The position numbers and the translations under genes are program-made. DNA of 44,124 nt from an uncultured Bacilli bacterium (GTDB taxonomy: Bacteria; Bacillota_I; Bacilli_A; RF39; UBA660): contig CALVON010000004.1 of NCBI GenBank assembly GCA_944350315.1, positions 1 to 44,124 of the forward strand, read 5' to 3'. Numbering within the stretch: position 1 is the first letter of the stretch; every line of letters begins with the position of its first letter. The notes beneath the pieces were generated by a model. It ran no database searches and had not been told where the DNA came from. It saw nothing but the letters and a program-made list of their open reading frames with translations. Of this stretch, positions 1-44,124 are shown piece after piece.

Positions 1-240
1 CTTTTACAATTTTGGTTAATACGTTTTGATAGACTTCTACTTCTGTACCCTTAAAAATATGTTTAACAGAATCATCTTTATCTAAGATTTGATAATAGTT
101 ATTTTTCCATGAAATAACATTACCACCGAGCATAGTCCTTTTATCTCTAATACATAGAATATTGGACAAATCAATATTATCCAAAGGAACAAAAGCACTA
201 TCTTCTTCTTTAGGTTCATAAGCATATTTTTGATAAGCAT
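1..240 (-). pseudogene. IS transposase C-terminal remnant (ISNCY/IS1202-like)
   Basis: The minus-strand frame is open to the window edge. It reads like the C-terminus of ISNCY/IS1202-type transposases: a 'YEPKEEDSAFVPLD' stretch, then 'IDLSNILCIRDKR', then 'ISWKNNYYQIL'. The DDE catalytic core that should precede this tail is absent; the same frame continues upstream into an unrelated GHKL-like sequence. It therefore looks like the 3' end of an insertion sequence left joined to another gene. The family is assigned from remembered motifs, not a search, and the junction near 225-245 is approximate. Confidence 0.5.
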
Positions 241-900
241 GATCTGAAATATTAGTAATCATTTCTGTTAACATAGTCATTAAAAAATTTACTTTTCTTT
301 TATCTTTGTTTAATTTGGCACATGTAAAATCAATTATTTCTTGCCTGATATCTATTTCATTTTCGTCATAAGTATACCCTACACCATGTTTTATTTGCAC
401 ATTATTATCTGTTTCAATTATATTCTCAGATGCTGTACTCATATACTTTAAATAACCTGATTTTTTAACATAATCTCTTACATCATTCTTCTCTGGTAAA
501 TTTCCTTTCCAAGAAATTGGTAATAGTTTTGTCCCTCTTGTGCTACTAATTATAGTTAATAAATACATTAATGCATCACTTGTAATAATTTCAGTACTTT
601 TCATATCTATAAAATATAATCTAACAAAATTTATATTTTTTGATTTTAGCAAAAATCTTATACTTTCTACACATTTAATTATATGATTTAAAAATTGAAT
701 TGTTTCTTCAGGATTTTTAGTTATACTAAATATCCTAGGCACTACAAACGTTTTTGTTGGAATTTGACTTTGTGTACGATTTTTTCTTTTATATTTTTTT
801 TTGATGAATTATTACTTGTTTTTCTTTGAGTTCTTTTTATAAGATTTTTTTCATTTTGTTTTTTCTTCCAAAATTTATACTCAGTTGATTTTACTCTCAC
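241..900 (-). pseudogene. GHKL-type ATPase gene, frameshifted and truncated
   Basis: A GGAGG ribosome site sits 7 nt before a GTG at 900-898. The frame starts with a basic stretch and runs into a 9-T homopolymer (794-802, poly-A in the gene). There the frame is lost: one frame stops near 741, while another is open from the homopolymer to position 1. The open part has a STAS-like segment ('RLYFIDMKSTEIITSDALMY') and then 'FLMTMLTEMITNISDHAY', which resembles the N box of GHKL ATPases (E..N..DHA). The G boxes that should follow are missing, replaced by transposase-like sequence. The shift could be a real mutation, slippage at poly-A or a sequencing error; the missing 3' half is harder to explain by error. 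Confidence 0.5.
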
Positions 901-948
901 AGCCAAACCTCCTACTACATATTATCTTAGATTCAATTATTTATCATA

Positions 949-2196
949 TTATAAATCTAAACTATCTTTATTTAATAAGAATTCTTGAATACCTATTATT
1001 AGGATTCCATCTTCATTTCTCCATAACTTAATATTATCTTTTACAACAATTATTTTTTTGAAACTATCCCCTATATTATTTAAGGATTTAGATTCTTGTA
1101 AAGTTTTTTCTGGAGTATCTAAGTTAAGTGCCGATTGAATATAATATCTTTTGTTTCCTTGATTACATACAAAATCAACTTCTAATTGCTTTCTAGCGCC
1201 ACCTTCTCTTATTTCAACAACACCAACATCTACATTATATCCTCTTATCAGTAATTCATTATAAATAATATTTTCCATTAAATGATTTTCTTCTTGTTGT
1301 CTAAAATTAAGTTTGGCATTTCTTAATCCTATATCTGCAAAATAATATTTTTGTGGTGTCTGAATATATTTTTTTCCTTTAACTTCATATCTTTCTGCTT
1401 TTTCTATCAAAAATGAATCCAATAAATAATCCATATATGATGTCACTGTATTTTTTGATATATCAGTTATACCATTACTTATAAAAGTATTATATATTTT
1501 TTGGGGATTTGTTAGTGATCCAACAGAGGAAGAAAGAATATTTATTAAAGTATCTAATATGTCTGCTTTATCAATATTATTTCTATCAATTATATCCTTC
1601 TTATATGTTAATTCATATAAACTAACTAAATATTTACTTTTTTGCTCATCAGTTCGTTGCTTCAAAATTAATGGCATACCACCATATGTTACATATTCAT
1701 TCCAAGCCTCATGTTTATCTCCTTCATATGCATTGTAAAATTCACCAAATGATAAAGGAAATATTCTGATTTCATCACCACGCCCTCTAAATTCTGTAAT
1801 AATATCACTTGATAAAAATTTTGAATTACTACCTGTAACATATACATCAACATTTCTCTCGTATAATAAACCGTTTAATACAAACTCAAATCCTTCAACT
1901 AATTGGATTTCATCTAACAAAACATAATACATATCCTTATCTTTAATATTTGATAAGATATATTCATTTAATAACTTAGGATCATGATATATTACATTAT
2001 CTTCCCTATCTAACGCTAATTTAATAATGTGGTCTTCTTTAACACCACTTTCAATCAAATAATTATAAAAAATGTTGTTAAGCAAATAAGATTTTCCGCA
2101 TCTTCTAATTCCTGTTAATATTTTAATTAAACCATTTTCTTTTCTTGCAATAAGCTTATTTAAATAACCATTTCTTTCAATTATTTTTTCGTTCAT
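949..2196 (-). CDS. AAA-type ATP-binding protein with DUF4143 domain (COG1373 family)
   Basis: The 415-residue protein has a Walker A at about residues 28-40 (GIRRCGKSYLL), a Walker B (YVLLDEIQLV) near residue 92, a 'GSNS' sensor-like segment near 122, and the C-terminal DUF4143 region, which in this family resembles a nuclease fold. COG1373 proteins are common, patchy, often multicopy genes in gut Firmicutes and Bacteroidetes; their role is not established. The start is the ATG at 2196, preceded by GAGGTG. The promoter just upstream is flanked by two copies of a 38-bp dyad element. It is monocistronic as far as can be seen, lying between the decayed gene at 1-900 and the AbiE operon. Confidence 0.85.
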   Translation of the reverse strand: MNEKIIERNGYLNKLIARKENGLIKILTGIRRCGKSYLLNNIFYNYLIESGVKEDHIIKLALDREDNVIYHDPKLLNEYILSNIKDKDMYYVLLDEIQLVEGFEFVLNGLLYERNVDVYVTGSNSKFLSSDIITEFRGRGDEIRIFPLSFGEFYNAYEGDKHEAWNEYVTYGGMPLILKQRTDEQKSKYLVSLYELTYKKDIIDRNNIDKADILDTLINILSSSVGSLTNPQKIYNTFISNGITDISKNTVTSYMDYLLDSFLIEKAERYEVKGKKYIQTPQKYYFADIGLRNAKLNFRQQEENHLMENIIYNELLIRGYNVDVGVVEIREGGARKQLEVDFVCNQGNKRYYIQSALNLDTPEKTLQESKSLNNIGDSFKKIIVVKDNIKLWRNEDGILIIGIQEFLLNKDSLDL

Positions 2197-2217
2197 GAAA
2201 ACACCTCACTTTATTTC

Positions 2218-2332
2218 ATTGAACTTTTTTGCCATTTTTGGCATTTTTGTTCAATATAATTATATAACTTTTTTTGATATTAATCAATATTATCATTGAA
2301 CTTTTTTGCCATTTTCGGCATTTTTGTTCAAT
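2218..2332. repeat. two direct copies of a 38-bp dyad element
   Basis: Copies at 2218-2255 and 2295-2332 differ at a single position. Each begins ATTGAAC and ends GTTCAAT, with an inner GCCA/GGCA dyad, so each is an imperfect palindrome. Their starts are 77 bp apart and they bracket the promoter of the ATPase gene. This is the arrangement expected for paired operators, though a role as RNA hairpin or recombination site is possible. Confidence 0.7.
2252..2287 (-). promoter_or_regulatory. sigma-A promoter of the DUF4143 ATPase gene
   Basis: On the minus strand, TTGATT (2282-2287) and TATAAT (2259-2264) are separated by 17 bp. The predicted start, near 2252, falls inside the proximal copy of the 38-bp dyad element. 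The distal copy lies just upstream of the -35 box. Confidence 0.7.
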
Positions 2333-2723
2333 CGTCTATATTATATGTATTTATATAGATTATATTCATTATACAGTTTTTCTTATAAATATTTTATTAC
2401 AGTTAAAAAGACAAAAAATCGTACCCAAATCGTACCTAAAATAAATCTCACGCATCATATCCCTTACAAAACCTTATAAATTGGGGCAAAAAAAATGAAG
2501 AAGCTCTCGCTTCTTCTTCAGGGGGAAATATTATTATCAGTTCGTAACAATTTATTAATTGATTAAAGTCTTACAAAACAAGGCTTTTTCTTCTATCAAA
2601 ATTTATCAAAGTTTATTAAAATAACTTTATTTTTGTCATTTAGTATCTGATTTTGGTATCTAGAAAAATAATAATAAATCATATTAATATAATTTTTATT
2701 TATCACACATTAAAATTAAAACA
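2333..2723. other. AT-rich intergenic region between the DUF4143 ATPase gene and the AbiE operon
   Basis: No convincing gene. It holds a short doubled motif (AATCGTACC, near 2417-2436), a minus-strand terminator (2488-2516) followed on the plus strand by TTCAGGGGG, and ATTTTGGTATCT at 2650-2661, which is repeated in inverted orientation beyond the other end of the AbiE operon (6517-6528). A short minus-strand frame through the doubled motif ends in 'RYDLGTIF', but it has no start signal and is not called. Confidence 0.4.
2488..2516 (-). terminator. rho-independent terminator downstream of the AbiE-TOTE operon
   Basis: GAAGAAGC (2497-2504), loop TCTC, GCTTCTTC (2509-2516), then eight T on the minus strand. 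It lies about 200 bp beyond the helicase stop codon. Confidence 0.75.
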
Positions 2724-5072
2724 CTAATTTTCTTCAACTATTTCATAACCCAATTTTTCGTATGTTTTTTTTCTTTTCAGAAACATATTACGAGTTTTTG
2801 AAAAATTATCATCTATATAATCATAAATTAATATTTCTTTTTTATTACTATCTTGCCTATGTAATCTTCCAGCATATTGTGTTACTCTAGTTTGACCAGA
2901 AATAGGCATTGTTAAAAATAATACATCAAGCTTTGAATCATCAAACCCTTCACCAATATACGACCCAGTAGCTACTATAATTTTATTATCTTCGTTTTCA
3001 TTTATTTGATTATTTAAATCCATATAGCTTTTAAGAACTTTTTTGCCGATTCCACCATAATATTTAAAAATATTATTTGTATATTTTGATAATTTGTCAT
3101 AAATGTAGTTCATTAATTCTAATCTTTCTGTTAAAACTAATATATTTTTTTCATTATCATATTCCTTCTTAATATCTTTAATAATATTTTCACTACGTAT
3201 AATATCTTTTGCTATCAAATCATTAATTTCATTTAATTCATAATTATCAATATTTTGATTTGTAAAATTTAAATGACTTTTCTTCGCAATTACTTTCATG
3301 GGGATATTCAATTTTTTATTAAATTTTAGACTATCTACTTTATACCTAATATCACCGCATTGCATTTTTATGATTGGAGTATGTCCATTTTCTCTTTCTG
3401 GTGTTGCAGATATTCCATAAACATATCTAGCATTTCCTGTATTAATTGCTTGCTCAAAAGTATATGCTGCAGTATGATGACATTCATCAATTATAATCAT
3501 TCCATAGTTTTTTGCAATGTCTAAAACATTTCCATTATTCCATAATGATTTTATACTTACAACATCAATAACATTAGTAATATTCTTTTTCTTACTACTT
3601 ATCTCACCAACTTCTTTTACATCTAAAAATTCTTTTATTCTATCTTTCCATTGATTAAGCAATTGAATTTTATTTACCAATATTAGTGTATTCACTTTTC
3701 TTTCTGCTATAAGTTTACATCCAATTACTGTTTTTCCGAATCCTGTCGGAGCACATAATATTCCATTATCATATTTTAACATATGGTCTATTGCTATTTG
3801 TTGTTCTTCTCTTAAACTACCATTGAATTTAACTTCTATTTTATTTCCAACAAATCTCTCATCTTTACTAATAATTTCAATGTTATTAACATTACATAGA
3901 CTCTCTAAATAATTATATGTTCCTCTTGGCAATTTTAAATACTTTTCATCTTCTTTACTACAATCAATTACCATAGGAACATTGTAAACGGACATTCTTA
4001 ATTTTTGTTTTTTATAAAATTCAGGATTAGCAAAGGTAGCAAGTCTTCTAAAACTATTTTTTACTACTCCATCAAGATTAGCTTTATCAATATATACCAT
4101 ATCCTTTAAAATTACTTTAATACTTTTAGGATAATCTATATTATTTTTACTCTTTACTTTTACTTCATTTTGCATATCAATTATTTCATGACTGATATCA
4201 ATAGTTTCATTAGATAATTGTTTTATTTTTTCAAAAACTTCTATTTCAGTTAACTTACGAATAGAACTTAAATATTGCATTTGATTTTTTATTAAAATAA
4301 AATTTCTATCAATAAACAATGTATTTCCATATTTAGATGGTTCATTTTGAAATGGTAGTGCTATTAAATTACCATATCCACCTTTTGGTAATATATCTTG
4401 ATTAGGAAACATTCTATCAAAAGAGGAAATTGAAATATTTGATATTTCCATAGTTTTAGATAATAACAAACTACCTAATTTTCTTGCTGTTATTGCTTTT
4501 ATATTTGTATCAAAGAACATCCATGTGTGTATTCCATTACCTGATCTACTACGTTCTATAGCAATAGGTACTTCATATTTATCGCAAACACTCGCAAAAG
4601 CTAATACATCACTTTTAATATCTTTTTTCGAATCTTTATCATCAAAATCTAATGACAGAAAAAAACAAGTATCATTTTCTAAAAGAGGATAAATACCTAT
4701 TGGATAATTTCCATACATATGCTTATAGATAGTTTCTTTTGATATTGGTTTATTTTCCCTATATTGACAATTTTTACATTTTTTTCCCATTGTTTTATTA
4801 CATATACCATTTTTCCATTCATTTGCACATGCAGGTATATAATATTTAATATTTGGATTATTTTTATCAATAGATAAATAAGGATATACATCATTTCTTC
4901 CTTTAAAATAATTCATAAATATTTTAACTGAATCTTCACGACTTGAAATATCTTCTGATGAATTTGTTGTTATTTCGTTAAATTGTTTCTTCAATTTATC
5001 TATTTCTAATTGTAATTTTTTTATTTCTAGTTCTTTAACTTTTATTAATTTTAATATTTCACTATTATTCAT
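2724..5072 (-). CDS. primase-helicase fusion: AEP primase domain of the TOTE type plus SF2 helicase
   Basis: The 782-residue protein starts with a coiled coil (residues 1-40). A Cys-bearing segment follows near 80-105 (C-N-x4-CxxC). Next is an archaeo-eukaryotic primase-like domain at about 45-265, with 'LDFDD' metal-binding acids, 'SGNGIHTW' and 'GNLIALPFQ'. From about 415 there is an SF2 helicase: 'APTGFGKT' Walker A, 'IIDECHH' motif II, 'GISATPER' motif III and 'QYAGRLHR' motif VI. The combination matches proteins annotated as TOTE conflict-system primase/helicase; no PLD nuclease domain is visible. Its ATG follows the AbiEii stop codon by 4 nt, with a GAGG site inside the end of that gene, so it is the third gene of the AbiE operon. 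A DNA-processing defence role is inferred. Confidence 0.82.
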   Translation of the reverse strand: MNNSEILKLIKVKELEIKKLQLEIDKLKKQFNEITTNSSEDISSREDSVKIFMNYFKGRNDVYPYLSIDKNNPNIKYYIPACANEWKNGICNKTMGKKCKNCQYRENKPISKETIYKHMYGNYPIGIYPLLENDTCFFLSLDFDDKDSKKDIKSDVLAFASVCDKYEVPIAIERSRSGNGIHTWMFFDTNIKAITARKLGSLLLSKTMEISNISISSFDRMFPNQDILPKGGYGNLIALPFQNEPSKYGNTLFIDRNFILIKNQMQYLSSIRKLTEIEVFEKIKQLSNETIDISHEIIDMQNEVKVKSKNNIDYPKSIKVILKDMVYIDKANLDGVVKNSFRRLATFANPEFYKKQKLRMSVYNVPMVIDCSKEDEKYLKLPRGTYNYLESLCNVNNIEIISKDERFVGNKIEVKFNGSLREEQQIAIDHMLKYDNGILCAPTGFGKTVIGCKLIAERKVNTLILVNKIQLLNQWKDRIKEFLDVKEVGEISSKKKNITNVIDVVSIKSLWNNGNVLDIAKNYGMIIIDECHHTAAYTFEQAINTGNARYVYGISATPERENGHTPIIKMQCGDIRYKVDSLKFNKKLNIPMKVIAKKSHLNFTNQNIDNYELNEINDLIAKDIIRSENIIKDIKKEYDNEKNILVLTERLELMNYIYDKLSKYTNNIFKYYGGIGKKVLKSYMDLNNQINENEDNKIIVATGSYIGEGFDDSKLDVLFLTMPISGQTRVTQYAGRLHRQDSNKKEILIYDYIDDNFSKTRNMFLKRKKTYEKLGYEIVEEN

Positions 5073-5076
5073 AGTA

Positions 5077-5892
5077 TTATACCTCGACTAATTCCAACGA
5101 AGATATGAAGTTTAAAATTGAATTAACAGTATCATCTATAGACAATTCAAGCCAATTGTTTTTTGCCATATTAACCATGGATTTAAATCTCTTATTTGAT
5201 AATGTATATTTTAAATTATTTTGTAACTCTGTTATATTACTTTCTTCAATTAATTCGTTTCTAAAAATTAATTTATCTAAGTAATTTAAAAAACGTCGCT
5301 TATCAAAATCACTTTTATTTATCAAATAATAGATATCAAAGATGTCTTTGTATCTAGTTGATGTAATACCAAATTTTAATAATGACTTTATTTTTTCTAC
5401 ACATATTTGTTCTTTTGAATTAGCAAGTAAAGTAACACTATTAGAATCTATACCTAAATCAAAACATAATTCATCTTGATCTATATCAATATCTTTATGC
5501 ACACCAACATCTAATTTAGTAGAAAATACATTACCAAAATTATCAGATATATCTATAAAAACTCTTTTACCATCATAATCTTGATGATGAAGTCTTTTTA
5601 TTGGTGAAGTAATTTTTATTTTAATATCTTTATCATTTAATTTTTCTATAAATGTTTCTATTGTTGAATCATCTAAAGAATATCTTATAAAATCTATATC
5701 TAAATCTTGTGTTGCTCTTCTTATGTCTTTAGAAATAGCCATCATTACAACTCCACCCTTAATTGTTACATTTTTATTTAAGCTAGAATTGCTTATTTGA
5801 GCTAAAATAATATCTTGACAAGTTTTCGAAATAGCATTTAAATTTGAATATCCATTTGCTAAATAATTATTAAATATTGTATTTATATTCAT
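5077..5892 (-). CDS. AbiEii-type nucleotidyltransferase toxin (type IV toxin-antitoxin)
   Basis: This 271-residue protein has the AbiEii signature near residues 45-70: 'KGGVVMM', then basic residues and 'TQDLDIDF', i.e. the acidic pair of a DNA-polymerase-beta-like nucleotidyltransferase. 'TSTRYKDIFDIYYL' near 175 is also typical of the family. AbiEii toxins transfer nucleotides to target RNA and stop growth, aborting phage infection. The ATG overlaps the antitoxin stop by 1 nt (TAATG) with AGAGGTG in the end of abiEi, so the two are translationally coupled. The helicase gene follows 4 nt after its stop. Confidence 0.87.
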   Translation of the reverse strand: MNINTIFNNYLANGYSNLNAISKTCQDIILAQISNSSLNKNVTIKGGVVMMAISKDIRRATQDLDIDFIRYSLDDSTIETFIEKLNDKDIKIKITSPIKRLHHQDYDGKRVFIDISDNFGNVFSTKLDVGVHKDIDIDQDELCFDLGIDSNSVTLLANSKEQICVEKIKSLLKFGITSTRYKDIFDIYYLINKSDFDKRRFLNYLDKLIFRNELIEESNITELQNNLKYTLSNKRFKSMVNMAKNNWLELSIDDTVNSILNFISSLELVEV

Positions 5893-6434
5893 TAAAACAC
5901 CTCTTTCATAATAACATCATACAAGTGATTTTCTATTGCAAAATTACTTATATATTCAGCTATTTTTTTTGTATTAAGTGTTTCTTTAATTTCTCTATAA
6001 TTTGCAATTATCTCTTTATAATAATCAAAACCTATTGATTTTCTATTTCTTATTAGTTCTATTAGCATTCTTTCTTTGTCATACACTTTAACTTCAACAC
6101 CATTTATATTTAAAGTTGATTTACCAATATCAAAAAATTTATCTTGATAATATACAACTTTAATCCTACTATCACTAATTTTAGTGCTATCTCTTTTTAA
6201 TGCAAGATGTTCTTTTTCAGGAATGACATCTGTTAAATTATGGTAATAAAATGCACTATCCATAGTAAATATTGCATTAGGATATTTTTTTGATATTATT
6301 TCTAAATAATTTACATCTTTTTTATCACTATAAATTCCCTTTTCAATTTTAAATATTTTTCCTTCTTGAATTAATTTTTTTATTTCATAATCACTTTTAT
6401 ATTTTTCAATAAGTTCTTTATGTAGTAATATCAT
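5892..6434 (-). CDS. AbiEi-family antitoxin / transcriptional repressor
   Basis: A 180-residue protein with an N-terminal helix-turn-helix-like part ('EIKKLIQEGKIFKIEKGIYSDK') and the AbiEi middle region ('YPNAIFTMDSAFYYHNL'). In this family the antitoxin neutralises AbiEii and represses its own operon. The start is the ATG at 6434, chosen because AGAGGTGA lies 5 nt upstream; an in-frame start at 6476 would fall upstream of the predicted transcription start. It is the first gene of a three-gene operon. A consensus promoter with an inverted repeat over its -35 box lies just upstream. Confidence 0.85.
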   Translation of the reverse strand: MILLHKELIEKYKSDYEIKKLIQEGKIFKIEKGIYSDKKDVNYLEIISKKYPNAIFTMDSAFYYHNLTDVIPEKEHLALKRDSTKISDSRIKVVYYQDKFFDIGKSTLNINGVEVKVYDKERMLIELIRNRKSIGFDYYKEIIANYREIKETLNTKKIAEYISNFAIENHLYDVIMKEVF

Positions 6435-6454
6435 TTTACTCACCTCTTGATACA

Positions 6455-6493
6455 ATTTTAAAGTATTTTGCCACAAAAGTCAATCTATTGTGG
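6455..6493 (-). promoter_or_regulatory. AbiE operon promoter with CCACAA/TTGTGG operator
   Basis: TTGACT (6478-6483), 17 bp, TAAAAT (6455-6460); start expected near 6448. CCACAA (6471-6476) and TTGTGG (6488-6493) form an inverted repeat that covers the -35 box. This fits the known autorepression of AbiE operons by AbiEi binding to inverted repeats; that this exact site is bound is inferred. Confidence 0.75.
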
Positions 6494-6764
6494 TATTTTA
6501 GTAAAAAACGAAATTCAGATACCAAAATTAATAAACTTTATTAAACTTATACAAATATATTTAAATATATATATTCCTAATTTAAATTTCTTAAATTCAA
6601 ACAAACAAAATGGACCTCTTTCGAGGTCCTTCAGGGGGTTTTGGTTGAACACTCCTACATTAATTCGTAGCGAGTGCAAAAAGGTTGGTCATAATATTTT
6701 GTTTATTATGACAATATAATTGTATTATATATTTAAAATAATTGCAAGAACTTTTACATTTTTT
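6494..6764. other. hairpin-rich intergenic region between the AbiE operon and murD
   Basis: No supported gene; the plus-strand frame through it has no ribosome site and no recognisable protein. It contains AGATACCAAAAT (6517-6528, inverted partner at 2650-2661), the murD-side terminator (6612-6629), a hairpin CACTC-CTAC...GTAG-c-GAGTG (6650-6676) and a perfect 9-bp hairpin GTCATAATA/TATTATGAC (6688-6712). Confidence 0.5.
6602..6629 (-). terminator. rho-independent terminator downstream of murD
   Basis: GGACCTC (6612-6618) and GAGGTCC (6623-6629) form a 7-bp stem with a GAAA tetraloop on the minus strand, followed by ATTTTGTTTG. CCCCCTGAA stands just before the stem on the minus strand, as it does at the terminator at 2488-2516. 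Confidence 0.75.
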
Positions 6765-8105
6765 TTATAACTTTTTTACTAACTCCTTAAATTGTATGCC
6801 ACGATCAGCAAAATTTTTAAACATATCAAATGAAGCAGAAGCCGGACTAAACAAAACTACTTCTCCACTTTTTGCAACCTGATAAGCCTTATCTACTACT
6901 TCATTCAGATCATTACATATATATATTTCGATATCTTCATCAGTTTTATTATCCATTACTGCTTTATATATTTTATCTTTAGTAGAACCAAATAATATTA
7001 ATTTCTTTACTTTATCTAAAATAGGCTTAGCTAAAGGAGTATAATCTAAATTCTTATCATATCCTCCAGCGATTAAAACAATATCTTCAGAATAAGAATT
7101 TAAACCAGCAATTGTTCTAGTAGGACTAGATGATACAGAATCATTATACCATTTAACTCCATTTATCTCTCTTACAAACTCTAATCTATGTTCTACCCCA
7201 TTAAATTTACTAATAGCCCTAAATGATTTATCTATATTAACCATGCTCTCTAAAGCACACATACAAGCACAAATATTCTCATGATTGTGAATACCTCTAA
7301 TATGTAGCTTTTTCGTATCAAAAATTTTATTTTCTCCATAATAAATAAAACCATTAAGAACATAAAAATCATTAGTTTTTTCATATCTACTAAAATATCT
7401 AATTTTTCTCTTAGAAATTATTTTTTTAGTAATATCATTATCATAATTAAGAACTAAAACTCCATCATTACTATTTTTAAATATATTATATTTAGCATTA
7501 ATATATTCATCTAAATCCTTATGCTTATCTAAATGATTTGGAGAAATATTAGTAATAACCGAAATATCTGGACTAACTTCCATATCCATTAATTGAAAAG
7601 AAGAAAGCTCCAATACCACAATATCATCTTTATTCATATCTTTTATTTTAGTAAACAAAGGAGTACCAATATTACCTCCTAAAAAAGTTTTATAACCATT
7701 CTCTCTTAATACTAAATCTATTAATGTAGTAGTAGTAGTTTTACCATCAGAACCAGTTACCCCAATTACTTTACAAGGGCAAAGTTTAATAACCTCTTGT
7801 ACTTCTGTAGTAATATATGCTCCTCTTTCTTTTTCATAAACTAACTCATCTCTAGTAGGTAAACATCCAGGAGATCTAAATATAATATCAAATCCTACTA
7901 AATTATCTAGGCAATCTTCTCCTTCATATACTTTAAAGTTATAATTTGATAAATCAATATCAATTTTTTTATCACTAAATATCACTACTTGACAACCAAG
8001 CTCATATAAATAATCTAAAAGTGGAATATTACTTACACCAAGTCCAATAATTGCTATCTTACTCTCTTTTAATCTTTTATTAAAATCATTTAATTTTTTA
8101 TTCAT
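6765..8105 (-). CDS. murD: UDP-N-acetylmuramoyl-L-alanine--D-glutamate ligase MurD
   Basis: MurD adds D-glutamate to UDP-MurNAc-L-Ala in the cytoplasm, the second amino acid of the peptidoglycan stem peptide. The 446-residue protein has the normal family length, an N-terminal Rossmann-like domain ('AIIGLGVSN'), the Mur-ligase ATP loop 'GVTGSDGKTTTTTL' near 110-123, 'VLELSSFQL' and 'ITNISPNHLDKH', and the C-terminal 'WYNDSVSSSPTRTIAGL' and 'LIAGGYDKN'. The start is the ATG at 8105 with GGAG upstream, giving an 8-nt overlap with the preceding gene. It is last in an SDR - YnbB-like - murD unit. The other mur ligases are not in the window. Confidence 0.95.
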   Translation of the reverse strand: MNKKLNDFNKRLKESKIAIIGLGVSNIPLLDYLYELGCQVVIFSDKKIDIDLSNYNFKVYEGEDCLDNLVGFDIIFRSPGCLPTRDELVYEKERGAYITTEVQEVIKLCPCKVIGVTGSDGKTTTTTLIDLVLRENGYKTFLGGNIGTPLFTKIKDMNKDDIVVLELSSFQLMDMEVSPDISVITNISPNHLDKHKDLDEYINAKYNIFKNSNDGVLVLNYDNDITKKIISKRKIRYFSRYEKTNDFYVLNGFIYYGENKIFDTKKLHIRGIHNHENICACMCALESMVNIDKSFRAISKFNGVEHRLEFVREINGVKWYNDSVSSSPTRTIAGLNSYSEDIVLIAGGYDKNLDYTPLAKPILDKVKKLILFGSTKDKIYKAVMDNKTDEDIEIYICNDLNEVVDKAYQVAKSGEVVLFSPASASFDMFKNFADRGIQFKELVKKL

Positions 8106-9342
8106 CTTTTCTCTCCATAAATTTATTAACAGCATTTATAACAGCTATCTTACCATAATCATATGTAAGTGACCCTTGTAAATATGCAATATAAGGCTCT
8201 CTTAAAGGTCCATCACACGATAATTCTATTGAAGACCCTTGTGTAAAAGAACCTGAAGCCATTATAATTTGACTATCATATCCAGGCATATCACAAGGAG
8301 TTGGTTCTACATAAGAATCAATTGCTGAACTATTTTGAATTATTTTACAAAAATCAATTAATTTATATTTATTTCTAAACTCTATATTTAAAACTATATC
8401 TGCTTTTTTATCATTATATTTAGGAGACACCTTATATCCAAGTTTATCCATTACATAACTAAATAAAACTAAAGTCTTAAGGCTACTACTAACAACAGAA
8501 GGTGCCATATATAATCCTAATAAAAACATTCTGTTATTACTACCAGACGGTCCAACTTCCTTTCCTTGGCCAGGAACATTTAATCTTTCAGCACATAATT
8601 CTACTAATTTTTTCTTACCACAAATATATGCCCCATTAGTAGCTATTCCAGCTCCTAAATTTTTAATTAAACTACCAACTACTAAATCAGCCCCAACTTC
8701 TGTAGGTTCCTTATAAGAAACAAACTCACAATAGCAATTATCAATCATAATAATTACTTCTTTATCTATTTTCCTAATATCTTTAATAATTCTTTCTAAT
8801 TTATTTATATCAATACTCTCTCTCGTAGAATATCCTTTACTCCTCTGAATAGTTATTAATTTTACCCTCTTACTAAGCAATAATTTATAAATAGACTCTT
8901 TATCAAATTCATTATCTATTAAATCAATTTGCTCATATTTAACACCATAACTAATAAGACTACTATCATTAGGAGCTATTCCAATTACCTTATCTAAAGT
9001 ATCATATGGTTTTCCTGTAATTGATAACATTATATCTCCTGGACGAAGCATTGCATTTAAAGCTACGGTTAAAGCATGTGTCCCAGAAATTAATTGTCCT
9101 CTTACTAAGGCATCTTCACACTTAAAAACATCTCTATATACATTTTCTACAACATCTCTACCACAATCATTATATCCATATCCAGTAGTACCTTGTAGAT
9201 GAGCTTCGCTTACTTTATTGTCATGAAATGCTTTCAAAACCTTCATACTATTAAAAAAACTAATTTTATCTATTTCTCTAAATTCATTACTAACATTCTT
9301 TTCACAATCATATACAAACTCAATTACATTTTTTCTGTCCAT
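8098..9342 (-). CDS. PLP-dependent enzyme of the YnbB / 'methionine gamma-lyase, aluminum resistance' family
   Basis: The 414-residue protein is a fold-type-I PLP enzyme of the family that includes Bacillus YnbB. Visible signatures are 'LQGTTGYGYNDCGRDVVENVYRDVF', 'VRGQLISGTHALTVALNAMLRPGD', the Asp segment 'IIMIDNCYCEFV' and the lysine segment 'VGSLIKNLGAG', where the Lys should bind PLP. The physiological substrate in this family is uncertain; the name comes from old annotations. The start codon lies inside the end of the SDR gene (19-nt overlap) with AAGGGATGA upstream; the gene overlaps murD by 8 nt at its other end. Confidence 0.85.
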   Translation of the reverse strand: MDRKNVIEFVYDCEKNVSNEFREIDKISFFNSMKVLKAFHDNKVSEAHLQGTTGYGYNDCGRDVVENVYRDVFKCEDALVRGQLISGTHALTVALNAMLRPGDIMLSITGKPYDTLDKVIGIAPNDSSLISYGVKYEQIDLIDNEFDKESIYKLLLSKRVKLITIQRSKGYSTRESIDINKLERIIKDIRKIDKEVIIMIDNCYCEFVSYKEPTEVGADLVVGSLIKNLGAGIATNGAYICGKKKLVELCAERLNVPGQGKEVGPSGSNNRMFLLGLYMAPSVVSSSLKTLVLFSYVMDKLGYKVSPKYNDKKADIVLNIEFRNKYKLIDFCKIIQNSSAIDSYVEPTPCDMPGYDSQIIMASGSFTQGSSIELSCDGPLREPYIAYLQGSLTYDYGKIAVINAVNKFMERKDE

Positions 9343-10028
9343 AATTTATCATCCCTTATATCTATTCTCAATACTTCTGTATTTCTATTTTTCTTATTAT
9401 AATTATCAATAATTATTTTATATATCGAATCTATTAATTCATCAATTCTAATTAATCTAGATTGCCCTATTCTTTTAAGTTCACTATCTAAATAATCTTT
9501 ATCTATCTCATTAGTACTATTACTATCAATCCAATTAGGACAAATACAAATTATCTTATTAGAAGATATCATTCCAATAATCTTACTCATATGAATAATT
9601 CCCGCTTTACTAATTGAATAATCTAAACTATATTCGCTATACGTATCTATTCCATCAGTACTACTCATATTAATTATTAAACCATTAGAGTTATATTTAG
9701 AATATATTTGATTACATAAAAACATTCCTACTAAATTAATTTCCAAAACCCTCATAAATTCTTCTTTTGTCTTATCTAAAAAATTATTATCCATACTAAC
9801 AGATGCCAAATTAATTAAAATATAATCTTTACCAAATAATTCTAAAGCTTTCTTTATAACATTCTCTATATCATTTTCCAAACTAACATCACATTTAATT
9901 GATATTATATTATTTAATTTTATATAATTTTTATTATATGTAATTATTACTTGATGATTATTATCTCTTAATTTTTTAGCAAGACTAATTCCAATATCAC
10001 TAGAACCACCAATGATTAATACATTCAT
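9324..10028 (-). CDS. short-chain dehydrogenase/reductase (FabG-like)
   Basis: This 234-residue SDR has the dinucleotide site 'IIGGSSDIGISLA' at its N-terminus, 'CDVSLENDIE', 'LINLASVSMDN' (the NNAG position), 'LIINMSSTDG' with the catalytic Ser, and 'YSISKAG' with the catalytic Tyr and Lys. It is slightly short for FabG and its substrate cannot be named. The start is the ATG at 10028 with GGTGAT upstream; an in-frame TTG at 10043 is less likely. It is the first gene of the unit leading to the YnbB-like gene and murD, separated from the preceding gene by a terminator. Confidence 0.85.
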   Translation of the reverse strand: MNVLIIGGSSDIGISLAKKLRDNNHQVIITYNKNYIKLNNIISIKCDVSLENDIENVIKKALELFGKDYILINLASVSMDNNFLDKTKEEFMRVLEINLVGMFLCNQIYSKYNSNGLIINMSSTDGIDTYSEYSLDYSISKAGIIHMSKIIGMISSNKIICICPNWIDSNSTNEIDKDYLDSELKRIGQSRLIRIDELIDSIYKIIIDNYNKKNRNTEVLRIDIRDDKLWTEKM

Positions 10029-10110
10029 ATCTATCACCAACAATCAAAATAAAATTCTACTTAAATAATTTTATCATTATTTTAAAAAAAAATCTACTTA
10101 ATATTACAAC

Positions 10111-10142
10111 AAAAAAATATTTGAATTTATCTTTCAAATATT
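10111..10142 (-). terminator. terminator overlapping the 3' end of the HExxH gene
   Basis: AATATTTGAA (10116-10125) and TTCAAATATT (10133-10142) form a 10-bp stem followed by T7 on the minus strand. The stop codon of the upstream gene lies within the stem. It separates the PBP2-side genes from the SDR-YnbB-murD unit. Confidence 0.75.
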
Positions 10143-11302
10143 CTCCTTTTAACATCAGATATATTTCTCTTTTTACAAGAACTTAAATCATCACCAATAT
10201 AATAAAATAAATCATATATATCAAAATTATCAAAATTTAAAACCATATTTCTAAATTTATCAGTTGGGTAATCTTCTTTAATTTTCTCATCAACCATAAA
10301 AGCTAAATAAGATGATATAAAATACTTAAAATATATATCTATATATTCCATTTTAGAAAAAAATTCTAAAATTAACATATTAATAATTTGATCTAATTGC
10401 CTATCTGTTGCTTTAAATATTTCTTTTAATTTTAAAATATCAACTTGTTGATCTTCAATATATGATTTCAAAAAAACTAAGAAAAAATATAAATTTTTAG
10501 CTATATAATTCATATATTTATCTCTTTCAAAATTTGAATTTTTGATTTGATTATTTTTATCATTTAAACATAAGAAACTAATAACTATTCTTTCTCCTAA
10601 TACAGGTAAAAATTCATTAATTAAAACAAGATTTTTTTTAGAACTATATTTATTTATTAAATAATGAAAAAATTCATGTAAAAAACTATAAACATCACTA
10701 ATATCTCCCTTTTTATTAGTAATAATATATTTTTCTAAAAGACAATTCCACTCATCTTCACAAATATCAAAATTAGACTCAAAAAATTCTTTTGAAGCAT
10801 CAGATAAATCCTTAAATTCAATAATTTGTCGTCCTTGAATCATATCTTCATAAATTAAGTTCCACTCTCCAGTAGGATCTAATCTTTTTATAATTTCTAT
10901 AATCCTTCTTTGATACTCTTCTTCAGTAATTTTAATTAATTCATCTTTCTCATCTTCACCTCTTATTTCAGCAAAAGCATATTCCTGCACTATACTAATT
11001 AAAAAATCTATATTTTCAATAATAAATTCTTTATTTTCATCAAAAGGTACCTCTTTTAAATAATCTTTTAATATTTCTTCAAATATACGAACTTTATATT
11101 TTTTATAAAAATAATTAAATATTTTCTTCTCATTTGCAAAAAAATCATGAGTCAAAAGAATATAACTTCTTCTTAACATTTTTTTTAATTTATAATTATA
11201 AGATACTAGTTCTTTATCATCTTTTTTCTCATCAAGTAAAAACTTATTATTCAAATAAATAAAAAATAATCTATATGATACATCATTTTTATCAGGTTTC
11301 AT
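10127..11302 (-). CDS. unknown protein with a zinc-peptidase-like HExxH motif
   Basis: A 391-residue, Lys/Glu/Ile-rich protein without signal peptide or clear membrane segment. It contains HEFFH at residues 209-213, and an Asn-Glu (E230) 17 residues later could supply a third zinc ligand, as in gluzincins. No family is recognised; most of the sequence looks helical. The start at 11302 follows AGGGGGAA by 5 nt. It has its own promoter, TTGACA (11352-11357), 17 bp, TAGGAT (11329-11334), and its own terminator, so it looks like a single-gene unit placed within the division cluster. A peptidase role is only suggested by the motif. Confidence 0.7.
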   Translation of the reverse strand: MKPDKNDVSYRLFFIYLNNKFLLDEKKDDKELVSYNYKLKKMLRRSYILLTHDFFANEKKIFNYFYKKYKVRIFEEILKDYLKEVPFDENKEFIIENIDFLISIVQEYAFAEIRGEDEKDELIKITEEEYQRRIIEIIKRLDPTGEWNLIYEDMIQGRQIIEFKDLSDASKEFFESNFDICEDEWNCLLEKYIITNKKGDISDVYSFLHEFFHYLINKYSSKKNLVLINEFLPVLGERIVISFLCLNDKNNQIKNSNFERDKYMNYIAKNLYFFLVFLKSYIEDQQVDILKLKEIFKATDRQLDQIINMLILEFFSKMEYIDIYFKYFISSYLAFMVDEKIKEDYPTDKFRNMVLNFDNFDIYDLFYYIGDDLSSCKKRNISDVKRRIFER

Positions 11303-11328
11303 ATTATTCCCCCTAAATTTTCTTAAAT

Positions 11329-11357
11329 ATCCTAGCACACCATAGCGAATATGTCAA
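11329..11357 (-). promoter_or_regulatory. promoter of the HExxH gene
   Basis: TTGACA (11352-11357), 17-bp spacer, TAGGAT (11329-11334). The transcript would start about 20 nt before the start codon. Confidence 0.7.
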
Positions 11358-11367
11358 ATCAAATTAA

Positions 11368-11391
11368 AAGAAGATAATTAATTATCCTCTT
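11368..11391 (-). terminator. terminator of the 181-residue unknown gene
   Basis: AAGA-a-GATAATTAATTATC-c-TCTT is a long near-perfect palindrome overlapping the stop codon at 11382 and followed by TTAATTT on the minus strand. The T-run is short. Confidence 0.55.
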
Positions 11392-11927
11392 ACTATAGAT
11401 AAAATAGGTGCAAGTAATTTTTTCCTATTCTTACCACTTATATCTTCTTTTATTTTAACCCTTTTTCTTCTTCTAATTTCATCAATAGCTAATATTCTAT
11501 TAGATTCATCATTATCATCTTTTGCATAATAATCAACAAAATCAATTTTAAAAGTATATCTAAAACCTGTCATATATTCAATCATGTCTAAAACATTTTT
11601 TAAAACAGCTTTAATCTTTTCTAATGTTACACTATCAATATTTGTTGTTATTCCAAAAGTACAATCATCTATCAATAAAGGATCATAAAATTTACAATTA
11701 GGTCCTTTATTCTCTGAAGCAAAGACATGCTTGCAATCATTACAATGAATAATATAACTATATAGATAATTAATAACCAAGTTTTTACTATTTATTAAAA
11801 TAGGATTACTACTTTCATAATCGATATTTCTAAGTTCTTCAAACAACAAATTTGCAATTACCTTTACATCATCTATCCTCGAGGGATATTCATCATCAGA
11901 AGTAAAAGTATAAATTCTTTTTTTCAT
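11382..11927 (-). CDS. hypothetical protein with four clustered cysteines
   Basis: A 181-residue soluble protein of no family I recognise. It has 'HCNDCKHVFASENKGPNCKFYDP' near residues 60-85, where Cys and His residues could bind a metal, and a strongly basic C-terminal part ('RRRKRVKIKEDISGKNRKK') that could contact nucleic acid. The start at 11927 has AGGAAGAGAG upstream. A strong promoter, TTGACA-17-TATTAT (11954-11982), lies between it and the PBP2 gene, so it can be transcribed independently of the division cluster. Confidence 0.65.
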   Translation of the reverse strand: MKKRIYTFTSDDEYPSRIDDVKVIANLLFEELRNIDYESSNPILINSKNLVINYLYSYIIHCNDCKHVFASENKGPNCKFYDPLLIDDCTFGITTNIDSVTLEKIKAVLKNVLDMIEYMTGFRYTFKIDFVDYYAKDDNDESNRILAIDEIRRRKRVKIKEDISGKNRKKLLAPILSIVRG

Positions 11928-11953
11928 TTTCTCTCTTCCTTTGAATGACTTAT

Positions 11954-11982
11954 ATAATACCACAACCTATATATTTTGTCAA
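11954..11982 (-). promoter_or_regulatory. promoter of the 181-residue unknown gene
   Basis: TTGACA (11977-11982), 17-bp spacer, TATTAT (11954-11959), immediately after the PBP2 stop codon. Confidence 0.75.
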
Positions 11983-11983
11983 A

Positions 11984-14140
11984 TTAAGTATCACTATCAT
12001 ATATTTTGCTAAACTTAATCTCTACTTTCTTATCAATAATATTTCCTGACTCAATATTTTGCTCAACCGCATATCCATATCCTGATAAATTATATTCAAC
12101 ATTCATAAGTTCTAGAACATTTTTACATTCTTTATAAGACATACCTGCAAAATCAATCATCTCTTTATTATAATCATTTGTTAATAGTACTACCAAATCT
12201 CCACTATATAAAATGCTTCCACTATCTGGATACTGATTTATTATTTTATTTCCAGTACCCAAAGTTATTACCTTTAATTTATTATTTTCTAGTTCTTTGA
12301 CGATTTCCGTCGTTATTTTATTTTTATAATTACCTACGACATATTCTTCTTGACTACTCTCAGTATTATCAATATTTAAATACTTTGAAACATTAACTAA
12401 TACATCTTTAACAGCTGGTGCCATATAATTAACCGTATCCTTAGGTTTTTTTATCGCAATATACATAATTATTTCTGGATCATCACCAGGATACAGTCCA
12501 GCAAAAGAATATATATAGTCACTGCTTCCCGTTAAATATTGCCCGTTTTCATATATTGAAGCCGTTCCTGTTTTTCCAATTAGATCATATCCCTCCATAT
12601 AATATGGATATCCAGTACCCTTATCAGAATCAGGAACAATAACACTTTTCATTAATTCTTTCATTTTTTCTACTGTCTGTGTACTTGCTAACTGTCCTAT
12701 TTCTTCTCTTTCGTTTTCTAAAACTACTTTCCCATCTTCTGAAACTATTTTAGAAACAACATAAGGTTTTACCATTACACCATCATTTGCTATCATTGTT
12801 AATCCTTGTAGTATCTGAATTGGACTAACCATTATTCCTTGACCATATCCTGCTGTTGCTGCTTCAACATCATAGTTAAAACTAATATCTCCTGCTAGTT
12901 CATTACCTAATGTTATCCCTGTCTTTTTACCAAAACCATATTTTTCATAACATGCTTTTAATTCATTTTTAGAAATAACATTCTCTAATAAATTAGCTAC
13001 TCCGATATTTGAAGACATTGCAAAACCAAAATCATAAGTTATTTCTCCCCAACCAATTCCATTCCAGTCTCTAATCGTAACAGTATCGTTTTCATCAAGT
13101 TCCGAAACATAAGTTTTAGAACCTGACATAAATGTATCTTCTCCATTATATTTACCACTATCTATTGCACACATATAGCTAAATGTTTTCATTGTTGAAC
13201 CTGGCTCATAAGCATAACTTACCAAAGGATCTAAATAATTAGTTAAATTCCTAACATTTGGGTCAAACGAAGGAGTTGAAGAATATCCCAATATTTCTCC
13301 AGTTTTAGCATCCATTAACCCCATTACTACCCACTCTGCTTCACTGTCTTTTTGAGCTTTTTTAACGGCATTTTCTATAAATAATTGAATACTACTATCA
13401 ATAGTTAAATAAATATCACTACCATCAATAGCATCTTCTTTATATTCATTAGAATTTGCAATTTTATTTCCCCTAGCATCTTTTTCATAAGTAATATAAC
13501 CTGCAGTTCCCATTAACTCTTCATTAAAATAACCCTCCACTCCTAATTCACCAACAATATATAAATTACCATCAATTTCCTTATTTTTCGTATACCCAAG
13601 TAAATAAGAAGCAAAATCCCCATTTGGATAATATCTTTTTGTACTTTTAATAAAATCAATTCCTGGTAAGTTTAAATCTTTAATTTCTTCCATCTTTAAC
13701 TGACTTAAATTTTTACCACCTGTACCAAACTCAACTTGATAAAGATCCTTATTAAGTAATTCTAATATTCTTTCATAAGATGTATCAATATGTTCTGACA
13801 ATATTTTGGCAGTCCCTTCTTTATCTTCTACATGACGTAAAACATCACTTCCCTCACTTCTAGATTCATCCAAATAAGCAATTAACGTATAACTAGAAAC
13901 ATCCTGAGCTAAAGCATTACCATTAATATCATATATTGTTCCTCTTTCAGGCAAAATTGTCTCTTCGGTTATATTTCTATTTTTTATAAACTCACTAATT
14001 GTCAATTTATCATTAGCCCTATAATCAAATAAACATCTATAACTTAAAGATAGCCCCAGTATTAAAAATAAAAAAAAGACAAAAAGATATACAAACTTAT
14101 TTACTTTAAGTTTATTAGAATTTATCTTTCCATCTTTCAT
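11984..14140 (-). CDS. class B penicillin-binding protein (PBP2/FtsI type) with C-terminal PASTA region
   Basis: A 718-residue peptidoglycan transpeptidase, anchored by one membrane segment at residues 16-35 with the rest outside. The dimerisation domain begins at 'ILPERGTIYDINGNALA' near 60. The transpeptidase has S315-TMK (active-site Ser and Lys318), 'SSN' in 'AMSSNIGVA', and K523-TG. After about 610 come PASTA-like sequences ('KLKVITLGTGNKIINQYPDSG'). The gene sits after ftsL, the place of ftsI/pbpB in division clusters; SpoVD has the same architecture, but no sporulation gene is visible here. It ends the mraZ-rsmH-ftsL-PBP2 run. Confidence 0.93.
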   Translation of the reverse strand: MKDGKINSNKLKVNKFVYLFVFFLFLILGLSLSYRCLFDYRANDKLTISEFIKNRNITEETILPERGTIYDINGNALAQDVSSYTLIAYLDESRSEGSDVLRHVEDKEGTAKILSEHIDTSYERILELLNKDLYQVEFGTGGKNLSQLKMEEIKDLNLPGIDFIKSTKRYYPNGDFASYLLGYTKNKEIDGNLYIVGELGVEGYFNEELMGTAGYITYEKDARGNKIANSNEYKEDAIDGSDIYLTIDSSIQLFIENAVKKAQKDSEAEWVVMGLMDAKTGEILGYSSTPSFDPNVRNLTNYLDPLVSYAYEPGSTMKTFSYMCAIDSGKYNGEDTFMSGSKTYVSELDENDTVTIRDWNGIGWGEITYDFGFAMSSNIGVANLLENVISKNELKACYEKYGFGKKTGITLGNELAGDISFNYDVEAATAGYGQGIMVSPIQILQGLTMIANDGVMVKPYVVSKIVSEDGKVVLENEREEIGQLASTQTVEKMKELMKSVIVPDSDKGTGYPYYMEGYDLIGKTGTASIYENGQYLTGSSDYIYSFAGLYPGDDPEIIMYIAIKKPKDTVNYMAPAVKDVLVNVSKYLNIDNTESSQEEYVVGNYKNKITTEIVKELENNKLKVITLGTGNKIINQYPDSGSILYSGDLVVLLTNDYNKEMIDFAGMSYKECKNVLELMNVEYNLSGYGYAVEQNIESGNIIDKKVEIKFSKIYDSDT

Positions 14141-14148
14141 AATATCAC

Positions 14149-14442
14149 CTATTCTGTTACTGATTTTATATTATCATTGTCATATTTAAGTCCCATTTGA
14201 CTACTAACTTCTTGTATTTTCTCCAAAGAAACCATTTCATTTATTTTCATTGCTAAACTTTGATTACCATCACTCTCAACAGTTATTTTATCACTAAGTT
14301 CTTGAACTTCTAAATTTATTTTAGCAAGCATAGCTCTACTATAAATAATTCCCACTATTAAAAATATTGTTACAAACACAAAACATTTATATATTCTTTT
14401 TTCTAGTATCAATGTTTTATTAACCTTTTTCTTCTTTTTCAT
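14149..14442 (-). CDS. ftsL: FtsL-like divisome protein
   Basis: A 97-residue bitopic protein: a short basic cytoplasmic tail (KKKKK), one membrane segment at about residues 18-36 ('CFVFVTIFLIVGIIYSRAML') and an outer coiled coil with spaced Leu/Ile. FtsL forms a coiled-coil complex with DivIC/FtsB that activates septal wall synthesis. FtsL sequences are poorly conserved; the call rests on length, topology and position between rsmH and the PBP gene, with gaps of 4 and 8 nt. Confidence 0.8.
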   Translation of the reverse strand: MKKKKKVNKTLILEKRIYKCFVFVTIFLIVGIIYSRAMLAKINLEVQELSDKITVESDGNQSLAMKINEMVSLEKIQEVSSQMGLKYDNDNIKSVTE

Positions 14443-14446
14443 ATTA

Positions 14447-15370
14447 TCAGTCCTTTATTTTTTCAATAATTCTCAGTCTAGCACTTCTTGCTCTATTATT
14501 ATTATCAAGTTCCTCTTCACTAGGAACAATCCCTTTACTAATTATCTTTATTTTAGGCATATACTCTTCTGGTATATAAGGAAGTTTTTTAAATTTACTA
14601 TCTACTTCGCCATATTTTCTAAATATATTTTTAGCTATCCTATCTTCTAAAGAATGAAAAGTAATTATACATAATCTTCCACCTACATTAAGTAAATCAA
14701 TTGCTTGTTCAAGTCCATTTTCAAGAACCTCTAATTCATGATTAACTTCAATCCTTATTGCTTGAAAACTTTTTCTCGCAGGATGCCCATTTCTAAGTTC
14801 TTTCATTGGCATACTTCTTTTTATTATTTCTACTAATTCACTAGTTGTCTCTATATTCTTATTTTCTCTTGCTTTTACAATATTCTTAGCAATACTAGAA
14901 GCATACTTTTCTTCCCCATATTCTCTTAGTATTCTAACTAAATCTTGATAGCTATAATTATTTACTAATTCATAAGCCGAAAAATCACTATCAATATCCA
15001 TCCGCATATCCAATCTAGCATCATTATGATAACTAAAACCACGATAATCTTCATCTAATTGCATACTACTAACGCCAATATCAAATAATATTCCATCTAC
15101 TTTATTAATTCCCTCTTTAAGTAAACATTCTTTCATATTGGCAAAATTACTTTTAATGATTTTAAAATTATTAAAAGTTGCTAATCTTTCTTTACTATAC
15201 ATAATTGCTTCACTATCTTGATCAAATGCGTAAAGAAACCCCTTATCTATTCTTTTTAAAATTTCTAAACTATGCCCTCCGAATCCCAAGGTAGCATCTA
15301 CATAAATTCCATCTTTTTTAATATTTAATCCTTCAACACTTTCATATAATAATACACTCTTATGCTTCAT
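14447..15370 (-). CDS. rsmH: 16S rRNA (cytosine-1402-N4)-methyltransferase RsmH
   Basis: RsmH (MraW) methylates N4 of C1402 in 16S rRNA using S-adenosylmethionine. The 307-residue protein has the normal length, 'DATLGFGGHSLEIL' as SAM-binding loop near 24-37, 'GILFDIGVSSMQLD', 'FQAIRIEVNHEL' and 'CIITFHSLEDR'. The start is the ATG at 15370 (MKHKSVLLYES, the usual N-terminus), overlapping the mraZ stop by 11 nt, with the purine-rich end of mraZ as ribosome site. It ends in TGA, which shows TGA is a stop in this organism. Confidence 0.95.
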   Translation of the reverse strand: MKHKSVLLYESVEGLNIKKDGIYVDATLGFGGHSLEILKRIDKGFLYAFDQDSEAIMYSKERLATFNNFKIIKSNFANMKECLLKEGINKVDGILFDIGVSSMQLDEDYRGFSYHNDARLDMRMDIDSDFSAYELVNNYSYQDLVRILREYGEEKYASSIAKNIVKARENKNIETTSELVEIIKRSMPMKELRNGHPARKSFQAIRIEVNHELEVLENGLEQAIDLLNVGGRLCIITFHSLEDRIAKNIFRKYGEVDSKFKKLPYIPEEYMPKIKIISKGIVPSEEELDNNNRARSARLRIIEKIKD

Positions 15371-15803
15371 CCAAAAAATCCCCATCAAATAAGTTTTCTG
15401 ATATTTCATCCAGTTTTTCATAATTCTCGTTCATTAAACTATTCAATCTGTCTAATGACCAAATTTCTAGACGATCATTCACCCCAATGATTGCACATTC
15501 TTTTTTTAAACCCGCATATAAAGTTAAAGAATTCATAAGATTTACTCTACCTTGTCGATCGAACTCGCATACAGTGGCACTTGATAAGAAAAAACGTGAA
15601 AATATTCTTGCATCTTTCTTCGTAAATGGTAGTTTTTTTAATCTATTAACTATTTTTTCCCATTCTACCAAAGAATAGACAAATAAACATCCATCTAATC
15701 CTTTAGTAACTACAAAGCTATTACCAATTTCTTCTCTAAATTTAGCAGGAATTATTAATCTTCCTTTTTCATCAATGTTATGATGATATTCTCCAATTAA
15801 CAT
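15360..15803 (-). CDS. mraZ: transcriptional regulator MraZ
   Basis: A 147-residue protein with the two AbrB-like MraZ modules: 'GEYHHNIDEKGRLIIPAKFREE' at the N-terminus and 'CEFDRQGRVNLMNSL' near 90, each with the DxxGR signature. MraZ forms a ring and represses the division cluster it heads. The start is taken as the ATG of MLIGEYHH (15803), matching the family N-terminus; the ATG two codons upstream is an alternative. Three 10-bp-phased GTGG boxes lie just upstream, as expected for its own operator. Confidence 0.95.
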   Translation of the reverse strand: MLIGEYHHNIDEKGRLIIPAKFREEIGNSFVVTKGLDGCLFVYSLVEWEKIVNRLKKLPFTKKDARIFSRFFLSSATVCEFDRQGRVNLMNSLTLYAGLKKECAIIGVNDRLEIWSLDRLNSLMNENYEKLDEISENLFDGDFLDEA

Positions 15804-15810
15804 ATTCATC

Positions 15811-15846
15811 CCCACTTTCTTCCACAATCTACCACCTGCAATTATA
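15811..15846 (-). promoter_or_regulatory. mraZ promoter (-10) and MraZ operator boxes
   Basis: TATAAT (15841-15846) is followed on the minus strand by GTGGT (15831-15835), GTGGA (15821-15825) and GTGGG (15811-15815), spaced exactly 10 bp. MraZ is known to bind short tandem GTGG/TGGG-type repeats spaced about one helical turn. No clear -35 box was found. The boxes lie in the transcript leader and overlap the ribosome site. Confidence 0.75.
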
Positions 15847-15853
15847 TTCTATA

Positions 15854-15880
15854 ATAAAAAAAACTATTTGTAAATAGTTT
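15854..15880 (-). terminator. terminator at the distal end of the CRISPR array
   Basis: A 9-bp perfect stem AAACTATTT/AAATAGTTT (15861-15880), followed on the minus strand by a T-run. It would end the pre-crRNA transcript before the mraZ promoter. Confidence 0.7.
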
Positions 15881-15945
15881 CTCCATTAGTTTACATATAT
15901 TTTAACCTTATTTTTTTATCTAATATAAACTTTCGCATTTAATTT

Positions 15946-16509
15946 ATTATACATTACTAAAAATTCACAGGGTCCTGTAACGAAGTTACGAACTATATGA
16001 TTATTATTGTAGTTATACATTACTAAAAATTCACAGGGTCCTGTAACTAACCTTTTAAAACTGAGTTTGTCTTATAAGTTATACATTACTAAAAATTCAC
16101 AGGGTCCTGTAACAAGATTTAGGAGATTTTGAAATACCTAGTAGTTATACATTACTAAAAATTCACAGGGTCCTGTAACGGAAATATGAATGAATATTAC
16201 TTAAAAGATGTTATACATTACTAAAAATTCACAGGGTCCTGTAACAGGTGTAATAGAAGAAATAAGGAAAGAAACGTTATACATTACTAAAAATTCACAG
16301 GGTCCTGTAACAGCTGTTGATTATATGAATGAAACGCAAGAGTTATACATTACTAAAAATTCACAGGGTCCTGTAACAGTTATGTATATTGTTGTTAATG
16401 TAAACTAGTTATACATTACTAAAAATTCACAGGGTCCTGTAACAAGCATTAAAAACTACATTATCTTCTGCAAGTTATACATTACTAAAAATTCACAGGG
16501 TCCTGTAAC
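15946..16509 (-). CRISPR. type II-A CRISPR array: nine 36-bp repeats, eight 30-bp spacers
   Basis: Repeats start at 15946, 16012, 16078, 16144, 16210, 16276, 16342, 16408 and 16474, a 66-bp period. On the plus strand the unit begins GTTATACATTAC and ends GGGTCCTGTAAC; the transcribed (minus) form begins GTTACAGGACCC and ends AATGTATAAC. All are identical except the one at 15946, which has lost the outer G; degeneracy there marks the trailer end. The leader end at 16510 carries ATTTGAG, and the tracrRNA anti-repeat fits only a minus-strand crRNA, so three signs agree on orientation. Spacer origins cannot be told without a search. Confidence 0.98.
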
Positions 16510-16591
16510 CTCAAATACATTATATCATAATTTATTTAAAAATAGTATTTTCTTTTGATAAATTTTAATTTATAATGAATTTGGTGATAAA
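16510..16591. promoter_or_regulatory. CRISPR leader and divergent array/csn2 promoter region
   Basis: On the minus strand ATTTGAG (16510-16516) abuts the first repeat; this is a known leader-anchoring motif of one group of type II-A systems, including S. thermophilus CRISPR1. TATAAT (16519-16524) lies just before it, preceded by TG in extended -10 spacing, so transcription would start at the leader-repeat junction. On the plus strand TATAAT (16571-16576) and GGTGAT (near 16583) serve csn2. No good -35 box is seen for either direction. Only 82 bp separate array and csn2. Confidence 0.75.
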
Positions 16592-17632
16592 ATGACAATT
16601 AATTTTAAAAATAATAATACCGATTATGTAATAAATGTTAAAGAAAATGTTATTTTTTTTGGACAGAATTCAACCTTCAAAAATGATTTTTTTAATAATT
16701 TGAAAGACAGCTTTATAAACAAAAAAGAAAATATTCTAATCGATGGAAATAAATACAATCCTGATGATTATAATATTATCTATATTGATGAAGAAAGTGA
16801 TTTTAACAATGAATTTAAGTTTACGAAAACAAACACATTAAAAAGTTTAGTATATGATGAAGTTATAAAAAAAATAAATGGTGATAAATTAATAGAATAT
16901 ACTAATAAAATATTTGATGTTATAGATGAAAAGATTAATAATAACTTAGATAAAAAAATAAACAAAAATTTTACTAACAGTATTAATTTTAAAATTGAAA
17001 TCCCAGACATTAATATTATTATTGATAAATTCACAAATATATATATTGATAATATTTTAATTAACAGTAAAAAAATTTCAAAATCATTAAAAAGAAAATT
17101 ATTGTATCAATTATATTTTTTAGATATTAAAAATAATCACAATAAAAACAATATTATTATTATTAAAAATTTTGATGTATATTTAGATTCAAACGAAATA
17201 ATAGATTTATTAAATACCATAAACAAAATATCAAATAATAATTGTCACTTTATCATAAGTAGCAGTTCTAATATATTTGAATATATATCACTAAAAAAAT
17301 TTACTGTATATAAAATTACAAATAAAATAATACCACTAGATAAAATAGAAAAAGCTATAAAAATAAATTTATTAAAAAAAGAATATTCTGGTAATGATGA
17401 TTTTGAAAATTATTATATAAAGAATGAATATTTACTATTACCAGAAGAAGTGAAATCTATTAAAAACAAAATATTTGATTTATATTCTATTTATATAAGT
17501 AAAATTCTTAATGCTACAAAGATTGTAATTACTCTAAATAAACCTAAAAATATAACCTGTGATTACATTGTATGCAAAAACAAAGATGAAAAAGATCTTT
17601 TTTTAGAAATTTCTAAACAATTCATTGACTAA
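16592..17632 (+). CDS. csn2: large Csn2-like CRISPR adaptation protein
   Basis: A 346-residue protein, the size of the large Csn2 form known from S. thermophilus CRISPR1 rather than the roughly 220-residue short form. It has an N-terminal beta-rich part, a degenerate P-loop-like segment 'VIFFGQNSTFKNDF' near residue 24, and 'NIIIIKNFDVYLDSNEII' near 188-205 at the Walker-B-like position, as in the ATPase-derived Csn2 fold. Csn2 forms DNA-encircling rings that hold ends during spacer acquisition. It is on the strand opposite to cas9-cas1-cas2, between array and tracrRNA, and reads into the tracrRNA. Codon use is even more AT-rich than its neighbours. The assignment rests on context, length and fold cues. 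Confidence 0.75.
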   Translation: MTINFKNNNTDYVINVKENVIFFGQNSTFKNDFFNNLKDSFINKKENILIDGNKYNPDDYNIIYIDEESDFNNEFKFTKTNTLKSLVYDEVIKKINGDKLIEYTNKIFDVIDEKINNNLDKKINKNFTNSINFKIEIPDINIIIDKFTNIYIDNILINSKKISKSLKRKLLYQLYFLDIKNNHNKNNIIIIKNFDVYLDSNEIIDLLNTINKISNNNCHFIISSSSNIFEYISLKKFTVYKITNKIIPLDKIEKAIKINLLKKEYSGNDDFENYYIKNEYLLLPEEVKSIKNKIFDLYSIYISKILNATKIVITLNKPKNITCDYIVCKNKDEKDLFLEISKQFID

Positions 17633-17653
17633 TCATTAAAAAAATTGTATAAT
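17625..17653 (+). promoter_or_regulatory. tracrRNA promoter inside the csn2 3' end
   Basis: TTGACT (17625-17630), exactly 17 bp, TATAAT (17648-17653); transcription expected near 17660. The -35 box overlaps the last codons and stop of csn2. Confidence 0.85.
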
Positions 17654-17659
17654 TAATAT

Positions 17660-17774
17660 GTCCTAAAACAAAGGATATACATTACTAAAAGTTTACAGGT
17701 TTCTGTAATAAGGCATAATGCCTTAGGTTTGATCTAACCATAAAGATCTAAAAACAGGCTTATGCCTGTTTTTT
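17660..17774 (+). ncRNA. tracrRNA of the type II-A system
   Basis: The anti-repeat (17674-17709) is full length: 30 of 36 positions match the plus-strand repeat, and four of the six differences are G-U wobbles in the duplex with the crRNA. It is followed by AATAAGGC, as in other type II-A tracrRNAs, then hairpins at 17710-17724 (AAGGC/GCCTT) and 17726-17739 (GGTT/AACC), and a final hairpin AACAGGC/GCCTGTT with T-run. It should base-pair with pre-crRNA for RNase III cutting and load Cas9. It runs in the direction of csn2 and converges on cas2. Confidence 0.92.
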
Positions 17775-17775
17775 T
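17751..17775. terminator. shared bidirectional terminator of tracrRNA and cas2
   Basis: AACAGGC, loop TTAT, GCCTGTT (17753-17770), T7 on the plus strand and T5 on the minus strand. The cas2 stop codon (17774-17776) lies at its edge. Confidence 0.85.
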
Positions 17776-18094
17776 ATTCAAAAATTAATAAGTTTTCTAT
17801 AGATATATTTTCCTCTATACTTTTAGTTCCACAAAACATTATCATATTATTATATTGATTTTCTGTTACTTGTAGTAATCTAATGTTTCCTGTTTTAGGA
17901 GCATTTATTTTTAGCCTGTTGATATGTTTAATTAAATCATCATTATTTTTACATATTCTAGAATATACAGAATACTGCATCATTATATATCCATCGTCTA
18001 ACAAATACTTTCTGAATTTAGAAGCTACTTTTCTTTCTTTTTCAGTTATAACTGGCAAATCAAACATTACTATTATTCTCATAAATCTATTCAT
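17774..18094 (-). CDS. cas2: CRISPR-associated endonuclease Cas2
   Basis: A 106-residue Cas2 with the usual 'MRIIVMFDLP' first strand (the Asp lies at the family's catalytic position) and a 'VYSRICKNND' segment near 42. Cas2 dimers bridge two Cas1 dimers in the spacer integrase. The ATG at 18094 overlaps the cas1 stop by 8 nt; an in-frame ATG four codons later matches the commonest N-terminus. It is the last gene of cas9-cas1-cas2. Confidence 0.95.
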   Translation of the reverse strand: MNRFMRIIVMFDLPVITEKERKVASKFRKYLLDDGYIMMQYSVYSRICKNNDDLIKHINRLKINAPKTGNIRLLQVTENQYNNMIMFCGTKSIEENISIENLLIFE

Positions 18095-18980
18095 ACATTA
18101 TAATAGTTGGTAAATCCAAAACAATATCACCAGTCGAAAAAATTTTTATGTAGCTTTTTATAAGTAAACTTATACTATATTCAATAGTATATTTTTTATT
18201 TTTATGCAGTATTTCTTTATTTAAAAGATTTATCAACTTCTTTCTAAAATCAAAAGATAAAGGATAGCAAATATTATCTTTATTATCATAAACAAATTTA
18301 TCTACCACGCATCTATAAGGTTCTAATAAGTCATATGCCAAATTAAAGTTATTAATTTTGGAATTATGATGTATTCCTAAATATGTGTTTAATCCAGAAA
18401 CTGCTAAATTTCTTATTATCGAACTTGCTATAATTGTATAGCCATAATTTAATGCAGCATTTATTCCATCATCATAAAATCTAATAAAATCATTTCCAAA
18501 TAAACTACGAAAATATATTTTTGCAGACAACCCTTCTCTGTTTTTTTTATCACCATCAATTATTTCATCTAAATAACTAGTTAGCTTAGAGATTGGAAAT
18601 TCTTCTTTAGAAGTCATTTCCAATACTCTAATACTATTTTCAATTTTCTTCTTAACTACTTGATTCCACAATTCCTTTTTTGTATCTTCATCTATTTGAA
18701 GCTGATTATTAAAAACATCTAGTTGTTTAAAATGATAATTATACGGAAACATTATTGAAGTGGGTTGAAATCTTTCATCACATATAATTAACGAAATTGC
18801 ATTTTTACCAAACTCTGCTAATAATCTAGTAGTCATTATAGTCGTAGAATCTTCAATTAAAACGTAGCTAATATCTTCTAAAGGAACTTTTGAAGTAATA
18901 CCTTCTTTTTCTATTACAAGTTGATTATCTTTAAAATGAATTTTTTCACTTTTTTTTATAACGACCTGTCTATAACCCAC
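18087..18980 (-). CDS. cas1: CRISPR-associated integrase Cas1 (type II)
   Basis: A 297-residue protein of normal type II Cas1 length. 'LGIHHNSK' near 206 holds the catalytic His, 'FNLAYDLLEPYR' near 217-228 the acidic ligand, and an upstream Glu belongs to the 'YDDGINAALNYGY' region near 150. Cas1 catalyses insertion of protospacers at the leader end. The start is a GTG at 18980, overlapping the cas9 stop, with GGAG 7 nt upstream inside the cas9 end, so translation is coupled. Confidence 0.95.
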   Translation of the reverse strand: MGYRQVVIKKSEKIHFKDNQLVIEKEGITSKVPLEDISYVLIEDSTTIMTTRLLAEFGKNAISLIICDERFQPTSIMFPYNYHFKQLDVFNNQLQIDEDTKKELWNQVVKKKIENSIRVLEMTSKEEFPISKLTSYLDEIIDGDKKNREGLSAKIYFRSLFGNDFIRFYDDGINAALNYGYTIIASSIIRNLAVSGLNTYLGIHHNSKINNFNLAYDLLEPYRCVVDKFVYDNKDNICYPLSFDFRKKLINLLNKEILHKNKKYTIEYSISLLIKSYIKIFSTGDIVLDLPTIIMYE

Positions 18981-21900
18981 TAATTTCTCCTAATATATTA
19001 ATTGATAATTTATCTATAGACTTAATTTGTGATACAGTTATTTGATATTGTGACCTTTTTGTTGAAAATATATTGTTATCTCCAATTAAATCTTCTCCAT
19101 CTCCTATCTTACTCTTGATCTCAAACAATCCACTAGACATACCAACCACATAGCCTACACTTTCCTTTAATTCCTTACATTTAATTCTCACCAAATCATT
19201 TTTCTGTAATCTCAATATAACATTATATTTATCTAATGCATCTTTGTATGGCATTATAATATAATTTTTGCTTTGCCCATATTCTAACTTAATATTTAAA
19301 TTTACTGTCTTATTACTGCTAATTTTTTTTAAATCAAATAAATCATATGCTACAAAATATAATTTATCATCATTTTCATCTTTAGATTTTAATACATCTA
19401 TTTGATATATTCCACCTTTTTCAACATTACTACCATTAACCATATGACCAGTATTTTTATATGGATAATATAGTTTTATTTTTCTTATTTCTTTTTTTTC
19501 TTTATCGTTTGGATTTACGGGATACTTGCCATCATGTTCTTTCAATGCATCAGCTCCAACTTCATTATCACCAAACCATTCTACTAATACATTGTAAATA
19601 TCTTTAGAGCCAGATAATCTATCTGGAATACTCTCTAAATCTTTTCTCTTAACTTTAATAAGTGGCGTCCTAAGGGTTTTATATAATATTTTTCCGCTTT
19701 CTTCATCTTTTTTCATACCATAATAAGTTTCTTCATGCATTTGCCCTGATATTTTCGGTTTTGCTAATGACGGAATTAACACTCTAACATTTTCAATATC
19801 GGTATTAGTATAAGTCTTAAAACTTCTTAAATTCCACCTTAAAATATCTAAATTTTGTTCATATACTCTTAATTTTGCTTCTTCATCAAATCTTTCATAA
19901 GGAAGTGGAAAATCTAATTTAGCAATATCATGCTTACCATAAGTAATATGAGTTTTTAGCAATTCTTCTTTTAAATACTCTTTAAAACTTGCATCATACA
20001 CTTCTCCTGTTGCATCATTATACAAAATTCCGTCATATTCTTTAATATCTTGCCCAGTTAAATTTTTAAGTTGCCTTTTCGTCAAACCATCTATATATCT
20101 GCTAAATTTTTCATATAATGTTATTTTTTGTTCTAGTGATGGTGTAATTGATGCAATAACTAATGCATCCATTGCATGATGCAAATGATTATCTCTATCC
20201 TTGTTAATATTTTCTTTCATATCACTAGGCATTATATAGTTCTTAGAAATATAACTATGCGTAAGTCTATTAAATCCCCATCTTGCTCTCAATTTAGCCG
20301 TTAAACTACCAGAATACATATTTACTTTTTCAACATTTAAATATGCTTTAATAATAGAAGATAATTCCTTACTTATATATTTAGTATCATTTAAATTTTG
20401 ATCACGCATTTCTCTTGCCGTATCAAAATCTAAATTACGCATTAAATAATTGTCTTTCTTTTTAAGTGGTATAGCTAAACTATTAATAAAACTTTCATAT
20501 TTATCCCACCTATCAGTATTACCAAACCATTCAAAAGGAGTTCTTTCTCTTTTATCTTGGTTTTCCTTTGTAAATACTAAAGTTTTATTTAAATAGTTAT
20601 CATTAAAAGTTCTAGAATAAGGTAATATATGATCTATTTGAACGACATTTTTATCAAACAATTCTGATATTGATATTTTTTTTCCACTATATCCACAACA
20701 TTCCTTTTGTTCTTTCCATAATTTATATTTTAATAAATCATTACTAGTTATCTTATCAATAGTATCAAATAAATTAAGTCCCACTAATAACTGTTTAGTC
20801 TTATCATTTTCTACTTTTCTTTCTAATTGATATTTTTCTATTTCTCTTCTTTCATCTTTTGTTTTAGCAAGTTCCTTAGCAGTCTCTATATTTATTATTT
20901 TTGGTGTTCCATACTTCTTAATAATAGCATTTAATACTTTTCTAGCTTGAGATAATGATCTTATTACTCTTTGATTTTTAATAGTACTTACACTATTTAT
21001 TGGTAATAACAAATCATGCTTAGTTTTGTTTCCATATATATCAGAGTGTGAATAATTTAATTCTTCCATTGCTTCATCATATCTTTTACCTTCCAACATT
21101 ATAGGAATAAGTTTTTTTATTAACTCAGTTGATAACATTAAATGGTCTTTAAAGTTAGGTAATTTTTCTATAAATTCTATATCACTATATTTATTAGATA
21201 CAAGTATAGAATTTTCTATACCATTTTTTATATCATCATTAGTTTTATAATTAGTACATAATTTTGCTAATTCATCAAGCATATCTATATTATCTTTAAT
21301 GTTATCCCATTCTTCTTTACCATAACATTTTTCAAATACTTTTCTTAATTCATGATATCCATTTAATTCGAATAATGTTTTATTATACAATTCTTTATTA
21401 TATAATTCATCATATAATTCCTTTTCTTTTGAATTTAATGAATTAATATCTATCCATTCATCTTTGAAAATATTTAATTTCTTTTTTAATGCTTCTATTA
21501 CTTTTATATATTCTCTTTTAGATAACTGCAAATTCTTAAATTTTATATTATCATTACCAATTACTTTACTAATTAAACTATATTTAACTTCGTTTTTATC
21601 TTTGGATAGTTTTAATATTTCTTTTATTTGTTCTTTAGTTAAACTTATATAATCATTATCATCAACTTTATATCTTAAATTTATAAGTTTAGATAATCCC
21701 ACAAATATCTCTGAACTAGGAGCTCTCTTAGGGGCTCTAGGATTATCATCAAATTTGCATTTTCCAACCATTCTTTCAATTAAATTACCTCCATAAGGAG
21801 ATCTTAATTTTTCTCTTTTTCCATCTATATATTCATAATAATATCCTGGCCCTTCAGAATAATGTCTTTGACTTTTCCAAATATTTAAATATTCTTTTCT

Positions 21901-22614
21901 AAATTTATTATCAATAAGTCCAAATTTAATTTGACTATCTAATACTTTGTTTATTTCATCTTCATACATTTCTCTTGTTACAGATACTTTATAATCATCA
22001 GGCCCATTTTTAATTTTATTCTTAAATTTATTATCTTTTACATACATTTCTGATATTGTTTCATAATGATTATCTTTCATTATTTTTTCATTTTCTTTAA
22101 TTGCAGATAATACTTTTCCAGCATCTTTATCATTTGATCCTTCTTCTCTATTAGACTTGTATCCTCTTTTTTTAGCATAGTGAACAAGTATTATAGATAG
22201 TTCTTCGTCAGTTAATTTTCTATTTAATGCTTCAACCTTCAATTTATATGGATTTGTATTATTTTCCTTATAATATGCAACAATCATATCATTAAATATT
22301 TTTATTAATTCTAAATTTTTTTCTGATACAACATCTCTATTATTAATTTTTCCCTTTAAATAATTGTTTTCATATAATAAGTTTCTTACTCTGTCTAATC
22401 TAAATTCTCTTCTTCGAGATACTCTTCTTGCCCCTCTTTTTTCTCTACGTTTTTTCGCTTTACTTTCTCCACTTGTTTCTTCACCTGGAGTAAATATCCT
22501 ACTGCCAACATCAATTATACGAAATGGTTGATTATTCTCATCTAATTCTAATAATCCCCAACCTACTGATGATATACCAATATCAAGACCTAATATATAT
22601 TTATCTTCAAACAT
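18970..22614 (-). CDS. cas9: Cas9 endonuclease (type II-A), all catalytic residues present
   Basis: A 1214-residue crRNA/tracrRNA-guided DNA endonuclease. RuvC-I is 'ILGLDIGISSVGWGL' with D11, followed by an Arg-rich bridge helix ('KAKKRREKRGARRVSRRR', about 50-67). RuvC-II is 'INIETAKE' with E577; HNH is 'VVQIDHILPYSR' with D661 and H662; RuvC-III is 'HHAMDALV' with D816. So both nuclease domains look intact. The start is the ATG at 22614 (MFEDKYILGLDIG), preceded by AAGGAG; the in-frame ATG seven codons upstream lies before that site. Its size is between S. thermophilus Cas9-1 and S. pyogenes Cas9. It has its own promoter and leads cas1 and cas2. The PAM cannot be read from this sequence. 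Confidence 0.97.
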   Translation of the reverse strand: MFEDKYILGLDIGISSVGWGLLELDENNQPFRIIDVGSRIFTPGEETSGESKAKKRREKRGARRVSRRREFRLDRVRNLLYENNYLKGKINNRDVVSEKNLELIKIFNDMIVAYYKENNTNPYKLKVEALNRKLTDEELSIILVHYAKKRGYKSNREEGSNDKDAGKVLSAIKENEKIMKDNHYETISEMYVKDNKFKNKIKNGPDDYKVSVTREMYEDEINKVLDSQIKFGLIDNKFRKEYLNIWKSQRHYSEGPGYYYEYIDGKREKLRSPYGGNLIERMVGKCKFDDNPRAPKRAPSSEIFVGLSKLINLRYKVDDNDYISLTKEQIKEILKLSKDKNEVKYSLISKVIGNDNIKFKNLQLSKREYIKVIEALKKKLNIFKDEWIDINSLNSKEKELYDELYNKELYNKTLFELNGYHELRKVFEKCYGKEEWDNIKDNIDMLDELAKLCTNYKTNDDIKNGIENSILVSNKYSDIEFIEKLPNFKDHLMLSTELIKKLIPIMLEGKRYDEAMEELNYSHSDIYGNKTKHDLLLPINSVSTIKNQRVIRSLSQARKVLNAIIKKYGTPKIINIETAKELAKTKDERREIEKYQLERKVENDKTKQLLVGLNLFDTIDKITSNDLLKYKLWKEQKECCGYSGKKISISELFDKNVVQIDHILPYSRTFNDNYLNKTLVFTKENQDKRERTPFEWFGNTDRWDKYESFINSLAIPLKKKDNYLMRNLDFDTAREMRDQNLNDTKYISKELSSIIKAYLNVEKVNMYSGSLTAKLRARWGFNRLTHSYISKNYIMPSDMKENINKDRDNHLHHAMDALVIASITPSLEQKITLYEKFSRYIDGLTKRQLKNLTGQDIKEYDGILYNDATGEVYDASFKEYLKEELLKTHITYGKHDIAKLDFPLPYERFDEEAKLRVYEQNLDILRWNLRSFKTYTNTDIENVRVLIPSLAKPKISGQMHEETYYGMKKDEESGKILYKTLRTPLIKVKRKDLESIPDRLSGSKDIYNVLVEWFGDNEVGADALKEHDGKYPVNPNDKEKKEIRKIKLYYPYKNTGHMVNGSNVEKGGIYQIDVLKSKDENDDKLYFVAYDLFDLKKISSNKTVNLNIKLEYGQSKNYIIMPYKDALDKYNVILRLQKNDLVRIKCKELKESVGYVVGMSSGLFEIKSKIGDGEDLIGDNNIFSTKRSQYQITVSQIKSIDKLSINILGEISGL

Positions 22615-22633
22615 TTCAACACTCCTTAACAAC

Positions 22634-22642
22634 ATTATATCA
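22634..22642 (-). promoter_or_regulatory. cas9 operon promoter (extended -10)
   Basis: TGATATAAT on the minus strand is an extended -10 box with no clear -35. The surrounding 15 bp (22632-22646) are identical to the array promoter at 16517-16531. The start would lie about 12 nt before the cas9 ATG. Confidence 0.7.
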
Positions 22643-22661
22643 TAATAATAAATTATTTATT

Positions 22662-23351
22662 TTATCTTTTAACTCTTCTAAACATCACCTTATATATATC
22701 ATAAGAATCTTTAAAAGGTTTAAAATAACTATACTTATTTTTTTCTTTATTATAAATTGTTTCAATTTTTACTTCCTCAATTTCTTCTTTATTTATAACC
22801 ATATCTATAAGCATATTAATTTCATATTCATATCTCTCACCATCACAATTTTTAATTAATTTTAATAATCTATTAGGAAATCCCCTAAGGCCCGTTTGCG
22901 TATCCTTTATATGTTTTTTAAATAATATTTTAAATACAAATGATGTAATTTTATTTCCAAGTCTATTTCTTATAGGAACATTTTTTCCATCAAACATTCT
23001 CACTCCCAAGGTAAAATTATTACTACTAATCATTTTATTTCCTACTAATATCATATCACTAACTAAATGTTGTCCATCACAATCAATACTTACAATTCCC
23101 TCATATTTATTAATAAGTTTATCTAAATAATAATTTATTCCACTTTTTAAAGCCATTCCCTTCCCCTTGTTTTTATCATGAGTTATTAAAATACAATTTT
23201 TATTCTTTTTAACAATATTAAATATTTTCTTATCATTGCTACCATCATCAACAACTATTATATCTTTAAAGCCGGTCTTAACTAATTCTGAAATAATATC
23301 TAATAATTTTTCATTAGGATTATAACAAGGTATTAATGGTACATACTTCAT
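22662..23351 (-). CDS. family 2 glycosyltransferase (dolichyl-phosphate sugar synthase-like)
   Basis: A 229-residue GT-A enzyme: 'VPLIPCYNPNEKLLDII' at the N-terminus, 'IIVVDDGSND' near 35, 'VSIDCDGQH' near 88 (the DxD that binds metal and nucleotide sugar) and 'DTQTGLRGFPNRLL' near 150, typical of DPM1-like transferases that move a hexose to a polyprenyl phosphate. There is no membrane segment, so it would act at the inner membrane face. The start at 23351 has AGGTGAT upstream, better supported than the in-frame codon at 23396. The acceptor is unknown. It sits alone between RNase J and cas9. Confidence 0.85.
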   Translation of the reverse strand: MKYVPLIPCYNPNEKLLDIISELVKTGFKDIIVVDDGSNDKKIFNIVKKNKNCILITHDKNKGKGMALKSGINYYLDKLINKYEGIVSIDCDGQHLVSDMILVGNKMISSNNFTLGVRMFDGKNVPIRNRLGNKITSFVFKILFKKHIKDTQTGLRGFPNRLLKLIKNCDGERYEYEINMLIDMVINKEEIEEVKIETIYNKEKNKYSYFKPFKDSYDIYKVMFRRVKR

Positions 23352-23420
23352 ACTATCACCTACAATTATCTTATCAAAAAACAAAAATTTAATCAATTGC
23401 TAAATAATATATAACCAAAT

Positions 23421-23447
23421 AAAAACTGTTAAAGTTTTCTTTAACAG
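23421..23447 (-). terminator. terminator of the RNase J-family gene
   Basis: CTGTTAAAG (23426-23434), loop, CTTTAACAG (23439-23447), then T5 on the minus strand, directly after the stop codon. Confidence 0.9.
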
Positions 23448-25094
23448 CTATATTTCTTGAATAACCGTAATTATCATTGGTTTATTACCAGTCTCACTAG
23501 ATAAATATTTTGATAATTCATCTCTAATTGCGTTTTTTACTTTACTATAATCTACATATCCATTATAAACATTTCCTTTTATAATATCTAAGCAGATTTT
23601 TCTCATATTATCAATTATATCTTGACTGTCTTTAACATATATAAATCCTCTTGTTAATATTTCTGGACCTGCTAGTAAATTTTTACCTTTTTTCTCTAAT
23701 GTAGCACTAACAATTATTATTCCATTATCAGATAACATTTCTCTATCTCTTAAAACTAATTCACCAATATCATCAGAGCTTTCTCCATCTATACAAACTA
23801 CTCCCGTATGAACTTTTTTATAGTCTTCAACTAGATTACCATTTTCAAAACTAGCAACATATCCATTTTCTTTTAGAATAATATTTTCTCTAGGTATACC
23901 AAGCTGATATGCTAAATCACCATTAGCCACTTGTTCCGAATACTCTCCTTTTATTGGAAAATAATATTTTGGATTTATCAAATCAATCATTTGCATTAAA
24001 TCTTCAGAAGATGCATGATAAGATAAATTTTTCTTAGGATTTAAAGTAATTGCAGTTGCTCCAGTCATAGCAATTTTATCTAATAATTTATAAAAAGTTT
24101 TTTCTCTTCCTTCATAAATAGGAGTTGCCAAAAAGATAGTATCATCTTTATTTATTTTAATAAATTTATCATAACCATCTAATATTTTAATTATATTTAC
24201 GTATGGCTTTTCCCTTTCATTAGAATTAAGAATAACTACATTTTTATCATTTATATTAGACAAATCTCCAATAAATTTACTATCTATATGTAAGTAATTA
24301 TTTTCTATTGAATATTTAATAATATTTTGTAATCTTTTACCCATTACTACTATTTTTCTATCCGTCTTTACTACTTCATTAAATAATTCTTGTATTCTAT
24401 ATAAGTGAGAATTCAAAACATTAAATATTATTCTTCCCTTATACTTAGTAATAGTTTCATTAATTAATCTCTGTATACGATGATTAGGAGAAGTATATCC
24501 ACTCTTCATTGCATATAAAGATTCTGCCATTAAACACAAAACATTTTGTCTTCCAAGATATGCAAGTCTTCCTATATCAGTACTATAAGATCCCCTCATC
24601 GTTGAATCAAAAACAAAATCTGATGCATAAAAAATTACTCCATCTGGTGTATAAATTGCATATCCATAATTATCAGGTATTGAGTGTGATAAACTTATTG
24701 GTACTATTTTAACATTTCCAAAATCAATTACTTTATTAGCTTTAACTTGTACAATATTTGAAATATCTTTTTTATAATTATTAAATTCCTCTTTTACAAT
24801 ATTACAAGTAAATCTTGATGCATATATTTTCACATTATCTAAAATATCAATAATGTCTGTAATAGCCCCAATATTTTCATCATGACCGTGTGTTAAAAAC
24901 AATCCTTTTATTCTTTCTTTTCTTTCTTTCAAATAATCAATATTAGGAATTATATAATCAATTCCTAGAGTATACTCATCAGCATACTGTAAACCCGCTT
25001 CAAAAACAAATATATCGTCATCTACCTCAATAACGTACATATTTTTTCCATTTTCATTTAGCCCACCCAGACTAAATATATTTATTTTACTCAT
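23448..25094 (-). CDS. rnjB: RNase J-family protein, J2-like with altered metal motif
   Basis: A 548-residue metallo-beta-lactamase/beta-CASP protein of RNase J length: N-terminal 'IFSLGGLNENGKNMYVIEVDDDIFVFEAGL', then 'PLSHSIPDNYGY'-type strands, beta-CASP segments such as 'YHASSEDLMQM', and a C-terminal domain. The signature HxHxDH reads HGHDEN at residues 69-74, so the Asp and last His are replaced by Glu and Asn; 'KGEYSEQ' replaces the later HGE motif. I recall the same HGHDEN in Bacillus RNase J2, the weakly active partner of J1. It is probably a structural partner in mRNA decay; a J1 gene would lie elsewhere. A consensus promoter and a strong terminator make it monocistronic. Confidence 0.85.
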   Translation of the reverse strand: MSKINIFSLGGLNENGKNMYVIEVDDDIFVFEAGLQYADEYTLGIDYIIPNIDYLKERKERIKGLFLTHGHDENIGAITDIIDILDNVKIYASRFTCNIVKEEFNNYKKDISNIVQVKANKVIDFGNVKIVPISLSHSIPDNYGYAIYTPDGVIFYASDFVFDSTMRGSYSTDIGRLAYLGRQNVLCLMAESLYAMKSGYTSPNHRIQRLINETITKYKGRIIFNVLNSHLYRIQELFNEVVKTDRKIVVMGKRLQNIIKYSIENNYLHIDSKFIGDLSNINDKNVVILNSNEREKPYVNIIKILDGYDKFIKINKDDTIFLATPIYEGREKTFYKLLDKIAMTGATAITLNPKKNLSYHASSEDLMQMIDLINPKYYFPIKGEYSEQVANGDLAYQLGIPRENIILKENGYVASFENGNLVEDYKKVHTGVVCIDGESSDDIGELVLRDREMLSDNGIIIVSATLEKKGKNLLAGPEILTRGFIYVKDSQDIIDNMRKICLDIIKGNVYNGYVDYSKVKNAIRDELSKYLSSETGNKPMIITVIQEI

Positions 25095-25135
25095 TTTTCT
25101 CCTTTCTTTTTTAATAAAGTATAAAAGACTTAATA

Positions 25136-25164
25136 ATTATAACAAAAGAATATAAAGTTGTCAA
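25136..25164 (-). promoter_or_regulatory. consensus sigma-A promoter of the RNase J-like gene
   Basis: TTGACA (25159-25164), 17-bp spacer, TATAAT (25136-25141), with TG of an extended -10. It is the closest match to consensus in the window. Confidence 0.9.
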
Positions 25165-25170
25165 ACAAAG

Positions 25171-25190
25171 AAAAAAGAGTTATTACTCTT
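25171..25190 (-). terminator. terminator at the end of trxB
   Basis: AAGAGT-tatt-ACTCTT (25175-25190) with T6 following on the minus strand; it overlaps the last codons of trxB (stop at 25183). The stem is only 6 bp. Confidence 0.6.
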
Positions 25191-26094
25191 TATCTTTATT
25201 ACTACTTAAATAATCTATTACATTTAATGCTGCAATCGTCCCGTCATTAATAGCTGTTGTTAATTGCCTAATTTTTTTGCTTCTAACATCACCTGCTACA
25301 AATATTCCTAACACATTTGTCCTGCATTCTTCACCAGCATTAATATAATTATCATTATCTAAATCTATTAATCCATTAAACAATTCTGTTTCTGGATTTT
25401 GCCCTATCGATAGGAATACTCCTGAAACATTTATTTTTATCTCTTTATTATCATTATTAACTATAATTCCATCTAGTTCATCATTCCCTAGATATTTTAT
25501 AACTTTAGATTTATAGAGAATTTTAACATTATCTTTTGTTAGTAATTCATTAATGAATTTTTTATCTCCTTTTAAAGACATACCACGCACAACCAAATAA
25601 ACAGTCTTACAAATAGAACTCAAATAAATTGCATTAATTATTGCACTATTTCCACCACCTATTACTGCAACATCTTTATTTTTATAGAAAGAACCATCGC
25701 ATACTGTACAAAAAGAAATACCATTTCCTAAAAAATTATCTTCATTCTCTAAACCTAAAACATTATAATGAGTCCCCGTTGCTATGATTATTGTTTTAGT
25801 TTGATAAATACCTTCATCAGTAACAACTTCCTTAATCTTACCATCATTAATTTTTAATACTTCCTCGATGTCCACATCACCGCCAAGATATGTTACTTGA
25901 TCATATAAATTATCAGCTAACTCCGAACCGCTTATAGACTTAAATCCAGGATAATTTTCGACTCTTGACGATGATGTTATTTTTCCACCAATAGTTTCTT
26001 TCTCAATTATTTTAATTTTTTTACCATTACGAAGTAAATATATAGCTCCTGTTAACCCTGCTGGTCCTGCTCCTATTATTATACAGTCGTACAT
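25183..26094 (-). CDS. trxB: thioredoxin reductase (NADPH, FAD)
   Basis: A 303-residue flavoprotein with the FAD loop 'IIGAGPAGLTGAIYLLRNGK' at the N-terminus, redox pair 'CTVCDG' near 134-137, NADPH loop 'VIGGGNSAIINAIYL' and C-terminal 'GIFVAGDVRSKKIRQLTTAINDGTIAA'. It passes electrons from NADPH to thioredoxin-like proteins in the cytoplasm. Its ATG lies inside the end of nrdD (16-nt overlap), so it is translated with the reductase that carries a redoxin domain. That makes the NrdD redoxin tail a likely substrate, by inference. Confidence 0.95.
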   Translation of the reverse strand: MYDCIIIGAGPAGLTGAIYLLRNGKKIKIIEKETIGGKITSSSRVENYPGFKSISGSELADNLYDQVTYLGGDVDIEEVLKINDGKIKEVVTDEGIYQTKTIIIATGTHYNVLGLENEDNFLGNGISFCTVCDGSFYKNKDVAVIGGGNSAIINAIYLSSICKTVYLVVRGMSLKGDKKFINELLTKDNVKILYKSKVIKYLGNDELDGIIVNNDNKEIKINVSGVFLSIGQNPETELFNGLIDLDNDNYINAGEECRTNVLGIFVAGDVRSKKIRQLTTAINDGTIAALNVIDYLSSNKDKE

Positions 26095-28454
26095 TTTATG
26101 CTTCCTAAATACTTCTTAATACTAGATACATTATTATACTTACTTACTTCACCATTTTTAATAACTACCAAAGTTGGTGCTTGCTTAATTCCTAAATCTT
26201 TACTCATTTGTGCATTTGCCTCCGCATCTATTGTTTCATATTTAATATCTTCTTTATTAAGTAATGTTTTAGCAGCCTTGCAATTTGGACAATTCTTTTT
26301 TGTAAACAACATTATACCATCTTGCATTTCACACTTACTATCAGTTTCTTTTTCATCATTACAACAATTGTGTCTTAACTCTGAATGTTCCAGATTATAA
26401 ACTTTTCTATTTTTATACTCCTCTGCCTTACCATCATTCCAATTTTTAACTGGTCTATAATATCCCGTAATTCTACTATAAACTTCCGTTTCTTTACCAC
26501 AAATTGGGCAAGTAAATTCTTCACCATTTATATAGCCATGAGTTTGACAAACAGAATATGTTGGTGACATTGTATAATATGGCAATTTATAATTTTCTGC
26601 TATTTTTCTAACTAAATTTGCAGCTGCTTTCCAATCAGTAAGTCTCTCTCCTAAAAAGGCATGGAATACAGTTCCTGAAGTATATAAAGTTTGTAATTCA
26701 TCTTGAATATCTAATGCCATAAATATATCATCCGTAAAATCAACTGGTAAATGAGAACTATTTGTATAATATGGCGTATGATCTGGTTCACTAGCTGTTA
26801 TTATATCAGGATACAATTCTTTATCATGTTTAGCAAAACGATAAGTAGTAGATTCAGCAGGAGTAGCCTCAAGATTATATAAATCACCATATTCTTCTTG
26901 ATAATCACTTAATTTTTCACGCATAAAATTTAATACTTCTTTAGCAAACTTTTGCGTTTTTTGATGAGTTAAATCTGCTCTTAACCATTTAGCGTTTAAA
27001 CCAACTTCATTCATTCCAATTAACCCAATTGTTGAAAAATGATTACTAAAAGATCCTAAATATCTTTTTGTATAAGGATATAATCCCTCATTAAGTAACT
27101 TAGTAATTACATTTCTTTTTACTTTTAATGATCTTGCGGCAATATTCATCAATTTTTCAAGTCTATCATAAAAATCTTGTTCGTCCGTAGCTAAATAAGC
27201 AATTCTTGGTAAATTTATTGTTACTACTCCAATAGATCCTGTTGACTCACCACTTCCAAAAAAGCCACCAGATTTTTTACGTAATTCTCTTAAGTCAAGA
27301 CGTAAACGACAACACATACTACGAACATCACTTGGTTCCATATCGCTATTTATATAATTTGAAAAGTATGGTGTACCATATTTAGCTGTCATTTCAAATA
27401 ATAATTTATTATTTTCAGTTTCACTCCAATCAAAATCTTTAGTTATTGAATAAGTTGGAATAGGATATTGGAACCCTCTACCATTAGCATCTCCTTCAAT
27501 CATAATTTCAATAAAGGCTTTATTAATCATATCCATTTCTTTTTGACAATCTTTATATTTAAAATCAACTTCTTTTCCCCCAATTATTGCATTTAATTCA
27601 GCCAAATCATTTGGAACAGTCCAATCTAAAGTAATATTAGTAAAAGGTGCTTGCGTTCCCCATCTACTTGGTGTATTAACTCCATAAATAAATGACTGAA
27701 TACATTGCTTAACATCATGATAGTTTAAATTATCAATTTTAACAAATGGTGCTAAATAAGTATCGAATGAAGAAAATGCTTGTGCGCCAGCCCATTCATT
27801 TTGCATAATACCCAAAAAGTTAACCATCTGATTACATAAAGTGGATAAATGTTTAGCAGGTGATGAAGTAATTTTTCCAGGAACTCCACCTAATCCCTCT
27901 TGGATAAGTTGCTTTAAACTCCAACCAGCACAATATCCAGTAAGCATTGATAAATCATGTAAATGAATAGCTGCACTACGATGAGCATTAGCAATTTCTT
28001 CATCATATACTTCACTTAACCAATAATTTGCTGTTATTGCTCCACTATTACTTAAAATTAAGCCCCCTACAGAATATGTAACTGTAGAATTTTCCTTAAC
28101 TCTCCAATCAGTAACATTAATGTAACTATTAACAACATCTTTATAATCTAAAACCGTAGATTTCATGTTACGCATCTTTTCATGTAATTTACGATATAAT
28201 ATATAAGACTTTGCAACGTCTGCATATCCCGCTGCTATTAATACTGCTTCTACACTATCCTGAATATCTTCAACTGCTATAATATTATCTTTTAACTTTG
28301 GTTCAAAGTCAGCAGTTACTTTCAAAGCTAAAAAATCTATTACATTGTCATCATATTTTCTATCTACAGAATCAAATGCCTTCTTTATCGCATCTCCTAT
28401 TTTTTTAATATCAAAACTAACAATTTTACCTTCTCTTTTTCTAACTTTATACAT
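26079..28454 (-). CDS. nrdD: class III anaerobic ribonucleoside-triphosphate reductase fused to a C-terminal redoxin domain
   Basis: A 791-residue glycyl-radical enzyme reducing ribonucleotides to deoxyribonucleotides without oxygen. An ATP-cone covers about 1-90 ('VRKREGKIVSFDIKKIGDAI'). The core has 'MCCRLRLD' and 'GSIGVVTINLPRIAY'. The zinc site includes 'VCQTHGY' and C649-PI-C652; the glycyl radical loop is 'RITGYYRPV' with G664. After about 712 comes a glutaredoxin/thioredoxin-like domain with C722-PNC and 'APTLVVIKNG'. The start at 28454 has AGGAGG upstream; an in-frame start at 28502 would run back into nrdG. The reductant of NrdD is formate or a redoxin depending on subtype; the fused tail and overlapping trxB point to the redoxin route. 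Confidence 0.93.
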   Translation of the reverse strand: MYKVRKREGKIVSFDIKKIGDAIKKAFDSVDRKYDDNVIDFLALKVTADFEPKLKDNIIAVEDIQDSVEAVLIAAGYADVAKSYILYRKLHEKMRNMKSTVLDYKDVVNSYINVTDWRVKENSTVTYSVGGLILSNSGAITANYWLSEVYDEEIANAHRSAAIHLHDLSMLTGYCAGWSLKQLIQEGLGGVPGKITSSPAKHLSTLCNQMVNFLGIMQNEWAGAQAFSSFDTYLAPFVKIDNLNYHDVKQCIQSFIYGVNTPSRWGTQAPFTNITLDWTVPNDLAELNAIIGGKEVDFKYKDCQKEMDMINKAFIEIMIEGDANGRGFQYPIPTYSITKDFDWSETENNKLLFEMTAKYGTPYFSNYINSDMEPSDVRSMCCRLRLDLRELRKKSGGFFGSGESTGSIGVVTINLPRIAYLATDEQDFYDRLEKLMNIAARSLKVKRNVITKLLNEGLYPYTKRYLGSFSNHFSTIGLIGMNEVGLNAKWLRADLTHQKTQKFAKEVLNFMREKLSDYQEEYGDLYNLEATPAESTTYRFAKHDKELYPDIITASEPDHTPYYTNSSHLPVDFTDDIFMALDIQDELQTLYTSGTVFHAFLGERLTDWKAAANLVRKIAENYKLPYYTMSPTYSVCQTHGYINGEEFTCPICGKETEVYSRITGYYRPVKNWNDGKAEEYKNRKVYNLEHSELRHNCCNDEKETDSKCEMQDGIMLFTKKNCPNCKAAKTLLNKEDIKYETIDAEANAQMSKDLGIKQAPTLVVIKNGEVSKYNNVSSIKKYLGSIKCTTV

Positions 28455-28476
28455 ATTTATTTCCTCCTCCTTATTA

Positions 28477-29166
28477 CTACGACAAAGCTCGAATTTCCAC
28501 ATTAGGAAAATTTTTTTTTATATTTTCATATATTAACAATAATTCACCACGCGTAAATCCATGTAAATTATGATTAATAACATCACTACTATCCTCAAAA
28601 TTTTGAAGATAATATTTGCTATCTTTTCCAACCAATTCACAAATTTTTTTAATATCTTCAAAATTATGAAATTCTTTAACTAAAGTTGTTCTAAACTCAT
28701 AGTCAATTTTACTACTTTTTAATATATCAATACTTTTCTTTATATTATCTATATTTATTTTCTTACCTACAGTCATCATATATTTACTATCTACATTCTT
28801 TATATCCATTGCCACATAATCTACAAGACCCTCTTCAATTATTTCTTTTAATATCAAAGGATAAGTCCCATTAGTATCTATTTTAATCAATAATCCCAAT
28901 TCTTTTATATTCCGAAGTAAATCTTTAATATCTTTTTGAACCAATGGTTCTCCTCCCGTTATAACAATACCATCTAATATTTTCTTCCTTAAATTCAAAT
29001 AATCAAGTACTTCATCTACTGTCATATTACTTTTTTCTTTAGTTGGTATTAAACTAGAATTTTGACAAAATGGACAACATAAATTGCATCCTTGAGTAAA
29101 TATCATGCAAGCAACTTTCCCAGGAAAATCTAACAAAGTTACTTTTTGAATACCAGCTATTTTCAT
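28477..29166 (-). CDS. nrdG: anaerobic ribonucleotide reductase activase, radical SAM
   Basis: A 229-residue radical-SAM activase. The CxxxCxxC cluster motif is C27, C31, C34 in 'GCNLCCPFCQN', followed by 'GIVITGGEPLVQKDI'. It uses S-adenosylmethionine and a 4Fe-4S cluster to place the glycyl radical on NrdD, encoded 22 nt downstream. The sequence is closer to the long PflA/COG1180-like activases than to short NrdG. Its ATG overlaps the stop of the upstream NrdD-like gene (ATGA). Confidence 0.92.
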   Translation of the reverse strand: MKIAGIQKVTLLDFPGKVACMIFTQGCNLCCPFCQNSSLIPTKEKSNMTVDEVLDYLNLRKKILDGIVITGGEPLVQKDIKDLLRNIKELGLLIKIDTNGTYPLILKEIIEEGLVDYVAMDIKNVDSKYMMTVGKKINIDNIKKSIDILKSSKIDYEFRTTLVKEFHNFEDIKKICELVGKDSKYYLQNFEDSSDVINHNLHGFTRGELLLIYENIKKNFPNVEIRALS

Positions 29167-31112
29167 TTAGCTATCACCCGCATTACACTTACTTTGTTTT
29201 TATTTGCATTATTAATCGTATCTAATATCTTACTCTTATTTCTATTAACTACTAAAAACAAATTAAAACAACATAATTCTTGATATTTATTAATATATTT
29301 ATATCTATTTTTATCATCTAATTTATTAATATAATCACTAATACTTCCATAGCCATCTTTTTTTAACACATCCAAATCACCATACATTGATTTATCCAAT
29401 GTTAAAAAATGTTTATTTACTAATTCAGTATTTTCCTCACTTAAAGTAAAATTTAATTTTAAATCATTAGAAAATTCATCAACTTTCTTTTTCATAAAAC
29501 TAACTATATCTATTCCAAGATCCAATAATGAATTATTTCCATTATCTTTAGTAAGAGCTATACAAGATTCCATTAAACCAGAAAAGCTAATATTCAAAGT
29601 TCCATTTCTTAAAACTTTTCTAACTCTTTTACCATCTTCAAGTCTCTTAGCATCATAAAGCATTCCATCATTTAATATAGTTTGATAATTTTCTTTATAT
29701 AAACTAGATTGTAATTCATATCTTTGTAAAAGAGCATTCTTACTAAGTTCTAATAATTCTTCTAATTCTTTATAAAAATCATCTATATTCTCTAAATTAT
29801 ATTTTAATCCTAATCTAGCTAAATTAATAGTAACAGTCGATAACTTTATTCTTCCTCTAGAAGTCTGTTCATCACCATTAATATTTTTATTAATTATTAA
29901 TTGATCACTTAAACAATCAATAATATCATCATAACTATTATTGTTTAAAAATAACATTACTAAATCATTTCTATTATAAATATTATCAACTAAATAACTA
30001 CCATCTTTATCTATTTTACAAATAGTTGTAACATTTCTATATTTTTTCTCATTAAGTATTTTAAAATATATTTCTCTAAATAAATTTGCCTCAAAACTAT
30101 CATCACTACTCAAACTTATATTTACTTTACTATTAGCTATTTTATATGTTTTATTATTTATGTAATTTAGTATTTTTCTTATACCACTATCTAAAGCATC
30201 ATATATATTACTAATTGTAAAATCATAAACTTTTTGAAATACATTTTTACTATACTCATTTAATAATATATCACCATAATTTATAACATTTATATTTAAT
30301 GTTTTTTCTTCATTAATTTTTTCTTTTAACAACGAAATATCAATAAATTCAAGTAATCCAACTACCTTAAAAAACATTATAGTATTATTGATAATACTGT
30401 CCTTAAAATCAGCCAATATAATTTTTTTAAAAACAATATCTAAATCCATTATTGTCTGTTCCATATATTGTTCTTCTTTAAAACCATTTACTATATCAAT
30501 AATTTTTAATACAAAATCATTTATACTATTACAAGAAATAGAACTTAAATCTACAATTGATGAAGCAGTTGTCTTTAACGCATAAGATTTAATATCTTCA
30601 ATATAAATTCTTCCTTCTTCATGTGCCCTATTATATTTTGATTCTATTAGATATGCTCTTGCAAACTCTTGTGATATCGTTTTTCCAAAACTTATCATTA
30701 AATCTATTGGCATACATTTTTGATAATTTTTAGCACTTAAGCCAATTTTTTCAATTGCTTTAACGAATTTATGTTGTTCTTTAACCGAAAAAGCTTCACG
30801 CGATGCTGCTCTTTGTAAACGATATTCATTGAAGTGTTTATATACATCATGATAACCACATTTTTTAAGTGTATTTTCAATTATATCTTGAATATCTTCA
30901 ACGTTTATAGTCTTTCTATTTTCATAAACCGAAACTATATAATTTAATACTAAGTTATATACTTTATTTACTTTTTTTTCATTATTTGTATCTTCTTCAT
31001 TACTATCAAATGCTTGTTTAATAGCAATAGCAATTTTAACACTATTAAACGAAACTCGTTGACCGCTTCTTTTCACGACTGTTAAATTTTCCAAGACTTC
31101 TTTCTCTTTCAT
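29163..31112 (-). CDS. NrdD-like paralogue without zinc site or glycyl radical loop
   Basis: A 649-residue protein with an N-terminal ATP-cone ('VVKRSGQRVSFNSVKIAIAIKQAF', about 12-105) and a divergent NrdD-like body: 'TSRGRIKLSTVTINLARLGLKYN' matches the NrdD 'GSIGVVTINLPRI' strand, and 'NGTLNISFSGLMESCIAL' matches the 'IGLIGMNE' region. It stops at 'VSVMRVIAK', before the CxxC zinc motif and glycyl-radical loop present in the neighbouring NrdD. It should not act alone as a reductase; a regulatory or partner role is inferred. It is first in the operon nrdD-like - nrdG - nrdD - trxB. Confidence 0.75.
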   Translation of the reverse strand: MKEKEVLENLTVVKRSGQRVSFNSVKIAIAIKQAFDSNEEDTNNEKKVNKVYNLVLNYIVSVYENRKTINVEDIQDIIENTLKKCGYHDVYKHFNEYRLQRAASREAFSVKEQHKFVKAIEKIGLSAKNYQKCMPIDLMISFGKTISQEFARAYLIESKYNRAHEEGRIYIEDIKSYALKTTASSIVDLSSISCNSINDFVLKIIDIVNGFKEEQYMEQTIMDLDIVFKKIILADFKDSIINNTIMFFKVVGLLEFIDISLLKEKINEEKTLNINVINYGDILLNEYSKNVFQKVYDFTISNIYDALDSGIRKILNYINNKTYKIANSKVNISLSSDDSFEANLFREIYFKILNEKKYRNVTTICKIDKDGSYLVDNIYNRNDLVMLFLNNNSYDDIIDCLSDQLIINKNINGDEQTSRGRIKLSTVTINLARLGLKYNLENIDDFYKELEELLELSKNALLQRYELQSSLYKENYQTILNDGMLYDAKRLEDGKRVRKVLRNGTLNISFSGLMESCIALTKDNGNNSLLDLGIDIVSFMKKKVDEFSNDLKLNFTLSEENTELVNKHFLTLDKSMYGDLDVLKKDGYGSISDYINKLDDKNRYKYINKYQELCCFNLFLVVNRNKSKILDTINNANKNKVSVMRVIAK

Positions 31113-31130
31113 TTTCCTATCCTCAGATTA

Positions 31131-31158
31131 ATTATAACAAAGATAAAAAATATTGCAA
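31131..31158 (-). promoter_or_regulatory. promoter of the anaerobic reductase operon
   Basis: TTGCAA (31153-31158), 16-bp spacer, TATAAT (31131-31136) with TG of an extended -10, followed by GAGGATAGG before the start codon. No NrdR-type box is apparent. Confidence 0.65.
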
Positions 31159-31221
31159 TGTTTTTTTTTACTTTTTTTTATTTTTTTTAAAACATTTTTT
31201 TAAATTTGCTTATTTTTTTAT

Positions 31222-31254
31222 AAAAAAAAACATTATTCCAAGAATAATATTTTT
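31222..31254. terminator. terminator of the PHP gene
   Basis: ATTATTC-CAA-GAATAAT (31232-31248) followed by T9 on the minus strand; the other strand has a shorter T-run. Confidence 0.8.
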
Positions 31255-31273
31255 ATGTAAAGTAATGTAAAGT

Positions 31274-32167
31274 TTAACTATACAAATATTTTAAAATTTC
31301 ATCTATTTCTTCTTTGCTAATTGTATATTTTTTATTTCTAAAGCCTATATTAGGTTTTATCCCATCATCGAAATGGAAATCGGAACCAATTGTCGAAATT
31401 AAATTATTACTTTTAGCAAAAGAATTCCACTTATTTATATCATCATGGATAATTCCATTTTTATCAACATACAAATAATTTCCCTCTATAGCATCTATAT
31501 TCATTATTTTTATCAAATTAACAATATCATCTTCCGTTAAATTATCTTCGTAACTATAAGCAACAGGATGTGCTAAAACTACCTTCCCACCAGCTGCTTT
31601 AATTAAGTCAGCCGCTTCTTTAGGAGTAACAGCAGATTTTTTTATATATGCTGGGCATCCTTCGTTCATCAAATTCTCAATAAATTCTCCTTTACTAGGC
31701 AAATGTCCGAAATTCTTAATTAGAAAATCTTCATTTTCTTTATTAGATATTACATCTAAAGAAATATGAGCCTTTGTTACTGCATCAATTTTATCAAGTT
31801 CACCAACATTTACTTTATAGCCAAATTCTTTTAACTTCTCACTAACATCATACAAATAGTCATGACGATAATTGCGTATCTTTTTTAGTTTTTCTCTAAA
31901 TTTCATATTATTCAAATCAAAATTATATCCAAGAACATGTACACTACTTTTTTCACTTTTTGTTGAAATTTCTACAGCTGGAATTAAAACTATATTATTT
32001 TTTTTAGCATAATCAAATAAATCATCATCATAAGCATCAATTGTATCATGATCAGTTATAGCAATTACAGAAACCTCATTTTTTATTGCTTCATCTATTA
32101 CCTCTTTGGGAGCTAAAAACCCATCTGATTTATTTGTATGAATATGTAAATCAATCATCTTTTTCAT
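31274..32167 (-). CDS. PHP-domain phosphoesterase (TrpH/YciV-like)
   Basis: A 297-residue PHP protein with the metal motifs 'DLHIHTNKSDG' at the N-terminus, 'AITDHDT' near 35-41, 'IPAVEIST' near 60, 'VVLAHPVAY' and 'STIGSDFHFDD' near the C-terminus. Homologues of this length include TrpH/RNase AM, which removes nucleotides from pAp and short RNAs; the exact substrate here is inferred. AAGGA precedes the ATG at 32167. It is a single gene between the arc operon and the reductase operon. Confidence 0.85.
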   Translation of the reverse strand: MKKMIDLHIHTNKSDGFLAPKEVIDEAIKNEVSVIAITDHDTIDAYDDDLFDYAKKNNIVLIPAVEISTKSEKSSVHVLGYNFDLNNMKFREKLKKIRNYRHDYLYDVSEKLKEFGYKVNVGELDKIDAVTKAHISLDVISNKENEDFLIKNFGHLPSKGEFIENLMNEGCPAYIKKSAVTPKEAADLIKAAGGKVVLAHPVAYSYEDNLTEDDIVNLIKIMNIDAIEGNYLYVDKNGIIHDDINKWNSFAKSNNLISTIGSDFHFDDGIKPNIGFRNKKYTISKEEIDEILKYLYS

Positions 32168-32270
32168 GAATTAATCCTTCTTTCATAATTTCACAATTAC
32201 TAAATAATATATCAGTATAGTCACAAAACATTATACTACACTTTAATTCTTTTTTCACTGTATAAATAAA

Positions 32271-32308
32271 CAAAAAAAATACAAGAACATCATTTTTTTG
32301 ATATTCTT
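32271..32308 (-). terminator. terminator of the arc operon
   Basis: AAGAACATC (32283-32291) pairs with GATATTCTT (32300-32308) with one mismatch, followed by a long T-run on the minus strand. Confidence 0.75.
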
Positions 32309-32333
32309 ATATTTTTATTCAAATTCTTAAATA

Positions 32334-34727
32334 TTAAAATATTAACATTGCTAAAGTTAAAATTACTATAGAAGACAAAGCCAAATATATTATTAATTTA
32401 AATGCCCACTTAAACCATGTTGAATATTCTACTCTAGCAACTGCCAATCCACCCATAATCGCTCCACAAGTAGGAGTTATTAAATTTACTAATCCATTAG
32501 CAGCAACCATTGTCATTACATTAGCCTCTACAGAAAATCCTAATTGACTAGCTAAAGGTCCTAATATTGGTGTAGATAAACTAGCTAATCCTGATGATGA
32601 TGGAACTAATATTGATAATAAAATATGAAGCAAGTAATTACATGGAGTATATAAAATTGCCGGTACGTCTTTTAACCATTCTGCTGCATTATAAATAATA
32701 TAATTATCAAAATGAGTTACACCCATTAATACTGATACTCCACGAGCAATAGCAATAATTAAAATTACTCCAACCATATCATCGGCTCCATCTACAAAAG
32801 TATCAACAGTCTCTTTCTCACTAAAACGATTTACTATACATAAAAATATTGTTACAATTAAAAACCATAAAGCGCCCTCATTAAACCACCAATTACCAAG
32901 TGGAGAACCAGTCAAAAATCCTGTCTTATCTAAGAAAAAGTCTATTCCTAAAGTATCCCATGGAATAAATCCAATAATCATAACTACAAAAGATAACCCA
33001 AATATCCAAAGAGTTATTTTTTGTCTTGTTGTTAGTTTAGCATTATCTTCTTTATTATCTTCACCATATCTTTTCTCCATAGCTTTTTGTTCTTGTAAAG
33101 ATAGAAAGGTTGAACCCTTATCATTTTTTACTTTTTTAGCATATTGCATTACAAACAAAACCGCTATAAGATAAGATGTTAACCACAATGCTATACCTAT
33201 TGCAATAATTATTCCTTGATTTACAGCTATTCCCTCTGGCAAAGCACTAGTAGCTGCACCAACCGCAAAAGGATTTATTGTTGAACCTAATACACCAACT
33301 CCTGCACCAAGCAAGATAGTAGCTGATGCGACAATTGTATCCATACCAGCCGCAACCATTGTAGCTGCAAGCAAAGCATAAAAACCAACGGTCTCTTCTA
33401 GCATTCCATATGTTGTTCCTCCAATACTAAAAATAAACATTAATATTGGGATTAAGAATAATTCCCTACCTTTAAGTTTTTTAATTAATACCTTTATTCC
33501 TGTTTCAAGTGCGCCTGTTTTAGTCACCACCGCCAAATATGCTCCCAAAATCATAACGAAAATACAGACATCAACTGCATCTTGAAATCCCAAAATAGGA
33601 CTAATCAAAATATCTGATAATTTAGCACCTACCACCCCACTACCATTAACAATTTCATCACCTACAAATTTAGCCTGCGGCAACAAATGTGATGCAATTC
33701 CTAATAGAATTAATAAAATTAAAATTATTGAAAAAGCAGAAAGCATAAACTTTTTATTTTTCTTCTTTTTCTTTTCTTTTGCCATCTTTTTATCCTCCTT
33801 ATATATAATTTTAGTACCTGTTTCTCCCCTTAATGCTTCCAATCCATCACTAAGCGAAGAAATAATTGCTATCCCTTTTGGATTATTTGTAACAAAGTTA
33901 ATACAAGCCTCCACCTTGGGCAACATGCTTCCTTTGGCAAACTCACCAGCACGAATATATTTATTAGCTAATCTAACATCTAGCAAATCTAAACTTTGCT
34001 CTTCTTTAGTATTATACTTAATACAGACTTTAGAAACTGCTGTCAATATAAGTAATCTATCTGCTTTAATTAAAGTAGCTAATTTACAAGCAGCAAAATC
34101 TTTATCAATTACTGCATCTACACCTTTATACCCATCACCATCTTTTATAACGGGTATTCCACCACCTCCGCATGTAATCACAACATTTCCATCTGATAAA
34201 AGATTTTCTACTACTTCTTGTTCTAAGATACTAACCGGTTTAGGAGATGGTACTACTCTCCGATAACCACGTCCAGCATCTTCGACAAAAATATAACCTT
34301 TTTCCTTTGCAATTTTCTTGGCTTGCTGTTGGTCATAAAACATTCCTACAGGTTTAGTTGGATTTTTAAAAGCACTATCACGTGGATTAACTAAAACCTG
34401 AGTAATGACTGTCGTACACTCTTTTGATATATTTTCTTTCCTTAGTTCCTCTGAAATCGCCTGTTGCAAATGATATCCAATATATCCTTGACTCATTGCT
34501 CCACATTCAGCAAAAGGCATAAGTGGAGTTCCTGCTTTATTTTGATACGCATTATCAAAAGCTAAATTTATCATTCCGACTTGTGGCCCATTTCCATGAA
34601 CTATAACAACATCGTGTCCCTCTTTTACTATTTTAACAATTTGCTTAGCTGTTTGTTTAACTAATGATAATTGTTCTTCTGGATTGCTTCCTAATGCATT
34701 ACCACCTAAAGCTATTACAATTCTCAA
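32334..34727 (-). CDS. arcC: carbamate kinase (ArcC) fused in frame to a YfcC/ArcD-type transporter
   Basis: One 797-codon frame. Residues 1-314 are a complete carbamate kinase ('VIALGGNALG', 'VVIVHGNGPQVG', 'VITCGGGGIPV', 'AVIDKDFAACKLA', ending 'GTKI'), which makes ATP from carbamoyl phosphate and ADP. From M315 there is a Lys-rich stretch and a roughly 483-residue membrane protein of the YfcC / arginine-ornithine antiporter kind, with many hydrophobic segments and 'LVPSSSGLASLSTPILGPL' near its end. Between them AAGGAGG stands 7-8 nt before the in-frame ATG at 33785, so the transporter can also be made separately. Either a real bifunctional protein or two genes whose separating stop was lost. 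It is third after arcA and arcB. Confidence 0.9.
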   Translation of the reverse strand: MRIVIALGGNALGSNPEEQLSLVKQTAKQIVKIVKEGHDVVIVHGNGPQVGMINLAFDNAYQNKAGTPLMPFAECGAMSQGYIGYHLQQAISEELRKENISKECTTVITQVLVNPRDSAFKNPTKPVGMFYDQQQAKKIAKEKGYIFVEDAGRGYRRVVPSPKPVSILEQEVVENLLSDGNVVITCGGGGIPVIKDGDGYKGVDAVIDKDFAACKLATLIKADRLLILTAVSKVCIKYNTKEEQSLDLLDVRLANKYIRAGEFAKGSMLPKVEACINFVTNNPKGIAIISSLSDGLEALRGETGTKIIYKEDKKMAKEKKKKKNKKFMLSAFSIILILLILLGIASHLLPQAKFVGDEIVNGSGVVGAKLSDILISPILGFQDAVDVCIFVMILGAYLAVVTKTGALETGIKVLIKKLKGRELFLIPILMFIFSIGGTTYGMLEETVGFYALLAATMVAAGMDTIVASATILLGAGVGVLGSTINPFAVGAATSALPEGIAVNQGIIIAIGIALWLTSYLIAVLFVMQYAKKVKNDKGSTFLSLQEQKAMEKRYGEDNKEDNAKLTTRQKITLWIFGLSFVVMIIGFIPWDTLGIDFFLDKTGFLTGSPLGNWWFNEGALWFLIVTIFLCIVNRFSEKETVDTFVDGADDMVGVILIIAIARGVSVLMGVTHFDNYIIYNAAEWLKDVPAILYTPCNYLLHILLSILVPSSSGLASLSTPILGPLASQLGFSVEANVMTMVAANGLVNLITPTCGAIMGGLAVARVEYSTWFKWAFKLIIYLALSSIVILTLAMLIF
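33786..33799 (-). promoter_or_regulatory. internal ribosome site and start for the transporter half of arcC
   Basis: A full AAGGAGG Shine-Dalgarno on the minus strand followed by GATAAAAAG and ATG (33785-33783). There is no stop between the arcC part and this start. The spacing is ideal for separate initiation. Confidence 0.8.
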
Positions 34728-34739
34728 TTTTCACCACCA

Positions 34740-35732
34740 CTATTTCCCATTAACAGTAGCATAAATTATTGCCTTTATTGTATGCATTCTATTTTCGGCC
34801 TCTTCGAAAACTTTAGACTTATCGCTATTAAATACTTCATCAGTTACTTCCATCTCATTAATCCCAAACTTTAAAGAAATTTCTTTACCAATCGTTGTTT
34901 TAGTATCATGAAATGATGGTAAGCAATGCAAAAATATTGCTTTTTCATCTGCATTTTTCATTACATCCATATTTATTTGATAAGGTTTAAGTAAATTAAT
35001 TCTCTCTTCCCATTTACTAGCATCTTCTCCCATTGACAACCAAACATCCGTATATAGCACATGTACTCCTTTTGTACCTTCCATTATATCTTCAGTCATC
35101 TTTATTGTAGAACCACTTTTACTAGCTACTTCCATACATACATTTCTTAACTCTTCAGATGGCCATAACTCTTTTGGAGCACAACAAGTAAAATTAATTC
35201 CTAATTTAGAACATACTACCATCAAAGAATTAGCTACATTATTCCTTGCATCCCCACAAAATGCTAATGTCTTTCCTTTCATACTACCAAGACATTCTTC
35301 TGCCGTCATAATATCTGCTAACATCTGTGTAGGATGAAACTCATTAGTTAAGCCATTCCATACAGGAACAGAAGAATATTTTGCAAGTTCCTCAACAATA
35401 CTTTGTTCAAATCCACGATACTCTATTCCGTCATACATTCTACAAAGTACTCTCGCTGTATCAGCAATACTTTCCTTTTTGCCCATTTGACTACCAGTAG
35501 GTCCTAAATAAGTTACACCCATTCCAAGATCATGTCCAGCTACCTCAAAAGAACATCTGGTTCTTGTACTATCCTTTTCAAATAAAATGGCAATATTTTT
35601 TCCTTCTAAATATCTATGGTTTTTCCCTTTATGTTTTAAAACTTTAAATTTTTTTGCTAAATCAATTAAATATCTAATTTCTTCTTCACTATAATCTAAT
35701 AATTTTAAAAAATCTCTTCCTTTTAAATTCAT
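34740..35732 (-). CDS. arcB: ornithine carbamoyltransferase (catabolic, ADI pathway)
   Basis: A 330-residue enzyme of normal OTCase length. The carbamoyl phosphate site 'STRTRCSF' lies at about residues 55-62; 'EFHPTQMLADI' near 131 and 'FLHCLPSFHD' near 269 hold the ornithine and active-site Cys positions. In this operon it runs from citrulline to ornithine and carbamoyl phosphate. Its ATG is 2 nt past the arcA stop, and the arcC start is 12 nt after its stop. Confidence 0.95.
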   Translation of the reverse strand: MNLKGRDFLKLLDYSEEEIRYLIDLAKKFKVLKHKGKNHRYLEGKNIAILFEKDSTRTRCSFEVAGHDLGMGVTYLGPTGSQMGKKESIADTARVLCRMYDGIEYRGFEQSIVEELAKYSSVPVWNGLTNEFHPTQMLADIMTAEECLGSMKGKTLAFCGDARNNVANSLMVVCSKLGINFTCCAPKELWPSEELRNVCMEVASKSGSTIKMTEDIMEGTKGVHVLYTDVWLSMGEDASKWEERINLLKPYQINMDVMKNADEKAIFLHCLPSFHDTKTTIGKEISLKFGINEMEVTDEVFNSDKSKVFEEAENRMHTIKAIIYATVNGK

Positions 35733-35733
35733 A

Positions 35734-36951
35734 TTAATCCTCTCTTATTAATGGCATACTCATACATCTTGGGCCACCTCTACCACGAGAAAGCTCAGAT
35801 CCATGCATTTCTAATACTTTTATACCATATCTTCTTAAAACAGCATTTGTAATATTATTTCTATCATATACAATAACAACCCCTGGAGCAATACATAAAG
35901 TATTAGATCCATCATTCCATTGTTCCCTTTCAGAAATTATTTTATCTCCTCCGCCACAAGGAATCAAAGTTATATCTCTCTTTAAATACTTTTCTAATAT
36001 ATTTTCCAAATTATCATTAATTTCTCTAACTTTTACCCCTTCAATAACATCTTCCTTAATTTCAAAAACTTGAAGCGTTTCAATAATACCAGGATGATAA
36101 GTAAATTTATCATAATCAATTTGAGTAAACACTGTATCTAAATGCATAAAAGCTCTCGAATTTGGTATATTAAATGCTAATACCGTATCAAATGGACAAT
36201 CTGGATCTTTAAATAAATTTAATGCTAATTGTTCAATTGATTCAGGTAAAGTTCTCTGACTAACACCAATTGCCAAAATATGATCATTTAAAACTAAAAT
36301 ATCTCCGCCTTCAATATGATATGGATTATAACGATCATAATACTTTATAGTACCTTTATAATCAGGATGATATTCAAAAATATATTCCGCATAAATTGTT
36401 TCTCTATTTCTAGTAACTGAATACATTTTATTTAAACTAATTCCATTTCCTATTGAAGCAAAATTATCACGAGTAAAAACTAAATTAGGCATCGGATCCG
36501 CTAAAAATTTAGAGTCTTCTATAACTAAATCCACTAATGAATGCTCCATATCTCTTTCCATTGCAGCAAGTTCACTAACTCTAATTCCTTCCATCGTTTT
36601 AAGAACTAAATCTCTATTATTAAACTCCATCAAAAATTCAATAACTGCATTTTTATATTTTGGTGTCTTAATGCCAGCTTCATATACAAATTGTCTCACA
36701 AATTTTTCTTTAATATTAGGATTAATATCTAAAACCTCAGTCATTAAATCCTCTAAATAAACAACCTCTACTCCATTCATTCGAAGTATTCTAGCAAATT
36801 CATCATGCTCTTCTTGAGCTATTTTTAAATAAGGAATGTCATCAAAAAGTAATCTTTCTAAAGAATCTGGTGTTAAGTTAAGTAATTCATTCCCTGGTCT
36901 ATGTAATAATACCTTCTTAAGTGGCTTAATCTCACTTTTAACATTTATCAT
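35734..36951 (-). CDS. arcA: arginine deiminase
   Basis: A 405-residue enzyme converting arginine to citrulline and ammonia. The 'NVKSEIKPLKKVLLHRPG' N-terminus, 'PNLVFTRDNF', 'HIEGGDILVL', 'HLDTVFTQID' and the catalytic-Cys segment 'GRGGPRCMSMPL' are all present. The start at 36951 follows GGAAGGGTGAT; an in-frame start at 36999 is less likely. First gene of arcA-arcB-arcC, a pathway that yields ATP and ammonia. No ArcR/ArgR gene is in the window. Confidence 0.96.
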   Translation of the reverse strand: MINVKSEIKPLKKVLLHRPGNELLNLTPDSLERLLFDDIPYLKIAQEEHDEFARILRMNGVEVVYLEDLMTEVLDINPNIKEKFVRQFVYEAGIKTPKYKNAVIEFLMEFNNRDLVLKTMEGIRVSELAAMERDMEHSLVDLVIEDSKFLADPMPNLVFTRDNFASIGNGISLNKMYSVTRNRETIYAEYIFEYHPDYKGTIKYYDRYNPYHIEGGDILVLNDHILAIGVSQRTLPESIEQLALNLFKDPDCPFDTVLAFNIPNSRAFMHLDTVFTQIDYDKFTYHPGIIETLQVFEIKEDVIEGVKVREINDNLENILEKYLKRDITLIPCGGGDKIISEREQWNDGSNTLCIAPGVVIVYDRNNITNAVLRRYGIKVLEMHGSELSRGRGGPRCMSMPLIRED

Positions 36952-37012
36952 TATATCACCCTTCCTATCTTTATCAAAAGTATAAACAATTACACTCACC
37001 CTACTATAAAAA

Positions 37013-37041
37013 ATTATAACAAAAAATAAATATTTTGTCTA
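37013..37041 (-). promoter_or_regulatory. promoter of the arc operon
   Basis: TAGACA (37036-37041), 17 bp, TATAAT (37013-37018) preceded by TG (extended -10). The leader is about 55 nt. Confidence 0.75.
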
Positions 37042-37059
37042 TCTATAATTTCTATTTTC

Positions 37060-37086
37060 AAAAAAATAAGTAGTAATATAACTACT
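37060..37086 (-). terminator. terminator of the surface-protein gene
   Basis: AGTAGT-aatata-ACTACT (37069-37086), followed on the minus strand by TA and T6-7. The stem is 6 bp. Confidence 0.6.
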
Positions 37087-37127
37087 CATTAATAATTTAT
37101 TGTTTAAAGTAAAAACAAATAATAAAT

Positions 37128-38999
37128 TTATATTAATACTAACGTAACTCTAAATGAATCTGCACTACCATAACCACCTGCAACGCTTGCCATACCAAAA
37201 ATTCCAGCGCGACCATCAACATTATTACAAGAAAGACCTCTATAGAACCACGGAGTACTACTAGTTACAAATCTCATATAATCGCCATGCCAATTTTTCG
37301 TCTCCGATAATGCATGTCCAAAGCATATTGCTCCATTGCATGCCTCTAAAATATTTGTTGATGTATATAAGTCATAATATTTTTTCGAAGGTAACACGTT
37401 AAACCCACTTTCTGCAATTACATTGTTATAATTTCCCATTACATGATCATTAGCTCCACCAGACATGTCATATACACCTGTAATGTTCCCCGTTGTGCTC
37501 GCTACTTTAGTCATGTCTCTTATTGATGATCTGTCATTAGTATTATAATTTAACAAATATCCATCCCAAGTATGGAAGCCATAAGTATTGTATTGAATTG
37601 TTGATGACTGATTTGGATATGTTCCATTTATCGGAGTACTACCAGAAACATTTCCACCGCTTCTTCCCGTATAAAATCTTTTAGTATCTCCATCTCCCAT
37701 ATAGCAACCATTATTTATATATATTTCTCTATTTGATCCATATTTAGAATGTGATAAATAGGCTACGGCTCCCCATTCACTATTCTTCATCATATGACTA
37801 TCGGCATTAGCAGTTAATCCATATGTTGATGAGCCCGCAAATGCCAAATTGCTACTGGATAATGTTCCTCCAGCAAATTTTAATGATGTTTGAAACTGTG
37901 CAGACATATTTTGATATGCTATTAACGATGTTGTATCAGGCAATATTGTTGGCGTTGTAGCGCTTCCGGTTGTTTCAAATTTTCCTACCCATATTCCAGA
38001 TAACTCTTCGCCAGCTTCTCTTACGCCATCACTATCATTATCCCACCAAAATGCTGGATGAGTAATATATTCTCCTACTTGACTACCAGTTGATATTTCA
38101 CTATTTGGTTGAAATATTATTTCTATTTCTTGTTCTTGGCCTGTACTACTTTCTTGTAGTGTCCATATTTTATATTTATATCTTGGTATCCATACAAAGT
38201 ATGCTAATATATCTGATTGATCTACTTCTATATTAGTTGTATTTAGATATTTACTTCTTGATGATTCTGTTACTAATATTGAATTAGCCCACTCTTTATT
38301 ATCATAATTATACCAACTACTATCTGTTGACGATACTGTTTTTATTATGGTATTATTTTCTGATACATCAAATGTTATTGGTATCATTCCTTCATCTAAT
38401 ACTGGTTCATTAGGAATATTTTTATCAGTACAACTTCCATTTAATGATAAACTAAATACTTGATTCATTGTAGACGATGAAGTCTCTTCTGCATCTAACC
38501 ATATCCATAAATAATATGTATCAGTTGTACTAAATAAATAATCTTTCCTATCTAATAATATTATTTTATCTCCAGCTTGTTTTCCTTTAAAATTACCAGT
38601 TACTACAACATCTTGATATGGACTAGTATCCGTTTTAGTAAATGAATACATAAAATAATCACTATTAGATAGTCCTGTACCTATACTATTTATATCTAAC
38701 CATAAATCCATATAGATAGAACCACCAACAGTAATTGTTGGCGTTACTGTTACTTCTCTTTTTATATAATAGGCACGATTTTCTTCAGTCACTTCTGTTG
38801 GGACAATTAGTACATCACCTGTTTCAATATTACCTCCTCCATCAGCAGCACATGAAAAATCTTTTGAAACAGTAAAAACAATATTTGTTTTTTGAGCTTC
38901 AGTTGTCTGCCAAGTAAGATATGCAAAAGACGCACCAATTACTGTAAATATTACTGTTAAAACTGACAATATAATTATTATTTTTTTATTCTTATCCAT
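37128..38999 (-). CDS. secreted surface protein with SipW-type signal and FGE/C-type-lectin-like C-terminal domain
   Basis: A 623-residue exported protein. The N-terminus (basic, then a hydrophobic stretch ending 'GASFAYLTWQ' at about 33) looks like camelysin/TasA-type SipW signals. Residues 35-200 form a beta-rich domain; 'VWIPRYKYKIW' near 275 begins a region that ends like formylglycine-generating-enzyme or DGR-target lectin folds: 'GVYDMSGGANDHVMG', 'WFYRGLSCNNVDGRAG', 'SFRVTLVLI'. In FGE-type enzymes the site contains Cys; here an adhesin or ligand-binding role seems likelier. The start at 38999 follows GGAGG, which occurs twice in a 10-bp tandem duplication. Upstream lie inverted repeats flanking an opposing promoter. 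Confidence 0.72.
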   Translation of the reverse strand: MDKNKKIIIILSVLTVIFTVIGASFAYLTWQTTEAQKTNIVFTVSKDFSCAADGGGNIETGDVLIVPTEVTEENRAYYIKREVTVTPTITVGGSIYMDLWLDINSIGTGLSNSDYFMYSFTKTDTSPYQDVVVTGNFKGKQAGDKIILLDRKDYLFSTTDTYYLWIWLDAEETSSSTMNQVFSLSLNGSCTDKNIPNEPVLDEGMIPITFDVSENNTIIKTVSSTDSSWYNYDNKEWANSILVTESSRSKYLNTTNIEVDQSDILAYFVWIPRYKYKIWTLQESSTGQEQEIEIIFQPNSEISTGSQVGEYITHPAFWWDNDSDGVREAGEELSGIWVGKFETTGSATTPTILPDTTSLIAYQNMSAQFQTSLKFAGGTLSSSNLAFAGSSTYGLTANADSHMMKNSEWGAVAYLSHSKYGSNREIYINNGCYMGDGDTKRFYTGRSGGNVSGSTPINGTYPNQSSTIQYNTYGFHTWDGYLLNYNTNDRSSIRDMTKVASTTGNITGVYDMSGGANDHVMGNYNNVIAESGFNVLPSKKYYDLYTSTNILEACNGAICFGHALSETKNWHGDYMRFVTSSTPWFYRGLSCNNVDGRAGIFGMASVAGGYGSADSFRVTLVLI

Positions 39000-39029
39000 A
39001 CTTCCTCCGACTTCCTCCAAGAAAGGTCA

Positions 39030-39205
39030 TTAAGCATTTTACTTAAAGGTCATTTACTTTATCATAACTCCTTATAATTAAAAGAATCGTATAAATATAA
39101 CATAAATTATTTTTAAATTTTCTCGCAAACTAGATATAGACAAAAATATCATGGCTATGTTATAATTTATATATAATAAAAGTGGCCTTTAAGTAAAATG
39201 CTTAA
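39030..39205. repeat. 20-bp inverted repeats flanking a 136-bp promoter segment (candidate invertible switch)
   Basis: TTAAGCATTTTACTTAAAGG at 39030-39049 occurs in exact inverted form at 39186-39205. The match extends about 6 bp inward with two mismatches. The enclosed segment holds the promoter at 39137-39166. No recombinase gene is in the window. Confidence 0.7.
39137..39166 (+). promoter_or_regulatory. promoter inside the inverted repeats, pointing away from the surface gene
   Basis: TAGACA (39137-39142), 18 bp, TATAAT (39161-39166) with TG of an extended -10. Transcription would start near 39173 and meet the hairpin at 39180-39216. No gene lies downstream on that strand. Confidence 0.65.
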
Positions 39206-39216
39206 AGGTCATTTTT
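39180..39216. terminator. hairpin formed by the right inverted repeat, terminator-like
   Basis: GGCCTTTAAG-taaaatg-CTTAAAGGTC with T5 after it on the plus strand and a short A-run before it. It may end the outward transcript. Confidence 0.6.
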
Positions 39217-39242
39217 ATAACTGCTTAAATTAATTTTTCTAT

Positions 39243-39270
39243 AAAAAAATTACTTCATAATAAAGTAATT
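39243..39270 (-). terminator. terminator of the miaB-ylbF unit
   Basis: AATTACTT (39248-39255) pairs with AAGTAATT (39263-39270), followed by T7 on the minus strand, directly after the stop codon at 39271. Confidence 0.85.
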
Positions 39271-39600
39271 TTAAACTTTTTCCTCAATATAATCATTGAT
39301 AATTCTACTAGACATAGCTAATTCATCATTAAATTCTTCCATTTTATTTAAATATTCTATATATACTTGTTTACTATTTAATATATCAGATTTCTTTCTT
39401 ATCTCTTCATCTACTAATTTGTAACTATCATCACCATTATTTTCTAAATAAGTTGCTTTTTTTTCTAATGTTTTTATTTCATCAATTAATTTTTTTATTT
39501 CTTCATCTTTATTTAAAATATTTTCTATACTTCGATACTCTTTATATAATTTTGAATTTTCTATTGAATTAAACAATTCTTCTAATTTACTTTCTATCAC
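39271..39600 (-). CDS. YlbF/YmcA (RicA/RicF) family protein
   Basis: A 109-residue, all-helical, charged protein with the YlbF-family pattern: an N-terminal helix with 'LYKEYRSIENILNKDEEIKKLIDEIKTLEKKA', then 'YIEYLNKMEEFNDELA'. In Bacillus subtilis YmcA lies beside miaB and forms the Y-complex with YlbF and YaaT, which affects RNase Y and competence. The same neighbourhood is seen here, overlapping the miaB end by 14 nt. Which of YmcA or YlbF it corresponds to cannot be settled from sequence alone. Confidence 0.8.
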   Translation of the reverse strand: MIESKLEELFNSIENSKLYKEYRSIENILNKDEEIKKLIDEIKTLEKKATYLENNGDDSYKLVDEEIRKKSDILNSKQVYIEYLNKMEEFNDELAMSSRIINDYIEEKV

Positions 39601-41005
39601 AAACTACGCCATCCAAACTCCATGTTTTCACTGAAGTAATTTTAACAGGAACTATTTTCCCTAAACATTCACTACCACAATCAACATTTACTAACTTCAT
39701 ATTTTCAGTATAACCCATATATTTATTATCTTTATCTGATTCAGAAATTATCAAAACATCGACAATCTTATCTTTCATTTTCTTATTACTTTCTAAAGCA
39801 TACTTATTTATAAGTTCATTTAATCTAGCAAGTCTTTCTTTTTTTTCTGAAAATGGCGTATCATCTTTCATACGAGAAGCCGGTGTTCCTTCTCTTGGCG
39901 AAAAAATAAATGTATAGGCTAAATCATACTTAACTTTATTAACTACATCCAAAGTTTTCTCAAAATCATCATCATTTTCACCAGGAAAGCCAACAATAAT
40001 ATCCGTTGTAATACTTACGTTTTTTATCTTATTTTTAATTTTTTTTACTAAATCTAAATATTCTTCAACTGTATATTTTCTTCCCATTAATTTTAAAATT
40101 CTATTAGAACCAGACTGAATTGGTAAATGTATATATGGCATAATATTATCACATTTTGAAATAACCTCAATCATTTCATCTGTAAAATCCCATGGATGAC
40201 TAGTCATAAATCTAATTCTTGGTATTCCTATTTGCGAAGCCTCCACTAGTAAAGTTGCAAAATCATAATTTATATCTAAATCTTTTCCATATGCATTAAC
40301 ATTTTGACCTAACAAAGTAACTTCTTGATATCCATTATTGTATAATTCTCTTATTTCATTAATAATATCTTCTGGTCTCCTACTTCTTTGCTTTCCTCTT
40401 GTATACGGAACTATACAATAAGTACAAAATTTATCACAACCATATTGAATATTTACCCAAGCTACATATTTACTATCTCTATCAACTGGTATATTTTCAT
40501 AAATATTACCCTCAATACTAAATACTTCTCTAATATTCTTCTTCTCTTTATAATACTTATCAAGATATTCTGGTATTTTATGATAATTATGTGTTCCACA
40601 TATAATATCTATCCATTTATAATCTTTAATTTTATTAACTAATCCTTCTTCTTGTGCCATACATCCACAAAATATAACAACTATATCTTTTTTCTCTTCT
40701 TTTAAATGTTTAATTCTTCCAAGCATTCCTTCTACTTTGTTATGTGCATTTTCTCTAATAGCACAAGTATTTATAATAATAACATCTGCTTTCTCTAAGT
40801 CATTTATTTTAGTATAACCAAGATCATCCATAATACCAGATATATATTCACTATCATGTACATTCATTTGACAACCATAAGTTAGCACTAAATATTTTTT
40901 ATCTTTTCCAATATTATCTATATTAAAAATATTATAATCATCATATAAAATTTTTACTTCTTCTTTTCCTCTAATTTTAGCATTTAGCATATTTGGTAAA
41001 TTCAT
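39587..41005 (-). CDS. miaB: tRNA-2-methylthio-N6-dimethylallyladenosine synthase MiaB
   Basis: A 472-residue methylthiotransferase that adds the 2-methylthio group to i6A37 of tRNA, with two 4Fe-4S clusters. The UPF0004 domain has 'YGCQMNVHDSE', 'INTCAIRENA' and 'FCGCMAQ' (three cluster Cys); the radical-SAM motif is 'GCDKFCTYCIVPYTRG', followed by a TRAM-like C-terminus. The start at 41005 follows GGAGTGAG. It heads a two-gene unit with the YlbF-family gene. Confidence 0.96.
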   Translation of the reverse strand: MNLPNMLNAKIRGKEEVKILYDDYNIFNIDNIGKDKKYLVLTYGCQMNVHDSEYISGIMDDLGYTKINDLEKADVIIINTCAIRENAHNKVEGMLGRIKHLKEEKKDIVVIFCGCMAQEEGLVNKIKDYKWIDIICGTHNYHKIPEYLDKYYKEKKNIREVFSIEGNIYENIPVDRDSKYVAWVNIQYGCDKFCTYCIVPYTRGKQRSRRPEDIINEIRELYNNGYQEVTLLGQNVNAYGKDLDINYDFATLLVEASQIGIPRIRFMTSHPWDFTDEMIEVISKCDNIMPYIHLPIQSGSNRILKLMGRKYTVEEYLDLVKKIKNKIKNVSITTDIIVGFPGENDDDFEKTLDVVNKVKYDLAYTFIFSPREGTPASRMKDDTPFSEKKERLARLNELINKYALESNKKMKDKIVDVLIISESDKDNKYMGYTENMKLVNVDCGSECLGKIVPVKITSVKTWSLDGVVCDRK

Positions 41006-41200
41006 ACTTCTCACTCCAAATGTAATTATATAACAAATTACCCTAAAAGTATAGTCTTAATATAATCTTTATCCCTATAATATATTATATTAAAATAATT
41101 ATTTTCTGTAATTTGTTTTTTTATTTCTTCAAATATATTTAATTATCTTAAAAATATTTATTTTTATAAATTTACTTAACTTCATTAATATCATCAATCA

Positions 41201-43000
41201 TTAATCTTTTTTTATTTCTGTTGCCCTTAATACTGACAAAAAGGCTTCTTTAGGGATGTCAACTCTTCCAATAGTTTTCATCTTTTTCTTACCCTCTTTT
41301 TGCTTTTCTAGAAGTTTCCTTTTTCTTGTTATATCTCCACCATAACACTTTGCTAATACATCTTTTCTCATAGCTTTAATATCGGAACGAGCTATAACCT
41401 TACTTCCAATAACTGCCTGTACTGGAACTTCAAACATTTGTCTAGGAATAATTTCTTTAAGATTATCTACAATTACTCTGCCTCTTTTATAAGCAAAATC
41501 TTTGTGAACGATTACTGATAATGCATCCACAACATCGCCATTTAGCATAACATCCATTTTAACTAAATTAGACTCTTTATAACCAATTAATTCATAATCA
41601 AAAGATGCATATCCTTTAGTATAACTTTTTAATTTATCAAAAAAATCATACACTATTTCAGATAAAGGAATTTCATAATGAATATTAACTCTTATTGTAT
41701 CTATATAATCAGTTGATATATAAGTCCCTCTTTTTTCTTGACACAATTCCATAATACTGCCAATATATTCATTAGGAACATAAATACTAGTTCTAATATA
41801 TGGTTCTTTTATTAAAGCTATTTTTACCTTTTCTGGGAAATCAGCTGGGTTATCAACATAAATAACTTTCCCATCTGTTAAAGTTATTTCATATATTACA
41901 GAAGGTGCCGTAGCAATAATATCAACATTAAATTCTCTCTCAATTCTCTCAGTAATAATATCAAGATGTAAAAGCCCTAAAAAACCAGTTCTAAAGCCAA
42001 ATCCTAATGTCGAAGATGTTTCAGGTTCAAAAGAAAGTGAAGCATCATTTAGTTTTAATTTTTCTAAAGCATCTCTTAAATTGGGGTATTTTTTACTATC
42101 AATCGGATATATTCCACAAAAAACCATTGGTTTTAATACTTTATACCCTGGAAGCCCAATATCACATGAATTATTTTCTAAAGTTATTGTATCTCCTACT
42201 TTTACATTATCAATTGATTTAATTGAAGCACATAAAAAGCCAACTTCTCCCGGTAATAATTTATCAACTTTTACTTCTTTTGGTGTACTATAACCAAGCT
42301 CAGTAACATCATAACTAGCATCAGTGGTAATCATTTTTATCTTATCATTAACCCTAACAATTCCACTTACTACTCTAATTAAAGATACTACTCCACGATA
42401 TGAATCAAAATAACTATCAAAAATTAAACATCTAAGTTTATTATCATTATATTCACATCTTGGACTAGGAATTCTATTAACAATAGCATCTACTAATTTA
42501 TCAATACCAATACCTGTTTTAGCAGAAGTTAATATTATTTCATCTCTTTTAAAACCAAAAGTTTTATTTAATTCTAATATCCTTTTTTCAATATCCGCTG
42601 ATGGTAAATCAATTTTATTAATAACCGGTATAATTTCTAAATTATTCTCAAGCGCCAAGTAAACATTTGACAAAGTCTGTGCTTCTATTCCTTGAGCAGC
42701 ATCTACTATTAAAATTGCTCCTTCACAAGCTGCCATACTTCTTGAAACCTCATAGGTAAAATCGACATGTCCTGGAGTATCAATTAAATTAAGTATATAA
42801 TCTTTATAGTTTAGTCTAACAGCATTAAGCTTAATAGTAATTCCTCTTTCTCTTTCAAGTTCCATAGAATCCAAAATTTGCTCTTTCATCTCTCTTTTAT
42901 CAATTGCTCCAGTATACTCAAGTATCCTATCAGCTAAAGTGCTTTTACCATGATCAATATGAGCAATAATACAAAAATTTCTAATATTTTTATTATCCAT
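41201..43000 (-). CDS. lepA: elongation factor 4 (LepA) GTPase
   Basis: A 599-residue translational GTPase of normal LepA length. G1 'AHIDHGKST', G2 within 'ERERGITIK', G3 'DTPGHVDF' and G4 'NKIDLP' are intact. The LepA-specific C-terminal '[25 protein letters not shown]' is present. EF4 acts on ribosomes during initiation or stalled elongation. The ATG at 43000 is preceded by GGGAG at short spacing and GAGG further upstream. Confidence 0.97.
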
Positions 43001-43051
43001 ATCTCCCAAACCTCAAATAAGATTATATCAAATAAATATTAAAAATAAAAG

Positions 43052-43078
43052 AAAAAAAGCACAATATATATTGTACTT
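43052..43078 (-). terminator. terminator of the small membrane-anchored protein gene
   Basis: ACAATATATATTGT (43061-43074) forms a perfect palindrome extended by AAG/CTT with a mismatch; on the minus strand it runs into T7 and a further T-rich stretch. Confidence 0.7.
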
Positions 43079-43086
43079 ATTACCTA

Positions 43087-43503
43087 TTATTTACAATCCA
43101 TACTTATCAAAAATGGATAAGCACTATCAGAAGGTACTTTTTTATAATCAATATCAAAAGAAATAATCGTATTATCTAAATTACATAACTCTCCATTTTC
43201 ATTTTTAATATCTGAAATGTCATAATTATATTTATCACGAAGATCTCCTAACGTAACATAGTAAATACCTTCTTCATTTATATCGAATTGAGTATACAAC
43301 TCATTGGTTTGTATTTCTTTAGCAAATTCTAATAACTTATTAAAAACATCTTCTTCCCAGTCATCTAATTGAACAATGTCATTTTCTTCTTCATTATTAG
43401 TACTGTTATTGTTATTAGTTGTATTATTATTATCTTTATTTAGTATAACAAAAGTAATCAAACTGCCCATTAATAAAATCAAAATTATAACTATTCCAAT
43501 CAT
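43087..43503 (-). CDS. small membrane-anchored hypothetical protein
   Basis: A protein of 138 residues from the ATG at 43503: one N-terminal membrane segment ('IGIVIILILLMGSLITFVIL'), an Asn/Thr-rich linker of about 15 residues, and an acidic outer domain. No lipobox and no known domain are seen. The only good ribosome site (GAAGG) is about 20 nt before the ATG but 5 nt before an in-frame ATA that would give IKKKLMIGIV, so a non-standard AUA start is possible. It lies 35 nt downstream of the Cys-rich surface gene and may share its transcript. Confidence 0.65.
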   Translation of the reverse strand: MIGIVIILILLMGSLITFVILNKDNNNTTNNNNSTNNEEENDIVQLDDWEEDVFNKLLEFAKEIQTNELYTQFDINEEGIYYVTLGDLRDKYNYDISDIKNENGELCNLDNTIISFDIDYKKVPSDSAYPFLISMDCK

Positions 43504-43538
43504 TAACTTTTTTTTTATAAATACCTTCTTTCTTTATT

Positions 43539-44124
43539 TTAAACCGTAGCCTTTTGATTACATTTTAAACTGCTTCCACTTCCTGAATATGTATTACAGC
43601 CACTAGTACAATAATAACTAGTTGAAGTACATGTTCCGCAAGTATAGCAATATGAGCATTCATTCCAACAACAGGAACTGCCAACATTGCAAGGAAGGCA
43701 GACCTGCCTGCAATTACAATAACTACCTGTACATCCGCATTGATAAGACGACGTCGAGCTACTTGGTCCTTTTACGCAAATGTTTCCTTTTGAACTATCA
43801 TAAGTAAGTGTTCCTGATGAACATTTATATGGTAAACTACTAATATTAAAGGTTACATCTTCTTCTGGCATTGTAAATGTATATGTTTGTTCATTTGTGT
43901 CTACATATCCACTTATTCCATTCCATTTATAGTAATTCTTTGGTGACGCACTTATTGTTACTTCATCTCCTACTACATATTCTCCTTCACCAACTACATT
44001 TTCTATTCCTTCATCTGCATTAATATAAACATTAAATTTATATATAAATCTATATGTTCCATATTTATTTTCATATGTTAGTTTATTATCTAATACATCT
44101 GATATATCTACCTTTAACCACAAA
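43539..44124 (-). CDS. C-terminal part of a Cys-rich secreted surface protein with a bacterial-repeat domain (5' end outside window)
   Basis: About 194 residues of a longer protein are visible. Residues about 25-95 resemble the divergent InlB B-repeat / 'bacterial repeat' type ('GEYVVGDEVTISASPKNYYKWNGISG...YTFTMPEEDVTF'), common in large adhesins. The last 100 residues are Ser/Thr/Gly/Tyr-rich and hold about 20 Cys in tight clusters ('QCGCTGSYCNCRQVCLPC', 'CCWNECSYCYTCGTC'). There is no LPxTG or membrane anchor at the C-terminus ('SLKCNQKATV'). A role as cross-linked surface tip or metal binder is speculation; no family is recognised for the tail. Confidence 0.75.
   Translation of the reverse strand, partial: LWLKVDISDVLDNKLTYENKYGTYRFIYKFNVYINADEGIENVVGEGEYVVGDEVTISASPKNYYKWNGISGYVDTNEQTYTFTMPEEDVTFNISSLPYKCSSGTLTYDSSKGNICVKGPSSSTSSYQCGCTGSYCNCRQVCLPCNVGSSCCWNECSYCYTCGTCTSTSYYCTSGCNTYSGSGSSLKCNQKATV

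Follow-up and report, generated by a model that had tools for sequence, protein, structure and literature searches.

A probable invertible promoter, in the OFF orientation, upstream of a surface-protein gene in an uncultured Bacilli genome

Switches of the Mpi type in Bacteroides depend on a global tyrosine invertase, and in the RecV-type switches of Clostridioides difficile (flg, cmr) a recombinase inverts DNA that lies ahead of surface or regulatory genes. The known system closest in design to the locus described here is that of Mycoplasma penetrans: the mpl (P35) surface genes are scattered, they have short invertible promoters of their own, and tyrosine recombinases are the candidate enzymes, as summarized in a passage of PMC2268961 that cites Horino 2003. 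The same passage refers to Bacteroides recombinases that act globally on several loci and to the vpma genes of Mycoplasma agalactiae, where the sites of a dedicated stand-alone tyrosine recombinase, Xer1, fall within the 5' untranslated regions of the surface genes. According to the abstract of PMC7446863, phase variation at the flagellar switch of C. difficile requires Rho factor. Among open-licence papers, no title or abstract was found that describes invertible promoters in the lineage studied here.

The element that we analyzed lies in a stretch of 44,124 nt (the window), which is contig C4 of G000, a 1.18-Mb MAG of 46 contigs from an uncultured Bacilli/Tenericutes group. We conclude that it is very probably an invertible promoter switch, read in its OFF orientation. 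The cell can probably turn the surface protein on and off, because an OFF cassette is present here, an ON cassette in a sister species, and a matching recombinase in the genome. As in M. penetrans, a separate invertible promoter appears to serve each surface gene at scattered loci (C4, C33, C21). Unlike the M. penetrans genes, the gene here encodes a protein (P0001) without a P35-type lipoprotein cysteine, the one feature tested; the site sequence is its own, and the far site seems to double as a terminator. By that one feature the genes belong to different families, so we class the element as an invertible promoter and not as an mpl system. With the Mpi-type switches it shares short promoter segments between inverted repeats, several loci and surface products, but phylum and site sequence are different, and the product is a surface protein here and capsule there. 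It resembles the C. difficile flg and cmr switches in the proposed inversion upstream of a surface gene; unlike in the Rho-dependent flagellar switch, the segment here contains the promoter itself. Like vpma/Xer1, the system would combine a stand-alone tyrosine recombinase with sites that fall within the 5' untranslated regions of its surface genes, but there one promoter is exchanged between genes, whereas here each gene has its own. The mechanism would thus be a known one, promoter inversion, newly met in this lineage.

Table 1. Features of the switch locus and its neighbors (window coordinates)
Feature	Position	Strand	Remarks
Surface-protein gene	37128..38999	-	ORF; 623 aa; hydrophobic, SipW-type-looking signal region; member of a paralogous family
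Ribosome-binding boxes	39001-39008 and 39011-39018	-	GGAGGAAG; from sequence; between ATG 38999 and the gene-side repeat
Gene-side recombination site (putative)	39030..39052	no strand	outer TTAAG, core CATTTTA (39035-39041), inner half CTTAAAGGTCA
Invertible segment (putative)	39053..39182	no strand	130 bp, from one 23-bp site arm to the other
Extended -10 promoter	39137..39166	+	TAGACA-N18-TATAAT with TG; -35 TAGACA 39137-39142, 18-bp spacer, TG 39158-39159, -10 TATAAT 39161-39166; directed away from the surface gene (OFF)
Far recombination site (putative)	39183..39211	no strand	TGGCCTTTAAG-TAAAATG-CTTAAAGGTCA, 11-7-11; holds exact repeat 39186-39205
T-run TTTTT	39212..39216	+	completes the far site as predicted intrinsic terminator of the OFF transcript
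Upstream neighbor, YlbF/YmcA-like gene	39271..39600	-	PF06133; outside the switch

A sequence-only reading of the window had drawn attention to exact inverted repeats of 20 bp that enclose 136 bp, to an extended -10 promoter pointing away from the surface gene and into a hairpin, with no gene to serve, and to a ribosome site just beyond the left repeat. All of these elements were recovered (Table 1). The sequence TTAAGCATTTTACTTAAAGG occupies 39030-39049, and its exact reverse complement lies at 39186-39205, with 136 bp between the two 20-bp arms; this is the longest inverted repeat of its sort in the window, and the longest exact pair (spacing 40-700 bp) in 40 Markov shuffles was 17 bp. Each repeat is the matched portion of a longer 11-7-11 quasi-palindrome, and the distance from core start to core start is 159 bp. 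The promoter matches the consensus at 11 of 12 positions and is the only strong one inside the 136 bp; on the two strands of the window together there are only 5 TG promoters of equal quality, where shuffles predict 0.43. The far quasi-palindrome begins ∼16 bp past the -10 box and, folded as a hairpin, has 11-bp arms, a 7-bp loop and a stability of about -16 kcal/mol; the next gene rightwards is on the other strand. The gene-side site has no T-run on the side of the gene and forms a weak hairpin (-3.5 kcal/mol now, -6.0 after inversion). A weak extended -10 element, TGTTATATT, on the - strand might allow some expression of the surface gene even in the OFF state. No match to Rfam was found in the window, and a search of IMG/VR found neither junction of the unit.

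The start of the surface gene is most likely the ATG at 38999, not the TTG of the longest ORF. The 623-aa product has paralogs in its own genome at 53-76% identity and homologs in 25 of the 60 genomes searched; Pfam, NCBIfam, PHROGs and PDB gave no match. Its N-terminus suggests a surface location, and by inspection the signal region contains no cysteine. The C-terminal region (approximately residues 190-620) is common to very many proteins of relatives; it too is without a match in Pfam, NCBIfam or PDB.

As the sequence-only reading had envisaged, the same repeats stand before other surface genes. Complete units precede such genes at C4 (the window), C33 and C21 of G000, all three OFF; the unit at C33:37.7k is 92% identical to that of the window and the unit at C21:1-276 is 76% identical. 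These copies were located by search rather than by an exhaustive scan of the genome. At the paralogous surface genes of C25, C1:60k and C34:8.2k the repeats are absent, and a fixed TAGACA-N17-TATAAT faces the gene. Partial copies at C36, C19 and C43 (L011, L012, L018) retain the far site and the outward promoter; no gene-side site was seen at any of them, and in two of the three the -35 is unrecognizable. They adjoin unrelated genes, and conservation in them extends from the -10 box to the hairpin. Terminators similar in sequence to the far site also occur at C1:34.7k and C1:85.7k. An exact stretch of 127 nt is common to the end of C33, the end of C34 and the start of C21 (L013, L014, L010). 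It falls inside an invertible unit, giving one surface gene two upstream contexts, by duplication or rearrangement; since a shared 127 nt marks a k=127 assembly node, a fourth unit in G000 or a second context for the C21 unit is likely.

The opposite orientation is met in G005, a sister species of the same genus, in which three homologous surface genes have a unit with TTTACA-N17-TATAAT facing the gene (ON, 3/3). These units were located via the surface protein, not via the DNA of the window segment, which as a query against 98 genomes gave only weak short matches outside G000 (best E 1.8e-5). One unit was also found in a third species, G006, near a contig end, with the promoter directed towards that end and the gene out of view. 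A run of T5-6 follows the far site in C33 and in the three G005 units, and not in G006. The window segment is homologous to the C33 and C21 segments and also, when flipped, to those of G005. How strong is this last relationship? In local alignments with the G005 segments, C21 scored 48-57 flipped and 20-28 unflipped, against a shuffle maximum of 43, and BLAST independently matched C21:49-100 to G005 on the opposite strand (52 bp, 79%, E 6e-5). Aligned globally, C4 and C33 also do better flipped than unflipped, with flipped scores of 23.5-32 that are weak and near the null (shuffle maxima 27-32), and the local scores are not above the null.

The strongest support for opposite orientations is the constant geometry of the seven units (three in G000, three in G005, one in G006): the core-to-core distance is 158-161 bp in all of them, and 117-120 bp separate the -10 box from the opposite core in 7/7, whichever way the promoter points. 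Five of the seven units have two identical 7-bp cores, yet the cores differ between loci; identity within a unit is expected if strand exchange must keep the cores matched. Both orientations thus occur among homologous units, between species only (one genome per species), and the complete units of each genome agree with one another. A genome-contig scan, from which records very near G000 may be absent, returned no second strain of the window species.

The genome encodes an enzyme of the right class. G000:C1:44833-45798 specifies a stand-alone tyrosine recombinase of 322 aa (PF00589, E 3e-29) in which the catalytic residues R154, H259, R262, H285 and Y295 are all present. The sequence-only reading had proposed a search for a recombinase near the element; this one co-occurs with the units, but its gene is on C1 and not beside the window unit on C4. 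The rest of the G000 set consists of two Xer-type enzymes, a fragment at C2 and four large serine recombinases. We considered the last group as well, and 11-7-11 sites are better suited to a tyrosine enzyme. Identity of the 322-aa protein with XerC/XerD was rejected, as it scores 72-75 bits against equivalog cut-offs of 330-335 and falls in a separate clade. Among six other species of the genus, an ortholog (67%) was found in G005 only, so that the two multi-unit species were the only ones of the genus in which a stand-alone tyrosine recombinase was found; the next-best relatives (33-39%) belong to other genera. No ortholog was found in G006 (genome 70% complete), which has a unit. In both G000 and G005 the gene is flanked by pgsA on one side and an amidase-like gene on the other; in G005 this interval also includes a surface gene whose promoter is fixed and of ON type. 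We infer that the C1 enzyme is the best candidate for inverting the units, acting in trans.

In a tree, the G000 and G005 recombinases group with seven relatives (support 99/96), apart from Xer. Inverted repeats of 18-28 bp surround the recombinase at five of nine loci of this clade, against none of 24 control recombinase loci, and some of the clade repeats precede genes that resemble SipW/TasA-type surface operons. The related recombinases of G025, G028, G012, G030 and G081 (L160, L162, L159, L161, L164, L165) lie inside repeats ∼0.9-1.3 kb apart, the G030 pair being imperfect; some of these loci precede SipW/TasA-like operons or paired NusG-like short proteins. Recombinases enclosed in this way by their own inverted repeats are probable self-inverting switches. 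The site motif AAGT-N5-ACTT also occurs in the repeat cores of G025, G028 and G009. Pairs of this motif with identical cores come from five genomes of relatives; most pairs have non-identical cores and were taken as chance. At G009:C10 (L163/L257) the clade recombinase is followed, ∼100 bp away, by a core-identical repeat pair, AAGTTTATAACTT, 143 bp apart, directly before a sigma-factor-like gene, which possibly makes this sigma factor phase-variable; further on there is another pair, exact over 22 bp and with a gap of 123. Upstream of a pilin-like gene at G033:C65 (L265) there is a core-identical pair, AAGTATTGTACTT, 168 bp apart; no recombinase of the clade was found in G033.

These observations suggest how the switch would work. 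Strand exchange by a tyrosine recombinase would take place within the 7-bp cores (CATTTTA/TAAAATG) of both 11-7-11 sites, and the segment between them would be inverted. In the OFF state the promoter would fire into the far site, where the hairpin and the outer T-run would end transcription; since the far site doubles as a terminator, OFF would amount to a dead-end transcript of ∼50 nt. In the ON state the same promoter, inverted, would face the gene. Its transcript would start ∼60 nt before the ATG, cross the gene-side site, and proceed into the ribosome site and the gene, so that the surface protein would be made; read-through is expected because the gene-side outer half gives no strong hairpin and no T-run. 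The far site thus seems to be a recombination site and a terminator at once. Judging from the sequences, inversion may well be ongoing, with the C1 recombinase presumably acting and expression following orientation. A broader extrapolation, which we regard as unlikely, is that in uncultured mycoplasma relatives from the gut one stand-alone recombinase drives switches all over the genome, with sites that double as terminators and with units set together; the last element comes from the fact that every complete unit of one genome is in the same state.

Uniform orientation can also be read in another way. Because all complete units of a species agree, one old flip, fixed before the units multiplied, could have left each lineage locked (the G000 species OFF, G005 ON) with no switching today, and the partial copies, which have no gene-side arm and in two cases a lost -35, would fit such a relic. 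However, the cores have stayed identical within loci although the loci have diverged from each other, the promoter is intact, and the recombinase is intact in exactly the two multi-unit species, which makes a locked relic quite improbable. We give far less weight to a small-RNA gene, in which promoter and hairpin would produce a functional RNA of ∼50 nt, repeated in the genome, with the gene-side repeat incidental or a target. Conservation of the stretch from -10 to terminator, even in the partial copies, speaks for such a gene, but at the site that they share the RNA and the gene leader are transcribed in the same sense, so the common core does not pair; moreover, a recognizable -35 is lost in two of the three partial copies, and the G005 units have their promoter aimed at the gene.

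The genome has several copies, and some precede unrelated genes, which would suit a MITE-like small mobile repeat, bounded by terminal inverted repeats, that inserted ahead of surface genes. Such an element is highly unlikely: the complete units with a visible gene precede surface-type genes, near the ribosome site, the partial copies are without one end, and the segments have diverged to ∼70% with their spacing kept. The idea that the repeats act only as terminators holds for the far arm, which is terminator-like, as are the similar sequences on C1; it leaves the gene-side arm, the 158-161 bp spacing and the flipped units unexplained. A plain intergenic terminator with chance repeats has in addition to contend with an exact 20-bp pair that exceeds the shuffles and with repeated units of constant spacing, and its probability is close to nil. 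The invertible promoter in its present OFF state, as the sequence-only reading had it, is supported by the copies in G000, the flipped units of G005 and the co-occurring recombinase.

If this interpretation is true, promoter inversion of surface proteins in the style of mycoplasmas extends to a lineage of uncultured gut Bacilli (Tenericutes). The recombinase clade and the site motif could then be used to look for such switches, and the loci are defined, with an orientation that can be read straight from existing metagenomes.

Elsewhere in the window, a single frame of 797 aa (32334-34727, - strand) combines an amino-acid-kinase domain with a DcuC-type carrier. It adjoins genes for OTC and arginine deiminase (34740-35732 and 35734-36999), and looks like a carbamate kinase fused to an arginine/ornithine carrier in an arginine deiminase operon.
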